This document shows positions 1-64,000 of a stretch of DNA of 64,000 nt, piece by piece. The notes beneath the pieces are model-generated. The model was not told where the DNA came from and did no database searches. It saw nothing but the letters and a program-made list of their open reading frames with translations. Positions within the stretch are counted from its first letter, which is position 1, and each line of letters opens with the position of its first letter. The position numbers and the translations under genes were made by a program. The DNA comes from Synechococcus sp. C9 (GTDB lineage Bacteria; Cyanobacteriota; Cyanobacteriia; Gloeomargaritales; Gloeomargaritaceae): contig NZ_JALAAD010000001.1 of assembly GCF_022984075.1 (NCBI RefSeq), forward strand, positions 1,964,455-2,028,454. The letters run 5' to 3'.

Positions 1-1065
1 CTCCTGCAGACGTGCCCGGAACGCATGACGACCGGAATGCTTGCCCAACACAATCTGATTCGCCTGCCAGCCGATGGTACGGGCATCCATGATTTCATAG
101 GTCTGCCGATGCTTGAGTACCCCGTCCTGGTGAATCCCCGACTCATGGGCAAAGGCATTCGCCCCCACAATCGCCTTGTTGGGCTGTACCACCATCCCCG
201 TCAAACTGGACACCAGACGAGAGGTTTTGTAAATCTGAGTCGTATCAATGCGGGTCAAAGGTTCAGTAGATTCCGCCGGTCGCCCCAAAAACGGATTAAA
301 GTAACTGCGCCGCACGTGCAGAGCCATCACCAACTCTTCCAACGCCGTATTCCCCGCCCGTTCCCCAATGCCATTGATCGTCACTTCCACCTGCCGGGCA
401 CCCTGCTTGATCGCTTCTAAAAAATTCGCCGTCGCCACCCCCAAATCATTATGTCCATGCACGGAAATCACCGCCCGGTCAATGTTCGGGACATTTTCTC
501 GGATGCCTTTGATCAATAAACCAAATTCCTCCGGCATCAAATACCCCACCGTATCCGGGATATTTACGGTCGTCGCCCCCGCTTCAATCACCGCCGTCAG
601 TACTTGGTACAGATACGCCGGGTCAGAGCGAGCCGCATCCATCGGGGAAAATTCCACATCATCCACATAGCTTTTCGCCTTTTGCACCATCGCCACCGCA
701 ATATCCAACACCTCACTGCGGCTTTTGCGTAACTGATGCTCCAGATGAATATCCGAGGTGGAAATAAACGTGTGAATGCGAGGATGCGCCGCTGGTTCCA
801 ACGCCTTCGCCGCCGCCTCAATGTCCGCCGGAATCGCCCGTGCCAGCGAGCAAATGATGGATTCCCGCACCTCCCGGGCAATCGTCTGCACCGCCTCAAA
901 ATCCCCCGGACTGGCGTAGGCAAACCCCGCCTCGATAACATCCACCCCCAGCCGTGCCAACTGGCGGGCAATCACCAGCTTTTCTTCCGTGTTCAAACTC
1001 GCACCGGGGCACTGCTCGCCATCCCGCAAGGTGGTGTCAAAAATCAAAATCCGGTCACAGGTCAT
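1..1065 (-). CDS. leuA: 2-isopropylmalate synthase, C-terminal part beyond the window edge
   Basis: Condenses acetyl-CoA with 2-oxoisovalerate, the first committed step of leucine synthesis, in the cytosol. Reading leftward from an ATG at 1065, the protein starts [18 protein letters not shown], the N-terminal signature of the HMGL-like TIM barrel family, with the DTTLRDGEQ metal/substrate motif at residues 10-18. Farther on are a [10 protein letters not shown] segment, giving the HxH metal-binding pair, and GIGERAGN and HESGIHQDG motifs, all typical of LeuA. About 355 residues are visible; the C-terminal regulatory domain lies beyond position 1. No frameshift is seen. Closely related homocitrate and citramalate synthases share the barrel, but the overall pattern is that of LeuA. 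Confidence 0.95.
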
Positions 1066-1308
1066 GGCAGACAGGGCAAAAATTCATCTTTTTATCATAG
1101 AGCAACCGCCGGGAACTTGGGAATAGATGCCGGGGAGAGTGTCAACGGAGACGAATGTTACCAAAAATTAAAAATTTACTCATGTCATCTATCTGTATGA
1201 AAAATCCGGGTGACAGAGAGTACAGCCCCAGACATAGAGGATAAACATTACTTGACAAATAACGGGAAAGCAATTAATACGAAGACATCCCAAGGTTAAG
1301 GAATCATT

Positions 1309-2751
1309 ATGACTAAAAAATGGGTACAAATCAGTCCTTATCAGGCTAAGGTTATTGAAGAGCCTCTTGGTATAGTAGCTAGTATTCGCCTTAGCATGGG
1401 TATTTTAAGTGAATTTATGTCTTTTTCCATTATGGGTTTGGATCTATTGAAGGTTATCTCGCTTCGAGAACCAAAGCCGGGGGCTACGCCCCTGCGACCT
1501 ATTTTTAGAAGTACCCTTATTTTATTTGTAATTTTTATTATACTTTTTGCGATTTTGTCTCGTCTTATAATCGAATTGATTGAATTCTATTTGCTACATG
1601 GTGAGCCTATTTCTAAGTCTGTAATAGATGTAATAGAGCTGTTACCACTTATATTTTCTTGCACTATTTCCATTGTCCTATCTATACTAATCTGTCTGGA
1701 TATACCAGTTAATGATGAGTTGATTTTTGATTTAGATCAAGGAACCTTAACACACCTTGTCCGCTCTCGTTTTGCCAAACTATTAAAACGCCCAAGTTCT
1801 ATAAAAAAAAGATTGCGTCTATCTAATTATTCTAAGGTTTCTTTGCGGGTTGACTCCGACTTGGATAGTGATAATAATCGGTACTATTTCTATTCCCTGG
1901 TGATGAGCGGTGATTCACAAAATAATTATTTCCAGATAGACTGCTCAAGTGGTTCTTATTCATTAGATAAACTAGACCGTAAAGAATTAGCTGAACTTGA
2001 GCATTTAGGTCGCCAGTTGGCAGATTTTTTGCAGATTCCTTTGGTTTCAGAAATAGATAGAGATATCGAAACTGCTGTCGAAAAAATCTATAAAACTCTG
2101 AAATCTAGCTTTGGTCAAAGCCATGAATACCGCATTGTCAACTCGGAAGATTTCTGGGGTTACGTTGACTTAGCCTACTACCATCGCCTGCAGTCTGCCC
2201 TCGTAGAACAGGGATGCACTTGGGCAGGGGACATTGAAGATATGACCGTTGCGGAAGAATTACGAGAATATAATAGTCGAACCTTTATTCGAGTAATGAT
2301 CAACTCTACCCACAATACCAGCATCGGTTTTTACCATTTTAATCCCAAAATACCCCTGGGATTTTTAGTGCAAGCAAAAGTTATAGACTGTGAAACAGAA
2401 TTTAGTCCAGAGAAGTACTTAGTGACCACCAATGTGAGCAAAACTCCTTTTGATTACCCACCAGGTTTTGATGTCGTTCACTTACCTGGCAATACAAGCT
2501 ATAAAAATGTCCTGAAAACCCATTACCAAAGATTACAAAGAGCCATGTCGAATTGGGGTCTATTCCCCACTAATTTACATAGCTTAGAAGATGTTTTAGC
2601 AATGCAAAAACGGATGCAACAGGCGAAAGTTACCTACAGGAAACGAATTGGCTACATTACCCAGGAAGAACTCAATCGCTTCAAGGTTAGTCCCGAAATT
2701 GCCAGAGAAGTTGGTCGCCGCCTTCGGGAACGATTTACCCACGATTCTTGA
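1309..2751 (+). CDS. Hypothetical two-helix membrane protein with a repeat-derived segment
   Basis: No family is recognised. The 480-residue protein has an N-terminal stretch of about 50 residues, then two strong hydrophobic helices (about residues 69-92 and 107-131), then a roughly 340-residue soluble part that is mixed charged and aromatic. Codon use is AT-rich compared with the flanking leuA and LpxB-like genes, which suggests acquisition. Residues about 53-70 (EPKPGATPLRPIFRSTL) are encoded by a piece of the dispersed repeat family found elsewhere in the window, read in frame just before the first helix. The ATG follows an AAGGAA sequence at 1297-1302 that may act as ribosome binding site. 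Function is unknown. Confidence 0.7.
   Translation: MTKKWVQISPYQAKVIEEPLGIVASIRLSMGILSEFMSFSIMGLDLLKVISLREPKPGATPLRPIFRSTLILFVIFIILFAILSRLIIELIEFYLLHGEPISKSVIDVIELLPLIFSCTISIVLSILICLDIPVNDELIFDLDQGTLTHLVRSRFAKLLKRPSSIKKRLRLSNYSKVSLRVDSDLDSDNNRYYFYSLVMSGDSQNNYFQIDCSSGSYSLDKLDRKELAELEHLGRQLADFLQIPLVSEIDRDIETAVEKIYKTLKSSFGQSHEYRIVNSEDFWGYVDLAYYHRLQSALVEQGCTWAGDIEDMTVAEELREYNSRTFIRVMINSTHNTSIGFYHFNPKIPLGFLVQAKVIDCETEFSPEKYLVTTNVSKTPFDYPPGFDVVHLPGNTSYKNVLKTHYQRLQRAMSNWGLFPTNLHSLEDVLAMQKRMQQAKVTYRKRIGYITQEELNRFKVSPEIAREVGRRLRERFTHDS
1467..1519 (-). repeat. Dispersed repeat fragment inside a coding sequence
   Basis: The stretch runs from GAGAACCAAAG through a G/C-rich core to ATTTTTAGAAGTACCCT. It matches the core and one end of repeat copies at about 9225-9288 and 37935-37976, including the phrase CCCCTGCGACCTATTTTTAGAAGT. 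Here it lies within the 480-residue reading frame and is translated without a stop. Confidence 0.8.
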
Positions 2752-3203
2752 AATATAGGTCGTAGGAGTTTATTCCTTACTAAAGGCTTTTATGGTACAT
2801 GGTTTTACAAAATATGTATTTGTCAATCCTGGGAAACGGTAGCGATCCTAACTGAGTTTAGAATAGCAGGCTTACCATCCCTAGTTCTGCGGAACTTCTG
2901 CTTATAAAGCATTCAATTAAAACTATTATCATATCCCCATATGCATCACTGATAGTGAATAACGGGTGAGTTTGGGAAAAATTCTGGCGGGGCGAGGGAG
3001 TGCCGGTTGATCTAGAGCCAACAACCATATTCATGATCATTTCATCTTAAACGGGGATGGTAGGAACGGAGGCAAGTCATTGGGGTCGGCATTTTCCGAG
3101 GAAACTTCCGGTTGCAGTCCAGAAAATAGGTCTCTATCGGGGATATTCTGGGGTAATATCAATTCCGATTGGAATGTGCCAGCTAACCCCGTCTTGAGCA
3201 TTC
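2752..3203. other. Intergenic stretch, mostly featureless
   Basis: No convincing gene is present. A section near 2835-2930 (starting TAGCGATCCTAACTGAG) loosely resembles the TATAGCAATCCTAAATGAG end of the dispersed repeat and may be a very old copy. The final 150 bases before the LpxB-like gene show nothing I can name. Confidence 0.4.
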
Positions 3204-4400
3204 ATGCGGTTATTGTGTTTGAGTAATGGCCACGGGGAAGACCGGATCGCCGGGACGATTTTGGCGGCTTTGCAACAGATGGAGGCGGCGGCTATCCTGC
3301 GGGCACTCCCCCTGGTGGGAACGGGGCAGACCTACCGGCAGTTGGGGATTCCTCTGGTGGGGCCAGCACGAAATTTGCCCTCGGGGGGGTTTTTGCAGAC
3401 CGGGCTGGCGGAGGATATGCGGGCGGGGCTGTGGGGGCTGGTCTGGCAACAGCGGCGGGCGGTGCGGGAATGGGCGCAGACATCCCCCCGGGGGGTCGTG
3501 TTGGCGGTGGGGGATATTTGGCCTTTATGGCTGGCATGGCAGAGTGGCCGGTCGTTTGTGTTTGTCGCTACCGCTAAGTCTGAGTACCATCTGCGGGATG
3601 AACAGGGGCCCTTGCCCAAAACCCATTGGTTTGAGGGGTGGGCGGGTTCGGTCTTTTACCCCTGGGAACGCTGGTTGATCCGCCGCTCCCTGGCGACGTT
3701 TCCCCGGGATGAATTGACCACTACCTGGTTAAAACGCTGGCAGTTGCCGGTGACCTGGGTGGGTAACCCGATGATGGATGACCTGGAACCCCAGGGGGAA
3801 TTGCGGATTCCGGGATTTACGGAGGCGATGGTCATTGTGTTACTGCCCGGTTCTCGTGCGCCCGAAGCCTACCGGAATTGGGAATTGATACTCCAGGCAC
3901 TGCCGGGGGTGATTGAGAGTTTGACGGCTCCCCAGATTTTGTTTTTGGCGGCCATTGCGCCGGGACTAGACCGCACCCAAATCGAGGCGACCTTACAAAA
4001 ATATCGCTGGCCGGTGTTTCCGGGGGTGGGGTTTGGCTACGACCAGGTGGGCATGGTGGTGACCCAAGGGCATTTCAACGATTGCCTGCATCTGGCCCAT
4101 GCGGGGATTGCCCTGGCGGGGACGGCGACGGAGCAGTTGGTGGGTCTGGGCAAACCGGTGGTGAGTTTTCCGGGCAGGGGACCCCAGTACACGGCGCATT
4201 TTGCCCGCTATCAACAGCGACTGCTTGGCCCTTCCCTGCGGCTGGTGGAGAAACCGGAGGCGGTTGGGCCAGTGTTGCAGGACATTCTCACCAACCCGGA
4301 TGAGTTGAATTTTATCGCCCGCAATGGTCACCAACGCCTGGGCAAGCCGGGAGCCAGTGTTGCCATCGCCCGTTTTATCCGGCAGTATCTACGGAGTTAA
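3204..4400 (+). CDS. Lipid-A-disaccharide synthase-related protein (LpxB-like)
   Basis: The 398-residue protein belongs to the cyanobacterial family related to lipid-A-disaccharide synthase (the TIGR03492 group), recognised from its N-terminal MRLLCLSNGHGEDRIA, a glycosyltransferase-B nucleotide/acceptor loop, and the C-terminal region with GTATEQLVGLGKPVVSFPG, the UDP-sugar-contacting part of GT-B enzymes. The VLLPGSRAPEAYRN segment corresponds to the central linker strand of LpxB/MurG-type folds. It is probably a membrane-associated glycosyltransferase; the acceptor is not known. Cyanobacteria usually lack canonical lipid A, so a literal LpxB role should not be assumed. It stands alone, with repeats downstream and a featureless gap upstream. 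Confidence 0.8.
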   Translation: MRLLCLSNGHGEDRIAGTILAALQQMEAAAILRALPLVGTGQTYRQLGIPLVGPARNLPSGGFLQTGLAEDMRAGLWGLVWQQRRAVREWAQTSPRGVVLAVGDIWPLWLAWQSGRSFVFVATAKSEYHLRDEQGPLPKTHWFEGWAGSVFYPWERWLIRRSLATFPRDELTTTWLKRWQLPVTWVGNPMMDDLEPQGELRIPGFTEAMVIVLLPGSRAPEAYRNWELILQALPGVIESLTAPQILFLAAIAPGLDRTQIEATLQKYRWPVFPGVGFGYDQVGMVVTQGHFNDCLHLAHAGIALAGTATEQLVGLGKPVVSFPGRGPQYTAHFARYQQRLLGPSLRLVEKPEAVGPVLQDILTNPDELNFIARNGHQRLGKPGASVAIARFIRQYLRS

Positions 4401-4437
4401 TGCACTGCTCCACTCCCAGCTACAGGGTAGGAAAATT

Positions 4438-4549
4438 AAGGGCACCTCTATCAATTCAAAGTTAGCGGTCGTAGCGCCCTTGGTTCTGGGTAATAAGGGC
4501 ATTCCCACGATGGGAGTTCTGGTTGGCTCAAATAAATAGAGATGCCCTT
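4438..4549 (+). repeat. MITE-like repeat with GGGCACCTCTAT ends
   Basis: This is a complete 112-bp copy. The left end is AAGGGCACCTCTATCAATTC and the right end is AATAAATAGAGATGCCCTT, forming a near-perfect terminal inverted repeat. The interior carries GTTAGCGGTCGTAGCGCCC and TTGGTTCTGG, the core shared by all related repeats here. A short open frame across it is a by-product. Confidence 0.85.
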
Positions 4550-4740
4550 GAGATAATTTAAGAATCAAATTGCCATAGCACTTCTACTCGATTAACGAAC
4601 AAAAATCGCCCAGAATCAAAGAACCAAAAAAAGAACCAAATAAGGGGGCAGTGTCCCTGCAAGCTAGGTTCTAAATTTAGTTAGGATGGCTGTATCTGAA
4701 AATAGCGATCCCAAGGGCGCAATGTCCCTTGTTTGATTTT
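4550..4740 (-). repeat. Degenerate dispersed-repeat copies
   Basis: The stretch contains eroded copies. CTTCTACTCGATTAACGAAC and CCAGAATCAAAG resemble the reverse orientation of the TATAGCAATCC class, and GGGGGCAGTGTCCCTGC resembles the core. Near 4715 there is a further GGGCGCAATGTCCCTTG scrap. No coding region is visible between the LpxB-like gene and the GTPase gene. Confidence 0.6.
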
Positions 4741-5628
4741 TTAATTTTGCCCAATATTGCTGTGTTCAAGCTCCATTTCATCCTCCGGTAATTCCAAGCC
4801 AATTTGCCCCAAGGCTCCCTTGCGAAAATCGTTGAGTACCATTTGGGCACTGCGGTTGAGGTCACCCCCACATTTTTTTTCTGCCAAGGCCGCCAAATAC
4901 CCTGCCGGTGTGTGGTCTTGGGGGCGGAGTTGATAACGTTTTTCCAGTCCATTTTGGGGGTGCCTAGCCTGGGCGGGCAAGTGCCACCACCGTTCCAAAA
5001 ATGCCAAAGCTATTAAATAATGGTCATATACGGCTTCGCTAATATCATCACAGATTGCCAGGTGAATTGCCGCTTGCTGGTCTTCCAAACGGGGTGGGAG
5101 AATGCCGGGCGTATCCAGCAGTTCTAAATCACCCCCCAGGCGTACCCATTGACATTGCCGGGTCACCCCCGCTTTAGGGGCACTAGCGGCAACCCTGCGT
5201 CCCAACAACCGATTGATCAAAGCCGACTTCCCCACATTGGGACAGCCCACCACCGCTACCCGCACCGCCCGGGGAAGCATCCCCCGCCCCTGACGACGTT
5301 GATTCAGCCGTTGACCCACCCGTGCCAAGGCCTGGCGTAGCTGGCTTAACCCCTGTCCCTGGCGGGCTTCGGTCAAAATTACCGGACGGTCAGGGCGGGT
5401 TAAATACGCCATCCACGCCTGAGCCAGGGGGATGGGAATCTGATCCCGCCGGTTCAGGACAATGACCCCCGTGGGAGCCAGGGTCGCCAGCAAAGGATGG
5501 GTACTACTGCGGGGAATCCGGGCATCCCGCACCTCGATCACCACATCCACCCGTTGGAGATGCGCCGCCAGGGTTTTGACCGCCCGAGCCATGTGACCCG
5601 GGTACCATTGCAAAGGAGGTGACTGCAT
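4741..5628 (-). CDS. ylqF: Ribosome biogenesis GTPase YlqF/RbgA
   Basis: A circularly permuted GTPase that helps assemble the large ribosomal subunit. The motif order is diagnostic: G4 first (VIVLNRRDQIP, an NKxD variant), then G1 (VVGCPNVGKSALINRLLGRR), then G3 (LLDTPGILPPRL). The N-terminal QWYPGHMARA is the YlqF family signature. An upstream in-frame ATG at 5679 would add a hydrophobic leader that family members lack; I chose the ATG at 5628, giving MQSPPLQWYPGHM and 295 residues. The C-terminal domain of about 100 residues fits the RNA-binding helical region of RbgA. It is divergent from infB with about 110 bases between, a sensible pairing of translation genes. Confidence 0.92.
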   Translation of the reverse strand: MQSPPLQWYPGHMARAVKTLAAHLQRVDVVIEVRDARIPRSSTHPLLATLAPTGVIVLNRRDQIPIPLAQAWMAYLTRPDRPVILTEARQGQGLSQLRQALARVGQRLNQRRQGRGMLPRAVRVAVVGCPNVGKSALINRLLGRRVAASAPKAGVTRQCQWVRLGGDLELLDTPGILPPRLEDQQAAIHLAICDDISEAVYDHYLIALAFLERWWHLPAQARHPQNGLEKRYQLRPQDHTPAGYLAALAEKKCGGDLNRSAQMVLNDFRKGALGQIGLELPEDEMELEHSNIGQN

Positions 5629-5737
5629 CAGGCGACAAAGGCTTACAATAGACAATACAACTAGGTCTAATAAGCCCAAATAAGTCCAAATACCTCCACC
5701 ATTATCCCCAATTCATCTCCTGAGTATCCTGCCCCGC

Positions 5738-6376
5738 ATGAGCAACGACCGTATCCGCATCTATGACCTCTCCCGTGACCTGAACTTGGACAACAAATCC
5801 GTGCTGGAGTTGTGCGACCGTTTGAACGTCAGTTACAAAACCTGTAGTAGCACCATCACCGAAGAAGAAGCTGAGCGTATCCGGCAGGCGGTGCAAAATC
5901 GCCCTACCCCGCCCCGTCCCATCCCCAGAGGCGAAACCCGCCCCAGCCCACCCAAGGAACCCCCCACCCCCCGGAACAAGGAATTACAAATTCGGAGCTA
6001 CACCTATCGCCAGAGCGAGGAAGGGCAACCCAGCCACAAACCAGAAGCTCCCGTCCGCCGGGAACCCCCTCGCCCCAGCCAACCCGCCGCCCGCCCTCCC
6101 CGCCCGGAACAAGGAATTACAAATTCGGAGCTACACCTATCGCCAGAGCGAGGCACCGGTGTCCCGACCCGCCACCCCTCCCCGCCGCCCTGCCCCCGCC
6201 ACCCCCGGAACCAGCGGTCGCCCCTGCCCTCAAAGCCCCGCGGATGCGTCCCGACCCTACCCCCGAACCCAGCACGGTGGAAGTGGTACTGTTTCCGCCC
6301 AAGCCCAAACCGGACAGTAAAACCCCCCCCAAACGCAAGACCCGGGAGCAGGAACTGGCGGACGAAGAAAAGCTGA
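5738..6376 (+). CDS. infB: Translation initiation factor IF-2, N-terminal part, out of frame with the rest
   Basis: Starts [21 protein letters not shown], the classic cyanobacterial IF-2 N-terminal helical subdomain, then enters a proline- and arginine-rich linker. The true frame is lost between about 6020 and 6240: this frame continues to a stop at 6376 with implausible sequence, while the G-domain-bearing frame is open from well before 6244. A perfect 51-bp direct repeat (5970-6020 and 6103-6153) encodes [15 protein letters not shown] in this frame in copy one, but in a third frame in copy two. So either two single-base indels are present or the assembly is wrong here. See the matching C-terminal entry. 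Confidence 0.8.
5970..6153 (+). repeat. infB: 51-bp perfect direct repeat pair in the infB linker
   Basis: The two copies lie at 5970-6020 and 6103-6153, each beginning CCCGGAACAAGGAATTAC and ending CGCCAGAGCGAGG. They are offset by 133 bases, which is not a multiple of three, so they cannot both be read in the same frame. They probably arose by duplication of one linker peptide ([13 protein letters not shown]) inside IF-2. Confidence 0.9.
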
Positions 6377-8430
6377 ACAAACTCAGCGCCAGCCTCAAGG
6401 GGAAACGGCGGCACCGGGGACGGGAATTAGACGAGGATGAGGACCTAGACCTGGTGGATTTGGAACCAGACATGGACACCCGTGGCACCACCGACGGGGG
6501 AAATAGCACCGCCAGTGTGTACTTAGTGCGCCCGCCCAAACCGAAAAGTGCCACCACCCCCACCACCGTCAAACCCAACCGCCCCCAAACCAGCCGTCCC
6601 CGCCGGGGCGAACCCGTGAGCCGCACCCCAGAGGCCACCCCCCCCTCCCCCAGCAAACCGGAACTATTGGAAGTGACCGGGAGTTTGACCGTGCAACAGT
6701 TGGCGGAACAGTTGGCCGTCCCCGAAACCGAGATCATCAAAACCCTCTTTCTCAAGGGCAAAATGGTCACCGTCACCCAAGCCCTCGACCTCCCCACCAT
6801 CGAACTGGTCTGCCAGGAATTGGGGGTGGAAGTGGTCACCACCACCACCGACAACAGCAGGGCGGCCCGGAAAGAGAGCGAGATGCTCGAAGCGGCCGAC
6901 TTGGATAACCTGCACCGTCGTCCCCCGGTGGTGACGGTCATGGGGCACGTGGATCACGGCAAAACCACCCTCTTGGATGCCATCCGCAAAACCCGGGTCG
7001 CCCAGGGGGAAGCGGGGGGGATTACCCAACACATCGGGGCGTACCATGTGGATGTGCCCCACGAGGGGACGACCAAACGCATTGTCTTTTTGGATACCCC
7101 CGGCCACGAAGCCTTTACCGCCATGCGGGCGCGGGGTGCCAAGGTCACGGATGTGGCCATTTTGGTGGTCGCCGCCGACGATGGGGTGCGTCCCCAAACC
7201 ATTGAGGCCATTCGCCACGCCCAGGCCGCCCAGGTGCCGATCATTGTCGCCATCAACAAAATTGACAAGGACGGGGCGCAACCGGAGCGGGTGAAAACCG
7301 AACTCATGAACTATTCCCTCGTGGCTGAGGAATACGGCGGCGACACGATCATGGTGCCGGTGAGTGCCCTCAAGGGGCAAAATCTGGACACCCTGCTGGA
7401 AATGATCCTGTTGGTTTCAGAAGTCACCGACCTGTATGCCAACCCGGATCGCCCCGCCAAGGGCACGGTGATCGAAGCCCACCTCGACCGCTCCCGGGGG
7501 CCCGTGGCCACCCTACTGGTGCAAAACGGTACCCTGCGGGTGGGCGACCCCCTGGTGGCCGGTGCCGTCTTTGGCAAGGTACGGGCGATGATCGACGACC
7601 AGGGACAACGGTTGGAAGCCGCCCCTCCCTCCTCCGCGGTGGAAGTGTGGGGGTTAACCGAAGTGCCCATCGCCGGGGATGAATTTGAAGTTTATCCCGA
7701 GGAAAAACAAGCCCGGGCGATTGCCCAGGAACGGGCACAGCAGGAACGGAACCGCCAACTCACCCACCGGCAAATCAGTTTGGGAACCTTCTCCCAACAG
7801 GCCCAGGCCGGGCAATTAAAAGAATTAAACCTGATCCTAAAAGCGGACGTGCAGGGTTCGGTGGAGGCGATTGTCAATTCCCTGAAACAACTGCCCCAGC
7901 AGGAAGTCCAACTGGGGATTCTCCTGGCCGCCCCCGGAGAAGTCACGGAAACCGATGTGGATTTAGCCGCCGCCAGTGGTGCCGTGATCATTGGTTTCAA
8001 TACCACCCTCGCCCCCAGTGCCCGCAAGGCCGCGGACATCGCCGGGGTAGATATTCGGGAGTACAACATCATCTACAAACTCCTGGAGGACATCCAGGGG
8101 GCAATGGAAGGCTTACTGGAGCCGGAATTGGTGGAAGAACCCCTGGGGCAGGCGGAAGTCCGAGCGGTGTTTCCCCTCTCCAAGGGGGTGGTGGCCGGGT
8201 GTTATGTGCAATCCGGCAAACTACAACGCAACTGCCATCTGCGGGTACACCGGGGCAACCAGGTGGTCTGGCAGGGCACCCTGGATTCCCTGCGTCGGCT
8301 CAAGGACGATGTGCGGGAAGTGGCCGCCGGTTATGAATGCGGGGTCGCCTGTAGCGATTTCCAAACCTGGCAGGAAAACGACCAGATCGAAGCCTTCCTG
8401 CGGGTCACCCAACGGCGCAAACTCTCCTAA
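6244..8430 (+). CDS. infB: Translation initiation factor IF-2, main body
   Basis: IF-2 is the GTPase that delivers initiator tRNA to the 30S subunit and promotes 70S joining. From the ATG at 6244 this 728-residue frame carries the charged linker end ([18 protein letters not shown]), the IF2_N helical domain ([20 protein letters not shown], about residues 147-166), the G domain with G1 [13 protein letters not shown]3 [15 protein letters not shown] and G4 NKID, then domain II and the C-terminal fMet-tRNA-binding domain (ending near [12 protein letters not shown]). The frame is open upstream of 6244, so the ATG may be only an internal methionine. Because infB is essential, this part could work from an internal start, like the shorter IF-2 forms of Escherichia coli, or the frame break is a sequence error. 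Confidence 0.93.
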
Positions 8431-8485
8431 CTGGACAAACCGGGGTGGGTGATGGACAATAGCAGAAAAATTGCAGTATGAATCC

Positions 8486-9142
8486 ATGCGTTTATCATCA
8501 CCGAAACCCCCCAGTCAGGCGCGCCATCCCCAGCATTTAGCCGAGGTGGTGGAAACCAGCACCAGCGAATTTTGTGCCCAGTGTTTAGAGCCACCGGTGT
8601 TGGATTTTCCCGTCATGCCCCCCTTTGGGTGTTGGGTGCGTTCGGAGGACAGCGAAACCAAAAATCAAATTTTCGGCATCGTTTATCATGTCAGTTCCAG
8701 CCCCATTGATAGCGTCCATCGCACCCGGGCGTTGGGCTTATCCTTAACGGAATTGCAGGAACAACAACCCCAGATTTTTGCTATGTTGAAAACCGAATTT
8801 CGGGCGGTGATTGTTGGTTTTCAACCCCCGAAAACCCGCACTTATTATCAATATCTGCCCCCCCGCCCCCCCCAAATTCACCAGGCGGTGTATCAATGCG
8901 AACCAAAGGAAATTATTGCCTTTACGGAGCAGTTGGAATTTTTGCGTACCTTGACCCAACTCACCTCGGCACCGGTGGATGGATTAATAGGAGCGGTACT
9001 ACGTCATCTGTATGAAATTCGCCACGCCGACTCCCAGTGGTTGATTCAAGCGGGCCGGAAATTGAGCTTGATTTTGAAGGATGATTATGACCGTTTGCGG
9101 GCGATTTTAGACCAGTGTCAATACGAAGAACATTTTTATTAA
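8486..9142 (+). CDS. HAS-barrel domain protein, conserved in cyanobacteria
   Basis: Residues about 15-110 fit a HAS-barrel, the small beta-barrel seen at the N terminus of HerA-type ATPases, here without any ATPase attached: VVETSTSEFCAQCLEPP, then GCWVRSED and IFGIVYHVSSSP are typical barrel strands. The C-terminal 100 residues are helical. I chose the ATG at 8486 (MRLSSPKPP) over a TTG five codons earlier. Its role is unknown; it may be a regulatory or scaffold protein. It follows infB after 55 bases and could be cotranscribed with it. Confidence 0.7.
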   Translation: MRLSSPKPPSQARHPQHLAEVVETSTSEFCAQCLEPPVLDFPVMPPFGCWVRSEDSETKNQIFGIVYHVSSSPIDSVHRTRALGLSLTELQEQQPQIFAMLKTEFRAVIVGFQPPKTRTYYQYLPPRPPQIHQAVYQCEPKEIIAFTEQLEFLRTLTQLTSAPVDGLIGAVLRHLYEIRHADSQWLIQAGRKLSLILKDDYDRLRAILDQCQYEEHFY

Positions 9143-9173
9143 TTAATTCTAGGGCACGTCTGGGACATTGTTA

Positions 9174-9290
9174 TTTAGGGCATCTCTATAGCGATTCTAC
9201 TTGATTAACAAACAAGAATTCCCCAGAACCAAGGACGGAGGCGGTGCCCCTGCGACCTATTTTTAGAAGTGCCCTTTATCCATTCGAGGT
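9174..9290 (-). repeat. Dispersed repeat copy, hybrid ends
   Basis: Left part GGGCATCTCTATAGCGATTC followed by TACTTGATTAACAAACAAG, core CCAGAACCAAGGACGGAGG and CGGTGCCCCTGCGACC, right part TATTTTTAGAAGTGCCCTTT. It combines the two kinds of end seen separately in other copies, so it looks like a recombinant or nested pair. Confidence 0.75.
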
Positions 9291-9321
9291 GCCCATAAAT
9301 TGCTTGATTGGTAAGTAGAAA

Positions 9322-9439
9322 TATAGTTATTTCGCAAATAGATGCGACACTTTTTAGGCACTGGTAATCGCTCTATCCCCTTCTAGGAAAGGGGTTGTAG
9401 GTAAAAGTGAATGTCGCAAACTTGTTTGAAATTACTATA
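9322..9439 (+). repeat. 118-bp MITE-like element, class B copy 1
   Basis: It begins TATAGTTATTTCGCAAATAG and ends CAAACTTGTTTGAAATTACT followed by ATA, giving imperfect terminal inverted repeats of about 30 bp (TATAGTnATTTC and, inward, TTGCGACA). The second copy at 48234-48351 has exactly the same length and a partial third lies at 57214-57275. It encodes no protein. Confidence 0.8.
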
Positions 9440-9568
9440 ATAGCAAGGAGGGTACCCCAAATTAATGAGCGAGTTCGTTGACGAAAATACTCACCAGTAG
9501 TAGTATCCCAGCGACAAATTCCACCAATTCAATCCCAGGCATGGCTAAAATTACCCCAGTTAAGGGGG

Positions 9569-9823
9569 GTGAACAATCCTCCGTTAGCATACCCGATCAT
9601 TTGCATGGACAATAGGGTAGCAGTATTTTGCATTGGGTCAAATTCTGAGCGGCGGGAAGCCTTCCTGAAAATTGGTTTATTACTAGGGATTGTTCCTCCT
9701 GAAAATGCTTGCACCTTGACCGCTTTGGGAACCTCAATTCTGATAAAAATTTGGTCGGTTAAGTTACTGTTTGATGGGGCATATAGCAATCCTATTCTGG
9801 ACAATTTTTTAGAGGCTTTATAA
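9569..9823 (+). CDS. Doubtful small reading frame before the zinc-ribbon gene
   Basis: An 84-codon frame opening with GTG ends one base before the next gene's earliest possible ATG. Composition is mixed and no domain is recognised. Its last third contains TATAGCAATCCTA at 9782-9794, the terminal sequence of the dispersed repeat, which suggests that at least this end is repeat-derived rather than native coding sequence. The opposite strand is also open (9529-9804) and equally unrecognisable. This may be a decayed gene. I see nothing else in 9440-9824. Confidence 0.2.
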   Translation: MNNPPLAYPIICMDNRVAVFCIGSNSERREAFLKIGLLLGIVPPENACTLTALGTSILIKIWSVKLLFDGAYSNPILDNFLEAL

Positions 9824-9851
9824 AATGAAAGCGTCGGGTTGGTATCAAGTC

Positions 9852-11027
9852 ATGGCCCGCAAAGAAATTATTCTATTATTTTGGGATTGTCCGTACTGCG
9901 GTCATAAGCATATTCCAGGGCCTACCCGTCGCTGTCCTGGGTGCTTTTGGTGGCGGGATCGCACAGTTAACTTTTACGAAGCTCCCGATTCGGTGGTGTT
10001 GTCGCCCGCAGAGGTGGCTCGTTATGCTGGCCCCGACTGGATTTGTAAGACGTGTGGGGCGGCCAATCCCGAAACCGGCGAACCCCGGGAACAATTGGTA
10101 TGTGGTAAATGCCATGCGCGGCAAATTGATTTCGGTGGGGGCACGGCACCGCTGGAAACCCTCCCGACCGGCGTAGAGGTGGAACGCCACCAGCCACAAA
10201 GTTCGTCACACGGTAACCTGCGGCAACGCAACCCAGGCTTGCCCACCAGCCCAATGACGAGGGGGGTTGTGGCATATTCCCAAACCAGCAATTCATCAAG
10301 GTCATGGGGCACTCCTATCAAGTTGGTCTTAGTGGGTCTGTGCGGCTGTTGCAGTTTTGGGGTGGTTACAGCGTTCAGCTGGCTCATTACCCGTCCTACC
10401 GTTGTGACCGCCGAGGTACTGCGTCGCCATTGGCGGGTAGAGGTACCCATTGAAGAACAACGCCCCGGTTCTGAAGGGGGTTGGACATTGCCAGCAGGTG
10501 CTTACAATGTGCGTAGCGAAAAACGTCAAAAATCCACCCGCCGAGTCCAGGTAGGCACTAGGACGGAGGAGGTCAGAGTCTCTTACGAAGAACGAGTCGG
10601 CACCCGTGAACAATGCACCACCGTATCTCGGGGTGACGGCACCGGGGAACGGGTTTGCTCGGATGAACCTATCTACGAAACCCGTTATCGCACGGAGACC
10701 CAGAGGGTTCCCATCTATAGGGAGGAGCCGGTCTATGCCACGTGGTACACCTACACCATCGTGCGCTGGCGACCCCTACGAACTGCTGTTGCTGAGGGTA
10801 CCGAAGACACGCCCCGCCTTCCGCCTGACGTTAAATTGGCAACTCACCCCTACCCCCAGCGGACGTTATCCCCCAAGGAAACCTGTTTTGTAGATGCAAA
10901 AGTCCAAGAAGTCCGCTATACCTGGAAGATTGCCTGTGCGGAATACAATTTGGTGGTCACTGAGCAAACCCAAACCTTTTGGAAAAAGCCCAATTCCGAT
11001 GAGGTGACGTTGCAACCACCCCAATGA
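9852..11027 (+). CDS. Double zinc-ribbon membrane protein
   Basis: From the ATG at 9852 (MARKEIILLFWDCPYCG) two zinc ribbons are visible: Cys13/Cys16 with Cys28/Cys31 (CPYC...CPGC) and Cys65/Cys68 with Cys84/Cys87 (CKTC...CGKC). One hydrophobic segment around residues 160-182 (LVLVGLCGCCSFGVVTAFSWLI) would anchor it, leaving the ribbons in the cytoplasm and about 200 residues outside. The outer part is rich in Arg/Glu/Thr and Tyr, with repeated phrases such as EERVGTREQCTT and RYRTETQRVPIYREEPVY. No enzyme motif is seen. The function is unknown; ribbons of this type often bind protein or nucleic acid. An ATG nine codons upstream is also possible. Confidence 0.75.
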   Translation: MARKEIILLFWDCPYCGHKHIPGPTRRCPGCFWWRDRTVNFYEAPDSVVLSPAEVARYAGPDWICKTCGAANPETGEPREQLVCGKCHARQIDFGGGTAPLETLPTGVEVERHQPQSSSHGNLRQRNPGLPTSPMTRGVVAYSQTSNSSRSWGTPIKLVLVGLCGCCSFGVVTAFSWLITRPTVVTAEVLRRHWRVEVPIEEQRPGSEGGWTLPAGAYNVRSEKRQKSTRRVQVGTRTEEVRVSYEERVGTREQCTTVSRGDGTGERVCSDEPIYETRYRTETQRVPIYREEPVYATWYTYTIVRWRPLRTAVAEGTEDTPRLPPDVKLATHPYPQRTLSPKETCFVDAKVQEVRYTWKIACAEYNLVVTEQTQTFWKKPNSDEVTLQPPQ

Positions 11028-11117
11028 GGGTTTTTGGTCACTGGTTTGACCCTGGCTTTCTTCTGTCATGGGTAATGGCGGAGTTGTTATTTTTGAATGC
11101 TTTTGCACCCAGGGTAA

Positions 11118-11288
11118 TATAGCAATCCTAAATGAGAATAGAACGAGGCGAGTATTGGTCTATTTTTTTAGGGCACTTCTATGAATGCAAAGTTAGCGGT
11201 CGCAGGGGGGCATCCCCGCCCTTGGTTCTGGAGAATTTCTGTATGCCTACGGCACGCAAGCGAACCCTAATCAAATAAGACTGCTATA
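11118..11288 (+). repeat. MITE-like repeat, TATAGCAATCC class, enlarged copy
   Basis: The left end is TATAGCAATCCTAAATGAG and the right end is TAAGACTGCTATA, complementary termini. The interior has an extra piece carrying GGGCACTTCTATGAATGC and AAAGTTAGCGGTCGCAGG, the end sequence of the sister class, so this 171-bp copy looks like one element inserted in another. Confidence 0.85.
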
Positions 11289-11426
11289 TGACCTTATCGT
11301 GAGTCAATTTACTTAGAACGGGTAGCGCAACCCCATCGGCGGGGAATTTTCGGTTACAAATCGCTACCATTGGCACCCATCGGGAAACCCCATCCCCTAC
11401 ACTTGAGAAGCAGTGGGGGCGAGGTT

Positions 11427-12065
11427 ATGGATTTAGACCCAATCACAGCGGCGAGTTTTGCCATCATTGACCGGGAAATTGGTAGCCATCCCTGGGGTTG
11501 GACAGCGGCGGAATACGCCATCATCCGACGGGTGATTCATGCGACGGCGGATTTTGAATTTAAGTATCTTCTGCGGTTTAGCCCCCAGGCGATTCCCTTG
11601 GGGATACGGGCACTACGCCAGCAGGCTCCCCTGGTCACCGATGTGGGTTTGGTGGCACAAGGGGTGAAAAACCATCTCGCCGCCCGTTTGCCCAATCCCC
11701 TGGTCAATGCCCTGGATTTAGCACCCCCAGAACCGGGGGGAGAAACCCGTGCCGCCTTGGGAATGGCGAACGCCCTCGCCCAATATCCGGGTGCCCTAGT
11801 GGTGATTGGCAACGCTCCCACTGCTCTTGCCAAACTCTGTGAACTGTACCCCGGATTAGCCACCCCCCCTGCCCTGGTGATTGCCGCCCCCGTGGGATTT
11901 GTGAATGTTTTGGAAGCCAAAGCCCACCTCGCCCAGACCCCCGTGCCTCAGATTGTCGTGCAAGGGCGCAAAGGAGGTTCCCCCGCCGCCGCCGCCATTA
12001 CCAACGCCCTGATTGACTTGGCAACTTCAGAGCCGCCCCACCAAACTGCGAGCCGTGCGGATTAA
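11427..12065 (+). CDS. cobH: Precorrin-8X methylmutase
   Basis: Moves a methyl group from C-11 to C-12 of precorrin-8X to give hydrogenobyrinate (cobyrinate in the anaerobic route), a middle step of corrin ring synthesis. Family marks are RRVIHATADFEF, whose His is the catalytic residue known for CobH/CbiC, then PLVTDVGLVAQGVK, and the C-terminal APVGFVNVLEAK and QGRKGGSPAAAA substrate loops. I chose the ATG at 11427 (MDLDPITAASF), preceded by GGGCGAGG, giving 212 residues, normal for the family; an earlier start adds an unlikely leader. Its last 39 bases overlap the tail of the convergent response-regulator gene. CbiX at 45953 acts in the same pathway. Confidence 0.93.
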   Translation: MDLDPITAASFAIIDREIGSHPWGWTAAEYAIIRRVIHATADFEFKYLLRFSPQAIPLGIRALRQQAPLVTDVGLVAQGVKNHLAARLPNPLVNALDLAPPEPGGETRAALGMANALAQYPGALVVIGNAPTALAKLCELYPGLATPPALVIAAPVGFVNVLEAKAHLAQTPVPQIVVQGRKGGSPAAAAITNALIDLATSEPPHQTASRAD

Positions 12066-12395
12066 TTCCCCCTTGTCCACCGGTTTGGTGAGATAAGCCG
12101 CCGCCCCCTGTTTCATCCCCCAAAATTTGTCAATGTCCCCCTGTTTGCTGGAGCAGATAATGATGGGAATATCCGCTGTTTCCGGTTGTTTTTTCACCTG
12201 GCGGCAAAATTCAAACCCACTTTCCCCCGGCAAAACCACATCCAGGACAATTAAATCCGGCTTTTGCTTATCCAAATACTGCCGTGCCTCCTCCGCACTG
12301 ACCACCCGGTTGACCAAAAAACCTTCCCCCTGCAAATAACCCGCCAGCAGGGCGGCTTCTGGTTGCATATCTTCCACAAGTAATACGGTTGCCAT
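12027..12395 (-). CDS. CheY-like single-domain response regulator (PilH-like)
   Basis: The 122-residue protein is a bare receiver domain with no output domain. It shows the acidic pair in LLVEDMQPE, the phosphoacceptor Asp in LIVLDVVLPGESGFEFC, the switch Ser in IIICSSKQGDID and the conserved Lys in AYLTKPVDKGE. The phrase FWGMKQGAAAYLTKPV is typical of PilH/PixH-type regulators of type IV pilus or phototaxis Che-like systems in cyanobacteria, but no partner kinase is adjacent, so its pathway is inferred only loosely. It is convergent with cobH, overlapping by 39 bases. Confidence 0.88.
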   Translation of the reverse strand: MATVLLVEDMQPEAALLAGYLQGEGFLVNRVVSAEEARQYLDKQKPDLIVLDVVLPGESGFEFCRQVKKQPETADIPIIICSSKQGDIDKFWGMKQGAAAYLTKPVDKGELIRTARSLVGRL

Positions 12396-12521
12396 AGGAG
12401 TTTACGCCAGGTTCAGCAAATGCGTGGATCACTTTTCTTCTATCCTACATCTTGAATGGGCAACCGGAGCAAGCTACCCACTACCCCGGTCACCGCTTTC
12501 ACCGGCACGTTCATTTTGTCT

Positions 12522-13052
12522 TTAGGACTTCAGTACATCCTGGGGTGTCCGAGTCGCCTGGAGAGACTGTTCCAGGTTTTTAATCTGCCGGGATTGCGTC
12601 TGAGCGGTCAACCATTGCCCGAGCAGTTGGTCCAGGGAAAACCACCCCGCCCCGTTCACCGCCAAAAACAGGAAACAAGCCGCATACACACTGGACAATT
12701 CCAGATAGGGAATGCTGAACCCCGCCACCTTGAGGTGATGGTAAATCGCCACCGCCATCGTTGCTACCAGGCTCAAAGCCGCCAACCGGGTACCCAACCC
12801 CAAAATCAACAATACGGAACCCACGATCTCCGTACCAGCCGCCACATAGCTGAAAAAGATGGGGAACGGCAACCCAATCACCTGCACATAGGCTTCCGCA
12901 AACCCCGGAATATCCGCCAATTTGTCAAAGCCGTTGTGGATCATCATCACCCCAGCAACAATTCGCAACACCGACCAAGCCACCTGTTGCCCCACCCAAG
13001 GGGTACCATCCGACCGCAATAGCCAAGCCATCCGAGCCATCAAACCAGTCAT
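12522..13052 (-). CDS. DoxX family membrane protein
   Basis: A small integral membrane protein with four hydrophobic helices: QVAWSVLRIVAGVMMIHNGFDKL, then PIFFSYVAAGTEIVGSVLLI, LAALSLVATMAVAI and ELSSVYAACFLFLAVNGAG. The NGFDKLADIPGFAEAY section and the final NGAGWFSLDQLL are DoxX signatures. I chose the ATG at 13052, which has a GGAG about 7 bases upstream, over an ATG at 13088. DoxX proteins are linked to redox stress or quinone-associated functions in other bacteria; the role here is not known. The C-terminal 35 residues are polar. Confidence 0.85.
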   Translation of the reverse strand: MTGLMARMAWLLRSDGTPWVGQQVAWSVLRIVAGVMMIHNGFDKLADIPGFAEAYVQVIGLPFPIFFSYVAAGTEIVGSVLLILGLGTRLAALSLVATMAVAIYHHLKVAGFSIPYLELSSVYAACFLFLAVNGAGWFSLDQLLGQWLTAQTQSRQIKNLEQSLQATRTPQDVLKS

Positions 13053-13155
13053 AACCAGACTCCTACAGATCAGAAAAATGAGAATCAATGCTAAGCATTG
13101 TTAATTAATGTAACACATATTTTACGGAGTTGGGGGGTGTGCTGGGGAAAGGTAA

Positions 13156-13183
13156 TTGACAAAAACTATTTTTTTGCTATCAT
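13156..13183 (+). promoter_or_regulatory. Sigma-70-type promoter for the ATPase cassette
   Basis: TTGACA at 13156-13161 and TATCAT at 13178-13183 are separated by 16 bases. This is close to the consensus and lies 52 bases upstream of the first gene of the three-gene cassette, in the right orientation. Confidence 0.65.
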
Positions 13184-13235
13184 GCCGTCAAAGATTGGTA
13201 AACTCACATAAGCTCTATTTGGCGAGCGGATTTGT

Positions 13236-14057
13236 ATGTCAGGTATCTCGGATTGCATCGTTCGCCCGGCGGAACTGGAGCAATTATTGAAATTAAGTCA
13301 AAAAATTAGAACCGGGGTGCAACGGTTAAAAACCGCCAGTGACCAACTGAATATGCGAGACTATCGGCGAACGATTACGGATTTGGAACAAGACATCGGG
13401 CAATTTTGGGGTATTTGGCAGGAATTTATCGGCATAAGCCAGACTTTTGCTGAACAAATGCAGGAATTTCTACACAGTGCCGATTATGCAGAACGGATGA
13501 CGAATGCCTTAACATCGGTTAAAATTCCCTGCACGGGTGATTTTCCCAATTACGATATTCCCCCGTTCAAACTGTCCATCAAACCGAATCAATCCCTAGC
13601 GAAACTGAGCTTGGGGAAAAAAAGTTCCCAGACCCATGCTTTGGCTCCGACAATTTTGGCGGATTGGGTGGTTGAGAAATACAAAGCCTTACTGAACCGT
13701 CCTTTTGCCCAAGACCGGTTTTGCAAAGAACTCCTCAGCGTTTACCCCTATCTAACCCAGGGGAATTGGGGGACGCTGGTGCCACTCCAGGAGGTTTACA
13801 AACTCCTGACCTTGAAAACAGAAACCCGGCAAGAATATCCCGAATCCCATTTTATTTTTGATTTAGGTCGGCTCCTCGACCAGTATGAAATTACCTACGC
13901 AGGATATTACTTTGATTTCAGTTCCCACAAAGAAACAAAAAAGAACTATACCGTCATCAATCCGCAGGGGCGGGAGAAGGCAATTGGCATGATGAGTATT
14001 CGGCAAATCCCTCAGGAAACCCAGGATACGACACCGATTCAACAGGGAACTAATTAG
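13236..14057 (+). CDS. Unknown protein, first gene of the paired-ATPase cassette
   Basis: I do not recognise a family for these 273 residues. Residues 1-95 are predicted helical with many heptad-like hydrophobics (AELEQLLKLSQKIRTGVQRL and TITDLEQDIGQFWGIWQEFI), perhaps a coiled-coil or dimerisation region. A Pro-rich linker follows (IPPFKLSIKPNQ). Residues 140-245 look like a compact alpha/beta or winged-helix-type domain (DWVVEKYKALLNRPFAQDRF to LLDQYEITYAGYYFDF). No catalytic motif, membrane segment or signal peptide is visible. It is promoter-proximal and lies 8 bases before the first ATPase gene, so it probably works with both ATPases, for example as an adaptor or DNA-binding partner. That is inference from position only. 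Confidence 0.7.
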   Translation: MSGISDCIVRPAELEQLLKLSQKIRTGVQRLKTASDQLNMRDYRRTITDLEQDIGQFWGIWQEFIGISQTFAEQMQEFLHSADYAERMTNALTSVKIPCTGDFPNYDIPPFKLSIKPNQSLAKLSLGKKSSQTHALAPTILADWVVEKYKALLNRPFAQDRFCKELLSVYPYLTQGNWGTLVPLQEVYKLLTLKTETRQEYPESHFIFDLGRLLDQYEITYAGYYFDFSSHKETKKNYTVINPQGREKAIGMMSIRQIPQETQDTTPIQQGTN

Positions 14058-14065
14058 AAATTTTT

Positions 14066-15241
14066 ATGTTGATAGAACCCGATGATTTATGGCTTTTGAG
14101 TAAGGGACAACCCCCCCAAAGTGATGAGCTATTGCAACAAATGACCCTTAGTCGTCATACTTGGCTAGATTATATCCATGACCGTTATCTCAAAAACTAT
14201 ATTGCCCAGGGGGGGAGTAAAGTTAAATTGCTCGTAGGCGGGCAGGGCACCGGCAAAACCCATCTGTTACGGGTTGTGCTTGCGGATGGGAAAAAATTAG
14301 GGTATCAAACGGTTTATTTATCCGCCCGGCAGTGTCCCTTGAATGATTTGGTTGGTCTCTATCAACAGATCGCCCGCCAAGTGGTGAATGAGGATTTAGT
14401 GCGGGGTCTATGCTGTCGGGTTGCCCGGGCAATTTCGGAAACCACGGACTATGATGGGGCAGGGGTATTTGCGCCCCAAATTTACGACGAATATCCGAGT
14501 CCAACTTTGGCGAATGACCACATCCGCAAAACCGCAGGCAAAATTATTAAAAAAACTGACTTAAGTTCTTCTTTTAAGGCTTTTGCTTACCAAGTGGTTT
14601 GTCACCGCATGATCAATCATTCCCCCGCCAATATTGAGTTAGTGTGTCAATGGCTGATGGGACAACCTTTAGAGCGACAGGATCGGGAAGCCTTCTATTT
14701 GTTTGAAAAATTAAATAAAACGAACGCTAGGGATTGGTTAAATTCCCTGATTTTATTATCCCAATTCGCTGGTAAAAAAGGCTTAATTATTGCCATTGAT
14801 GACCTGGAGGTTATCGCCGAAAAAGCGCACGGCAATCGCTACAATTTTACCAAGAGGCAGGCGGATGACATTTGCGAGTTAGTCCGGCAGATTATTGATG
14901 ATACGGAAATTCTGAGTGGTTGCTTCTTTTTATTGAGCGGTAGAAAAGAAATCATTGCCGACCACCCCCGCAGTTTTCGTTCCTATGATGCGCTATGGAT
15001 TCGTTTACAAACCGGTTTGGCTGATTACAAACGATTTAATCCTTTTGCGGATTTAGTAGATGTGGACAAACATTTAGCCGCCCAGGGGGACACCTTTGGG
15101 AGCCGGATTTTTGCCAAGATCAAAAGTTTACTTAGGGATGTGGAATTGGGTGACATTCAGCCCCCGGAAAACTATCGTTCCCTCACCAGTGAACTGCAAC
15201 AGATGGTGATTGATGCCGTGTGTGAACGGGGAGGTAACTAA
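14066..15241 (+). CDS. BrxC/BrxD-like P-loop ATPase, first of two
   Basis: A 391-residue STAND/AAA-like ATPase. Walker A is LLVGGQGTGKTHLLR at about residues 53-67. Walker B is GLIIAIDDLEVIAEK at about 240-254, with the acidic pair DD. A sensor-1-like strand follows in GCFFLLSGRKEI. The N-terminal placement of a target motif (LSRHTWLDYIHDRYLKNYI) before Walker A and the long insertion between Walker A and B match the DUF2791 family (now BrxC/BrxD), ATPases of BREX and related phage-defence loci. Family assignment is from pattern recognition, not a profile search. The gene has only a weak ribosome binding site and is 8 bases from the upstream gene. Confidence 0.65.
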   Translation: MLIEPDDLWLLSKGQPPQSDELLQQMTLSRHTWLDYIHDRYLKNYIAQGGSKVKLLVGGQGTGKTHLLRVVLADGKKLGYQTVYLSARQCPLNDLVGLYQQIARQVVNEDLVRGLCCRVARAISETTDYDGAGVFAPQIYDEYPSPTLANDHIRKTAGKIIKKTDLSSSFKAFAYQVVCHRMINHSPANIELVCQWLMGQPLERQDREAFYLFEKLNKTNARDWLNSLILLSQFAGKKGLIIAIDDLEVIAEKAHGNRYNFTKRQADDICELVRQIIDDTEILSGCFFLLSGRKEIIADHPRSFRSYDALWIRLQTGLADYKRFNPFADLVDVDKHLAAQGDTFGSRIFAKIKSLLRDVELGDIQPPENYRSLTSELQQMVIDAVCERGGN

Positions 15242-15244
15242 CTC

Positions 15245-16477
15245 ATGAATCCCACCTTGGCAACGCAGATTATTGAATCCTTACGGGCGGGGATTCCCAC
15301 CAGAGCCTCCACCTTGAATTTGAAAAGTATGCGAAATCGGTTGCATGAACAATTCAACCAGGATTTGTCCCAGTTATCGGAAGGCAGAGGTATCCCGCAA
15401 GGACGGTTGATTTGGGGGAAATATGGGCAGGGCAAAACCCATGAATTGACCTGTTTAGAACACCTAGCCCTTGACCAGGGATTTGCAGTCAGTCGCATTA
15501 CCCTAAACCGTCAACTTTCGGGGCAGAGACTCGATCATTTATACAGCAAACTGGCGGCTTTCATTCGCACACCCCAATCCCGTTTGTTAGGCATTCGGCA
15601 TATTTTAGACCAAAAAAGTTCTGCGGATTTACCCCACACTTTGATCCAAAATTTTGACCGATATACCCATCCCTTACCGGCGATTATTTTAGAAGCCTAT
15701 TTTCACACCTCATCGGAAGAACAGGAATTATTGTATAACCTCCTACTGGGTGGACAGATGCCCATTTCCGAAATTCGCAAAATTTATAAAAGAACAGTGG
15801 GAAGTTCCTTGCCCCCCTTGCCTGGGAATTTTGTGCGGACAAGACATAGCCAAGCCTACTTTGAATTGATGGCTGATATTCTGATTTGGTGTGAGTATCG
15901 GGGCTGGGTGATTTTGATTGATGAAATCGAATTAATTGCCCGTCTAGGTACAGTAGGTCGTCTGAAAGCCTACCATCATTTACATTGGTTGCTGAATTGT
16001 GGCGGGGAACAAACCCTGCCCATTTACACGGTGGGGGCGGTGGCGACATCTTTACTGGATTTGTGGCAAAATCCCCAGGGGCGCAATCAACTCCCTGACC
16101 AAAGCCGGATGTGTGAATTGGCGAAAGAACGGAATAACGGTTATTCAGAAGCAAAAATGCGTACTTTTTTTACCTATGCTCAGGACGAACGGATATGTCC
16201 ATTTATCGAACCCATGAACCGGCAACAATTAAAAGAATTACTATCAGAAATTACCGCTATTCATGGTATCAGCTACGGGTGGCAACCGGAAATTGATATT
16301 GACCGGGTGATCAATGCCATCGGCAATGACCCCGTTCGCACCCACATTCGGGGTTTATTGGAAACCTTAGATATGCAGTATTTAGGGGATAGGGAATTTG
16401 TGCCCCGGACAAGCACCCTCACGGAATTAAGTACCGAGGAACAAGAATCCTATTTTCAAGAAGAAGTGGAACCATAA
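15245..16477 (+). CDS. BrxC/BrxD-like P-loop ATPase, second of two
   Basis: A 410-residue ATPase clearly different in sequence from its neighbour but of the same architecture. Walker A is LIWGKYGQGKTHELTCLE at about residues 55-72, Walker B is GWVILIDEIELIARL at about 217-231 (acidic pair DE), and the sensor strand is LPIYTVGAVATSLLDLW. The segment RLKAYHHLHWLLNCGGEQTL after Walker B corresponds to the helix seen in DUF2791 proteins. A strong GGAGGT at 15230-15235 lies 9 bases before the ATG, inside the end of the previous gene, so translation is probably coupled. Two unequal P-loop subunits side by side suggest a hetero-oligomer. No nuclease, helicase or methylase is encoded downstream; a dispersed repeat begins 9 bases after the stop. 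Confidence 0.65.
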   Translation: MNPTLATQIIESLRAGIPTRASTLNLKSMRNRLHEQFNQDLSQLSEGRGIPQGRLIWGKYGQGKTHELTCLEHLALDQGFAVSRITLNRQLSGQRLDHLYSKLAAFIRTPQSRLLGIRHILDQKSSADLPHTLIQNFDRYTHPLPAIILEAYFHTSSEEQELLYNLLLGGQMPISEIRKIYKRTVGSSLPPLPGNFVRTRHSQAYFELMADILIWCEYRGWVILIDEIELIARLGTVGRLKAYHHLHWLLNCGGEQTLPIYTVGAVATSLLDLWQNPQGRNQLPDQSRMCELAKERNNGYSEAKMRTFFTYAQDERICPFIEPMNRQQLKELLSEITAIHGISYGWQPEIDIDRVINAIGNDPVRTHIRGLLETLDMQYLGDREFVPRTSTLTELSTEEQESYFQEEVEP

Positions 16478-16485
16478 TCTTGCTA

Positions 16486-16604
16486 TATAGCAGTCCTAAA
16501 TGAGAATGGAACAGGGGTCGCAGGGGCACCGCCCCCGTCCAAGAAGCACCTGCGGTGTATGGTTCTGGGAAATCTCTATTCACTAATCAAGTAGGATTGC
16601 TATA
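16486..16604 (+). repeat. MITE-like repeat, TATAGCAATCC class
   Basis: A 119-bp copy with ends TATAGCAGTCCTAAATGAG and GTAGGATTGCTATA. The core reads GGGTCGCAGGGGCACCGCC. It contains a local variant, AAGAAGCACCTGCGGTG, also seen inverted in the copy near 54190. Confidence 0.9.
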
Positions 16605-16642
16605 GTCAGATTGGAGACATTTTGGAAACCCCTTGACACCTA

Positions 16643-17032
16643 ATGAAATTAGTACGCTATCTCCACACGGCACTCACGGTCAATGACCTGGAACGTTCCC
16701 AGCATTTTTATGGGCAAATTTTGGGCTTGAAATTAGTGGATCGTGATTTGAAGTTCCCTGGCTGTTGGTATGAAATTCAGGGCATCCAAATTCATCTGAT
16801 CCACCAGCCCCACCCACCCCTGCCGTTGATTGACCCGAACCGATGGGGACGCAATCCCCACTTGGCTTTGGCGGTAACGGATTTAGCCCAGGCGGCAGAG
16901 GCGTTATCATCTGCCGGTTATCCCGTGCAACCGAGCAGTTCCGGGCGGGCGGCTCTGTTTACCCAAGACCCGGATGGTCATGTGATTGAACTCAGCCAGT
17001 GGGAACCGGAACCCAGCGGTTGCCATCTATAG
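16643..17032 (+). CDS. VOC family protein (glyoxalase-like)
   Basis: The 129-residue single vicinal-oxygen-chelate domain shows both beta-alpha-beta-beta-beta repeats: LHTALTVNDLERSQHFYGQI with the first metal ligand His, and NPHLALAVTDLAQAAEAL with the second-half His, ending in TQDPDGHVIELSQWE, where the Glu is the usual metal ligand. Size fits lactoylglutathione lyase-like proteins of cyanobacteria, but dioxygenase or resistance roles share the fold, so the substrate is unassigned. It lies just upstream of ispG, in the same direction, with a 114-base gap. Confidence 0.85.
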   Translation: MKLVRYLHTALTVNDLERSQHFYGQILGLKLVDRDLKFPGCWYEIQGIQIHLIHQPHPPLPLIDPNRWGRNPHLALAVTDLAQAAEALSSAGYPVQPSSSGRAALFTQDPDGHVIELSQWEPEPSGCHL

Positions 17033-17146
17033 AAAATGGTTGAATGTTGGCGGTCAATGCCATTTTGCCCATCCCACCCCAAGGTACTGTAAAATATGGC
17101 AAGCTATGGTTAGTCACCTTTTGCTGATGGTTTTCTGTCATACATT

Positions 17147-18379
17147 ATGCTGACCCTTGACCCGCTGGTTCAGGCTTCCCAACCGGATATACCTATGACC
17201 TTTCCCCGGCGGCGCACCCGTCCGGTACCGGTGGGGGATGTGACCATTGGCGGGGATCAGCCGGTGGTGGTGCAGTCCATGATCAACGAGGACACCCTGG
17301 ATGTGGCGGGGTCGGTACGTGCGATTCAACGGTTGCATCAGATGGGCTGTGAAATTGTGCGGGTGACGGTACCTAGTTTAGCCCATGCCCACGCCGTAGC
17401 CGAGATTCGTCAGCAGTTACAAAAACAATATAAGGATGTGCCCTTGGTGGCGGATGTGCATCACAACGGCATGAAAATTGCCCTGGAAGTGGCGAAACAC
17501 GTCCACAAGGTGCGGATCAATCCGGGGCTATATGTGTTTGAAAAACCGAAGGAAAACCGCACGGAATATACCCAGGCGGAGTTTGATGAAATTGCCGAAA
17601 AAATCCGGGAGACTTTGGCACCTTTAGTGATTTCCCTGCGGGAACAGGGCAAAGCCATGCGAATTGGGGTGAATCATGGTTCTTTGTCGGAACGGATGCT
17701 GTTTACCTATGGGGATACCCCGGAAGGCATGGTGGAATCGGCACTGGAATTTATCCGCATTTGTGAATCCTTGGATTTTCGGAATATCGTCATTTCCCTG
17801 AAAGCCTCACGGGTGCCGGTGATGCTGGCGGCGAATCGGTTGATGGTCAAACGCATGGATGAATTGGGGATGGATTATCCGCTGCACCTGGGGGTGACGG
17901 AGGCGGGGGATGGGGAATACGGGCGGATCAAGTCCACCACCGGCATTGGGACGCTGTTGGCAGAAGGGATTGGGGATACGATTCGGGTGTCCCTGACGGA
18001 AGCCCCAGAAAAAGAAATTCCCGTGTGTTATGGCATTTTGCAGGCGTTGGGTCTGCGCCGGACGATGGTGGAGTATGTGGCTTGTCCTTCCTGTGGGCGC
18101 ACGTTGTTTAACCTGGAGGAAGTCCTGCACAAGGTACGGGCGGCAACGAGCCATTTGACGGGGCTGAATATTGCCGTGATGGGCTGTATCGTCAACGGGC
18201 CGGGGGAAATGGCGGATGCGGACTACGGTTATGTGGGCAAAACGCCGGGGATGATTTCCCTGTATCGGGGTCGGGAGGAAATTAAAAAAGTACCGGAGCA
18301 GGATGGGGTAGCGGAGTTGATTAACCTGATCAAGGCGGATGGACGTTGGGTTGAACCACACACAAAAGGGGATGAATGA
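17147..18379 (+). CDS. ispG: 4-hydroxy-3-methylbut-2-enyl diphosphate synthase
   Basis: IspG (GcpE) converts MEcPP to HMBPP in the plastidial-type MEP isoprenoid pathway, using a [4Fe-4S] cluster and, in cyanobacteria, ferredoxin. The TIM barrel starts at [16 protein letters not shown] and continues [15 protein letters not shown], the cyanobacterial form. The cluster-binding Cys are in [15 protein letters not shown] and [18 protein letters not shown] near the C terminus. The length of 410 residues is right for the short bacterial form. The ATG at 17147 gives a 16-residue leader before [10 protein letters not shown]; the ATG at 17195 is a possible alternative. The stop overlaps the start of the next gene by four bases. 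IspD of the same pathway is at 43390-44067. Confidence 0.96.
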
Positions 18380-19677
18380 TGATGCAGAAAAAATGGCCGC
18401 TGGAACTGGCACGGGGGGTAGCGATTGGGGCGACGGTGACGGCGGCGGCGGGACTGCTGGCGACCGGGGCGGGCAAGCAGAGTTGGGCGGGGTTGAAGGA
18501 AAGTCCGAAGCAGTTGGTGGATGAGGTCTGGCAAATCATCTACCGGGACTACGTGGATGCCTCGTTTAATAAGAATGATTGGCGGCAGGTGCGGCAACAG
18601 GTTCTCAGCCGGGAGTACAGCAGTAAGGAGGAAGCCTACAAGGCAATCCGGGAGATGCTGGAGAAGTTGGGCGACCCCTACACCCGGTTTATGGACCCCC
18701 AACAGTTTGCCAATTTGCGGGTGGACACCTCTGGGGAGTTGACGGGGGTGGGGATTCAACTGGCGCAGGAGGAGAAAACCGACCGTTTGGTGGTGATTGC
18801 CCCGATTGAAAATACCCCGGCGGCACGGGCGGGGATTTTGGCGCAGGATTACATTGTTTCCATTGATGGGCGGAGTACTAAGGGCATGGACATCAACGAG
18901 GCGGTGTCCCTGATCCGGGGTCGCCCTGGCACGACAGTGCGTTTGGTGATTGAGCGGGGCAAACAAACCCTGGAATTTACCCTCAAGCGGGAGCGGATCG
19001 AAATCCATGCGGTGCGCCATGAGCTGCGGGAAACGCCGACCGGCAAAGTGGGTTACATTCGCATGACCCAATTCAATGGCAACGCCTCCCAGGATGTGCG
19101 GGAAGCCATCCGCAAGCTGGAAAGCCAGGGGGTGAGTGGATATATCCTCGACCTGCGTTCCAATCCGGGGGGGCTGTTGCAAGCCAGTATTGACATTGCC
19201 CGGATGTGGATGGACAAGGGGACGATTGTTTCCACGGTCACCCGGGTGGGGGAAGCGGAGCGGTATGAAGCCTCTCGGCGACCTTTGACCGAACGCCCGC
19301 TGGTAATCCTGGTGGATGGGGGTTCTGCCAGTGCCAGCGAAATTTTGGCAGGCGCATTGCAGGACAATGGGCGGGCGACCCTGGTGGGCACCAAAACCTT
19401 TGGCAAAGGGCTGGTGCAATCCGTGCGGGAGTTGCAGGATGGTTCCGGGGTGGCGGTCACGATTGCCAAGTATCTCACCCCCAGCGGCAAGGATATTAAC
19501 AAAGAGGGGATTGTCCCGGATGTGGAAATCAGTCTTACGGATGAGCAACGGGAAAAAATCATCCGAGACCGGGCGATTGGCACTCCCGCTGACCCGCAGT
19601 ATGCCCGGGCGGTGGATGTGCTGACGGATTTGGTGCGCCGCAATACCAATACCCTGCGCCAAGGTTCTGCTCGGTAA
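18376..19677 (+). CDS. Carboxyl-terminal processing peptidase (Ctp, S41)
   Basis: A periplasmic/lumenal Ser-Lys protease; family members trim the C terminus of the photosystem II D1 precursor (CtpA) or other proteins (CtpB, CtpC). An N-terminal hydrophobic signal ([20 protein letters not shown]) precedes the helical domain ([17 protein letters not shown]), a PDZ domain ([20 protein letters not shown] onward, with PAARAGI), and the protease core. The nucleophile is in [15 protein letters not shown] and the general-base Lys in [10 protein letters not shown]. It starts ATGATG inside the stop of ispG, indicating coupling. Which Ctp paralogue it is cannot be decided from sequence alone; 433 residues with this leader would suit CtpB or CtpC as well as CtpA. 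Confidence 0.92.
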
Positions 19678-19685
19678 CGTCCCCC

Positions 19686-20378
19686 ATGTCCCACGGGATC
19701 ATTTTAGGCTGGTTGCTGGGGTTTGCCCTGGTGCATAGCGGCTTGGCGGCACTGCGTCCCCGGGGGGAAAAGCTTCTGGGGGCACGGGGTTATCGGGTTC
19801 TTTTTGCCAGTGCCAGTCTGTTGGTGGTGGTGCCACTGCTGGGTTATTTCTTGAAACACCGCTATGATGGGGTGCAGTTGTGGCAGGTGCAGGATGTGCC
19901 AGGGGTACGGGAATGTGTCCTGGTATTAACGGTCATTTCGTTTTTATTTCTCTTTCCCGCCACGTTTAATTTGGGGGAGATTAGTGCCATTCAAAAACCA
20001 CAAATTCACCTTTATTCCGAGGGGATCATTCGTATCTGTCGGCACCCGCAGATGGTGGGGCAAATTATTTGGTGTATCGCCCATACCCTGTGGATTGGCA
20101 GTTCATTTATGGTGGTCACATCCCTGGGGTTGATCGCCCATCATCTATTTGGGGTGTGGCATGGGGACAGGCGGTGGGCGGCGCGTTATCCTGAGGCATT
20201 CCCAGCGTTAAAGGCGAGTACTTCCGTTATTCCCTTCCTAGCCATTATCCAGGGCAAACAAAAGTTGATACTTCGGGAATTTCTGCGTCCGGCTTATGCG
20301 GGGGTGGCGGTGTTTGTGATTGCCGTTTATTGGTTGCACCCGCAGATGTGGCTTTGGGCGGAAAAGATACCTTGGTGA
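19686..20378 (+). CDS. 15-cis-zeta-carotene isomerase (Z-ISO, NnrU family)
   Basis: An integral membrane haem-b isomerase that converts 9,15,9'-tri-cis to 9,9'-di-cis zeta-carotene in carotenoid synthesis. The 230-residue protein has about six hydrophobic helices. RHPQMVGQIIWCIAHTLWIG and LIAHHLFGVWHGDRRWAARY carry the conserved His residues proposed as haem ligands in plant Z-ISO, and EAFPALKASTSVIPF is the family-specific tail that separates Z-ISO from plain NnrU. It lies 8 bases after ctp in an ispG-ctp-Z-ISO run, so isoprenoid precursor supply and carotenoid maturation may be co-expressed. Assignment rests on motif recall, not alignment. Confidence 0.82.
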   Translation: MSHGIILGWLLGFALVHSGLAALRPRGEKLLGARGYRVLFASASLLVVVPLLGYFLKHRYDGVQLWQVQDVPGVRECVLVLTVISFLFLFPATFNLGEISAIQKPQIHLYSEGIIRICRHPQMVGQIIWCIAHTLWIGSSFMVVTSLGLIAHHLFGVWHGDRRWAARYPEAFPALKASTSVIPFLAIIQGKQKLILREFLRPAYAGVAVFVIAVYWLHPQMWLWAEKIPW

Positions 20379-20409
20379 AGGAATTTTAGGTTTTTTCAAT
20401 ACGGATTCA

Positions 20410-20497
20410 TCAGCGATGTCCGTTCATGGGCGGGGGGTTGAGTAAGGCATCCAAAATCCGGCGGGTATCCTGGCGCAATTCTTCGATAGTTGCAAAG
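20410..20497 (-). pseudogene. C-terminal remnant of an unknown small gene
   Basis: Reading leftward, one frame gives ATIEELRQDTRRILDALLNP then PPMNGHR and a TGA at 20412-20410. The regular charged-helix pattern looks like real coding sequence, but its 5' part is missing: the dispersed repeat at 20504-20624 abuts it. It may be the tail of an antitoxin-sized protein; the family is not recognised. Confidence 0.35.
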
Positions 20498-20503
20498 AAG
20501 ATA

Positions 20504-20624
20504 TATAGCAATCCTAAATAAGAATGGAACAGAGGTCGCAGAGGCACCGCCCCCGTTCTTGGTTCTGGAAAATTTCTGTATGCCTACGGCACGCAAGCTA
20601 ACGCCAATCGAATAGGACTGCTAT
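20504..20624 (+). repeat. MITE-like repeat, TATAGCAATCC class
   Basis: A 121-bp near-consensus copy with ends TATAGCAATCCTAAATAAG and AATAGGACTGCTATG. The interior is GGTCGCAGAGGCACCGCCCC and TATGCCTACGGCACGCAAGC. Confidence 0.92.
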
Positions 20625-21266
20625 GTAATCACTGTCCTTGGATAACATGAATATTATAGCAAGATGATTTTCTGCTGGTGCCAGTAAAGAAAATAGAGTT
20701 TTCCTAAATCCTAGGAGCTTTTGGTAACACCTAAAATCAGTACTGGAATATCAATGTCGGCAACACCTCGATGTTCCAAATCCCATACAAACTGTTCAAA
20801 GTAAGAAACACCTGTGGACATTTGCTCAGCAAACTCTTTAATCGGAACAATTTCTATACCAACATTAATGGCTTTCAGATTGCTAAAAATAGTCATCTTT
20901 GCACACACATTATAAACCATAAAAGCGTACTTGCCAAACTAGACTTCTACCCCCACCTTATTCTTAATAAAATCCATTTCTCTGAATGGGCTTTTAGAAG
21001 AATGAATCCTACTTTGATATTCAGGAGTATAGTATTTTTGAGAATAGTTACAGGGAATTCGGTGTTTTTGCCAGTGCCTTGCCACGAATGCACTTTTAAA
21101 TGACTTATTGAGTTTAGATGGTTGATAGAGTAACCGTCCTGGCATCGTTTTCTCTTTACTAATTTTTGTCTTGCATATTTCACTATCAATTGAACAAATA
21201 ATTTCCTGGACTTCTCGAAGTTCTTGAGCATAATCTTCTTCGATGACTTCTTGACCATTGTTAAAA

Positions 21267-22394
21267 GAATAGATACCAGAAGTGTTGAAAGGTAGGTAAA
21301 GGCAGAAAAAGAGGGGTCAAAATATGGTATTCTAATCCATATAAACCAAAACATGAAACAACTATGAAATTCAATTCTTTTCCAGGGATTGTCAAATTTT
21401 TGCTCAAAGACCTGCCGACTAATGATTATCCAGTTCTAAATTCTCGCTTATTTTGTTCAATCTGGTTTACTGGCATTTTAGACAAAGGAATCAACAGTTT
21501 ACGGGACTTATTTTACCAATTAAATCATGCGGGCATTAAGGTTGACTTATCCACATTTTCTAAGGCGAACAAGACAAGAGACCCACAAATTTTTATGCAT
21601 CTTTATCATAAATTATTGCATTATATTGAGTCAGCTTATCCTGAAAAGAGGTTGGTTTTATGTCCTTTTGATGCTACCGTAATACCGCTGATGAGTAAGT
21701 TATTTTGGCTCCAAGGCTATCGCCAAGTAAAGTTAATAACCACTTTGAATCAAGATACGAAATCCACGGGTCATTTAATCGTTAGTCCTGGAGGGGCACA
21801 TGAGATTAATTTTGGTGAAGATATTGTGAAAATGTTGCCGGAAAATGGAGTCGCAGTCGGGGATAGAGGGTTTTGTAGTCACAAAGTATTTGACCAATTT
21901 ATCGAAAATGATGCCCTTTTTATTATCCGTATTAAGTCGAATTGGAAATGGGATGAAAACTATCATATCACCACAGAACGAGGTAAGGTGAGAGTCGTTT
22001 GTTTTGGCAATGTTCAACAGAAAGTAGACTATTATTTAGCTACCAATATTCCTGAGGATGTAATGAGTAATGAAGAGATAGGGGAAGCCTACAGACAACG
22101 CTGGGCGATAGAGGTACTATGGAAATTTCTAAAGATGAACTTAAAGCTGGATAAAATGATGAGTAAAAATTTGAATGGAATTACCATCCAAATTTATGTA
22201 ATTTTAATAGTTTATTTGATATTGCAACTGTTAAAAGTTCCACGGATGTATGGAAGTAAATTAGTAGATAAGTTCCGATATATACAAATTTTAATACGGC
22301 AGGAGTGGAATTTTGTCCATTGGCTCAATCGGGTCGTCCCACGCCTCAATATGTAAAGTTTTGTTGCAGGATTCAACACTTGTGAATAGATACC
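21267..22394 (+). mobile_element. Complete IS4-like insertion sequence with 11-bp target duplication
   Basis: The element is 21278-22383 (1106 bp). Its outer ends are AGAAGTGTTGAAAG and, on the other strand, ACAAGTGTTGAATC, a 14-bp terminal inverted repeat with three mismatches. It is flanked by the direct repeat GAATAGATACC at 21267-21277 and 22384-22394, the target duplication, 11 bp, within the 9-12 bp usual for IS4-type elements. It carries one transposase gene with no apparent defect and sits in codons 5-8 of the restriction gene. Confidence 0.88.
21364..22356 (+). CDS. IS4-family-type DDE transposase
   Basis: The 330-residue transposase moves the surrounding insertion sequence by DDE chemistry. 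The catalytic acids are placed at CPFDATVIPL (first Asp), VAVGDRGFCSHKVF (second Asp) and YRQRWAIEVLWKFLK (Glu), the last being the Y-(2)-R-(3)-E-(6)-K signature of IS4-type enzymes. The N-terminal part (NSLRDLFYQLNHAG, VDLSTFSKANKTRD) is the DNA-binding region. It is AT-rich with Lys/Ile-heavy codon use unlike the neighbouring chromosome. The frame is full-length with no internal stop, so the element may still be active. Confidence 0.88.
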   Translation: MKFNSFPGIVKFLLKDLPTNDYPVLNSRLFCSIWFTGILDKGINSLRDLFYQLNHAGIKVDLSTFSKANKTRDPQIFMHLYHKLLHYIESAYPEKRLVLCPFDATVIPLMSKLFWLQGYRQVKLITTLNQDTKSTGHLIVSPGGAHEINFGEDIVKMLPENGVAVGDRGFCSHKVFDQFIENDALFIIRIKSNWKWDENYHITTERGKVRVVCFGNVQQKVDYYLATNIPEDVMSNEEIGEAYRQRWAIEVLWKFLKMNLKLDKMMSKNLNGITIQIYVILIVYLILQLLKVPRMYGSKLVDKFRYIQILIRQEWNFVHWLNRVVPRLNM

Positions 22395-22413
22395 TGCAAT
22401 CATCATTTATCTT

Positions 22414-23394
22414 TTACTCACTATCTTTAGGCTTTATATGAGAATTAGCTTGCCATTCATCTGGAATTTGAGCCACCTTTTCCCTGCCAGTAGGTTGATG
22501 TACAGGTTTACCTAAAGGACGAATTTTTAGCGACCCATCCCAGTAACGGTGAATTCTATCTCTAGCAATTTCAATATAACTTTCTTCTTTTTCACTTCCT
22601 ATCGCTCTCCGAGAATGCATGATAGCGGCGATCAAAGCACTGCCAACTCCTGCATAGGGGTCAAACACCCAATCTCCTTCGTCGGTCATAGCTAAAATGC
22701 ACCGTTCTACCAATTCTATCGGATACTGACAGGGATGAATAGTTTTTTCAGGATGATTTGATTTAACATTGGGAATATCCCACAGTAGCTCATCCCATTC
22801 TTTCGCTATTAACTCCCAAATATCCGATGGATTTTTCCCAAGGGGATTACCCGAGGGTTCACCAATTTTTTTCCCTTTGAAATGACGTTTACCCGGATAT
22901 TTAGATGGGACTCTGACAGCATCAAGATTAAATTTGTAATCGTTGGTTTTGCTAAACCATAAAATTGTCTCATAGCGACCAGAAAATCGTTTAGAAGCGT
23001 GTAATCCGTGCCCAAAGTACCAAATAATTCGATTTCTCAAGTAAAATCCTAATTCCTTAAAAATGGGATAATAGAGAATATCTAAGGGGTAAACTTCACC
23101 ATTTTGAACGAAATTTCCAACTTGCCAGCAAATACTGCCGTCGTCTTTTAAGATTCGTTGTAGCTCTTTAATAATATTTGCTTGAGATTCCAGATAAGCA
23201 TCTATTGAGGTTTTATTTTCATAAATTTTACCTATATTATAGGGGGGAGAAGTAATAATTAAGGCAATACTTTTAGCCGGTATTTCTCGAATTAAATGAC
23301 TCGCATCCCCCGGATAAAGAATGACCTGAGCATCAGGTTGATAGTGATTAACAATCTTGGGAGTAACATCCGCAAATAAAGGTAGGTTAAACAT
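22414..23394 (-). CDS. DNA amino-methyltransferase, beta class, partner of the BglII-like nuclease
   Basis: The 326-residue enzyme transfers a methyl group from S-adenosylmethionine to an exocyclic amino group of DNA. The catalytic motif IV, LIITSPPYNIG, is near residue 48 and the AdoMet-binding motif, DWVFDPYAGVGSALIAA, near residue 248, the IV-then-I order of the beta class. SPPY is common in N4-cytosine enzymes; BglII's methylase is one, so N4-methylcytosine within AGATCT is a reasonable but untested guess. Between the motifs is the target-recognition part (GRYETILWFSKTNDYKF). It follows gltX by 47 bases on the same strand. With the nuclease dead, it survives as an orphan methylase. AT-rich codon use suggests transfer. 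Confidence 0.88.
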   Translation of the reverse strand: MFNLPLFADVTPKIVNHYQPDAQVILYPGDASHLIREIPAKSIALIITSPPYNIGKIYENKTSIDAYLESQANIIKELQRILKDDGSICWQVGNFVQNGEVYPLDILYYPIFKELGFYLRNRIIWYFGHGLHASKRFSGRYETILWFSKTNDYKFNLDAVRVPSKYPGKRHFKGKKIGEPSGNPLGKNPSDIWELIAKEWDELLWDIPNVKSNHPEKTIHPCQYPIELVERCILAMTDEGDWVFDPYAGVGSALIAAIMHSRRAIGSEKEESYIEIARDRIHRYWDGSLKIRPLGKPVHQPTGREKVAQIPDEWQANSHIKPKDSE

Positions 23395-23441
23395 CGGTTA
23401 ATAAAGGTATTCAAAGCTATTGATGCCTGGGTTTGACTGCT

Positions 23442-24899
23442 TCATGATTCCGGTTGAACTATCGATTCCATACTACGTCCCTGCGCTAACCGGAGTGCCG
23501 CTTGTAACCGGGGTTGGTCGTACTGACGTTGGTGCAAAATTAACCAGGATTGCATTAAATCGGGACCGTGCATCGCTCCCATTAACGCCGCCCGTAAGGT
23601 TTTCATCACGGCTCCTTTTTTTACCCCGCACTGTTGCACTGTCGTTTGCACAATTTGCTTGGCAGTGTCCACATCCCCTGGACTGGTTTGATCCATGAGG
23701 GCGGTTAGGATTGCTTGGCTCTCAGGTGGTTGCAATTGGGCAATGGCTTCCGGGTCATAATCCGGCAATTCACTCATATAAAATCGGGCTAATTCTACCC
23801 CATCTTTGAGGGTGACTAAACTGGGGGCAATTAACTCCGTAAGTTGCTGTAACCAGGGCTGATCCGCTTCGGGATCAAATAGATAACCCGCCTGTTGCCA
23901 AAACGGGATCAATTCACTGCACAATTGCTCTGGGGATAATTGGCGGATATAGTGGCTATTTATCCAGTTGAGTTTATCCCAATCAAATTTGCTACCCGCT
24001 TTGTTCACCCGCTCTAGGGAAAATAAGGGTATGGCTTCCGCTAGGGTAAATAGTTCTTCGCCCGCCGGGGGAGACCATCCTAAAAGGGTCATATAATTAG
24101 TTAAAGCTGGAGCTAGATAACCCATATTCCGAAAGTCGGAAATGGAAGTGACCCCATCCCGTTTGGAGAGTTTTCGCCCTTCCGAATTGAGAATTAAAGG
24201 GGTGTGGGCAAAGTAGGGAATCAGGGCATTTAGGGCTTCATAAATTAAAATTTGTTTCGCCGTATTGGCTAAATGGTCTTCCCCGCGAATCACATGGGAA
24301 ATTTGCATATCCACATCATCCACCACCACCGCAAAATTGTACAAGGGTTGCCCATCGGCACGGGCAATCACCATATCTCCGCCTAAATCACTCCCCTGCC
24401 AACGCATTTCTCCCCGGATGAGATCGTGCCAGCGGATTTCCCGTTGGTCATCAATGCGAAACCGAATCACGGGTTGCCGCCCCTGGGCTAAAAATTCGGC
24501 TTCTTGTGCGGGGGTCAAATCCCGGTGCTGATTGTTGTAGCGGGGGGCTTGTTTTTGGGCTTCCTGTGCCTGCCGCATCGCCTGCAATTCCGCTTCAGTT
24601 TCGTAACTGCGATAGGCTAATTTTTGCGCCAATAGTTGCTGGATAACTTCTTGATAACGATGGCGGCGTTGGGTTTGCCAAATCGGACCAATATCCCAAT
24701 TCAAGCCCAACCATTGCAGACCGGTGATGATATTTTCGGTAAATTCCGGGCGGGAACGCTCCTGATCCGTGTCCTCAATCCGCAAAATAAATTCCCCGCC
24801 GTGATGTCGGGCAAATAGCCAGTTGAATAGGGCGGTGCGGGCGGTACCGATATGTAAATTCCCCGTCGGGCTGGGGGCGATGCGGACACGAACGGTCAC
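23442..24899 (-). CDS. gltX: Glutamyl-tRNA synthetase
   Basis: Class I synthetase that charges tRNA-Glu; in cyanobacteria the product also feeds tetrapyrrole synthesis through glutamyl-tRNA reductase. Class I motifs are intact: the HIGH-type signature in [20 protein letters not shown] near residue 8 and KLSKRDG near residue 245. The catalytic domain ends near [11 protein letters not shown] and the helical anticodon-binding domain fills the rest. The length of 485 residues is standard, starting [13 protein letters not shown] at 24899. It may be cotranscribed with the downstream methylase gene. Confidence 0.97.
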
Positions 24900-25076
24900 G
24901 GTGGTTCTCTATCCTTGGCAAAAGGAACAATCCCCATCTTAGCCCAGTAGGTTGGTGCACCCATGACCCCCGCTTCAGTTACAAAAATTTATTTTCGGCT
25001 TGACCTGGTTTTATTGCTATCAAGTTGCATTAATTCTAATATGGATAAGGAACTTTGTTAGGACCTATTAGCAATT

Positions 25077-26129
25077 ATGGGGATTTCACGGCGTTCGCTT
25101 TTGTGGGGGGGTGGCTCCCTGGTGACAGTGATGACGGTGGGGCGTTTAACCGACTCTGAACGGGTTTTGGCGCAAACCAATGTGGTCAATGTGTACTCAT
25201 CTCGGCATTACGATAGTGATAAGGAGTTGTTCCGGCGGTTTACCCAAGCGACGGGGATTCGGGTGAATGTGGTGGAGGCACCGGATGACCAACTGATTGA
25301 GCGGATTCGCAGTGAGGGGAATAATTCCCCGGCGGATATTCTATTTACGGTGGATGCGGGGCGGTTGTGGCGGGCGCAGGAGGCGGGGATTTTTCAGCCG
25401 GTCAATTCGCCGATTTTGACCCGTTCCATTCCCAGTGCGGTGCGGGAACCGGGGAATCATTGGTTTGGCTTTACCCGCCGGGCACGGGTGATCATGTACC
25501 ACAAGGACCGGGTGAAACCGAATGAGATTTCCACCTATGAGGAGTTGGCGGACCCCAAGTGGCGGGGGCAGGTGCTGATCCGCTCGTCCCGGAATGTGTA
25601 TAACCAGTCGTTGGTGGGGGCGTTGATTCGCCATATCGGTCAGGCACGCACGGAGAAGTGGGCGCAGGGGGTGGCGCAAAATTTGGCACGTCCACCGCAA
25701 GGGGGGGATACGGATCAAATCCGGGCATTGGCGGCGGGTGCGGGTAATTTGGCGGTGAGCAATACCTATTACCTGGCACGGTTGCTGAAATCCCCCAAAC
25801 CGGAGGACCGGGAGCTGGCGCAGAAAATTGGGATTATTTTCCCGAACCAAAACTCCTGGGGCACTCATGTGAATATCAGTGGGGCGGGGATGGTGAAAAC
25901 GGCTCCCAACCAGCGCAATGCCCAGCGGTTTTTGGAGTTTCTGGCGACCCGGGATGCCCAGGAGGCGTTGGCAAAGGGCAACAATGAATACCCGGTGGTG
26001 GAGGGGGTGCCCATTGACCCGGTGGTGGCGAGTTTTGGGACGTTCAAGGCGGACCCGATCAATGCCAGTGTGTTTGGGCGCAACAATGCCCTGGCGTTGA
26101 AAATTACCGACCGGGCGGGCTGGGCTTAA
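25077..26129 (+). CDS. futA: Ferric-iron-binding protein of an Fe(III) ABC transporter (FutA/IdiA)
   Basis: Binds ferric iron in the periplasm or lumen for import through FutB/FutC; IdiA-type homologues also protect photosystem II under iron stress. The N terminus (MGISRRSLLWGGG) is a twin-arginine signal followed by a hydrophobic run. The mature part starts VVNVYSSRHYDSDKELFRRF, where the Tyr and His belong to the iron site, and AVSNTYYLARLL supplies the Tyr pair typical of class C ferric-binding proteins. At 350 residues it is of normal length. No permease or ATPase gene is adjacent. The upstream 90 bases are AT-rich and include TTGACC but I cannot point to a firm Fur box. Confidence 0.93.
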   Translation: MGISRRSLLWGGGSLVTVMTVGRLTDSERVLAQTNVVNVYSSRHYDSDKELFRRFTQATGIRVNVVEAPDDQLIERIRSEGNNSPADILFTVDAGRLWRAQEAGIFQPVNSPILTRSIPSAVREPGNHWFGFTRRARVIMYHKDRVKPNEISTYEELADPKWRGQVLIRSSRNVYNQSLVGALIRHIGQARTEKWAQGVAQNLARPPQGGDTDQIRALAAGAGNLAVSNTYYLARLLKSPKPEDRELAQKIGIIFPNQNSWGTHVNISGAGMVKTAPNQRNAQRFLEFLATRDAQEALAKGNNEYPVVEGVPIDPVVASFGTFKADPINASVFGRNNALALKITDRAGWA

Positions 26130-26216
26130 ATCAATCAGTCCCTTGGTGAACCGAGAGCGGCTGACCCATTGGTGGCACAATAGGTTTAATTTCTGTGTGC
26201 CTGAGGTGGGTTAGCC

Positions 26217-28379
26217 ATGCAATCTTTTGAGCCAGTTGCGACCTTGGAACAGCGTTTGCCCCAAGACTTAAAGCCCTTGGCGACTTTGGCGTTCAATTAT
26301 TGGTGGACGTGGTCGGGTCAGCAGTTGCGACTTTTTAGCACGATTGACCATCAACTCTGGGAGGAGTGTCACCACAATCCGGTGCTGTTTTTGCAAAAGG
26401 TGTGCCGGGAGCGGTTGGATGAGGTGGCGACGGACCCGGACTATGTGCAGATGGTGCAAACCCTGATGGTGCGGTTCCGGCAGTATATGCAACCCCGGGA
26501 TTGTGTCTTAGCTCCCCGGATCAGCCCGGAGCGTCCGGTAGCCTATTTTTGTGCGGAATTTGGCTTGCACGAGTCCCTGCCGATCTATTCCGGGGGGTTG
26601 GGGATTTTGGCGGGGGACCACCTCAAGTCGGCTTCGGATTTGGCTTTGCCGATGGTGGGGGTGGGGTTGCTCTACCGGCAGGGCTATTTTCGCCAACGGT
26701 TGAACCGGCAGGGTTGGCAGGAGGATTATTACATTGACAATCAGTTTACCGAATTGCCCCTGGAATTGATGCGCTCCCCGACGGGGCAACCCCTGACCGT
26801 GACGGTGGAGATTCGGGGGCGCCGGGTGGTGGCGCAAATCTGGCGGGTGCGGGTGGGACGCACTGACCTCTATCTGATGGATTCGGATGTGCCGGAGAAT
26901 GACCCGATTGACCGCTGGTTGACCGGGCATTTGTACGGGGGGAACCAGGAGACCCGGATTGCCCAGGAAATTTTGCTGGGGATTGGCGGGGTGCGATTGC
27001 TACAAACCCTAGGGCTGGAGCCGGGGGTGTACCACCTGAATGAGGGTCATGCCGCCTTTGCCCTGTTGGAGGTAGCCAGGATGGAAATGGCACGCACGGG
27101 GCAGTCCTTTTATGCGGTGGAAGCGCAGGTGCGGCAAAAATGTGTGTTTACCACCCATACGCCGGTGCCAGCGGGGCATGATGCGTTTTCGCCGGATTTG
27201 ATGGATTCGTTTTTTGCCAGCTATTGGCCCGAGTTGCAGTTGTCCCGGGAGCAGTTTTTGGCGCTGGGTGCCCGCCGGTTGGGGGACCCCTGGGAGCCGT
27301 TTAATATGACGGTGCTGGCGTTGCGCTTGACCCGGGCGGCGAATGGGGTGAGCCAATTGCATGGGGAGGTGTCCCGGCAGATGTGGTCCATCCTGTATCC
27401 AGAGCGACCGGTGGCGCAGGTGCCGATTGGGGCAATTACCAACGGGGTACACGCCCAGACTTGGACAGCGCCCCTGATCAGCGAATTGTTCCGTACCTAT
27501 GTGCATCCCGAGTGGGAAACCCACCTGCCGGACCCGGAACTGTGGGAGCGGGTGAGCGAGATTCCCGACCGGGAACTGTGGCAGCGGCACCAAACCCTGA
27601 AACAACGGCTGATTAGTTATACCCGCACCCGGGTGTTGCACAGTCGGGAACAGCGGGGGGAAACTCCGGCGCAGTTGGAGGCGATTGCCCATTGGCTTGA
27701 CCCGCAGGTGTTGACCATTGGCTTTGCCCGTCGGTTTAGCCCCTACAAGCGGGGGCATTTGATCATCCGTGACCCGGCGCGGGCGAAACGGTTGCTCACG
27801 AACCCACAACGCCCGGTGCAATTGATTTTTGCCGGGAAAGCCCACCCCGCCGATGAGGAGGGCAAACGGATTATCCAACGGCTGATGGAATGGTGCCATG
27901 ACCCGGAGGTGCAACAGCGGGTGGCGTTTATCGAGGACTACGATATGCACACGGCGCGCTGTTTGGTGCAGGGGGTGGATTTGTGGCTGAATAATCCCCG
28001 CCGTCCCCTGGAGGCTTCGGGCACCAGCGGTCAAAAGGTCTGTTTCAACGGGGGGATCAATTTCAGCGTGTTAGACGGTTGGTGGTGCGAGGGCTACCAA
28101 GCGGGGGTGAATGGCTGGGCGATTGGGGAGGATTTGCACACCAGTAACCAGGAATTGCAGGACCAACTGGACAGCGAGTCCCTGTACCGTTTGCTGGAAA
28201 CGGAAATTGTCCCCATGTACTACGACCGGGATGGGGAGGGTTTGCCCCGGCAATGGTTGCAACGGATGAAGGCTTCCATTCGCACCAATGCGCCCCGGTT
28301 CAATACCGCCCGGATGCTCCAGGACTATATTGACCAAATCTATGCCCCCAGCCCGGAATTGGCTCTGAGCAGGGGGTAA
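26217..28379 (+). CDS. glgP: Alpha-glucan (glycogen) phosphorylase
   Basis: Releases glucose-1-phosphate from glycogen, a PLP enzyme of night-time carbon use. The 720-residue protein is the shorter DUF3417-type: it starts with the LATLAFNYWWTWSGQQLRLF glucan-binding helix region, has the AYFCAEFGLHESLPIYSGGL and LAGDHLKSASDLALPMVGVG blocks, and ends with LEASGTSGQKVCFNGGINFS, where the Lys matches the PLP Schiff-base Lys of the phosphorylase family. IGFARRFSPYKRGHLI is the phosphate/PLP-contact section. It is followed after three bases by the Tab2-like gene. Confidence 0.95.
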   Translation: MQSFEPVATLEQRLPQDLKPLATLAFNYWWTWSGQQLRLFSTIDHQLWEECHHNPVLFLQKVCRERLDEVATDPDYVQMVQTLMVRFRQYMQPRDCVLAPRISPERPVAYFCAEFGLHESLPIYSGGLGILAGDHLKSASDLALPMVGVGLLYRQGYFRQRLNRQGWQEDYYIDNQFTELPLELMRSPTGQPLTVTVEIRGRRVVAQIWRVRVGRTDLYLMDSDVPENDPIDRWLTGHLYGGNQETRIAQEILLGIGGVRLLQTLGLEPGVYHLNEGHAAFALLEVARMEMARTGQSFYAVEAQVRQKCVFTTHTPVPAGHDAFSPDLMDSFFASYWPELQLSREQFLALGARRLGDPWEPFNMTVLALRLTRAANGVSQLHGEVSRQMWSILYPERPVAQVPIGAITNGVHAQTWTAPLISELFRTYVHPEWETHLPDPELWERVSEIPDRELWQRHQTLKQRLISYTRTRVLHSREQRGETPAQLEAIAHWLDPQVLTIGFARRFSPYKRGHLIIRDPARAKRLLTNPQRPVQLIFAGKAHPADEEGKRIIQRLMEWCHDPEVQQRVAFIEDYDMHTARCLVQGVDLWLNNPRRPLEASGTSGQKVCFNGGINFSVLDGWWCEGYQAGVNGWAIGEDLHTSNQELQDQLDSESLYRLLETEIVPMYYDRDGEGLPRQWLQRMKASIRTNAPRFNTARMLQDYIDQIYAPSPELALSRG

Positions 28380-28382
28380 GGG

Positions 28383-29195
28383 ATGGCCCGGGTGATTTGG
28401 GAGGTGGATTTTTATTCCCGCCCGGTGCTGGATGACCAGGGCAAAAAACTCTGGGAACTGCTCCTGTGCGACCCCCAGGGGACGGAGTGTTTTGCCCAAC
28501 CCTGCCCCCCGGATCAGGTGAATAGCCAATGGTTGCGGTCTGCCCTGGCTCCCTGGGTGCGGGACAATGCCATTACCCACCTGCGCTCGTTTCGTGCCCC
28601 CATGCTCCCCATGCTCACCCGGGCCTGCGAGGGACTACAGGTGACGGTCCTGCCCAGTCGGCGGGTGGTGGCTTTGGCCCATTGGCTCAACCAGCGTTGG
28701 CGGACGGTTTACAGTCAAATGCCGGGCTTTCAACCCCTGGCCGCTCCCCCGCCCGTCGGGGTACCCATGACCCCCCAACCCCTGCCGGAAGCCCTACGGG
28801 GGCAGAAATGGGCGTGGGGAAATCTGTTGTGGGGGGATATTTGCCAGGAGGGAAGCGAGTGGGCAAACTTTGGGGAGTTATTACCTTGGCAATACATTTC
28901 CCTGCCTGATAACACGGTGATTCCTGGGTTAATTATCTATTCGCCTCGTGCCCAAGCCCTGGCCGCCTGGATGAGTGGCTGGGAATTGGCGCAGGTGCAG
29001 GTGGAGGGACAGCGGGTGATTTTGGAAACGGGAATTGAGGAGCGGTGGTTGTTTGCCGCCCAAAATTTCGGGGCAGGGGATTTTCAAACCGCCCAAACCC
29101 ACGCCCAGGGGGTGCATTTCCTCGCCATTCAAACCGACCCAGACGCAGACACGCTGGCGGGTTTTTGGTTGATGCAGTCCCTGGCTTTGGAGTAA
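28383..29195 (+). CDS. Tab2/Atab2 family RNA-binding protein
   Basis: Chloroplast relatives bind the psaB 5' region and are needed for photosystem I translation; the cyanobacterial protein is assumed similar but its role is less clear. The 270 residues begin RVIWEVDFYSRPVLDDQGKK, the family's opening motif, continue with LRSFRAPMLPMLTRACEGL and RRVVALAHWLNQRW, and end with GVHFLAIQTDPDADTLAGFW, matching the conserved C-terminal block with tryptophan-rich end. It is cotranscribed with glgP (three-base gap) and abuts the convergent phoU gene with no spacer. Confidence 0.9.
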   Translation: MARVIWEVDFYSRPVLDDQGKKLWELLLCDPQGTECFAQPCPPDQVNSQWLRSALAPWVRDNAITHLRSFRAPMLPMLTRACEGLQVTVLPSRRVVALAHWLNQRWRTVYSQMPGFQPLAAPPPVGVPMTPQPLPEALRGQKWAWGNLLWGDICQEGSEWANFGELLPWQYISLPDNTVIPGLIIYSPRAQALAAWMSGWELAQVQVEGQRVILETGIEERWLFAAQNFGAGDFQTAQTHAQGVHFLAIQTDPDADTLAGFWLMQSLALE

Positions 29196-29879
29196 TTAAC
29201 GCTGGCCAGTGATGATAAATGCCACCCGTTGCCCGATATTCGTGGCATGGTCGGCCATCCGTTCCAAATGGCGGATTGCTAAAGCCAGCAGGAGATAGGG
29301 TTCCAAGCGGGAGGGGTACTGCTCCGGGGTTGCCACCGCCTGCAAAGGGGTTTCCGCCAACCGCCGATACACCTTGGCGTACAGTTCATCCACCACCTCG
29401 TCCATTTCCTTGATGTACTGCCCGACCGTGGCATCCAAATCCGCCAGCGCCACCAGACTGGTCGCCAACATCCGCTGGGAGTGGGTGGACATGGCTTGGA
29501 TGTCCGGTAAACATTCATGCACCGGGTAGGGGAACAGGCGAATGGCAATTTCCCCCAGGTCTTCGGCGTAGTCGCCAATCCGCTCCAAATCCCGCACCAA
29601 TTGCATAAATGCCCCCAACATCCGGGTATCCTGGGCTTCCAGAGGGGGCAAGGTCATCATCCGCAGACAGTCCACCTCGATCTGGCGGTAAAAGCGGTCA
29701 ATCTGCTGGTCCATCAGGGGAATTTCCTCGGCGGCTCCCAAATTCCGATGAAATAGGGCTTGATGGCAAAGTCGAAAGGAATGCTCCACCAATGCCCCCA
29801 TACGGAGTACATTTTGCTCCAATTGGCGTACCTGCCGCCGAAATGAAGCACTGTTAGCCGGGGAGGGGGTCGCTGTCAA
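29196..29879 (-). CDS. phoU: Phosphate signalling protein PhoU
   Basis: Links the Pst phosphate transporter to the PhoR-type kinase and represses the Pho regulon when phosphate is plentiful. The 227 residues form two PhoU repeats of three helices. Each has the metal-cluster-type acidic helix: LERIGDYAEDLGEIAIRLF in the first and HLERMADHATNIGQRVAFI at the C terminus, both E/DxxxD-type motifs typical of PhoU. No pst genes are adjacent. The C terminus is directly next to the Tab2 stop codon. Confidence 0.95.
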   Translation of the reverse strand: MTATPSPANSASFRRQVRQLEQNVLRMGALVEHSFRLCHQALFHRNLGAAEEIPLMDQQIDRFYRQIEVDCLRMMTLPPLEAQDTRMLGAFMQLVRDLERIGDYAEDLGEIAIRLFPYPVHECLPDIQAMSTHSQRMLATSLVALADLDATVGQYIKEMDEVVDELYAKVYRRLAETPLQAVATPEQYPSRLEPYLLLALAIRHLERMADHATNIGQRVAFIITGQR

Positions 29880-30053
29880 GCAGGGTGTTCCTAAACGGGC
29901 AAATTGATAACATCTCTATCTGTAGCGTAATTCCTGGGGGTAAAGTTTTCGTTAAGGTTTGGTGGGCATGGGCATGATCAAAACTCCCAGTGAACTGGCG
30001 TGAACCGGTGGCGTAAACTGGGATCATTCACGCTTGCCCCCGCTAATTAACGC

Positions 30054-30830
30054 ATGGTTCGCACCGTATTGACATTACAAACGTACAAACAACAGCACCG
30101 CAAAATCGTGGCGGTGACCGCTTGGGATTACCTGTTGGCGGAAATTTTAGACCAGGCGGGGGTAGATATGATCCTGGTGGGGGACTCCCTGGGAATGGTG
30201 GCGTTGGGGTATGAAACCACCCTGCCAGTCACCTTAGCGGAGATGATCCACCACGCCAAGGCGGTGCGGCGGGGGGTCACGTCGGCGTTTCTGGTGGTTG
30301 ATTTGCCCTTTTTGAGCTATCACATCAGCCCAGAACAGGCACTTCAGAATGCGGGGCGAATGCTCAAGGAAGCGGGGGTGCAGGCGGTGAAACTGGAAGG
30401 GGGGAACCCGGCGCTGGTGACAACGGTGGGGCGGCTGGTGCAGGCGGGGATTCCGGTGATGGGCCATCTGGGCTTACTGCCCCAGGCGGTGCATCGGTTG
30501 GGGGGCTACCGGCAACAGGGCACCACCCCAGACACTGCGGCCCAACTGCTAGAGCAAGCCCTGGCGCTCCAGGAGGCGGGGATTTTTGCCCTCTTACTCG
30601 AACACATCCCGGCGGCATTGGCCCGGGACCTGACCCAAAAATTAACGATTCCCACCATCGGCATCGGGGCGGGCGCAGACTGCGATGGACAAATTTTGGT
30701 CACGGCGGACCTGTTGGGGTTAACCGCCCATCCCCCCCCCTTTGCCCCAGCCTACGCCAATCTTCGGGCGCAGATCACCCAAGCGGTGGCCGCCTACAGC
30801 CAAGCGGTGCGGGGAGCAACGTTGCCCTAG
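30054..30830 (+). CDS. panB: 3-methyl-2-oxobutanoate hydroxymethyltransferase
   Basis: Adds a hydroxymethyl group from methylene-tetrahydrofolate to 2-oxoisovalerate, the first step of pantothenate synthesis. Motifs of the PanB barrel: [20 protein letters not shown] near the N terminus with the metal-binding Asp, [12 protein letters not shown] with the second Asp, AVKLEGG, and [38 protein letters not shown] closes the site. The length of 258 residues is normal. The gene stands alone, transcribed from the gap after the divergent phoU. Confidence 0.97.
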
Positions 30831-30883
30831 TCTGCCCCGATTCGCTATAGTAAACAAAACGTTAACATTCTGTAATAATTCCC

Positions 30884-31483
30884 ATGTCCTTGGTTTCGGT
30901 TGTCCCCTGGTTCCGGTTGGATTGTGTTTGGGAGGGGGAGGAGGCGGATGTACCGCCGGGGATGCTGTCCCCTTGGTGGCGGTTGCTCCTGCTCAGTGAT
31001 GGTTCCTTGACCCGGCATTTGCACTTTATCACCGGGCAGGAGGTGTCGGTGCAGGTGATTGACATGGCACCGGTGGGGTGGTTGCGGGAGGATGCCCCGG
31101 CAGAACTGAGCCAAATCCCAGGGCCTTGGGTGCGGCGGCAGGTGTGGTTGCAAACCGCCAGCGGGGAACGCTTGGTCTATGCCACCTCCTGGTGGCCGGC
31201 GGGGTTGGTGGATCAGTATTTACAAAACCGGGATTGGCCGATTTGGACCAGTCTGCGGGAGTTGCGCCTGGAACTGTACCGGGACATTCGCCGCCTGTAC
31301 TATGGGCATTCGGAGGTCTTGGCCCGGGAATTTGCCAGCCCTGACCCGTTTTGGGGGCGGCATTATCTGTTTTGGCACCAGGGGCGGCCCTTGACTTTGA
31401 TCTATGAGGTGTTGTCCTCCCGGTTGAGCCGCTATCTGGGGGTCTCAGGTGCCGCCGAAGAACTGCTCAATCTGCGCCCGTAG
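30884..31483 (+). CDS. Chorismate lyase (cyanobacterial DUF98 type)
   Basis: Makes 4-hydroxybenzoate from chorismate, the ring precursor of plastoquinone in cyanobacteria; the family is the one known from Synechocystis Sll1797. Visible marks are LLLLSDGSLTRHLHFITGQE near residue 35, QVWLQTASGERLVYATSWW with the Arg that would contact chorismate, and the C-terminal REFASPDPFWGRHYLFWHQG and PLTLIYEVLSSRL, typical of DUF98. Length is 199 residues. Its last 39 bases overlap the tail of the convergent TerB-like gene. Confidence 0.8.
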   Translation: MSLVSVVPWFRLDCVWEGEEADVPPGMLSPWWRLLLLSDGSLTRHLHFITGQEVSVQVIDMAPVGWLREDAPAELSQIPGPWVRRQVWLQTASGERLVYATSWWPAGLVDQYLQNRDWPIWTSLRELRLELYRDIRRLYYGHSEVLAREFASPDPFWGRHYLFWHQGRPLTLIYEVLSSRLSRYLGVSGAAEELLNLRP

Positions 31484-31906
31484 TGCCGCTAGGGGTTGCC
31501 CCTGATGGAAAATCACATCCGCTTGGGCGGTCTGTTCAATTTGATCCACCACCTCAGGGGGCAGGTTTAACCATTCTACGAGGCGGCGGTACGCCCTCTG
31601 CTCAGCGGGGACAATGGCGGTTTCCCCAGGGCTGGCACCGGCTTGGATGAGTAAATAGCTCAGCCGCAACAGCCACTCCCGGTGATGGTCGGGGGGGGAT
31701 TTTTGGAGCAATTCCTCCAGGTCGTAGTAGGCAAACAGGCGGTCGTAAAGTTCGCTCCACAGGTGATCCTGGTTGACCCCATCCTGACCGGCAAATTCCG
31801 GCACCAGTTGGTCCAACAGCAGGCGAATTTCCTGGCGGGTGAGACGGCCATCACTCCAGGCCACGGCGGCTAAAATTTGTAATAACAATTCCTGTTCAGG
31901 GGACAT
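31445..31906 (-). CDS. TerB-like domain protein
   Basis: The 153 residues from ATG at 31906 (MSPEQELLLQILAAVAWSDG) fit the TerB fold: SDGRLTRQEIRLLLDQLVPE is the metal-binding-type helix pair (D-G-x-L-x-x-x-E), and a second helical half follows (REWLLRLSYLLIQAGASPGE). TerB-like proteins of cyanobacteria are soluble or membrane-associated and of unclear role; tellurite resistance should not be assumed. The ATG shares its A with the TGA of the upstream deacetylase gene, so the two are translationally coupled. A longer upstream-extended frame lies inside that gene and is not credible. Confidence 0.75.
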   Translation of the reverse strand: MSPEQELLLQILAAVAWSDGRLTRQEIRLLLDQLVPEFAGQDGVNQDHLWSELYDRLFAYYDLEELLQKSPPDHHREWLLRLSYLLIQAGASPGETAIVPAEQRAYRRLVEWLNLPPEVVDQIEQTAQADVIFHQGQPLAALRAQIEQFFGGT

Positions 31907-34215
31907 CAGGGTTTCGGGGGTTTGGGTGGAGGTTCTGGTGTCGCCAGCAGTTGGGCGACGGTAACCAATTCTAAGCCCTTGGCACGCAGGGTACCAATCA
32001 CCCCCGCTAGGGCATCGGCGGTACTGCCGTAAATGTCGTGCATGAGGATAATCGAGCCAGCCCGGGCCTGATCCCGCACCGTCTGGATAATCCGTTGGGG
32101 GTTGCGGTGTTGCCAATCCCGGGTATCCACGTCCCAGATCACCACAGCCAGCCCCAATTCGGCGGCCAAACGGATGGTACTGCGGTCAAAACTGCCGTAG
32201 GGGGGTCGAAAATACTGGGGACGTAGCCCCGCCGTTGCGCAGACCAAATCCTGGGTGGTGTGAAGTTCCTGATATACCCTGGCCTCGCTCAGGGCGGTCA
32301 AGGTCGGGTGGTTGGTGGTGTGGTTGGCGACCTCATGCCCCTCGGCGCGCATCCGCCAGAGCAATTGAGGGGAGCGGCGAACCATCCGTCCCTGGACAAA
32401 AAAGGTGGCCGGTACCCCCTCCTGGTGGAGAATATCCAGAATCCGCCGGGTCTGTTTGGCATCCGGGCCATCGTCAAAGGAGAGGGCGACTCGGGGGGTG
32501 TGGGTGGGTCCCCGGTAGATCACCCGGCCATTGACTGGGTTGGGGGGGGTGGTGCAGGCAGTAGCGGGTTCTGGGAGCGTCACTTTTTGACTCTGGTAGG
32601 CCACCACCTGATCGCCCTGCCACACCTGTACCCGTAGGAGCCGTTCCCCGCCCTTGGTAATCCGGGTCAGCCAGCGGTATTCCGGCCCAGCACCGGTTTG
32701 CTCCCCCAAGGACTCCTGGTCCAGCCAGACCACCACCCGGTCCGCCCCCGTCACCCGCACGACCACCTCGTACACCCCATTGCGGGACAGCAGTTGCGCC
32801 TGCAGTGGCAGACCCCGATTCGGTTGGTGGGTCATCCCCCCCGGAGGAACCGTCCGCAGGGCGGTCAAGACCTGCTGTGCCACCTGGGACAACCCCTGGC
32901 AATTGTCCCCCGCTCGGTAAGCAGGCATCGCCACCGCCAATAAATACCGTTCCGTCCCCGCCAGTACCACCCCACTGTCCACGCAGTCCCGGCTGAGTAC
33001 CCACCCCGGTTTGTGGCAAATGCGGGGGGTACGCCCCAACGCCGCCCTCGCCCCCGGTGCCAAAAACGACGGCTCCGCCCGACAGAGGGACTCGGTTAAG
33101 CGAGCTACATCCTCTGGGGAAATGCGAAATTGCTCCTGTGGCTCCAACTCCCCATGCAGCACCACCCGCCGCACCGCTTCGGTCATTTCAAACAAATTGG
33201 CGCAATTTCCCTGAGCCGGACATCGCTCACCCCCTTGAGAACGCCGGGGTGGAATGTACTTTTGCCGGTTCCCCTCCCGCAGGGTCAGCCCCGGACTGGC
33301 ATAGATATTCACCGCCCCACTGTACCCCCGTTGCACCTGAGTAGTGGGAAACCCCCGCTCTGGGGTGAGAAATTTTTGATTCAGCCAATCCAGCCCCACC
33401 AATTGCACCGTCAGGTCATAGTCCAAATTGGAACTTTCCCGAATCGAACGGTCAATGATCCGCTCCAGCCGGTCCCGCATCCGGGGCAATTCCACCGTCG
33501 CTTGGCTGGTAAATCCCTGGGTATAGGCCCATTCCAACGCCGCCACCGCTGGTAAAATTTTCACCGTCGAAGCGGGCCAAAACCGCTGACTAAAGGCTCC
33601 CAACCCCGCCTCATAAAACCGATAGGCCGGCCGCCCACCCACCCCCGGTTCAATCCGCACCGCATACACCGCTGTCCCCGCTGGTAACCGCACCCCTTTC
33701 CGCCCCAGGGTTTCGGGGAGAAACTGCCGATCCATCACCCGTCGCACCCCCCATTCCCAGGGCACCGGCGGCACAACCGGCTGTGGCTCCACTGGGGCAA
33801 CGGCTTCCGACTCCGGGGATTGCTGAGCGTGGGCATGATGGAAACGGTGCCACCCCCACCCCAACCCGCTGACCGCCAACACAAGTCCCAGGGGTAACGC
33901 CCAGGCAAATCGCCGCTGGGGGACAACAATTTCCGTCTGCCAAAGCACCTGTGCCGTCTCCTGCGCCACCCGCAGATGGATTTGGGCAAACCCAAAGGAA
34001 CCCCTACCCACCAGCCGCCCCAGACGACGTGCCAACCGCCCCTGTTGTTGGGGTGTGAACGCCTGCCCCGCCCAGGTCAGTTCCACCTGCAAAACCGGCG
34101 GATGTTGGACATAGACCGCCCGCACCACACCTTTACCCAGCACCGAATGCACCACCCGTTGCACCCGATGAATATCCCCCTGGCCAGCCAACTCAGGCCA
34201 CCGTTGGGCTACCAT
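31906..34215 (-). CDS. Serine-hydrolase (PBP/beta-lactamase-like) and NodB polysaccharide deacetylase fusion
   Basis: A 769-residue membrane-anchored fusion. Residues 1-100 form an unknown cytoplasmic domain; a hydrophobic anchor follows (AWALPLGLVLAVSGLGWGW). The middle domain resembles class A beta-lactamase/D,D-peptidase: nucleophile in RFWPASTVKILP (S-x-x-K), ESSNLDYD at the S-x-N position, and ICHKPGWV at the KTG-like position. A beta-sandwich linker follows, then a complete NodB deacetylase: SFDDGPDAKQT (motif 1), ANHTTNHPTL (metal His pair), RPPYGSFD, DVDTRDW and ILMHDIYG. Both active sites look intact, suggesting coordinated trimming and de-N-acetylation of peptidoglycan in the periplasm. 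ATG at 34215 is preceded by GGAG; a GTG at 34248 is an alternative. Confidence 0.85.
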   Translation of the reverse strand: MVAQRWPELAGQGDIHRVQRVVHSVLGKGVVRAVYVQHPPVLQVELTWAGQAFTPQQQGRLARRLGRLVGRGSFGFAQIHLRVAQETAQVLWQTEIVVPQRRFAWALPLGLVLAVSGLGWGWHRFHHAHAQQSPESEAVAPVEPQPVVPPVPWEWGVRRVMDRQFLPETLGRKGVRLPAGTAVYAVRIEPGVGGRPAYRFYEAGLGAFSQRFWPASTVKILPAVAALEWAYTQGFTSQATVELPRMRDRLERIIDRSIRESSNLDYDLTVQLVGLDWLNQKFLTPERGFPTTQVQRGYSGAVNIYASPGLTLREGNRQKYIPPRRSQGGERCPAQGNCANLFEMTEAVRRVVLHGELEPQEQFRISPEDVARLTESLCRAEPSFLAPGARAALGRTPRICHKPGWVLSRDCVDSGVVLAGTERYLLAVAMPAYRAGDNCQGLSQVAQQVLTALRTVPPGGMTHQPNRGLPLQAQLLSRNGVYEVVVRVTGADRVVVWLDQESLGEQTGAGPEYRWLTRITKGGERLLRVQVWQGDQVVAYQSQKVTLPEPATACTTPPNPVNGRVIYRGPTHTPRVALSFDDGPDAKQTRRILDILHQEGVPATFFVQGRMVRRSPQLLWRMRAEGHEVANHTTNHPTLTALSEARVYQELHTTQDLVCATAGLRPQYFRPPYGSFDRSTIRLAAELGLAVVIWDVDTRDWQHRNPQRIIQTVRDQARAGSIILMHDIYGSTADALAGVIGTLRAKGLELVTVAQLLATPEPPPKPPKP

Positions 34216-34279
34216 CTGCCTCACTCCCACACCGTTGGGACACTTCACACGTCACTAGGATAATAATTAATTAATAACG

Positions 34280-34387
34280 ATGGCTGTGGGTGAGGTAATT
34301 TCGGTCAGAAATGATCAAGATACCTACAAAACTAACACCCGTTTCCCAGAGGTGCAAGGGCTGGAATTTGTTGATGGTGAAATTTAA
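34280..34387 (+). CDS. Possible 35-residue small protein or gene remnant
   Basis: A short frame MAVGEVISVRNDQDTYKTNT ending in TAA at 34385-34387, between the divergent deacetylase gene and the convergent gene at 34384. The AT-rich leader and protein-like composition make it plausible as the start of a lost gene, but no family is recognised and there is no strong ribosome binding site. Confidence 0.2.
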   Translation: MAVGEVISVRNDQDTYKTNTRFPEVQGLEFVDGEI

Positions 34388-34689
34388 TTTTGGAACAAGG
34401 CCACATCCTCTAACAATTGGGGTAAACCAATCTGGGTACTCACCCGCACCTGGGGATGTTGCACCGTGACCAAGACCTGCGCCGCAAAGGGACTCGGCCA
34501 GACATTGGGGTTACAAAATAATTCCAGATAGACCGGCTCGGTATGCACAAAATTCCATTCTGGGCGCGGGATGGGACTCTGCCAACTCTGTTTCAGGGCA
34601 TGGAGTTGTTGAACCAATTCAGAGACAGCGGCGGGGGGAACATCCACCCCCAGGGAACCCTCCGGCAAATGCAAGACCAGCATGATCAT
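34384..34689 (-). CDS. Conserved cyanobacterial hypothetical protein
   Basis: The 101-residue protein (MIMLVLHLPEGSLGVDVPPA, then SELVQQLHALKQSWQSPIPR) has no membrane segment or catalytic motif; alternating hydrophobic residues in VYLELFCNPNVW and AAQVLVTVQHPQVRVS suggest a small alpha/beta fold. I believe similar short proteins occur in other cyanobacteria but cannot name a family. It is divergent from pyrE, with 59 bases between the two starts. Confidence 0.65.
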   Translation of the reverse strand: MIMLVLHLPEGSLGVDVPPAAVSELVQQLHALKQSWQSPIPRPEWNFVHTEPVYLELFCNPNVWPSPFAAQVLVTVQHPQVRVSTQIGLPQLLEDVALFQN

Positions 34690-34748
34690 CCCCAGAAATC
34701 AATGATGGACTTAGCGTACAATGCAAAGGCTAGACTTGATCCACGCCC

Positions 34749-35309
34749 ATGTCCCCCAACCCCCGCCAAGACCTGCTGGAACTGATTACCGGGTTAGCCT
34801 ATCAGGAAGGGGACTTTGTACTCAGTTCTGGGGTGAAAAGTTCCTACTACATCAACTGCAAGACCGTCACCCTCCATCCCCAGGGGGCTTATCTGGTGGG
34901 GCACCTGTGCCGAGCCTTACTTAGCCCGGATACGGTAGCGGTGGGGGGCTTGACCCTGGGTGCCGACCCAATGGTGACCGCCATCAGTTTGGTTTCCGCC
35001 ACCACCCCCCAACCCGTCAGTGGTCTGATTATCCGCAAGGAACCCAAGGGACACGGGGCACGCAGTCAAATCGAAGGTCCCCTACCGCCAGCGGGGAGCC
35101 AAGTTACGGCGGTGGAAGATGTGGTGACGACCGGGCAATCCTTGGGGTTGGCGGTGCAGGTGCTACGGGCGGCGGGCTATCAGGTATCCGCAGGAATTAC
35201 CCTGGTGGATCGCTTGGAGGGGGGGCAGGCGTACTTGGCGGCAATGGGGGTGCGTTTGACCGCCTTATTCACCCTATCTGACATTCAAGCCCATTACCGA
35301 CGGGGTTAA
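34749..35309 (+). CDS. pyrE: Orotate phosphoribosyltransferase
   Basis: Joins orotate to PRPP to form OMP in pyrimidine synthesis. The PRPP-binding signature is VTAVEDVVTTGQSLGLAVQV near residue 118, with the usual acidic pair. The flexible-loop Lys is in LIIRKEPKGHGARSQIEG, and the N-terminal FVLSSGVKSSYYINCKTVTL is the OPRTase hood motif. Length is 186 residues, normal for the bacterial enzyme. A compound repeat region starts shortly after its stop. Confidence 0.95.
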   Translation: MSPNPRQDLLELITGLAYQEGDFVLSSGVKSSYYINCKTVTLHPQGAYLVGHLCRALLSPDTVAVGGLTLGADPMVTAISLVSATTPQPVSGLIIRKEPKGHGARSQIEGPLPPAGSQVTAVEDVVTTGQSLGLAVQVLRAAGYQVSAGITLVDRLEGGQAYLAAMGVRLTALFTLSDIQAHYRRG

Positions 35310-35350
35310 ATGCCTCAGCCGCTCGTCCATCGGTTGCGATTGCCCACCCT

Positions 35351-35620
35351 ATATAGCCATCCTAAACGAAGGGCATTTTTATTTAATTTATTTTATTTAT
35401 TTGAGCCAACCCATAGCCTGCGTGGCGTAGCCATAAATCTCATCGCTGGCATACCCACATTACCCAGAACCAAAGACGGGGGCGGTGCCCCTGCGACCCC
35501 TATTCTATTTTCAGGGAACCTCTATTTATTTGAACCAATCATCAATCCCATCCTGGGAATGCCCATATTAGCCAGAACCAAGGGCGGGACTAACTTTGAA
35601 TTGATAGAGGTGCCCTTATC
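35351..35620 (-). repeat. Compound dispersed repeats, nested copies
   Basis: The stretch begins with a TATAGCCATCCTAAACGA end, then AAGGGCATTTTTATTTAATT, a core copy at about 35460-35500 (CCAGAACCAAAGACGGGGG, TGCCCCTGCGACCCC), and a second unit at 35515-35620 from AGGGAACCTCTATTTATTTG to GATAGAGGTGCCCTT with its own core (CCAGAACCAAGGGCGGG). At least two copies of the AGGGCACCTCTAT class lie within a TATAGCAATCC-class end. Short open frames here are chance. Confidence 0.8.
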
Positions 35621-35689
35621 AAAGAACTTGGGTCTAAAACCCCGCCTAATGCCTCCGGCACGGCTACGCCTAGGAAGGCGGCTTTTGCT

Positions 35690-35983
35690 ATACTAAAACC
35701 AGAGGCGAAGGTAATCAACCTCTCTAAAAACCTGATAGCCTAACGGCTAAAAAAACGGCTAAGAAACGAACCAAGATTTTGCGTGGCCACTTGAACGGTA
35801 CCGTAGGGCATACGGGAACCGCCATTGCTTCGCAACACTTTGTGAACGCAAGAGGGAACGCTATGGCTTGCGCCACCTGCGGAAGGGGAGAGCTTGACCG
35901 CTACTTTGAGCAATGAAAATTGTTGGAAGCAAGTCATCTTGTTGAACCAAGAATCCCCGCACCTTTAGGTCGGGGAGTGTCAA
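35690..35983 (+). mobile_element. Decayed right end of an IS200/IS605-type element
   Basis: The end is marked by the hairpin at 35955-35975 (CCCCGC-ACCT-TT-AGGT-CGGGG) followed by AGTGTCAA, the layout seen at right ends of cyanobacterial IS605/TnpB elements. Upstream sequence to about 35740 (GGAAGGGGAGAGCTTGACCG and GCAATGAAAATTGTTGGAAG) resembles the non-coding tail after tnpB, but no tnpB frame survives. Assignment is by recall of such ends. Confidence 0.45.
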
Positions 35984-36146
35984 TTCACTTGCTTTTTTTG
36001 GCATACCACTACCCGCCACCCAAACTATGAGAAGCGAGTTCTCTGTAGTGGTCAAGGCATGACTCGTACCAGGAGTCATCGGGGCACTGGCTAAGGACAT
36101 CCTTGCCCCATTGGTTAATTATGCTAAACTAAGGCTTTGGGATAAC

Positions 36147-36218
36147 GGGTCGGTAGCTCAGCGGTAGAGCATTCGGCTTTTAACCGATTGGCCCTGGGTT
36201 CGATCCCCAGCCGACCCA
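36147..36218 (+). tRNA. tRNA-Lys (anticodon UUU)
   Basis: A 72-base cloverleaf: acceptor stem GGGTCGG pairs with CCGACCC, D-arm GCTCAGCGGTAGAGC, anticodon loop CTTTTAA with TTT at the anticodon position, and T-arm CTGGGTTCGATCCCCAG; the discriminator is A. No CCA is encoded. The anticodon stem has one outer T-T mismatch. It sits among decayed mobile sequences, a common landing place for integrating DNA. Confidence 0.96.
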
Positions 36219-36388
36219 TAGACCCATACCTCAAATCAAAATCTGGGAATTTCCTAGGGCTTTTAGCAGAGATACGATTGCCATAGAACCACCCCCAGTT
36301 GCAAAAAACCAGCAAATTTGGGAAAAATAGAGGCATTACTCCCGCACCAAGGCTACGCACAAACGGTCAGTCAGCGAAGCAAATAAGT

Positions 36389-36847
36389 ATGCTATCTAAT
36401 AATCTGTACGAAACGGATTTCTATGCCTGGACATTGGAGCAGTCCAAGTTGCTCAAGGAAGGAAACTTTGAGTACCTAGATATTACCCATTTGGTGGAGG
36501 AAATTGAGTCCTTGGGGAGACAGGAACGCCGAGAATTAGAAAGTCGTTTAGGGGTATTAATTGGGCACTTGCTCAAGTGGGACTACCAGCCGGAAAAGCG
36601 TAGCAAAAGTTGGCGGGCAACGATTCGGGAGCAACGGCGGTCAGCCCAGAAACTGCTTCTACAAAACCCTAGTCTTAAACCCTATCTGCTAGAGATCATT
36701 GCTGATGCCTATGAATCCGGTAAGAATTTAGTCATCGGTGAAACGCCCTTAGACGATAGTGATTTGCCCGAAAACTGTCCTTACACCTTTGAACAACTAT
36801 TTGATCCTAATTTTCCCTTTAACTCTGAAAATAACGGCACCAACTAA
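36389..36847 (+). CDS. DUF29 family protein
   Basis: The 152-residue protein begins MLSNNLYETDFYAWTLEQSK and has EYLDITHLVEEIESLGRQER, HLLKWDYQPEKRSKSWRATI and the C-terminal LPENCPYTFEQLFDPNFPF, the characteristic blocks of DUF29, a family expanded in cyanobacteria. It is helical and soluble, of unknown function; the genes are often found in accessory regions and copy number varies widely. The ATG at 36389 is chosen because earlier in-frame sequence is repeat-like and not conserved. It lies 170 bases after tRNA-Lys. Confidence 0.88.
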   Translation: MLSNNLYETDFYAWTLEQSKLLKEGNFEYLDITHLVEEIESLGRQERRELESRLGVLIGHLLKWDYQPEKRSKSWRATIREQRRSAQKLLLQNPSLKPYLLEIIADAYESGKNLVIGETPLDDSDLPENCPYTFEQLFDPNFPFNSENNGTN

Positions 36848-36863
36848 GTCCCACCTCCAGAAA

Positions 36864-36876
36864 TATAGCAGTCCTA
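36864..36876 (+). repeat. Solitary terminal sequence of the TATAGCAATCC repeat
   Basis: TATAGCAGTCCTA matches the left end of the repeat copies, immediately before the 262-bp inverted-repeat element. No matching right end is found up to 37228, so this is a truncated copy. Confidence 0.55.
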
Positions 36877-36881
36877 TTTGA

Positions 36882-37143
36882 GGTAGTGCTATCTTTGTAA
36901 TGCTCAAGAAATGGTAACAAGGATTCTCAGGCAGGTCGGTGGCTTTGTCTCTTCAGGGAGAAGCGTCACGGGTGAATATAGGATGAGACATTGCTCAAAT
37001 ACCGATGAGATAAGGCTTTGTGGGAATTTGCTACCTAGAACTTAGAGAGCCTATCGTCTGGAATGGCAGACACTCCTTTGGGAAGACATGGTGCTGATTG
37101 TAATAAAATTGTAATAATAAACAATTACTTGGATAGCACTACC
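36882..37143. mobile_element. 262-bp non-coding element with 12-bp perfect inverted ends
   Basis: The ends are GGTAGTGCTATC at 36882-36893 and GATAGCACTACC at 37132-37143; complementarity continues weakly inward (GTAAT on both sides). The interior has no open frame of note and carries several short complementary stretches. It looks like a miniature element or the remains of an IS. No target duplication is obvious. It is unrelated in sequence to the other repeats in this window. Confidence 0.55.
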
Positions 37144-37228
37144 GGCATCTCTTTGTCCTCTCATTTCAATGGCGTGTATCCTACAATAATGCAAAAGACT
37201 GTATTCGATCAGTAGCGGTTCCCAAGAG

Positions 37229-37675
37229 TTAATTACTTTTTGTTTTTGGTTCTAATTTCTGCACGTCTTTTTCTTTGTGGGGATGGGTGCCCTGGGATTT
37301 TTTCCAACTAATTCCAGCCGCTTCAAGCAAATCATAGTAACTGGTACGGGAAGCAAAAACCACATTAAATTCTTCGGAAATATAAGATTCCAATTCCTGG
37401 ATATTCCAAGAGTTTTTTGCCTGTAGCCACTTAATCACTTGCTCCCGTTCCTCGGCGGACAAAAAACCTTCTGAACCACGATATTTTAATGCTAAACCCG
37501 CTACTCCTTCTTCCACAAAATGCTGTTTCCATTTACTGATAAATCCAGAAGATACACCGAGAATTTCCATAATTTGCGCATGGGTGTACCCCTGCAAGGT
37601 CATCTTGACCGCCAGTGCCCGTTTGAGTACCCTTGGGTCACAGTTTGACTTGATTAGCTCATTTAATTTGTCCAT
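37229..37675 (-). pseudogene. IS630-type transposase, N-terminal half only
   Basis: The 148 residues hold the double helix-turn-helix DNA-binding region of IS630/Tc1-type transposases: LKRALAVKMTLQGYTHAQIM and EILGVSSGFISKWKQHFVEE, then LSAEEREQVIKWLQAKNSW and ASRTSYYDLLEAAGISWKKS. In intact elements a second frame with the DDE catalytic part follows, often by frameshift. Downstream here (37228 and lower) all frames close within a few codons and no DDE motif appears. It is therefore a truncated remnant or a free-standing HTH protein. Upstream of the start I see no clear terminal repeat. Confidence 0.75.
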
Positions 37676-37739
37676 CCTTACGCTTCCTTGGCTCAGCTAC
37701 ATTTGCATCCATTTTCTCACATATTATCTGAGATTACCA

Positions 37740-37978
37740 GGTGAACGCCCCGTTGGTTTGAACCTGTACAAGTGCTTTCCCTCGGCTGGAGAGTTTTGGA
37801 GAAGCGAGATGGTGAGGTGTCTGCGCCCACGGTTTTTCTTGAATGGCTGGCACTGGGTCGTGATCAGTTTACCGAATGGGCGGGTTGGTGTTCAGCAGAG
37901 TTATGGACGTGGGGGGTGGGCTGTTTACAAAAGACGGAAGCTACGCCCCTACGACCCATTTTTAGAAGTGCCCTATAA
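37740..37978 (+). pseudogene. Gene fragment ending in a dispersed-repeat scrap
   Basis: One frame reads LGWRVLEKRDGEVSAPTVFL, WLALGRDQFTEWAGWCSAEL and then runs into the repeat (GCTACGCCCCTACGACCC through ATTTTTAGAAGTGCCCT at 37942-37976), giving the tail TEATPLRPIFRSAL. The front part is protein-like but has no start and shifts frame near 37770. It looks like a broken gene capped by the repeat, with the same in-frame repeat peptide as in the gene at 1309. Family unknown. Confidence 0.45.
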
Positions 37979-38015
37979 TTGAGTTTAGTTACTAACTCGC
38001 TTTGGTACGGATTTT

Positions 38016-38318
38016 ATGAATCGTTGGCCGCCCCCGGACACGCCTTTGTACAATCATTCCCTTGCCACGATTGAAGACTGGTTGGAGACTTTGGGGGCAC
38101 GGCGGGATGAACAGGAATTGCATCGGTGGTCCTTACAGCGGGGGGCGTGGCAGGCGGAGTTGTCCCTGGAAATTGAGGAATTGCAGGTGCGGTATTTGGG
38201 AGCGGCGGCGGGACGAGACCTGGTGCAAAATTTCAAATATGCCCTGAGCCGTCAGGAGATGGAAGCGGCTATTTTGCGGGGGCCGTTTGGGGATGCCCCA
38301 GCTACCAGATTGGATTAA
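38016..38318 (+). CDS. DUF3143 family protein
   Basis: A small cyanobacterial protein of 100 residues, recognised by MNRWPPPDTPLYNHSLATIE and WLETLGARRDEQELHRW, then SLEIEELQVRYLGAAAG. It is soluble and helical in its second half. Its function is unknown. It precedes ndhB by 34 bases on the same strand, so the two may share a transcript. Confidence 0.85.
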   Translation: MNRWPPPDTPLYNHSLATIEDWLETLGARRDEQELHRWSLQRGAWQAELSLEIEELQVRYLGAAAGRDLVQNFKYALSRQEMEAAILRGPFGDAPATRLD

Positions 38319-38352
38319 TCTATAAAGAAACAGAACCCCCGGAGGATTGGTG

Positions 38353-39876
38353 ATGGATGTGGTGTCGTTGGCGGCTTTGAATACGGGCACAATTCTGCCG
38401 GAACTGGTGGTGGTGGTGACCCTTACCCTGGTGCTGTTGGCGGATTTGTTGGTAGGGCGGCAGGCTAGCCGTTGGACACCCTATCTGGCGGTGGCGGGGT
38501 TGCTTGGGGCGGTGGTGAGTTTAGCCTTCCAGTGGAATATGCCGGTTGCGGAGGGGTTTTTGGGCAGTTTCCAAGCGGATCATCTGGGGATTTTGTTCCG
38601 GGGGTTGGTGGCTCTGGCTGGGGCACTGAGTATTTTGATGGCGATTCGCTATGTGAATGAGGCGGGCAGTGCCCTGGGCGAATACATGACCATCCTGCTG
38701 GTGGCGACGGTGGGGGGGATGTTCCTGGCGGGGGCGGATGAGATGGTGATGGTGTTTGTCGCCCTGGAAACCCTGGGATTGGCGTCCTATCTGCTGGCGG
38801 GGTACATGAAGCGGGATGTGCGCTCCAATGAGGCGGCGTTGAAGTATTTGCTGATTGGGGCGACGAGTTCGGCGATTTTCCTGTATGGTTTGTCGCTGTT
38901 GTACGGTCTGTCCGGGGGAGAAACCCGGTTGAGTGCGATTGCCCAGCAGTTGGTGCGCCAGGAGGCTAGCCAGTCTTTAGGGGTGTTGATGGCTCTGGTG
39001 TTTGTGATTGCGGGGATTGCCTTTAAGTTGTCGGCGGTGCCGTTTCACCAGTGGACGCCGGATGTGTACGAGGGTTCACCGACCCCGGTGGTGGCGTTCT
39101 TGTCGGTGGGTTCCAAAGCGGCGGGGTTTGCCTTAGCCATTCGCTTGTTGGTGACGGTGTTTCCTGGGGCAACGGAGCAATGGCAATTTGTTTTTGAATC
39201 CTTGGCGATCTTGAGCATGGTTTTGGGAAATGTGGTGGCGTTGACCCAAACCAGTTTGAAACGTCTGTTGGCTTATTCTTCGATTGGGCAGGCGGGTTTT
39301 TTGATGATTGGCTTGGCGATTGGTACCCCGGAAGGTTACGCCAGCATTGTGTTTTATACGTTTATTTATTTGTTTACCAATTTGGGGGCATTTGCCTGCG
39401 TGATTCTGTTTAGTTTGCGGGCGGGTACGGATGAAATTAGTGAGTATGCCGGTCTATACCAAAAAGACCCATTGCTCACCCTCGGTTTGAGCTTGTGTTT
39501 GCTCTCGTTGGGCGGGATTCCGCCGTTGTCGGGCTTTTTTGGTAAGTTGTATATTTTCTGGGCGGGTTGGCAAGCGGGTGCCTACACGTTGGTGCTGGTC
39601 GGGTTAGTGACCAGTGTGATTTCCATCTACTATTACATTCGGGTGGTGCGGATGATTGTGGTCAAAGAACCCCAGGAAATGTCCTTGGCGGTGCAAAATT
39701 ATCCCACCCTGACCTGGGATATGGCGGGTTTGCCGGAATTACGAGCGACTTTAATCACCTGTGTGGTGGTGACGGCGGTGGCGGGTTTATTGGCGAATCC
39801 CTTGCTCACGTTAGCCAATAATGCGGTGACCAGCACCCCGTTTTTGCAACCCCAAATCCAGGTGGCGCAAAAATAA
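38353..39876 (+). CDS. ndhB: NAD(P)H-quinone oxidoreductase subunit 2 (NdhB)
   Basis: Core proton-translocating membrane subunit of the photosynthetic NDH-1 complex (cyclic electron flow, respiration and CO2 uptake), in the thylakoid membrane. Many hydrophobic helices with the antiporter-like blocks: [20 protein letters not shown] with the conserved Glu, [20 protein letters not shown] with the Lys, and [40 protein letters not shown] completes the channel. Length is 507 residues from ATG at 38353, which has GGAGG at 38341-38345 with 7-base spacing; an in-frame TTG two codons earlier is unlikely. A likely terminator follows. Confidence 0.97.
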
Positions 39877-39884
39877 CCCCATAT

Positions 39885-39940
39885 ATGCCTCTGCCGTCTA
39901 GGCAAGGTAGGGGATGAAGGTGACTCAGGGGCATTTTTTT
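39885..39940 (+). terminator. Likely ndhB terminator
   Basis: ATGCCTCTG (39885-39893) can pair with CAGGGGCAT (39926-39934), with one G-U pair, enclosing a 32-base loop, and is followed by a run of seven T. It begins 8 bases after the ndhB stop codon. Confidence 0.6.
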
Positions 39941-40093
39941 GCTAGCAGATGCTCGAATTAACCCCAGCATTTCGCTCGGTTGTTAACTAAGCATCTACGG
40001 CAACTTCAAGTCATTGGTATGCTTGATTAAGCTAAAATGGCTGTCAGGAAATGCCCCTATTTATGGATGCTCTCAATAAATTATTGAGCGTCT

Positions 40094-40104
40094 ATAGCAA
40101 TCCC
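40094..40104 (+). repeat. Scrap of the TATAGCAATCC repeat end
   Basis: TATAGCAATCC lies exactly where the truncated toxin-like frame starts to read as protein, marking a probable junction. Confidence 0.45.
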
Positions 40105-40108
40105 AAAA

Positions 40109-40219
40109 GAAGAACGTTGGGTGGTTGCCGTGGCACGACGCTTAAATGGCGATGGTTTTTTAATCACCGCTTACCAAACTAACGCAATTAAGGAGGGGGA
40201 AACCGTATGGCGCAAATAA
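40109..40219 (+). pseudogene. C-terminal stub of a DUF4258-like toxin gene
   Basis: The frame EERWVVAVARRLNGDGFLIT then AYQTNAIKEGETVWRK ends TAA at 40217-40219 and overlaps the start of the DUF2283 gene by 13 bases. This tail is typical of small DUF4258-type proteins that are commonly paired with DUF2283 partners in cyanobacteria. The 5' part is replaced by a repeat end at 40094-40104, so the gene is headless. The family link is from recall of the pairing and tail motif. Confidence 0.55.
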
Positions 40220-40449
40220 AAGTTTTTTATGAACCAGAAACAGAGCTTTTGAGCGTGTTTTGGCAGGTTCCACGCAAAAACCAAATTGCCACGGAGCTTG
40301 GTGATGGGGTAATTTTGATCAAGGATGGGGTGAGTGGTGAACCAATTGGTTTAGAAATATTGTCCTATCATCCGGGAGATAACCGCTTTGACGCTGTAAG
40401 TGTTGAGTTGGGGCACATGGGTCTGATGCAGTTCACCCGTTCATCCTGA
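40207..40449 (+). CDS. DUF2283 family protein, probable antitoxin-type partner
   Basis: The 80-residue protein opens MAQIKVFYEPETELLSVFWQ and continues with ELGDGVILIKDGVSGEPIGL and EILSYHPG, the DUF2283 pattern (a small beta-rich fold). Genes of this family usually sit after a small toxin-like gene, with overlapping ends, as still seen here (13-base overlap with the stub). The AAGGAGGGGG at 40191-40200 is a strong ribosome binding site, so it may still be translated although its partner is broken. Confidence 0.8.
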   Translation: MAQIKVFYEPETELLSVFWQVPRKNQIATELGDGVILIKDGVSGEPIGLEILSYHPGDNRFDAVSVELGHMGLMQFTRSS

Positions 40450-40550
40450 CCAACTGGAATGAGTAACCCCCCCAAATCTAGGTGGCGCAAAAACAACCGC
40501 CCCGGTGGAGAACCAAGGCGGCGTAGTGCAAGAGGCGGGTTGAGTGAATG

Positions 40551-41069
40551 TTAGTGCAGTTTGTACACCTGCATTACTAAGAAGTTACGCTCCACATTAC
40601 CCGTACTGGGCACGGATAGGGGGTTTTGCCAACCATCGGGAACCTCATCTATTATCGGACCTCCACCGAAATACAGTACGGATAGGTAGCCCTTTTTGCC
40701 CTGGGCGTTATCGGGAACCGTCAAGGAATATTTACAGCCCAGACTCAGGTGGTCGCCGGTCATGTTCACCTTCACTGGGGCAAAGCCCTCGCCCGGGAAT
40801 TTAGACTTTTTGGGCTGGTTGGGATCACTATCCGATAACATAACCTGCATCAAACTGCACTTCTGTGAACCCAATTGATTTAGGTTTTTCAGTTGCTGTG
40901 GGTCTTTCACCGTGATCGTCCCGCTAATTGTCGTTCCCATTTTGATCGGGGGAATTTTTTTCAGGTCAGGGGCAGGCATTTCCTGAGGGTTCGGCATCCG
41001 TTGGGCTTGGACTGCCATTGGGGCAACGGTCGTCAAAGCCAACACCAAAGGTAAGAAACGCAGATTCAT
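40551..41069 (-). CDS. Secreted hypothetical protein
   Basis: From ATG at 41069 (MNLRFLPLVLALTTVAPMAV then QAQ) a clear signal peptide with an A-x-A-type cleavage site is seen. The mature part of about 150 residues has GTTISGTITVKDPQQLKNLN, CSLMQVMLSDSD and LGCKYSLTVPDNAQGKKGYL, suggesting an all-beta domain with one Cys pair (about residues 71 and 111). An AGGAG sits 8 bases upstream, supporting this start over the ATG at 41135. The family is not recognised; exported or periplasmic. Confidence 0.7.
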   Translation of the reverse strand: MNLRFLPLVLALTTVAPMAVQAQRMPNPQEMPAPDLKKIPPIKMGTTISGTITVKDPQQLKNLNQLGSQKCSLMQVMLSDSDPNQPKKSKFPGEGFAPVKVNMTGDHLSLGCKYSLTVPDNAQGKKGYLSVLYFGGGPIIDEVPDGWQNPLSVPSTGNVERNFLVMQVYKLH

Positions 41070-41198
41070 AGAAAACTCCTGAAGGGTGATGAGGTGATTT
41101 AAGAAGCTACAGAATGTAACCTCTATACTTTTCAAATTAACTGATGCAAATGAGGCTGTATAGGATCAAAAATACTGCTTAGAAGTGATCTCGATCTC

Positions 41199-41321
41199 TA
41201 TAGCAATTCTAAATGAGAATGAAACAGGGGGTCGCAGGGGCACCGCCCCCGTTCTTGGTTCTGGAGAATTTCTGTATGCCTACGGCACGCAAGCTAATGC
41301 AAATCAAGTAGGATTGCTATA
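41199..41321 (+). repeat. MITE-like repeat, TATAGCAATCC class, best-preserved copy
   Basis: A 123-bp copy with ends TATAGCAATTCTAAATGAG and AAGTAGGATTGCTATA. The core reads GTCGCAGGGGCACCGCCCCC, then TTCTTGGTTCTGGAG, and the flank of the right arm is TATGCCTACGGCACGCAAGC. It lies between the divergently oriented ends of the secreted-protein and tryptophan-rich genes. Confidence 0.92.
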
Positions 41322-41383
41322 TAACCACTTCAGAAAAAAGCCGACAAATTTCTAGGTATAAATTACCCTTAAAAAATGTCTAT

Positions 41384-41827
41384 TCAACCGCACCAAAACC
41401 CCCGCAACCAATGCCAAAAGTCCCGGATTTTTTGCTCCCAGAAGTACAACACCTGATCCAGCCACTGCAGAAACTGTTCCAGCCAATGGGGTTCATAACC
41501 TTCCGTAACCGATGCCACCTCCAAAGTCGGTTCCGGCAAAACCGGGGCTACCGGCACAATCGGTAAGGCGGGTGGTGGTGGCGCACCAGGGAGTTGTTCC
41601 ACCGGCGGCGCACCTCGCAAAAGGGGAAACCGGCTGAGTTGTTCCCGCAATTTCTTTAACCAACGTTGCCACCAAGGGACTGGGGGCGGGGTGGCGGGGG
41701 TCAAAGTCGGTGGCGGCACCGGGCGTAACCGCATCCACCGGAACCATTGCCACAGTTGCACCCACCCCTGTCTGAGCCGCTGAGGCATCTGCAACAACCA
41801 AGTGATCAGCCAACTGCGATAGACCAT
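41384..41827 (-). CDS. Tryptophan- and proline-rich hypothetical protein
   Basis: A 147-residue protein with an amphipathic, Trp-rich N terminus (WLLQMPQRLRQGWVQLWQWF), a proline-rich middle, and a conserved-looking tail (SVTEGYEPHWLEQFLQWLDQ, VLYFWEQKIRDFWHWLRG). About one residue in ten is Trp. It has no signal peptide; the tail could lie on a membrane surface. Similar tails occur in other cyanobacterial proteins as far as I recall, but no family name is offered. Confidence 0.6.
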   Translation of the reverse strand: MVYRSWLITWLLQMPQRLRQGWVQLWQWFRWMRLRPVPPPTLTPATPPPVPWWQRWLKKLREQLSRFPLLRGAPPVEQLPGAPPPPALPIVPVAPVLPEPTLEVASVTEGYEPHWLEQFLQWLDQVLYFWEQKIRDFWHWLRGFWCG

Positions 41828-41912
41828 AGCCGCAGATGAAGTGGGATTAAATCAATCCTCTTATTATAGGCAACCCGCATCCAACTAATTGTTGCAACTG
41901 GTTAACGAACCC

Positions 41913-41963
41913 TTGAAAACTTAGCGTCAAACCCCTATACTGCACTAGGGTTATGTAACCCTA
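41913..41963 (+). promoter_or_regulatory. Promoter with overlapping palindrome before the DUF3155 gene
   Basis: TTGAAA at 41913-41918 and TATACT at 41936-41941 are exactly 17 bases apart. The perfect palindrome TAGGGTTA-TG-TAACCCTA at 41946-41963 begins 4 bases after the -10 box, covering the expected start of transcription, the position of a repressor operator. The leader to the start codon is about 55 bases. Confidence 0.6.
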
Positions 41964-42007
41964 ACTACAAAAAACCCAACTCTCACACGTTTTAGGAGGA
42001 GAGCGCT

Positions 42008-42313
42008 TTGGCTAGAAGACGTAAGCGCAGAAGTCGTCGTCGCCTGGAAGGTCGAAAAATCTTAGAATGTGTTCCCCAATTCACCCTGGAAACCGGTGAA
42101 GACAAGCCGGTGACAGCGGCTCGGCGTTTTATTCAGGCCAACGGGATTGCTCCACCGGCATTACTTTTGGTGCGGCGGAATGAGCATACGGTTGACCGGT
42201 ATTTCTGGGCAGAAAAGGGCTTGTTTGGGGCACAGTACGTCGAAGAAAATCACTTCCTCTTCCCCAGTCTGCGAACGCAAGAATTAGCAGAGCAAGTTGG
42301 GGCGGCCAAATAG
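42008..42313 (+). CDS. DUF3155 family protein
   Basis: A short basic cyanobacterial protein, recognised from RRKRRSRRRLEGRKILECVP at the N terminus, EDKPVTAARRFIQANGIAPP and DRYFWAEKGLFGAQYVEENH. The Arg-rich head may bind nucleic acid, but the function is not known. The start is TTG at 42008, decided by a strong AGGAGGAG at 41995-42002 with 5-base spacing; no ATG is available in that position. The 101-residue length is typical. It has its own promoter with a palindromic site. Confidence 0.85.
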   Translation: MARRRKRRSRRRLEGRKILECVPQFTLETGEDKPVTAARRFIQANGIAPPALLLVRRNEHTVDRYFWAEKGLFGAQYVEENHFLFPSLRTQELAEQVGAAK

Positions 42314-42390
42314 GTTGCGGACGGTTTTTTGCCCTAGTCACCCCTAGAAATCGTTGATAAGCTCGATCCTAGGGTCGAGATGGTTCAACC

Positions 42391-43428
42391 ATGTCCTTAA
42401 TCAACGTGTTTCCCAGGGTGGGGCAGTTACCGCCGGGAATGGGTTTGTGCCACTGGGAAGTGGGGGCAAAACTGGCCGTAGGACTGCTGGCGGAGGATAT
42501 GCCTGCTTGGGTGTTGGTCTCCCCGCCAGAGATGGCTGGGGCAACGGCACTGTGGTTGGATAGCCGGGAATTGGCTCCGGGTAACCATTTGCTCTGCATC
42601 CGTAGCGCCCAGTGGGTCTTTGCCCTGCTGGCTACTCCGACGGGTCAGGTTGCCCATAGCTTCCATCCCCAAGTGGTGCAGCGGCTGTGGGAGGAACTTT
42701 TAGCGCAGGTGACGGAGCGGGCGTGGCTCGACCGCCTCAAAGCCTTGCCGGATCACTGGCCGGTGGCACCGGTGGAGATGGTGGAGCAATTTTATCAAGG
42801 GTGGCTCTACCAAACGGTTCAACCCCCGGAGGAGTGGGCCCGTTCCGTACTGCATGAAATTTATACTCCCCTCAGCACCATCGGCATTTGGACGGATATG
42901 TTGCTCAAATATCAACAGCAACTCCCCCAACGGGTCCAGGAGGGGTTGCAGGCCATTGCCCAGGAGGTACGGGTGCGCCGGGAACGCTGGCAGTCCTGGT
43001 TTGAACCCCAACACTGTCAGTCCGGGTTGGGGGATTGGCGGGCACAGGCGCAGGCTCGGGGCATCCAGATGGATTTTGACCTGGGAACCCCTTTGCCGGG
43101 AATTTTGCGCCACCTGCTCGCCCAGGTGATGCCCCTGCTGCTGGGAGAACTGCCTGCGGGTGCCCAGATTTATGGGGCGGTGAAACAAACCCAACAGCAG
43201 GAACGCAAAGTCCTTGTTTTATACTTACGTTTTACGGATTTGGGGGAACGGCGCACCCTGGGGGCAGGTTGGGAATGGAGTCCCGCCACCGGGCGGCTTT
43301 ACCCCAGTTTGACCCAGTGGCAGGAACGGTTGGCGGCTCTGGGGGGGGAACTCCACTGGCAGGCGCAGGGGTTGGACTTGACCTTGCCCCTAGAATCCCT
43401 GGGTCAACAGGGCTTGGGCGATGAGTAG
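42391..43428 (+). CDS. Histidine-kinase-like protein lacking a visible ATPase domain
   Basis: The 345 residues have an N-terminal sensor-like part (about 1-110, with WEVGAKLAVGLLAEDMPAW and HLLCIRSAQWVFALLATPTG), then an H-box-like helix at about residues 150-170: ARSVLHEIYTPLSTIGIWTD, with the His-Glu-Ile pattern of kinase dimerisation domains. The C-terminal 150 residues do not show N, G1 or G2 boxes of a HATPase domain, so autophosphorylation is doubtful. It may be a degenerate kinase or a phosphotransfer/scaffold protein. Its last 39 bases overlap the convergent ispD gene. Confidence 0.65.
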   Translation: MSLINVFPRVGQLPPGMGLCHWEVGAKLAVGLLAEDMPAWVLVSPPEMAGATALWLDSRELAPGNHLLCIRSAQWVFALLATPTGQVAHSFHPQVVQRLWEELLAQVTERAWLDRLKALPDHWPVAPVEMVEQFYQGWLYQTVQPPEEWARSVLHEIYTPLSTIGIWTDMLLKYQQQLPQRVQEGLQAIAQEVRVRRERWQSWFEPQHCQSGLGDWRAQAQARGIQMDFDLGTPLPGILRHLLAQVMPLLLGELPAGAQIYGAVKQTQQQERKVLVLYLRFTDLGERRTLGAGWEWSPATGRLYPSLTQWQERLAALGGELHWQAQGLDLTLPLESLGQQGLGDE

Positions 43429-44067
43429 GTCGGGGGGGGTGGTGATTTTCAGGTTGGTGTCCTCCCCAGGGACGACCTGCACCGGGTACTGACACCGTTC
43501 TAACAAAGCCGCATCATCGGTAACCTGCCATTGGTGGGTGAGGGCGTGGGTGTGGCAGGTTTTGAGAATGGACACCTGGAAGCCCTGGGGGGTTTGGGCC
43601 GCCCATAGATGCGCCCGCTCCGGGGTTTCGGCAATCAGGGGCGGTTCCCGCACGACCTTAATCGTATCCCGCACGGGAATGGCGGTAATCACCCCACTGG
43701 CGGTGCTGAGGGCGGCTTGACACCGATGGAACAGGGCGGGACTGGCCAGACAACGGGCCCCATCGTGGATGAGTACCGTTTCCGCCCCAGGGGGGAGGGC
43801 GCAGAGACCTTGCCAGACCGAGGCTTGCCGGGTGTCCCCCCCCGGAATGATCTGCACTGGCACGGGGGGAGCCAATTCCGTGAGCATGGCTTCGATCGCC
43901 GGCCAGTCCGCCGGTTGCGCCATCACCCCCACCCAGGTAGGCTGAGCCTGGAACACCCGGAGCAACGTCCACGCCAAAATCGGTCGCCCCTGGAGGGTCA
44001 ACAGGAGTTTATTCCGGTCATGCCCCATCCGTTTGCCCTGACCGGCGGCGGCAATCAGTACATACAT
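43390..44067 (-). CDS. ispD: 2-C-methyl-D-erythritol 4-phosphate cytidylyltransferase
   Basis: Third enzyme of the MEP isoprenoid pathway, forming CDP-ME. The nucleotide-binding signature is MYVLIAAAGQGKRMGHDRNK at the N terminus with the Gly-rich loop and catalytic Arg/Lys. Other blocks are TVLIHDGARCLASPALFHRC with the metal Asp, ITAIPVRDTIKVV, and TPQGFQVSILKTCHTHALTH. It ends VVPGEDTNLKITTPPDLLIA, also conserved. I chose the ATG at 44067 over an earlier one at 44085. IspG is 26 kb away on the opposite strand. Confidence 0.95.
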   Translation of the reverse strand: MYVLIAAAGQGKRMGHDRNKLLLTLQGRPILAWTLLRVFQAQPTWVGVMAQPADWPAIEAMLTELAPPVPVQIIPGGDTRQASVWQGLCALPPGAETVLIHDGARCLASPALFHRCQAALSTASGVITAIPVRDTIKVVREPPLIAETPERAHLWAAQTPQGFQVSILKTCHTHALTHQWQVTDDAALLERCQYPVQVVPGEDTNLKITTPPDLLIAQALLTQGF

Positions 44068-44089
44068 AGGCGCATTATCCCACACTCCC

Positions 44090-44560
44090 CTAATTCACAG
44101 CGGGGGCGGCAGGCACGGCAATCATCTGGTAATCCCCCTTTTGGTCAATGTAGCTGTAGAAGAGGTCGCACCACACCGCCGCCGCCACGGGTTCCCGGGG
44201 CACCCAAAATACCCAATGGCGTTGGATGTCCAGAGCCGAGCGCACTGTGGCAAAAGGTTCCCGTTTCACCTGCTCCAAAGTCCCGTAGGCTTTTGACTCT
44301 ACGGTTTCCAGCCAAACCGCCACCCGTTCCGGGGTACCCCCACTGGTTTCCAATTCCAAAACCCCATGCACCCGCAACTGTTCCCACCACACCAGCGGGT
44401 CATTCATATCCAAACCCCGATGGCTCATCCGGCGGTAGGCATCCCCCATCCTGGTTTTCACCAAGTCTTGCACCTGGGGTAAGCAATCCAGTTCAAATTT
44501 TGTCCCTAAAACCTGTAGTTGGCGGGCAGTCCGACGGAACCATAACACGTGTGCAGACAT
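44090..44560 (-). CDS. Conserved cyanobacterial hypothetical protein
   Basis: The 156-residue protein starts MSAHVLWFRRTARQLQVLGT at an ATG with GGAGG 6 bases upstream, which decides the start over an ATG at 44608. It has no membrane segment. The middle (LVWWEQLRVHGVLELETSGG and ERVAVWLETVESKAYGTLEQ) and tail (VFWVPREPVAAAVWCDLFYS) alternate hydrophobic and polar residues, as in a mixed alpha/beta fold. Function unknown. It lies 22 bases upstream of ispD on the same strand and may be in its operon. Confidence 0.65.
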   Translation of the reverse strand: MSAHVLWFRRTARQLQVLGTKFELDCLPQVQDLVKTRMGDAYRRMSHRGLDMNDPLVWWEQLRVHGVLELETSGGTPERVAVWLETVESKAYGTLEQVKREPFATVRSALDIQRHWVFWVPREPVAAAVWCDLFYSYIDQKGDYQMIAVPAAPAVN

Positions 44561-44704
44561 GGTAACCTCCACTTTTTGGACAGCAGAATTAGCCCCGTTG
44601 GGGTTCATTCTGGTTCCAGGTAGAGGCGTTTTTCCGCCCAGCCCTAATGTAACCCAGGTGCGGTTGCCCCGTCAATTAATTGCTGGGTGCAATCAGTCCT
44701 GCCG

Positions 44705-45679
44705 TCAGGGTTCCGAGTGTAAACGAATACGGGGGTCTGCCCACTGCAATAAAATATCCGCCAACAAATTGCCCAGAATTAACATCACCGAACCGAGCAT
44801 CAAACTCGCCATCACCAGATACAAATCCTGCGCCGTCACCGCCTGTAAAATTAAGCGACCAAGACCCGGCCAATTGAAAAAATATTCGGAAATAAAAGCA
44901 CCGCTCAAGAGGGTGGCAAATTCAAATCCCAGCAGGGTAATTAAGGGGTTAATCGCATTGCGGAGGGCGTGGACATAAATCACCCGGGATTCCGGTAAAC
45001 CCTTGGCACGGGCGGTACGGATATAATCTTGCCCCAGCACATCCAGTAAATTACCCCGCATCAACCGTTGCAAACCCGCAAAGCTAATAATCGTCAACGT
45101 CAAAGCCGGTAACATCAGATGCCAAAGGATGTCCAAAACCTTACCCAGGGGCGTTAAATCCACAAAATCAATGCGGGTCATGTCCCCCACCGGAAACCAA
45201 CCGGTACGTTGGGCGATAAATAATAAAATTAACCCGGCGATAAAACTGGGAAACCCCTGGGCTAAATAGCTAACCCCTTGCAAAAGGTAATCCGGGCGGC
45301 GGTTTTGATAAACAGCGGCGACAATGCCCAAGGGAATCGCCAAACCCCAGGTGAGAATCAACGAAGCCACGGCTAATAATAACGTCGCTGGCACCCGTTC
45401 CCAGAGGAGTAGGGCGACGGGACGACGATAGACAAAACTTTCCCCAAAATTGCCCCGAATGGCTTGGGATAGCCACAGAAAATACTGCTCAACGGGAGAT
45501 TTATCCAGCCCAAATTGTTGCCGTAGGGCTTCTATCGTTTCGGCGGAAATGGTGGGGTTTTGTTGCAGGCTATTCAAATAGTCGCCGGGTGCCAATTGAA
45601 TGATGGCAAAGGACAAAGCTGATGCTAAAAATAAGGTTAAAACTGCTTGCAGAATGCGCTTGATCCAGTAACGTGCCAT
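44705..45679 (-). CDS. ABC transporter permease of the peptide/nickel type (DppB/OppB-like)
   Basis: Inner-membrane permease with the family's N-terminal helix (YWIKRILQAVLTLFLASALS), the APGDYLNSLQQNPTISAETI segment, and LRQQFGLDKSPVEQYFLWLS, which mark DppB/OppB. The EAA loop that docks the ATPase is seen as DYIRTARAKGLPESRVIYVH ALRNAINP. There are about six helices and 324 residues. Partner DppC-type permease, binding protein and ATPases are not in the window, so the substrate (oligopeptide, nickel or other) is open. Confidence 0.9.
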   Translation of the reverse strand: MARYWIKRILQAVLTLFLASALSFAIIQLAPGDYLNSLQQNPTISAETIEALRQQFGLDKSPVEQYFLWLSQAIRGNFGESFVYRRPVALLLWERVPATLLLAVASLILTWGLAIPLGIVAAVYQNRRPDYLLQGVSYLAQGFPSFIAGLILLFIAQRTGWFPVGDMTRIDFVDLTPLGKVLDILWHLMLPALTLTIISFAGLQRLMRGNLLDVLGQDYIRTARAKGLPESRVIYVHALRNAINPLITLLGFEFATLLSGAFISEYFFNWPGLGRLILQAVTAQDLYLVMASLMLGSVMLILGNLLADILLQWADPRIRLHSEP

Positions 45680-45764
45680 CGGTACCCTGGTTGCGTGGAT
45701 TGCTTTTTAGAATACCTATAAGTTTACTGGAAGTTTACCAGGTAACACCACCGCTACCAAATCG

Positions 45765-45935
45765 GCAGGAAAAGTAACGTCTTCAGCCGGTCGGGGACAT
45801 CTGCCCCTATGATATTAAAACTGACCTTTCGGGAAAATCCGGTGCGAATCCGGTGCTGTGCCGCAGCAGTGATGGGAGTTCCCTCAGCCTGAATGCCGTT
45901 GGTCGGTTTGTCCCTACATTGACCTGCGTTGCACG
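45765..45935 (+). ncRNA. Cobalamin riboswitch
   Basis: Upstream of cbiX. The conserved core GGGAAAATCCGGTGCGAATC then CGGTGCTGTGCCGCAGC at 45831-45866 is the central junction of adenosylcobalamin-binding aptamers, and CAGCCTGAATGCC at 45885-45897 matches the B12-box region. A short stem, GACC...GGTC, directly precedes the AAGGAG ribosome binding site of cbiX, so control is probably at translation initiation. Boundaries are approximate. Confidence 0.82.
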
Positions 45936-45952
45936 GGTCTAAGGAGTTGAAC

Positions 45953-46927
45953 ATGGTTGCATTTGTTTCGCATCGGGAGCCTCGGCTGGCGCCCTTGCCC
46001 CAACCCCGTCCCCTGCTGTTGATTGGTCACGGTACCCGGGATGCCCAAGGTCGGGCGGATTTTTTGAATTTTGCCCAGCAGTACGGTGCCCTCGACCCCA
46101 GTCGCCCGGTGATCCCCTGTTTTTTGGAGTTGACCGAACCCCTGATTGAGGAGGGGATTGCTCGCTGTGTGCAGGCGGGCTGGTGGGAACTGTCGGCGGT
46201 GCCCCTGTTACTCCTGGCGGCACGGCATCTGAAGTTGGACATTACCCGGGAGTTGGATCGGGCACGGGGGCAATATCCGGGGTTGACCATTCACTACGGG
46301 CGGCATTTGGGGCTGGCACCGGAAATTCTCCGCCTCTGGCAGGAACGGTTAGCCCGGGTGGATCATCCCACCATTCCCCGCAGTGAAACCGTCGTACTGC
46401 TGGTGGGGCGGGGGGCGAGTGACCCGGATGCCAATAGCGATGCGCTGAAATTGTCCCGTCTGTTGTGGGAGGGCAGTGGCTATCTGACGGTGGAAACCTG
46501 TTTTGTGGGCATTACCCATCCCCGGCTGGAGGAGGGGTGGCGGCGGGTGTGGCTCTATCAACCCAAACGGGTGATCGTCCTGCCCCATTTCCTGTTTACC
46601 GGGGTGTTGGTGCAAAAAATTCAGGCGATGGCACGGCAGATGCAGGCGGCACACCCGGAGGTGGAGGTGACGTGTCTGCCGGAATTAGGAATTACTCCGG
46701 AGCTATTTGCCCTGGTGCGCCAGCGGGAATGGGAAACCTTCGGTGCAACGATGCCCATGAACTGCGATATGTGTAAATTCCGCCAGCAGGTTCTATATGG
46801 GAATTCCCACAGCCATTCACACGACCATTCCCATCACCACCACGACCATTCCCACCATGCTCACAGTCACGGCTACGATGACCCCTACCGGGACTTGAGC
46901 CAATACCACCAGCGGATTTGGCAGTGA
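45953..46927 (+). CDS. cbiX: Sirohydrochlorin cobaltochelatase CbiX with His-rich tail
   Basis: Inserts cobalt into sirohydrochlorin in corrin synthesis. This is the long form (324 residues) with two tandem chelatase halves: [20 protein letters not shown] with the catalytic His in the first half, and [20 protein letters not shown] in the second, where His is replaced by Arg. [18 protein letters not shown] segment provides the Cys pair seen with the iron-sulphur site of CbiX, then comes a stretch of about 22 residues nearly all His/Ser/Asp (codons at 46806-46872) that could store metal. AAGGAG lies 6 bases before the ATG. The stop overlaps the next gene's GTG start. Confidence 0.93.
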
Positions 46928-48060
46928 AGTACGATGTGATTATCGTAGGGGCGGGTCCAGGGGGGGGCAGTGCCGCCTACCATTTGGCGAAGCGGGGTCG
47001 GTCGGTGCTGTTGCTGGAGCAGGCTAGCTTACCCCGTTACAAGCCCTGTGGGGGTGGGGTGTCGCCCCAGGTGCAAGAATGGTTTGATTTTGACTTTGCT
47101 CCGGCGATTTCCTGTGTGAGTCAAGAGATTCATTACACCTGGAAGCTGGGGGAGCCGGTGGCGGTGGCGTTGACGGGTTTGGAGCCGATTTGGCTGGTGC
47201 GCCGGGATGTGTTTGACCATTTCTTGGTACAACAGGCGCAAAACCAGGGGGCGACCCTGCGGGATAGTACGGCGGTCACGGGGATTACCTGGCAGGGGGA
47301 GGCTTGGCAGGTGCAGACGGCGGGGGAATCCTACCAGGGACGGTATTTGGTGGCGGCGGACGGGGCAAAGGGGAAACTGCCCGGTTGGTTGGGGTTTCGG
47401 GAGCGTAAACGCCGGTTGGCGGGGGCATTGGAAGCGGAGGCTCCCTTGCGGGATATTCCCCCAGCCCATATTTATTTTGAATTTGGTTTGGTGAAAAATG
47501 GCTACCTCTGGAATTTCCCCAAGCGGGATGGGTTTTCCTTGGGGGTGGGGACATTTTGCGGCGGCGGCGAGACCCAGGATTTTCGCCAAATTCTCACAAA
47601 CTATGCGGGACATTTTGGCGTGGATTTAGCCAGCACCAAGCAGTACGGTCACCCCCTGTGCCTCTGGGATGCGCCCCAAGCCCTGCACACCCAAAACGCC
47701 CTGTTGGTGGGGGAAGCGGCCTGTGTGGTGGACCCATTTACCGCCGAGGGGATTCGGCCTTCCCTCTGGACGGGTTGGCAGGCGGCCTTAGCCTTAGACC
47801 GGGCTTTGGCGGGGGAACTGGATGCCCTAGCTAACTATACAAAAACAGTACAAGAGACCTGGGGCAACGATATGATTTGGGCGAAGCGGTTGGCGCAGGT
47901 ATTTTATCGTCTGCCGGGGTTGGCGTACCGGGTGGGGGTCAAACGTCCGGCGGCTACCCGTAAATTTGCCGAATTATTCACGGGTAAAACCCATTATCAA
48001 GCGGTTGCCCAGTTGGCTCTGCGGCGGTTGGGGCAGGTGAATCCCCTGGCGAAAATTTGA
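46924..48060 (+). CDS. FAD-dependent reductase of the geranylgeranyl-reductase family
   Basis: The 378-residue flavoprotein starts with the dinucleotide-binding fold [20 protein letters not shown], then [18 protein letters not shown], the conserved Cys-Gly-Gly segment of the family, and has [20 protein letters not shown], the FAD-ribityl Asp motif. Family members reduce prenyl chains of chlorophyll, tocopherol or archaeal lipids. It differs from the typical long ChlP, so the substrate is not settled. A GTG at 46924 overlaps the cbiX TGA (GTGA) and is chosen over a TTG at 46918. It shares the riboswitch-controlled transcript of cbiX. Confidence 0.85.
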
Positions 48061-48116
48061 CGACGCTCAATCCTGGTGCAAAACTTTTTTACAGTTTCAA
48101 TGTTAGGGAAATGACC

Positions 48117-48226
48117 ACAGCAATCCTACATTAATTAACGCCCAGAAATTCCCCAGAACCAAAGACGGGGGCGGTGCCCCTGCGACTACTTTTGTAAACT
48201 CAATGAGGATGGCTATGGGAATAGTC
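48117..48226 (-). repeat. MITE-like repeat, TATAGCAATCC class
   Basis: Inverted relative to most copies: CAGCAATCCTACATTAATT at the left, CCAGAACCAAAGACGGGGG and CGGTGCCCCTGCGAC in the core, and AATGAGGATGGCTATGG at the right. The right end is shortened. Confidence 0.8.
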
Positions 48227-48233
48227 AGGTTAC

Positions 48234-48351
48234 TATAGTCATTCTGTTTTAGAATGCGACACTTTTTAGGTATTAGCAATCGCTCTATTCCCTTCTAGGA
48301 CAGGGTTTTCAGGTAAAAGCGGATGTTGCAAACTTGTTTGAAATGACTATA
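48234..48351 (+). repeat. 118-bp MITE-like element, class B copy 2
   Basis: Begins TATAGTCATTCTGTTTTAGA and ends CTTGTTTGAAATGACTATA. It has the same length as the copy at 9322-9439 and shares TGCGACACTTTTTAGG and GCAATCGCTCTATTCCCTTC. It sits between two copies of the other repeat class, apparently inserted there. Confidence 0.85.
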
Positions 48352-48414
48352 AGAACCAAAGACGGGGGCGGTGCCCCTGCGACCCCTGTTCCACGCTCAT
48401 TTAGGATTGCTATA
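48352..48414 (-). repeat. Half copy of the TATAGCAATCC repeat abutting fumC
   Basis: AGAACCAAAGACGGGGGCGG through TTCCACGCTCATTTAGGATT and GCTATA. The copy is cut at its left by the class B element and ends exactly before the fumC stop codon at 48415-48417. Confidence 0.85.
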
Positions 48415-49833
48415 TTAGCTCTGATTGGCTGATTGCGCCACATAGGGCTGAACCATTTTGGCTGGATCAACCACCCGGTCAAAGACCTCCTCGGTGACAA
48501 AGCCAAGCTGTAAGGCGGCTTCCTTTAAGGTCAGGTCATGCTCCATAGCATAATGAGCAATTTGGGAGGCTTTGTCATAGCCAATCACCGGTACCAACGC
48601 TGTCACCAGCATGAGGGAACGTTGCACATATTCCGCAATTTTCTGGCGATGGGGTTGGGTGCCTTCAATGAGAAACCTCCGAAAGTTGGTGCAACCATCG
48701 GTCAGGATCGTAATCGAATGCATGAGATTAAAAATCATCAGCGGTTTGTAAACATTCATCTCCAGATGCCCACCCGCACCCCCAAAGCTCACCGCCACAT
48801 CGTTAGCCATTACCTGTACAGCGATCATGGTCAACGCTTCCGCCTGGGTCGGATTGACCTTGCCCGGCATGATGGAAGAACCAGGCTCATTGGCAGGAAT
48901 GATTAGCTCGGCGAACCCCGCCCGGGGACCACAGGACAACAAACGAATGTCATTGGCAATTTTGTACAAGGACACCGCCAGGGTGCGTAACGTCCCCGAG
49001 AGTTGCACCAGGGCATCGTGGGAACCCTGAACCGTGAACTTATTGGGGGCACTGACAAAGGGCAACCCGGTGAGCCTGGCAATCTCAGCGGCGGTAGCCT
49101 CAGCAAAACCCGGTGCCGCATTGATCCCCGTCCCCACTGCTGTCCCCCCCAGAGCGAGGCGATACACCCCACCCAACGCCGACTCGATGCGTTCCAGGTC
49201 ATCCGCCAACAGCCCCGCATACCCCGACCATTCCTGCCCCAGGGTCAACGGCGTGGCATCCTGCAGATGGGTGCGCCCGATTTTAACAATATCCTGCCAT
49301 GCTTCGGCTTTAGCAGTAATGGCATCGTGCAGAGCTTGTACCGCTGGAATTAACCGTTGCTTGACCCCGACTGCCGCCGCAATGTACATCGCCGTGGGAA
49401 ATGAATCATTGGTGGACTGCCCCATATTCACATGGTCGTTGGGGTGAACCGGCGTTTTGCTCCCCAGGGGCTTACCGGCAATCTGGCAACAACGGTTGGC
49501 GATCACCTCATTCACATTCATGTTAAATTGTGTGCCACTGCCCGACATCCACACATGGAGCGGAAACATATCCTGGTGCTGACCAGCCAGGATTTCATCA
49601 CAGGCTTGAAGGATGAGACGAAAAGGTTGATCCGCCAAGCGACCACTGGTGTGATTAGCGATTGCCGCCGCTTTTTTAAGCATAGCGTAGGCAGTAATCA
49701 TTTCTGGGGGAATCAGGTCTTTGCCGATACTAAAATATGCAAGCGAACGCTGGGTTTGCGCACCCCACAATTTATCCGCTGGAACCTCAACTTCGCCAAG
49801 ACTATCCGTTTCTTTGCGAAAATTCGTTGCCAT
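48415..49833 (-). CDS. fumC: Fumarate hydratase, class II
   Basis: Hydrates fumarate to malate; the iron-free, oxygen-stable form. The 472 residues start [26 protein letters not shown] in the family style, with the [20 protein letters not shown] block, the conserved [20 protein letters not shown] (the HPNDHVN motif at the active site), and the signature [20 protein letters not shown] near residue 317. It is closely related to aspartase, but HPNDHVN and [10 protein letters not shown] are fumarase-like. A repeat end abuts its stop codon. Confidence 0.96.
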
Positions 49834-49948
49834 TGACAGCCCCCGAAACTAGGTGACTAGGGTACAGTGCCCAGAGAATTTTTGCAATACAGCCGATGCA
49901 GTGCTGAGGGGATACAGTCGCAAACCCGTTGACTGGTTGAATGGAACC

Positions 49949-51292
49949 TCAAACCCAATCCCTTTGCCCCGGGGGGTGGACATCCTGGAGCGGTAGGCGG
50001 CGCATGGCATGGTCGAGCAATTGCACCGGATGATACACGGGTATTTGGGAACCCTGCTGGCGTAGGTAATGTTGGATTTGCACCGTACAGCCGATGTTCG
50101 CCGAAGCAATCACCTGCGCCCCCGTGTTGAGCAAATTCCGCACCTTTTGGCGACCCAATTCCTGGGCGGTTTCCGGTTGAAGCAGGTTATACACCCCCGC
50201 ACTGCCGCAACATAGCGCCGCATCCAGGGGTTCCCGCAGTTCTACCCCCGGAATCTGCCGCAAGAGTTGCCGGGGTTGCAGGCTGATTTTTTGCCCGTGG
50301 ATCATGTGGCAGGCATCCTGGTACACCACGTTCAGGGGTTCGTTTGCCAACGGATACAGGGGCACCCCCAGGTCAATTTGGGCGAGAAATTCCTGTACAT
50401 CTTTCACCCGCTGGCTAAATGCCTGAGCCAGTTCCCGATATTCCGCATCGTCCGCCAAAATCTGCCCGTATTCCTTCAAAGTGTGCCCGCACCCAGAGGC
50501 ATTGATGAGAATGGCATCCAGGTCATAATGGCGAAAACTGTCAATCATCCAGCGGGCGAGGGTTTGCGCCTGGGCAGTTTCCCCCTGATGCTGGGGCAAA
50601 GCGGCACAACACCCCTGCTGGGGCGGAATCACCACCTCACAGCCCACCGCCCGCAGTACCCGCACCGTCGCCGCATTCACCCCTGGGTTGAACAATCGTT
50701 GCACACAGCCCAAGATCACCCCCACCCGATAGCGACGGGTTCCCTGGGCAGGCAGTACCTCCGGCCAAGGCTGGGGCAGGAGTTGGGCAAATTTCAGGGG
50801 CGGCAACATCTCGGTCATTGCCCCCAAACTGGGAGAAATTGTGCGGAATAACCCCGGCAACCATTGGGATACCCCCATTTTTTGGTAGAGCCAGAGCAGG
50901 GGAGCCAGGCACCGCAGGCGTTCCGGGTAGGGGAACAGTTGAAAGACCATCTGCCGCAGTAGCCATTCCGACCAAGGGCGGGGATAATTGCGCTGAACTT
51001 GGGCACGGGTGGCAGTGATCAACTCGTCATAGCGCACCCCGGAAGGACAGGCAGTGACGCAGGCGAGACAGCCCAAACAGCTATCAAAATGGCTGACCGT
51101 GACGGCATTCAGGGCAATGTCCCCCTGCTGGATGGCATTCATCTGGTAAATGCGCCCCCGGGGGGAGTCCATTTCTGTCCCCAAGACCCGGTAGCTGGGG
51201 CAGGTAGTCAAACAAAACCCGCAATGCACGCAGGTATCGATCACCGCCTGGGATGGGGGGTGTTGGCTATCAAAACCGGAGGCGACTGTCAT
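49949..51292 (-). CDS. glcF: Glycolate oxidase iron-sulphur subunit GlcF
   Basis: Electron-transfer subunit of glycolate dehydrogenase (with GlcD and GlcE), part of the photorespiratory salvage of 2-phosphoglycolate. Two [4Fe-4S] ferredoxin-type motifs: CVHCGFCLTTCPSYRVLGTE and CLGCLACVTACPSGVRYDEL. Two CCG domains follow, with GCVQRLFNPGVNAATVRVLR, GCCAALPQHQG, and later DAALCCGSAGVYNLLQPETA. The ATG at 51292 (MTVASGFDSQHPPSQ) is chosen; an earlier in-frame start adds implausible sequence. Length is 447 residues. GlcD/GlcE are not nearby, as is usual in cyanobacteria. Confidence 0.92.
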   Translation of the reverse strand: MTVASGFDSQHPPSQAVIDTCVHCGFCLTTCPSYRVLGTEMDSPRGRIYQMNAIQQGDIALNAVTVSHFDSCLGCLACVTACPSGVRYDELITATRAQVQRNYPRPWSEWLLRQMVFQLFPYPERLRCLAPLLWLYQKMGVSQWLPGLFRTISPSLGAMTEMLPPLKFAQLLPQPWPEVLPAQGTRRYRVGVILGCVQRLFNPGVNAATVRVLRAVGCEVVIPPQQGCCAALPQHQGETAQAQTLARWMIDSFRHYDLDAILINASGCGHTLKEYGQILADDAEYRELAQAFSQRVKDVQEFLAQIDLGVPLYPLANEPLNVVYQDACHMIHGQKISLQPRQLLRQIPGVELREPLDAALCCGSAGVYNLLQPETAQELGRQKVRNLLNTGAQVIASANIGCTVQIQHYLRQQGSQIPVYHPVQLLDHAMRRLPLQDVHPPGQRDWV

Positions 51293-51348
51293 GGTTCTCA
51301 GGGATACGTTCTTCCCTTGTACCGTGATTTGGGGATTCCCGCCAGGAT

Positions 51349-51555
51349 TTACCCCTTGATGTACACCACCGTCGCCCGGTAGAGGAGGAACTGCTCCTGT
51401 TGCCCATTCACCAGGCGGAAATAGTCCGGGTCCTGCCAAACAATTTGCCCCGCCAGCACATCCCCCGTGGTCAGCTTGACCTCCACCGGTTTTTTTTCTT
51501 GAATGTAGGCTTGCACCTGCCGCACACTGGGCAAACCCGTATCTAGTTCCGCCAT
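51349..51555 (-). CDS. hfq: Cyanobacterial Hfq-like protein
   Basis: A 68-residue Sm-fold protein. Starting at ATG 51555: MAELDTGLPSVRQVQAYIQE, then KKPVEVKLTTGDVLAGQIVW (Sm1-like) and LLYRATVVYIKG (Sm2-like, where the usual YKH is absent). This is the divergent form known from cyanobacteria, which in Synechocystis binds the pilus ATPase PilB1 and affects motility instead of acting as a strong RNA chaperone. A longer reading from 51573 is possible but not supported. It lies upstream of glcF on the same strand (56 bases between). Confidence 0.85.
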   Translation of the reverse strand: MAELDTGLPSVRQVQAYIQEKKPVEVKLTTGDVLAGQIVWQDPDYFRLVNGQQEQFLLYRATVVYIKG

Positions 51556-51598
51556 GCCAATTTCCCCAGGCATTACCCCCAGGTATTGTACTCCAGAA

Positions 51599-52369
51599 TC
51601 ACTGGGATTCCACCACCACCTGGAAGCCCCGGGAACGCAGATATTGCACCAACTGTTCCGCCCGCATTTGGTCCTGAAACCGCCCCACCTGCCAGAGGAT
51701 TTGCCCCCGGTGGCTGGCACGAAACGCCTCCGGCATCAGTTTGAGAATTTCCTCCTGCTGGGTCGGCGTAGCCGGGCGTACCAAAACCCGTACCGTCGGC
51801 TGAGAACGGCTAGGCAGAGCGTTGCGCCGTACATTCTGCCAACTGGCAAGGTTTTCTAATGAACCGGGGTCACCACTGCGGGGCGGGTTTAACACCATCT
51901 CCATCTGGGCAGACCGCCGTGCCGTCGCCACCTGATTTTGGGCGGGACTCACCACCTGCGCCAGCAAACCCTCTTGCCGCAACCGTTCCGCCAACTGCTC
52001 CCCTTCCTGCGCCGACTGAAACACCCCCGCCTGCATCACCATCTGCCCCTGATACCGCACGGGAAACGCCTGGGGCACCATTTGCCGCAGTAGCCCCACT
52101 TGCACGGGGGACACCGCCACCACCAAGACCCGGTAGGACTGTTCCGGGTTCACCATCACCCCCGGCGCAGGCGGTAACACACTCCCCTGTCCCACCGGTG
52201 CTGACATCCCTGGTACGGGTAGGGGGCGATGACCGGGTTGGCTGGTACGCTGTTGCCGTTGATTCCAGTCCGCCGGTGCGGGTAACTGAGTTCCCAATTG
52301 TGCCCAAGCTGGCGTGGCCAGTACCGCCAAAGCTAGGGTTAAAAAACCGATGCGTTGTGTGTGTGCCAT
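51599..52369 (-). CDS. Secreted protein with two SPOR-like repeats
   Basis: An N-terminal signal peptide (RIGFLTLALAVLATPAWA) leads a proline-rich linker of about 50 residues. Two related domains of about 75 residues follow: YRVLVVAVSPVQVGLLRQMV with MVMQAGVFQSAQEGEQLAER, and PTVRVLVRPATPTQQEEILK with ILWQVGRFQDQMRAEQLVQY, each ending in a GLLAQVV- or GFQVVVE-type strand. The pattern is that of SPOR-type domains, which bind glycan strands of the cell wall. It is divergent from lnt with 255 bases between. Confidence 0.75.
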   Translation of the reverse strand: MAHTQRIGFLTLALAVLATPAWAQLGTQLPAPADWNQRQQRTSQPGHRPLPVPGMSAPVGQGSVLPPAPGVMVNPEQSYRVLVVAVSPVQVGLLRQMVPQAFPVRYQGQMVMQAGVFQSAQEGEQLAERLRQEGLLAQVVSPAQNQVATARRSAQMEMVLNPPRSGDPGSLENLASWQNVRRNALPSRSQPTVRVLVRPATPTQQEEILKLMPEAFRASHRGQILWQVGRFQDQMRAEQLVQYLRSRGFQVVVESQ

Positions 52370-52624
52370 GATGGGATCAACTCCTCAGGTGTGCTGATAA
52401 TATGCGTATTTTGTCTTGATTTTTTGTCGCCTGTTCCCGGATTGCCCCGTTAATTTCCCCCTGGTGGCGACCCAGACGGGCAACATCCCAAACGTTGTAA
52501 TCTAACCCAAGGAGCGAAAGGAATGGAGCGGGCAAGATAACACCTAAAGGATAATCAGCCCAACCGGGGATGTCAACCGCTGATTTAATGTTTTTATTGT
52601 TTTCCTAATGGTGATCCGGTGATC

Positions 52625-54118
52625 ATGCACGGACGCTGGTTACACCCCACCCTGCTATTGCTCGCTGGGGCACTGCTGGGTTTGACCCCCGGCGTCGCGT
52701 GGCTGTGGCTCTTGGGGTGGGTGGCGTTGGTGCCCCTGTGGTGGGGAACCTTTGGGCGCAAACGGGTATTCCGGCGGGGAATGCTCTGGGGGGCGGCCTA
52801 TCACGGCGTGGCTTTATCCTGGATCGTTCACCTCCACCCTCTCACCTGGTTGGGCATCCCCTGGGCGTTGAGTCTGGTCATTGCCATCACAATATGGTTA
52901 CTGGTAACCCTGTGGGGGGCAGTGCTGGTAGGAAGTTGGGCGTGGGCAACCAGCCGGGTCACCCAACCAATTCGGCGGCTATTCGCTGGGGTCGCCCTCT
53001 GGTGTACGCTGGAAACCCTGGCGAGCTTCACCCCCCTGTGGTGGACGACCCTGGCACTCACCCAAAGCCCCGGCAATCCCACCTTTTTGCACCTGGGGCA
53101 ACTTTCTGGGTCAGTCACGCCAACCGCCTGGCTGATGTTGGTCAATGGGGTGCTGGCGTTGGCGGTCATTTATCCCCGAAACATTATGCTCCCCCTGGCG
53201 TTGGGGTTGTTTTTCCTAGGGCAAAGTTTGGGCTGGTTTTTCCAGGTAACGGCTGTCCGGGAGCGGGTTTTGGCGTATCTGCCGGTGGGCATCATTCAGC
53301 CGAATATCCCCAACCCCCAGCGGTTTACCCCCCTTGGTCGTACCGAGATGGAGCAACGCCTGCGCTCCGGTTATGAAGCCCTAGCCCGCCAAGGTGCAGA
53401 GGTGATCATTACGCCTGAGGGAGCCTTGGGACAGGAATTTACCGCCAATCATGCCCTGACATCATCTATACAACAGTGGCACGTTCCCTTGGTATTGGGA
53501 GCCTATGGTCGCCGGGATGGGCAACTGACTAATAGTTTGTTTTTCCTCGACGGGACTGGGGACGTGGTGAGTCGTTATGACAAAGTAAAGATCGTCCCCC
53601 TGGGGGAATTTATCCCCTTGGAGCGGTGGTTGGGGAATTGGGTGCGCCGCATTTCTGCCCTACCGGAATCTCAAGTGGCTGGCGGGATGCCCCAGTCCGT
53701 GCGTACTCCCAGCAACCCAGTGATCGCCGGAATTTGTTATGACTCTGCCTTTGCGCCGATTTTCCATGCCCAAGCCCAAGCGGGGGGGGAATGGATTATC
53801 ACGGCGGCGAACAACGACCCCTATCCACCCCGGATGATGCGGCAACACCAAGCCCAGGATGTCCTACGGGCGATTGAAACCGACCGCTGGCTGGTGCGAG
53901 CGACCAACACGGGCATTTCGGGGGTAATTAGTCCTCGGGGGCACATCATGTGGCAGGCTGAACCCTATCAATACCTGACCCATTTAGCCCGCATTTATCG
54001 GCGGACAACGCAAACCCTTTATGTGCGTTATGGGGATTGGCTCACCCCAGGTTTAATGGGAATGTTCATCCTAGTTTTTGGCATCCAAAAATATGGCAAT
54101 TGCCGACGATCTATGTGA
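52625..54118 (+). CDS. lnt: Apolipoprotein N-acyltransferase
   Basis: Adds the third acyl chain to the N-terminal Cys of lipoproteins in the inner membrane. The N-terminal half has about six or more hydrophobic helices (WLHPTLLLLAGALLGLTPGV, VAWLWLLGWVALVPLWW). The nitrilase-type half shows the Glu-Lys-Cys triad: EVIITPEGALGQEF (Glu), SRYDKVKIVPLGEFIPLERW (Lys) and AGICYDSAFAPIFHAQAQ (Cys). NTGISGVISPRG is the closing signature. I used the ATG at 52625, two codons after a GTG at 52619. Length is 497 residues, typical. Confidence 0.94.
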   Translation: MHGRWLHPTLLLLAGALLGLTPGVAWLWLLGWVALVPLWWGTFGRKRVFRRGMLWGAAYHGVALSWIVHLHPLTWLGIPWALSLVIAITIWLLVTLWGAVLVGSWAWATSRVTQPIRRLFAGVALWCTLETLASFTPLWWTTLALTQSPGNPTFLHLGQLSGSVTPTAWLMLVNGVLALAVIYPRNIMLPLALGLFFLGQSLGWFFQVTAVRERVLAYLPVGIIQPNIPNPQRFTPLGRTEMEQRLRSGYEALARQGAEVIITPEGALGQEFTANHALTSSIQQWHVPLVLGAYGRRDGQLTNSLFFLDGTGDVVSRYDKVKIVPLGEFIPLERWLGNWVRRISALPESQVAGGMPQSVRTPSNPVIAGICYDSAFAPIFHAQAQAGGEWIITAANNDPYPPRMMRQHQAQDVLRAIETDRWLVRATNTGISGVISPRGHIMWQAEPYQYLTHLARIYRRTTQTLYVRYGDWLTPGLMGMFILVFGIQKYGNCRRSM

Positions 54119-54136
54119 ATCAGCAGGGGACAGGGT

Positions 54137-54256
54137 TATATCGCAATCCTACTTGATTAACAAATAGCAATTCTCCAGAACCATACACCGCAGGTGCTTC
54201 TTTTACGGGGGCGGTATTCCCTGCGACCACTAACTTTGAATTGATAGAGGTGCCCA
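54137..54256 (-). repeat. Dispersed repeat, chimeric copy
   Basis: The left end TATATCGCAATCCTACTTG belongs to one class and the right end TTTGAATTGATAGAGGTGCCC to the other. The core includes ATACACCGCAGGTGCTTC, the inverted form of the insert in the copy at 16486. It shows that the two end types recombine through the shared core. Confidence 0.82.
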
Positions 54257-54297
54257 ATAGTTAATTGAGTAGAGAAGCTGGTAATTTGGTGCCGTGA

Positions 54298-55515
54298 TCA
54301 TGCTATTTTTGACCCCCGACTGAAGCAACGATAGTAGAGGGAAGTTACGAACTCTTTCAACGGGAAAAAGATATAGGTTAAGGGATTAATTGTGATAATA
54401 ATGTTACGAAAATCCCGTTTTGCTAGGGCAATAATTCCCTTGGCAACCCATTGGGGGGACATCACGCCATAGGGATTCAGTTGGCTCTTAAAAGGCCCTA
54501 AAATTAACTTACGAATCACACAGACATTATCCAAGCGTTTCAGGGTAATGAGATTGCCGATCAACCGTTTACTGAGTTCATAAAGGGGACTCAACGCCGG
54601 GGAAACTTCTGCTTCTGAAGTATTGATCCACAATTCCTTAGTAGCTTTCGCCTCTGCACCCGTGACCGTATCCAAAAATAATTCCATCAGTTTCAACACC
54701 GACAACGCATTTACCGATAACGCTGTTTCTATCGCCGCAAAATCCCGCCGACCATACACATTCACCCCATGATTAATGATTAAAATATCAAGGGTTTCTA
54801 ACAGGGGCACTAATTCTAATTCCCGCCCAATTTGCCAACCAATGACCCGCATTGGCGATTGTGCTGTAAACCCTTCTGGATGGGTGGTCAAAGCCGTCAC
54901 CTGCGCCCCCGCCCGTTGCAATTCCCCACACAGGGCTTGCCCCAACGCCCCACCTGCCCCCGTTACCCCCACTTTTTTGCCCTGCAACGACAATCCCGTG
55001 CCCAACACCTTGTCCACCAGGGGAAACACGCCACTGTAATAGGCATTCACATTATCAAAATGGTGCCGCCAATGATAGGTGCGATTCACCCACCAAGCGG
55101 TCGGGGGTTCCTGCAAGGGCCCCGGCTGATGGTTGTAATCCGTATCCGCCACCGCCCACACATACCGACGGGTCGCCCCCGCCAAAAACAAACCCGCATA
55201 CCCCACCCCCACCCAAACCCCCAATGCCCCAGTAAGTAATGCAATCGTCAGTAAAACAACCAGCAAAATAATAGATTCTGTAATGTCATGGTACAGTTGG
55301 GAGCGGCGAAATGCGGCTAGGGAAACCAAGGACAAGTCCCGGCGGTAGGCGGCATGATGGCGATTGTGCCAGCGTTCCAGGGCAGGGATGTGGTGGCACA
55401 GGGCATGATAGCTATCCCGCACGATTTCCGTCAAAATTAAGGAACCACAGGCGGTTACCCCAAAAGTCAGCCAGTCCACACCCGACCCCACGCACGTCGG
55501 TACTACTCTAGGCAA
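54298..55515 (-). CDS. Bifunctional sterol desaturase/short-chain dehydrogenase-type fusion
   Basis: Residues about 15-170 form a membrane di-iron hydroxylase domain with the His clusters HALCHH, RWHNRHH and HWRHH, and a hydrophobic helix pair in the middle (ITESIILLVVLLTIALLTGA LGVWVGVGYAG). The C-terminal half is an SDR-type Rossmann fold: KVGVTGAGGALGQALCGELQ, DILIINHGVN and a catalytic Tyr-x-x-x-Lys in SPLYELSKRLIGN, so the dehydrogenase site looks functional. Fusions of this kind are widespread in cyanobacteria, and the substrate is unknown; fatty-lipid or carotenoid-type chains are guesses. The initiation codon is TTG at 55515; a later start is possible. Confidence 0.82.
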   Translation of the reverse strand: MPRVVPTCVGSGVDWLTFGVTACGSLILTEIVRDSYHALCHHIPALERWHNRHHAAYRRDLSLVSLAAFRRSQLYHDITESIILLVVLLTIALLTGALGVWVGVGYAGLFLAGATRRYVWAVADTDYNHQPGPLQEPPTAWWVNRTYHWRHHFDNVNAYYSGVFPLVDKVLGTGLSLQGKKVGVTGAGGALGQALCGELQRAGAQVTALTTHPEGFTAQSPMRVIGWQIGRELELVPLLETLDILIINHGVNVYGRRDFAAIETALSVNALSVLKLMELFLDTVTGAEAKATKELWINTSEAEVSPALSPLYELSKRLIGNLITLKRLDNVCVIRKLILGPFKSQLNPYGVMSPQWVAKGIIALAKRDFRNIIITINPLTYIFFPLKEFVTSLYYRCFSRGSKIA

Positions 55516-55596
55516 TTTTGCGGAAGGAATGCAAGCGCACCCTGGCAGGTTGGGCGGTCAATCGGTACAATCAAAAAGGATTTGCGAGCCATTGCC

Positions 55597-56463
55597 ATGC
55601 GCTGTATCATCAACCGGCGGGCCCAGTTTTCAGCCAGCCATTGTTATTACGTTCCCCAGTGGTCGGAGGCAGAAAATTTCCGGCGATTTGGCAAGGGGAG
55701 CCTGTTTCCCGGTCACGGTCACAATTACGTTTTATCCGTGGCGATGGTGGGGGAAATTGATGAATGCGGCATGGTTTTGAATCTCTCGGAGGTGAAACAC
55801 GTCATCCGGCGGGAGGTGACTGAACCCCTGGACAACAGTTTTTTGAATCGGGTCTGGCCGGAATTTGCCCAGACATTGCCCACGACGGAATTTATTGCCT
55901 ACGCCATTTGGCAACGCCTGTCCCCCCATTTGCCGCTGGCGTGCATTCAGTTGTACGAACACCCTCAACTCTGGGCTGAATACCAAGGAGACGCTATGAA
56001 CGCCTATTTAACGGTTGGAACCCATTTCAGTGCCGCCCATCGGCTCGCTCGGGTGGATTTTTCGGAGACGGAAAACTACGCCACCTATGGCAAATGCGCC
56101 CGACCCCACGGCCACGGGCATAACTACCATCTGGAGGTGACGGTGCGGGGGGACATTGACCCGGTGACGGGCATGGTCGTGGATTTGGTCGCCCTGCAAG
56201 GGGTTTTGGAGCGGGAGGTGGTTGAACCTTTAGACCATACCTTTTTGAACCAGGATATTCCCTACTTTTTGGAGGTGGTGCCGACGGCGGAACACATTGC
56301 GCTGTACATCATGCAGGTATTACAGGAGCCAGTACGGCGGTTGGGAGCCGAATTACATAAGGTGAAGTTGGTGGAAAGCCCCAACAATTCCTGCGAAATT
56401 TATGCGGACGATGTACTCACCGCAAACCCAAGCACTCCTTTAGCGGTGGCGGCCAGCCGATGA
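55597..56463 (+). CDS. Tandem 6-pyruvoyl-tetrahydropterin/6-carboxytetrahydropterin synthase (QueD-like)
   Basis: Two QueD/PTPS domains in one chain of 288 residues. The first (about 1-135) has zinc-binding His in FSASHCYY and FPGHGHNYVLSV; the second (about 136-270) has GTHFSAAHRLARVDF and CARPHGHGHNYHLEVTV. In the second the nucleophilic Cys is present (TYGKCARPHGHGHNY), but in the first that site reads RFGKGSLFPGHGHNY, so the Cys is replaced by Gly and this half may be structural. Members make queuosine or pterin precursors. I chose the ATG at 55597 (MRCIINRRAQFSASHC). The stop overlaps the next ATG (ATGA). Confidence 0.85.
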   Translation: MRCIINRRAQFSASHCYYVPQWSEAENFRRFGKGSLFPGHGHNYVLSVAMVGEIDECGMVLNLSEVKHVIRREVTEPLDNSFLNRVWPEFAQTLPTTEFIAYAIWQRLSPHLPLACIQLYEHPQLWAEYQGDAMNAYLTVGTHFSAAHRLARVDFSETENYATYGKCARPHGHGHNYHLEVTVRGDIDPVTGMVVDLVALQGVLEREVVEPLDHTFLNQDIPYFLEVVPTAEHIALYIMQVLQEPVRRLGAELHKVKLVESPNNSCEIYADDVLTANPSTPLAVAASR

Positions 56464-57152
56464 GGAATGTGGCTGATTTTTCTGCCCTGGAATCCCTACC
56501 ACCCAAACAACAATGGCTCTGGCTTACGGAATGGCTCCAAGGGGGAGTCCAGCCAGGGCGGGAATTACTCGACTATTTGCAGAAACGGGCGCAGTCCCCG
56601 CAGTTTCCCCAGGTGTTGGACGGGCGAATCTACGAATTGCTCTGGCGGTCGGAAGTTCCAGAACTGGCAACCTTAGCTAGGGAGCTATTTCCCCAGGGCG
56701 TTGTACCGCTTTTGTCAGAACAAGCCCAGGACTATACCCCCTTACTGATTCATATCTTGTCCGAACAGTGGCAGGCGGCGGATCAATGGACACGTCAGCA
56801 GTTGTGCCGGTTGGTGGGGGCAGAGCAGCGGGGTTGGCTATACTTTAGCGAGGTACAGAGCATCCCGGTACTGGATTTGCAAACGATTGATAATCTCTGG
56901 CGGGTGCATTCCCTGGGGCAATTTGGCTTTCGGGTACAGCGGCGGATTTGGCTGGGGTGCGGGCGGAATTGGGAGAAATTTTGGCGGGCGATTGGCTGGT
57001 ATGCGGATGGCACCTGGCCTCGTTATCCCCAGGGGTTCACTTGGAATGTGAGCGCTCCGGCGGGGCATTTACCGCTATCGGATCAAAAGCGGGGGGTACG
57101 GGTATTGGAGGCATTGCTATTACATCCGGCGTGGGCAGGGGGAGTTAATTAG
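56460..57152 (+). CDS. GUN4-domain protein
   Basis: GUN4 binds protoporphyrin IX and Mg-protoporphyrin and stimulates magnesium chelatase, controlling flow into chlorophyll. The 230-residue chain has an N-terminal helical bundle of about 80 residues (PPKQQWLWLTEWLQGG and GRIYELLWRSEVPELATLAR), as in Synechocystis GUN4, and the GUN4 core, with SEQWQAADQWTRQQLCRLVG, PVLDLQTIDNLWRVHSLGQF and GFRVQRRIWLGCG. It is translationally coupled to the QueD gene by a 4-base overlap, an unexpected partnership. Several GUN4 paralogues exist per genome, so chelatase activation is likely but not assured. Confidence 0.88.
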   Translation: MRNVADFSALESLPPKQQWLWLTEWLQGGVQPGRELLDYLQKRAQSPQFPQVLDGRIYELLWRSEVPELATLARELFPQGVVPLLSEQAQDYTPLLIHILSEQWQAADQWTRQQLCRLVGAEQRGWLYFSEVQSIPVLDLQTIDNLWRVHSLGQFGFRVQRRIWLGCGRNWEKFWRAIGWYADGTWPRYPQGFTWNVSAPAGHLPLSDQKRGVRVLEALLLHPAWAGGVN

Positions 57153-57213
57153 ATATTTTTTTAGATATTTTAGGTGTGAAATATGGCGATTGATTAAATG
57201 AGGTGCTCTAAAA

Positions 57214-57275
57214 TATAGTAGTTTCAAATAAGTTTGCGACATTCTGCTTTACCTACACCCCCTGTCTTAAAAGGA
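57214..57275 (-). repeat. Class B element, truncated copy 3
   Basis: In inverse orientation, the sequence matches the right half of the class B copies (TATAGTAGTTTCAAATAAG, TTTGCGACATTCTGCTTTAC). It is cut by the adjoining repeat at 57276. Confidence 0.75.
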
Positions 57276-57401
57276 GGGAACCTCTATTCTATTTATTTGA
57301 GCCAAGCAAAAATTTCATCGTTGGCATACCCATATTAGCCAGAACCAAGGGCGGGGGGTGCCCCCCTGCGACCGCTAACTTTGAATTGATAGAGGTGCCC
57401 C
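57276..57401 (-). repeat. MITE-like repeat, AGGGCACCTCTAT class
   Basis: Starts GGGAACCTCTATTCTATTTA and ends TTTGAATTGATAGAGGTGCCC. The core is CCAGAACCAAGGGCGGGG then GGTGCCCCCCTGCGACC. It is inserted in, or next to, the truncated class B copy. Confidence 0.88.
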
Positions 57402-57424
57402 TAATTCATATTCATAGAGGTACC

Positions 57425-58798
57425 CTATTTTAATGAAGATTGAATATAGCCGTTTTGCATCCATTCATCCACAAAATGGGTATCAAGTTGGGCGTTAATA
57501 AAATCAGGATGGTTGAGTAACCGCTGGTGAAAATCAATCGTGGTTTTAACCCCGGTAATTGCACATTCTTGTAGCGCCCGTTTCATCCGGGCAATCGCAT
57601 GATGCCGATTTTCTCCCCAGACAATAATTTTGCCAATGAGTGAATCATAATAGGGCGGAATTTCATAATCAGGATAGACGTGGGAATCCACCCGTACCCC
57701 TGGCCCGCCTGGCGGTAAATAGGCCAAGATACGACCAGGACAGGGACGAAATTGATGATCCGGGTCCTCCGCATTGATCCGACATTCAATGGCATGACCC
57801 CGCAATTGCACGTCCGATTGGGAAAAGGGCAAGGGTTCTCCCTGGGCAATACGAATTTGTAAACCGATTAAATCTAACCCGGTCACCACTTCCGTAACCG
57901 GATGTTCCACCTGAATGCGGGTATTCATTTCCATAAAGTAAAAATTCCCCTGTTCATCCACCAAAAATTCCACCGTACCCACCCCCACATAACCGATGGA
58001 TTGCGCCACCCGCACCGCCTGCATTCCCATTTTTTCCCGCAATTCTGGGGTGATAATTGGGCTGGGAGCTTCCTCTAATAATTTTTGGTGACGGCGTTGA
58101 ATCGAACAATCCCGTTCCCCTAGATGCACCACATGACCGTATTGATCCGCCAAAATTTGCATTTCCACATGGCGAGGTCGTTCAATCAATTTTTCCAAAT
58201 ACACGCCGGGATTGCCAAAAGCCGCTTCCGCTTCCCCCTGCGCCGCTAAAAAAGCCCGCCCAAAGTCCTCCGGTTGGCGCACCACCCGCATCCCCCGCCC
58301 ACCGCCCCCCGCTGTCGCCTTGATGATCACCGGAAAGCCAATCTCCTGGGCAATTTTGAGCGCCGTCGCCTCGTCGGTCAACAACCCCTCACTCCCCGGA
58401 ATCACCGGCACCCCCGCCTGTTGCATGGTGCGTTTGGCAGTGGATTTGTCCCCCATCGCCCGCATCGCCTGGGGGGTTGGTCCGATAAAAATCAGGTCGT
58501 GATCCGCACAAATCTCGGCAAATCGGGCATTTTCCGCCAAAAAACCATAGCCGGGGTGAATGGCAGTGGCATTGCGGGTGAGGGCGGCGGCAATGATATT
58601 CGGGATATTCAAATAACTTTTGGCACTGGGCGCTTCCCCAATACACACCGCCTCGTCCGCCAACTGGACGTGCAGACATTGTCGATCAACCGTGGAATGA
58701 ACGGCTACGGTTTTAATCCCCAATTCTCCGCAGGCACGTAAAATGCGAACCGCAATTTCCCCTCGATTGGCGATAAGTAGTTTGGAAATTGCCGCCAT
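57425..58798 (-). CDS. accC: Biotin carboxylase subunit of acetyl-CoA carboxylase
   Basis: Carboxylates biotin on AccB with ATP and bicarbonate, the first step of fatty acid synthesis. The biotin-carboxylase N-domain begins [20 protein letters not shown], with the ATP-grasp Gly-rich loop [20 protein letters not shown], the [20 protein letters not shown] segment, and the active-site [20 protein letters not shown] and [20 protein letters not shown] (the Arg and Glu are catalytic). The 457-residue length is standard from ATG at 58798. It is not next to accB, as is common in cyanobacteria. Confidence 0.97.
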
Positions 58799-58954
58799 AA
58801 GCACCCCAGCAGTCAAAAGTTAATCCTACCATGTTGCGGGAACCAGGCTAGGACGGGGAACTACGCCCCATGTTGAACCAATCAATCCGGCGAGTGCAGT
58901 ACATGACCGCTGTCTCAAAATGTTATGCCCTGGTAGCCATCATGAATAAATGAT

Positions 58955-58974
58955 AAGTAATTGACCCATTACTT
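58955..58974. other. Inverted repeat between phr and accC
   Basis: AAGTAAT at 58955-58961 and ATTACTT at 58968-58974 are perfect inverted copies around 6 bases. It lies 43 bases after the phr stop and about 155 bases before accC. Without a clear T-run it could be an operator or a weak terminator. Confidence 0.35.
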
Positions 58975-59017
58975 CATTGATCAAACGACCGGAAATCCCT
59001 ATGGTTCTGAGGGAAAA

Positions 59018-60442
59018 TCACTCAATGGATTGGGAAATCATTTGATATTTTTGCTTAAATAATTGTTGTTGTTTTTGATGATTGACAATGGGTTGCGGAT
59101 ACCCTAACGCCTGTCGTTCTAAAGGTGTGATTTGATTGCTCAAAATTTGGGGCACATCCACAGAGCGCAACTCCGGCACCCAAGTGTAAATATATTCCGC
59201 TTCCGGGTCAAATTTTACTGCCTGGGTATTAGGGTTAAAAATTCGCAAAGGACGGGGATCCATGCCTACCGAAGCACTCCATTGCCAACCGCCATTGTTG
59301 GCACTCAAATCCCCATCAATCAAATGCTGCATAAAGTAGCGTTCCCCCCACCGCCAATCAATGAGTAAATCTTTAGTTAGAAAACTAGCGACAATCATTC
59401 GACAACGGTTGTGCATCCAGCCGGTTTGGTTCAACTGCCGCATCGCCGCATCCACGATGGGATAACCCGTTTCCCCCGCACACCAGGCTTGGAAATAATG
59501 TTCGTTATTCTCCCAGGGGAACCCATCAAATTGCGCCCTGTGACTGTGGGTTTCTAACCGGGGAAAGTGATACATCCCGTGTTGATAAAATTCCCGCCAC
59601 GCCAATTCCTGTTGCCAAGTCACCACCGATTCATTGCCGGGAAAGTTTTGCAAACAATCCTGGGTAAATTGCCACAGGGTACGAATGCCAATCACCCCAA
59701 ATTTCAGGGCGGCACTCAGACGAGAGGTTCCCGAAACCGCCGGAAAATTTCTCTGCTCCTGATAGCTGTAAATTGCCGACCGCCCAAATTCTGTGAGTAA
59801 ATTTTTTGCTCCTTGGGTACCCGGTTCATAGTCCCATTGCCCTGACCAGTGAAACCCCAATTCCTGCATGGTAGGTAAGGGAATCACTCCGGCATTTTGG
59901 GCAATTTGACGCTCTGTTTCGGTGAGTTTGGTGCAATTTTCTAACTTTGGGTAAGGCGCAACTTTATTCTGCTGTGACCAATTCTTCCAAAAGGGCGTAA
60001 AAACCGTGTAGGGTTGCCCCATTTTTGTGACAATTTCATCAGGTGTGTGCAGTAATTGATCCCAAAATTGCCGATGAATAATCCCCTGCTGGTTTAACAC
60101 CTGAATCACCTGCTGATCCCGTTGCCGAGCGTAGGGTTCCACATCCTGATGCCAGTACACCGCCGCTTTTAACGCCTGCGCCAAACGGGGAATGGCTACA
60201 ACCGGGTCAGCCCAAAGGATCAGTAACTCACTCCCAATTTGTTCATACTGTCGCTGTAAATCTGCCAGACATTCCCGCAGATAATAGACCCGCACTGGTG
60301 CCATATCATCCCGCCGCAAAATCTGGGGATCAAAACAAAAAATACCGACCACTTTGGGGGTAGTCAAACGAGCGGTATGCAGACCCACGCTATCTTCAAT
60401 TCGCAAATCCCGCCGGTGCCAAAATAGGATTAAATCAGGCAT
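59018..60442 (-). CDS. phr: Deoxyribodipyrimidine photolyase
   Basis: Repairs cyclobutane pyrimidine dimers with blue light through FAD and an antenna. The 474 residues have the N-terminal alpha/beta antenna domain (LILFWHRRDLRIEDSVGLHT) and the helical FAD domain with GTSRLSAALKFGVIGIRTLW, WQQELAWREFYQHGMYHFPR, and GYPIVDAAMRQLNQTGWMHN and RCRMIVASFLTKDLLIDWRW. NNGGWQWSASVGMDPRPLRI is the adenine/FAD-binding signature. The pattern fits CPD class I, 8-HDF-type, as in Synechococcus. Its ATG shares an A with the TAA of fabZ, so it is coupled. Confidence 0.94.
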   Translation of the reverse strand: MPDLILFWHRRDLRIEDSVGLHTARLTTPKVVGIFCFDPQILRRDDMAPVRVYYLRECLADLQRQYEQIGSELLILWADPVVAIPRLAQALKAAVYWHQDVEPYARQRDQQVIQVLNQQGIIHRQFWDQLLHTPDEIVTKMGQPYTVFTPFWKNWSQQNKVAPYPKLENCTKLTETERQIAQNAGVIPLPTMQELGFHWSGQWDYEPGTQGAKNLLTEFGRSAIYSYQEQRNFPAVSGTSRLSAALKFGVIGIRTLWQFTQDCLQNFPGNESVVTWQQELAWREFYQHGMYHFPRLETHSHRAQFDGFPWENNEHYFQAWCAGETGYPIVDAAMRQLNQTGWMHNRCRMIVASFLTKDLLIDWRWGERYFMQHLIDGDLSANNGGWQWSASVGMDPRPLRIFNPNTQAVKFDPEAEYIYTWVPELRSVDVPQILSNQITPLERQALGYPQPIVNHQKQQQLFKQKYQMISQSIE

Positions 60443-60879
60443 TATTCCACTAAAGAAAAGAGCAAATCCCCTTCGGCGACCAACTCCCCATTCACCATTG
60501 CCTTGCCCTGCACCTGCCCAAATCGCCCCATGCGTAAACGCACCAAAGTTGCTGTTAAAATCAGTTGATCCCCTGGGGTCACTTGGCGACGAAAACGGAC
60601 TTTATCAATACCCGCAAATACGGACAAATGCCCATGCGCTTCCGGCAGTTGCATCACCACCACGCCCCCCACCTGCGCCATCGCTTCCACGATCAACACC
60701 CCCGGCATCAACGGTCGCCCCGGAAAATGCCCCTGAAAAAACGGCTCATTGACGGTGACATTTTTGATGCCCACCGCCCGTTCCCCCGGCACATACTCCA
60801 CGATCCGGTCCACCAACAAAAACGGATACCGATGGGGCAATAATTTTTGAATCCCTTCCACCGTTAAAACGTCTGCCAT
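60442..60879 (-). CDS. fabZ: 3-hydroxyacyl-[acyl-carrier-protein] dehydratase FabZ
   Basis: Dehydrates 3-hydroxyacyl-ACP during fatty acid elongation. The hot-dog fold has the active-site His in [20 protein letters not shown] and the Glu in [16 protein letters not shown], both as expected for Fab[21 protein letters not shown] is the family signature. At 145 residues it is of normal size. The coupled phr gene follows at a one-base overlap. Confidence 0.96.
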
Positions 60880-60908
60880 GCCTGCCTTCCCACGTCCAAT
60901 TTCTCATC

Positions 60909-61196
60909 CTACACCACCCCGTCCCCCTGGGATCGCCCGCAGGATTTATCGGGAGCCAACGGTCGAGGCATAGCTTGGACAAAATCGGGACAGTGCATGG
61001 CGGCTTCGGTCATGGCAATACAGGGATGAACGGCACATTTTAATTGCTGATGTCCCGTGAAATAATAACAACGGTCACAGGGGACACCATGTAACTTTTT
61101 CAATAGTTCTATACTGTCACTGAAGGCATAACAAACAGCGGCAAAAAAACCGGTCATCATCAACCAAATGATCATGGGGCAGAGAAATTGGATCAT
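60909..61196 (-). CDS. Small membrane protein with a Cys-rich cytoplasmic or lumenal tail
   Basis: The 95-residue chain has one hydrophobic helix (FLCPMIIWLMMTGFFAAVCY) and then a tail with Cys in VPCDRCYYFTGHQQLKCAVH and PCIAMTEAAMHCPDFVQAMP, a pattern of five Cys that is preserved in similar small proteins of other cyanobacteria, as I recall. The C-P-C-D-R-C type cluster could bind metal. Function unknown. GGAG lies 14 bases before the ATG, rather far, so a later ATG at 61175 remains possible. Confidence 0.65.
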   Translation of the reverse strand: MIQFLCPMIIWLMMTGFFAAVCYAFSDSIELLKKLHGVPCDRCYYFTGHQQLKCAVHPCIAMTEAAMHCPDFVQAMPRPLAPDKSCGRSQGDGVV

Positions 61197-61274
61197 GATT
61201 TTGGGGCACTCCTACCTGTTTTTAATATCAACATGGACTGGTGTTTTCATGGCATGATTTTTGTAATCGCAAAT

Positions 61275-61397
61275 ATGCGTAGCCCTATGAATTGCAAATT
61301 GGCAGTCGCAAGGGGGCACCCCCGGTCTTGGTTCGCCATCATCCTTGTATTTTAACAATGGAATTTGCGATGGATGCCCATCAATAGAAGTACCCAT
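61275..61397 (+). repeat. Diverged dispersed-repeat copy
   Basis: AGCCCTATGAATTGCAAATT, GGCAGTCGCAAGGGGGC and CCCCGGTCTTGGTTC match the core and one arm of the AGGGCACCTCTAT class; the right end, CATCAATAGAAGTACCC, is weakly conserved. The rest of 61197-61492 shows no gene. Confidence 0.65.
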
Positions 61398-61492
61398 ATC
61401 TTTTCACATTAAAAAATAAATCCAACAGGGAAATTGCTAATTTCTTTTGTAGGGGATAAACGCTATCTTCCCATTCATCCCCTAACCATTTG

Positions 61493-62005
61493 TTACAAGC
61501 CAAATTCAGCTTTTAATTGTTGCGTCCAGGTTTGAATCCGTTTGGCTGTCAACTCCGGTTGATTGTCCTCATCCAAAGCCAAACCCACAAACCGGTCTCC
61601 CCGCAGGGCTTTAGAAGCATTGAACTCATAGCCTTCCGTTGACCAATAGCCCACGGTTTTACCCCCCAAAGAAGTAATCATTTCCTCCAAAATGCCAATC
61701 GCATCCTGAAAATTGTCCGCATAACCCACCTGGTCACCGCACCCAAAATAGGCGACTTTTTTGCCACTAAAATCAATCGCCTCCAATTCATCGTAAAAGC
61801 CTTGCCAATCCCCTTGCAATTCCCCGATATTCCAAGTGGGGCAACCAATGATGATGTACTCGTATTTACGGAAATCATCCACATCGGCTTCGGCAATATC
61901 AATCACATCCACCACGGCACTGCCCCCCAAGGCTTTTTGAATCTGTTCAGCTACGGTTTGAGTATTACCCGTCTGCGTCCCAAAAAACAAACCAATCTTT
62001 GCCAT
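61493..62005 (-). CDS. isiB: Flavodoxin
   Basis: Replaces ferredoxin as an electron carrier when iron is short. The 170-residue long-chain flavodoxin begins AKIGLFFGTQTGNTQTVAEQ, where T/S-rich GTQTGNT is the FMN phosphate loop. The flavin-stacking loops are CPTWNIGELQGDWQGF and GCGDQVGYADNFQDAI, with the long-chain insertion (STEGYEFNASKAL) after them. It is the second gene of the classic isiAB iron-stress operon, 88 bases downstream of isiA. Confidence 0.96.
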   Translation of the reverse strand: MAKIGLFFGTQTGNTQTVAEQIQKALGGSAVVDVIDIAEADVDDFRKYEYIIIGCPTWNIGELQGDWQGFYDELEAIDFSGKKVAYFGCGDQVGYADNFQDAIGILEEMITSLGGKTVGYWSTEGYEFNASKALRGDRFVGLALDEDNQPELTAKRIQTWTQQLKAEFGL

Positions 62006-62093
62006 AATTGCGCCTCAAAAAACATGATAAAGTCCTCCTCTCTTGGCAATGGATATTTATTTTTCTGGACAGATTGCTTCTCGATGCATTGAC

Positions 62094-63122
62094 TCACACT
62101 TGCATGGAATTTAAGGCTCGTTCCACCCGCCGAAAATCAAACCCCAATGCCCGTAAAGCGTGCCACAAATGACCTTGTAAAAAGAAAAAGGCTAGGAAAA
62201 AATGGGCATTTGCTAACCATGACCGGGATGTATAGGTACCGTAGGGCAATTTCACCGTGTCGGCAAAATAGGGCGTAATCCCCAATTTGACCTCTAAAAC
62301 CGAACCATAAAATTCCGGCGGATAGGCAAACGTATTCACCGCACAAAAATAGGCGGCGACGAACCCCGCTAACGCAATGCCCCCAAGGGAATAGGACAAA
62401 ATCGCTTCGCCGGAGAATAACAAAACCCTTCTTGCCCAGTTCAATGGCGGCACTAAAATATGCCAAATTCCCCCGGCAATTAACAGAATGCCGACAAAAA
62501 TATGCCCCCCCACTAAATCCTCTAAATTATCCAAGCTGGCGAAGTGGGTTTGATAGCCATAAATGACCAGGGGATTGAGCGTCGGTTGGGTCACCAAACG
62601 CACGGTTTGGGTAGCGGCATCGTACAAACCACCCCACCAGCAGGCTTTTGCTACTAAGAGTAATGCCCCCATGCCCAAAAATAATAAATGATGCCCCAAA
62701 ATGATGCCCAATTGTTGCGGATTCTCCCACTCAAAATGGAAGCGTTTGGCAAACCCGGTGGCATTTTTCAAGTCCTCCGGGGCTTTGAACGTGTGAAACA
62801 AGGCGCCTGCCCCCAGCACCGCCGAAGAAATCAGATGCACCGCCCCGACCACAAAGTAGGGATAGGTATCCGCAATTTGCCCGCCTTGACCAACCCCCAA
62901 CCCCAAGGTGGCGAGATGGGGCAAAAGAATCAACCCCTGTTCCCCCATTGGCTGGGCGGGATTAAAGCGAGAAATTTCAAATAAGGTAAAGGCTCCCGCC
63001 CAAAAGGTAATCAACGCCGCTTGGGCAGTATGGGCGGCAATAAATAAACCGGATTTATCAGCAAAACGGGCATTTCCCGCCCACCAGCCATAGGTCACTT
63101 CCGGCTCACCATAGGTTTGCAT
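62094..63122 (-). CDS. isiA: Iron-stress chlorophyll-binding protein IsiA (CP43')
   Basis: Forms a ring around photosystem I under iron starvation and collects or dissipates light. The 342 residues are those of a CP43-like six-helix antenna: [20 protein letters not shown] at the N terminus, [40 protein letters not shown], and [20 protein letters not shown], with repeated His that bind chlorophyll. The large lumenal loop found in true CP43 between helices 5 and 6 is absent, the mark that separates IsiA from PsbC. AAGGAG lies upstream of the ATG. A Fur-box-like palindrome is upstream at 63279. Confidence 0.95.
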
Positions 63123-63278
63123 CGCAGGTACTCCTTAGCCAAACAACAGGTCAATAACAACCGGGTTAGAGGCACCCCTAAACCCTCAAGCCTAGGCATA
63201 ATCGGACTTTTCGGACTGGGTGACCTTTGGTTATTAAGATTAAATCTCAACAACAACCCAAGACCTACCCTAACACAG

Positions 63279-63301
63279 TTAATGAGAATTTAAGTCATTA
63301 A
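63279..63301 (-). promoter_or_regulatory. Possible Fur box upstream of isiA
   Basis: TTAATGA at 63279-63285 and TCATTAA at 63295-63301 form a perfect inverted repeat around AT-rich centre sequence (GAATTTAAG). It is 157-179 bases upstream of the isiA start; the isiAB promoter of Synechocystis is known to have a long leader and Fur control. Similarity to the Fur consensus is moderate. Confidence 0.45.
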
Positions 63302-63345
63302 TTTCGTTAAGTAATGTGAAGATTATGGTGAGCGGGGGATGGGAT

Positions 63346-64000
63346 TCACGCACAGTCCGCCTGGGCTTTTGCCAGAGCCGTTCGCACCTGGGCAAATCCG
63401 GTTCCCCCCAGACTATTGCGCCGAGCCACCACCTCCTGCGGGGTAATCGCCTGGTAAATATCCTCAGCAAATTGGGGGTGAAATCCTTGCCATTCCGCCA
63501 GGGTTAAATCCTTGAGTAAACGCCCGGAATTCACGCAAAATTTTACGATTTGCCCGGTGATTTGATAGGCGGAACGGAAGGGCACGCCCTTGGTAGTTAA
63601 ATAATCAGCCACATCCGTTGCGTTGCTTAAATCCGACTCCACCGCTTGCGCCAGCCGCTGCTTTTGAAAAACGATTCCCTCCTGCCAGACAATGGTCATA
63701 GCGGCTAAACAGGTTTTGAGGGTTTTTACCGTATCAAATACTGCTTCTTTGTCCTCTTGCAGGTCTTTATTGTACGCCAAGGGCAAGCCTTTTAGAATCA
63801 CCAATAGGGCTTGTAAATGCCCAAAAACCCGCCCGGTTTTCCCCCGCACCAATTCCGGCACATCGGGATTTTTTTTCTGGGGCATCATGCTGGAGCCGGT
63901 GGCGCAACTGTCCCGCCATTGGATAAAACCAAATTCCTGGGAAGACCAGAGAATTAACTCTTCAGACATCCGGCTTAAATGCACCAAAATTAAACTTGCC
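63346..64000 (-). CDS. argH: Argininosuccinate lyase, N-terminal part beyond the window edge
   Basis: Last step of arginine synthesis, splitting argininosuccinate into arginine and fumarate. Visible are 217 residues of the C-terminal part: [20 protein letters not shown], the superfamily signature ([11 protein letters not shown]) with the catalytic Ser loop, then [20 protein letters not shown] and a helical tail with [20 protein letters not shown]. The frame is open to position 64000. Fumarase at 48415 is a distant member of the same superfamily. Confidence 0.95.

Follow-up and report, generated by a model that had tools for sequence, protein, structure and literature searches.

Three adjacent genes of Synechococcus sp. 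C9, encoding a protein of a new family (p1) and two unlike ATPases (p2 and p3), recur as a unit across bacteria, often beside one of several kinds of motor gene, and therefore appear to encode a so far undescribed accessory machinery for the loading or control of DNA motors. They lie in a 64,000-nucleotide stretch of the genome, hereafter the window. An earlier sequence-only reading of this stretch had taken the trio for a minimal defence or DNA-surveillance system; we found no description of the trio in the open-access literature searched.

Organization of the locus

The three open reading frames were recovered where the sequence-only reading had placed them, all on the forward strand, with gaps of 8 bases between p1 and p2 and 3 bases between p2 and p3, and they form a tight operon in the window (Table 1). 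The Walker motifs assigned to both ATPases and the strong ribosome-binding site ahead of the last gene also stand, and the P-loop residues and the first Walker B aspartate are invariant across homologs. The proposed near-consensus promoter is present, but a looser scan gave six sites against 6.6 in shuffled sequences; because loose sites are no commoner in the region than in shuffles, we treat it as suggestive only. The trio is flanked on the left by DoxX and response-regulator genes and on the right by glyoxalase, ispG and ctp peptidase genes, and we agree that no helicase, methylase or nuclease gene adjoins it in these flanks. The trio has a G+C content of 45.6%, compared with 52.8% across the window. 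An ORF of 330 aa that appears by eye to be IS4-type transposase-like (window positions 21364-22356) lies approximately 5 kb away.

Table 1. Features of the three-gene locus, in window coordinates
Feature	Position	Strand	Description
p1 ORF	13236..14057	+	273 aa, new family, adaptor-like; predicted long helical hairpin, small beta section and helical domain ending in beta strands
p2 ORF	14066..15241	+	391 aa, BrxC/BrxD-type AAA+ ATPase that keeps Walker A but has D246 in place of the catalytic Glu
p3 ORF	15245..16477	+	410 aa, BrxC/BrxD-type AAA+ ATPase with a complete set of catalytic motifs and a predicted fold like that of ORC/Cdc6
Walker A of p2, GGQGTGKTH	14237..14263	+	G58, G61, G63 and K64 invariant (n=49 homologs)
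Walker B of p2, IAIDDLE	14789..14809	+	D245 in 49/49; position 246 is Glu in 1/49
Walker A of p3, GKYGQGKTH	15416..15442	+	G61, G63, K64 and H66 in 47/47 homologs
Walker B of p3, ILIDEIE	15911..15931	+	D226, E227 and E229 in 47/47 homologs
Sigma-70-like promoter site, TTGACA-N16-TATCAT	13156..13183	+	53 bases before p1 start; consensus match 11/12
Ribosome-binding site ahead of p3, GGGGAGG	15228..15234	+	Sequence motif

A module conserved across bacteria

Scanning 84,980 species of bacteria and archaea yielded 80 loci, a number that is a lower bound because the search relied on short peptide patterns. These loci span Cyanobacteria, Bacillota, Atribacterota, Coprothermobacterota, Cloacimonadota, Chloroflexi and others, and the closest record to the window trio, with 96% identity, is from Gloeomargaritales VI4D9. 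In 74 of the 80 loci p1 is present upstream of p2 and p3 with the order kept; four of the other six end at a contig edge and two (L100 and L122) look like damaged copies. Fewer than 150 bases separate p1 from p2 in all loci but three. Conservation of order and orientation in other phyla indicates that the association is far above chance.

Within a phylum-wide sample of 386 cyanobacterial genomes, seven carry close p3 homologs (E below 1e-85), and all seven have p1 and p2 beside p3 in unchanged order. An independent search of the same sample with a p1 profile returned these seven trio genomes and three others (G089, G097 and G175), in which p1 adjoins paired BrxD-like ATPases. There were also two weak partial matches, one to a split p1 remnant beside a divergently oriented ATPase (G013) and the other to a longer protein with no ATPase alongside (G118). 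Pairwise tree distances of the three proteins correlate at 0.90-0.98, values to which shared species history contributes and none of which was reached in 1000 permutations. Judged by their sequence trees, p1, p2 and p3 co-evolve, and the survey that had been suggested of whether the three genes travel together is answered in the affirmative.

Two further gene arrangements were observed in cyanobacteria. A lone BrxD-like ATPase, about 445 aa long, is common in one large cyanobacterial family (L041, L042 and approximately 30 further genomes, mostly of family f7), and L041 has a DEAD-like helicase gene near it in a layout resembling Shango. In three Chroococcidiopsis-like genomes a related gene, GIY-YIG-like by eye, lies divergently upstream of the trio (L049:5086-5787, L050:5004-5885 and L051:4691-5470), which may be host synteny.

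Two unequal ATPases and a new protein family

The profile search that had been called for gave scores of 63.7 bits for p2 and 65.4 bits for p3 against a cut-off of 22.2 (E-values of 2e-17 and 5.8e-18), so that both proteins, with their P-loop motifs, are members of the PF10923 BrxC_BrxD ATPase family. Matches to the BrxD equivalog of NCBIfam, at 55.3 and 54.8 bits, fall far under its 350-bit cut-off, and those of the trio ATPases to the SngB profile are weak. An AF2 model of p3 (pLDDT 90.5) searched with Foldseek against the PDB has archaeal Orc2 and Cdc6/Orc1 as its best matches, with modest similarity (E 3e-4, TM approximately 0.4), and the predicted fold thus points to an AAA+ protein of the ORC/Cdc6 class.

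The two ATPases differ in their catalytic motifs. Walker A and the D-E-x-E of Walker B are intact in p3 and its homologs (47/47), whereas p2 retains Walker A and the first Walker B aspartate and lacks the catalytic glutamate in 48 of 49 sequences, this position being occupied by Asp in 35, Asn in nine, Gln in two and Gly, Glu or His in one each. In the divergent trio of G175 (L037:7534-10618), p2 has lost both Walker motifs and p3 keeps both. This asymmetry suggests that p3 is the hydrolysing subunit and that p2 is a nucleotide-binding or structural one. The hetero-oligomeric p2-p3 ATPase that had been envisaged remains plausible.

The first protein had been described as belonging to no recognised family, and profiles of Pfam, NCBIfam, PADLOC and PHROGs indeed gave no match above noise. 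Structure prediction of p1 alone, also proposed earlier, produced a confident AF2 model (pLDDT 92.4) with no match at E<=0.001 among the PDB and viral structures searched; this structure search recovered neither a recognised DNA-binding fold nor an enzyme-like match. The most conserved positions (P110, Y201, L166, F157, G245, Y170, P138, D209 and R212) form a pattern that appears structural, not catalytic, and the homolog alignment contained no conserved cluster of catalytic-looking residues. A relationship to TerB proteins was considered and rejected, with no match to Pfam TerB and 0.1% by hhalign with a TerB protein. Of the two roles offered for p1, effector or adaptor, we therefore prefer the latter: the lack of a solved-fold match and of catalytic-looking residues makes an adaptor likelier than an effector. 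The p1 family combines a confident structure prediction with no known match and no annotation.

DNA motors beside the trio

A motor gene adjoins the trio in 46 of the 80 loci and is of four kinds. The commonest is an XPB/RadD-like SF2 helicase (34 loci, mainly Lachnospiraceae), which is usually divergent; BrxL lies 0-58 bases downstream in seven loci of other phyla, an SNF2 helicase is found in four Bacillota loci, of which L070 is a borderline case for the distance limit, and an SF1 helicase in one locus. Another 17 loci with flanks have no motor gene beside the trio, including every judgeable cyanobacterial locus and the window itself, while the remaining loci are cut. Phylogeny of p3 groups the XPB-linked rows into a single supported clade and puts the BrxL-linked rows at two positions, though on long branches. 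The recurring partner theme of the trio is a DNA-acting motor. The suggestion of a minimal system without a helicase is consequently limited to some lineages, the window's included, because many relatives carry a motor beside the trio. The helicase linked to the trio in Lachnospiraceae has similarity to PbeA; kinship with Pbe was considered on this basis and rejected, Pbe being an HKD-helicase/ABC-ATPase/DndE system (PMC6459918, PMC10853773).

A remote four-gene version (L126:9855-15281 and L043:7036-12445) consists of a p1 relative, two BrxD-like ATPases and, directly downstream of the second ATPase, a BrxHI/SngC-like helicase. Kinship of the first protein of L043 and L126 with p1 is given by hhalign (97.5%) and by profile search (E 6.5e-19 and 5.8e-23), and in these BrxHI-linked relatives both ATPases keep D-E and have complete motifs. 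The L126 copy is carried on a plasmid, pDESTI.01, with AbiE toxin-antitoxin genes and a ParA gene in its vicinity. In a further copy of the four-gene version (L044:6522-9609) the second ATPase is cut short beside a transposase-like gene, and type I restriction-modification-like genes adjoin it; the transposase-like and restriction-modification-like genes were assigned by reading of their sequences.

Proposed mechanism and biological role

We consider it an even call whether p1, p2 and p3 form one complex, in which an asymmetric ORC-like AAA+ pair and an adaptor load or license a DNA motor; both complex formation and motor loading are what we infer from the data above. In such a complex p2 and p3 would assemble into an asymmetric hetero-oligomer, an AAA+ ATPase of ORC/Cdc6 class, with ATP hydrolysed by p3 and p2 mainly binding ATP or serving as a structural element, and p1 would be a non-enzymatic coiled-coil adaptor linking the ATPases to DNA or to the partner. 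The complex would sense a DNA state and then load, activate or license a separate DNA motor, encoded next door in other lineages (XPB/RadD-like SF2, SNF2, SF1 or BrxL, and BrxHI/SngC-like in the remote version). For the genome that contains the window, the motor would have to be supplied from elsewhere unless the complex acts alone. A tentative generalization, to which we give somewhat less than even odds, is that the asymmetric ORC-like pair and its adaptor constitute a general-purpose motor-loading module whose motor has been swapped several times and, in cyanobacteria, acts in trans or is unneeded. For BrxD- and SngB-type ATPases acting with helicases, loading has so far been proposed only; since a loader-like core is kept here while the adjoining motor changes, the loader idea becomes directly testable in a compact three-gene unit.

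The trio is an accessory, patchily distributed module. Apart from the trio and the motor, no neighbour gene is widely common to the 80 loci. In the window's own family, Gloeomargaritaceae, it occurs in three of eight genomes, and four of the five trio-free genomes are at least 96% complete. Three congeners among these four retain the right flank (glyoxalase-ispG-ctp), but a clean empty site was sought in them and rejected, as the left neighbour is different and no insertion border can therefore be read. The sequence-only reading had named universal, syntenic conservation in cyanobacteria as an outcome at odds with defence; the trio, with its seven occurrences in the phylum sample and three in the family, is no such set, and the reading thus passed its own test.

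The neighbourhood was less favourable to a defence role than this patchiness. Only a few of 150 neighbour genes match defence families (methyltransferases, Cas7b, SspH and DrmC), a count made without a background set. The neighbours are mostly ordinary genes and do not appear to form clear defence islands, again with no background comparison, and the surroundings in the window are of housekeeping type. A phage or viral origin of the trio was rejected when phage and viral searches and PHROGs gave no matches. Two individual neighbourhoods were also recorded: a Cas7-like gene (the Cas7b match of the neighbour scan) lies closely downstream of one trio (L061:5901-6863), and in Thermosyntropha a row of Hsp70-like, metallo-beta-lactamase-fold and two unknown genes lies 3' of a frameshifted trio (L074:3901-10509).

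The trio likely acts against invading or foreign DNA, a reading suggested by its kinship with BREX and Shango, its patchiness, the partnership with BrxL and the plasmid copy, but left unproven because of these mostly ordinary neighbours. The main rival is a role in DNA repair or genome maintenance, in which the ORC-like ATPases would place a repair helicase at damaged or stalled host DNA. Such a role fits the XPB/RadD-like type of the commonest neighbouring motor, the ordinary surroundings and the failure of our searches to find phage or viral copies. We nevertheless judge it unlikely, though worth serious consideration, as it sits poorly with a distribution that is patchy even inside one genus, with the frameshifted copies (L047 and L074), with the BrxL partners in seven loci and the plasmid location of a remote version, and with the relationship of the trio ATPases to those of BREX and Shango. 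The original proposal of a self-contained defence system, with p1 as effector and the ATPases as sensor, is in our view improbable: it accounts for the 17 motor-free loci and for p1 being the least conserved of the three proteins (A4, 31% mean column identity, with a shorter conserved core), but not for the want of a catalytic-looking cluster or enzyme-like match in p1, nor for the motors found with this trio in other lineages.

Candidates for a partner encoded elsewhere in the window's genome were also considered. No match was obtained for an SNF2 helicase of Sporomusa type (DUF3670), and an XPB-like partner was rejected, only weak SF2 matches being found, equally among relatives that have the trio and those that lack it. 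The genome does contain a BREX locus, which includes PglX, PglZ and BrxL and is situated approximately 1.07 Mb from the trio (G000:C1:888000-907000, L137); small toxin-antitoxin-like genes lie between these three. In Gloeomargaritaceae BrxL and the trio co-occur in the same three of eight genomes, a link that is suggestive at most, as the three Gloeomargarita genomes possibly represent a single subclade, in which case the co-occurrence may go back to one event. We rejected BrxL as an obligate partner, since four other trio-bearing cyanobacteria of the phylum sample (G245, G284, G016 and G007) gave no BrxL match; that the trio is an accessory to BREX, working in the window's genome with the BrxL of this separate locus, is for the same two reasons very improbable, despite the direct neighbourhood of BrxL and the trio in other phyla.

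Comparison with known systems

BREX loci are recognised by PglZ, BrxC and usually a PglX methyltransferase; the trio locus is not a BREX system, and the BREX locus of the same genome lies elsewhere. Shango (SngABC) comprises a TerB-domain protein (SngA), an ATPase and an SngC helicase adjoining the ATPase. The trio resembles it in joining an ancillary protein to a BrxD/SngB-like ATPase, and in the SF2 helicase of its relatives, but it is not Shango: p1 has no TerB match and is unrelated to the TerB protein, there are two ATPases, and no SngC-like helicase is present in the window flanks.

BrxL resembles MCM, and BrxC and BrxD carry ORC-clade AAA+ domains (PMC10164562). The pairing of BrxC (ORC-like) with BrxL (MCM-like) in type 1 BREX has a parallel in the seven loci where ORC-class ATPases of the trio lie beside BrxL, although BrxC is much larger (1200-1300 residues; PMC12839542), and PglZ and PglX were not found beside the BrxL-linked trios. 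These copies would open an ORC/MCM-like pairing to study outside full BREX. Archaeal Cdc6/Orc1 heterodimers and eukaryotic ORC share the predicted fold class of p3, and a loader of two unlike AAA+ subunits is an analogy, but identity is approximately 12% and we did not recognise a winged helix at the C terminus of p3.

A further parallel is the BrxD-BrxHI dyad of type 2 BREX. BrxD and BrxHI are grouped as a dyad in a survey of BREX and its relatives published in 2026, which reports a proposal that BrxD loads or activates BrxHI; our searches of its main text turned up neither cyanobacteria nor a pair of ATPases accompanied by a protein like p1 (PMC12839542). Dyad and trio share PF10923 ATPases of the ORC/Cdc6 class and, in L043 and L126, a BrxHI-like helicase 3' of them. 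The trio differs in having two unlike ATPases together with p1, in having no BREX core genes beside it, and in scoring about 55 bits where the BrxD cut-off is 350. The trio is thus neither BREX nor Shango and is a new variation on the BrxD-helicase theme.
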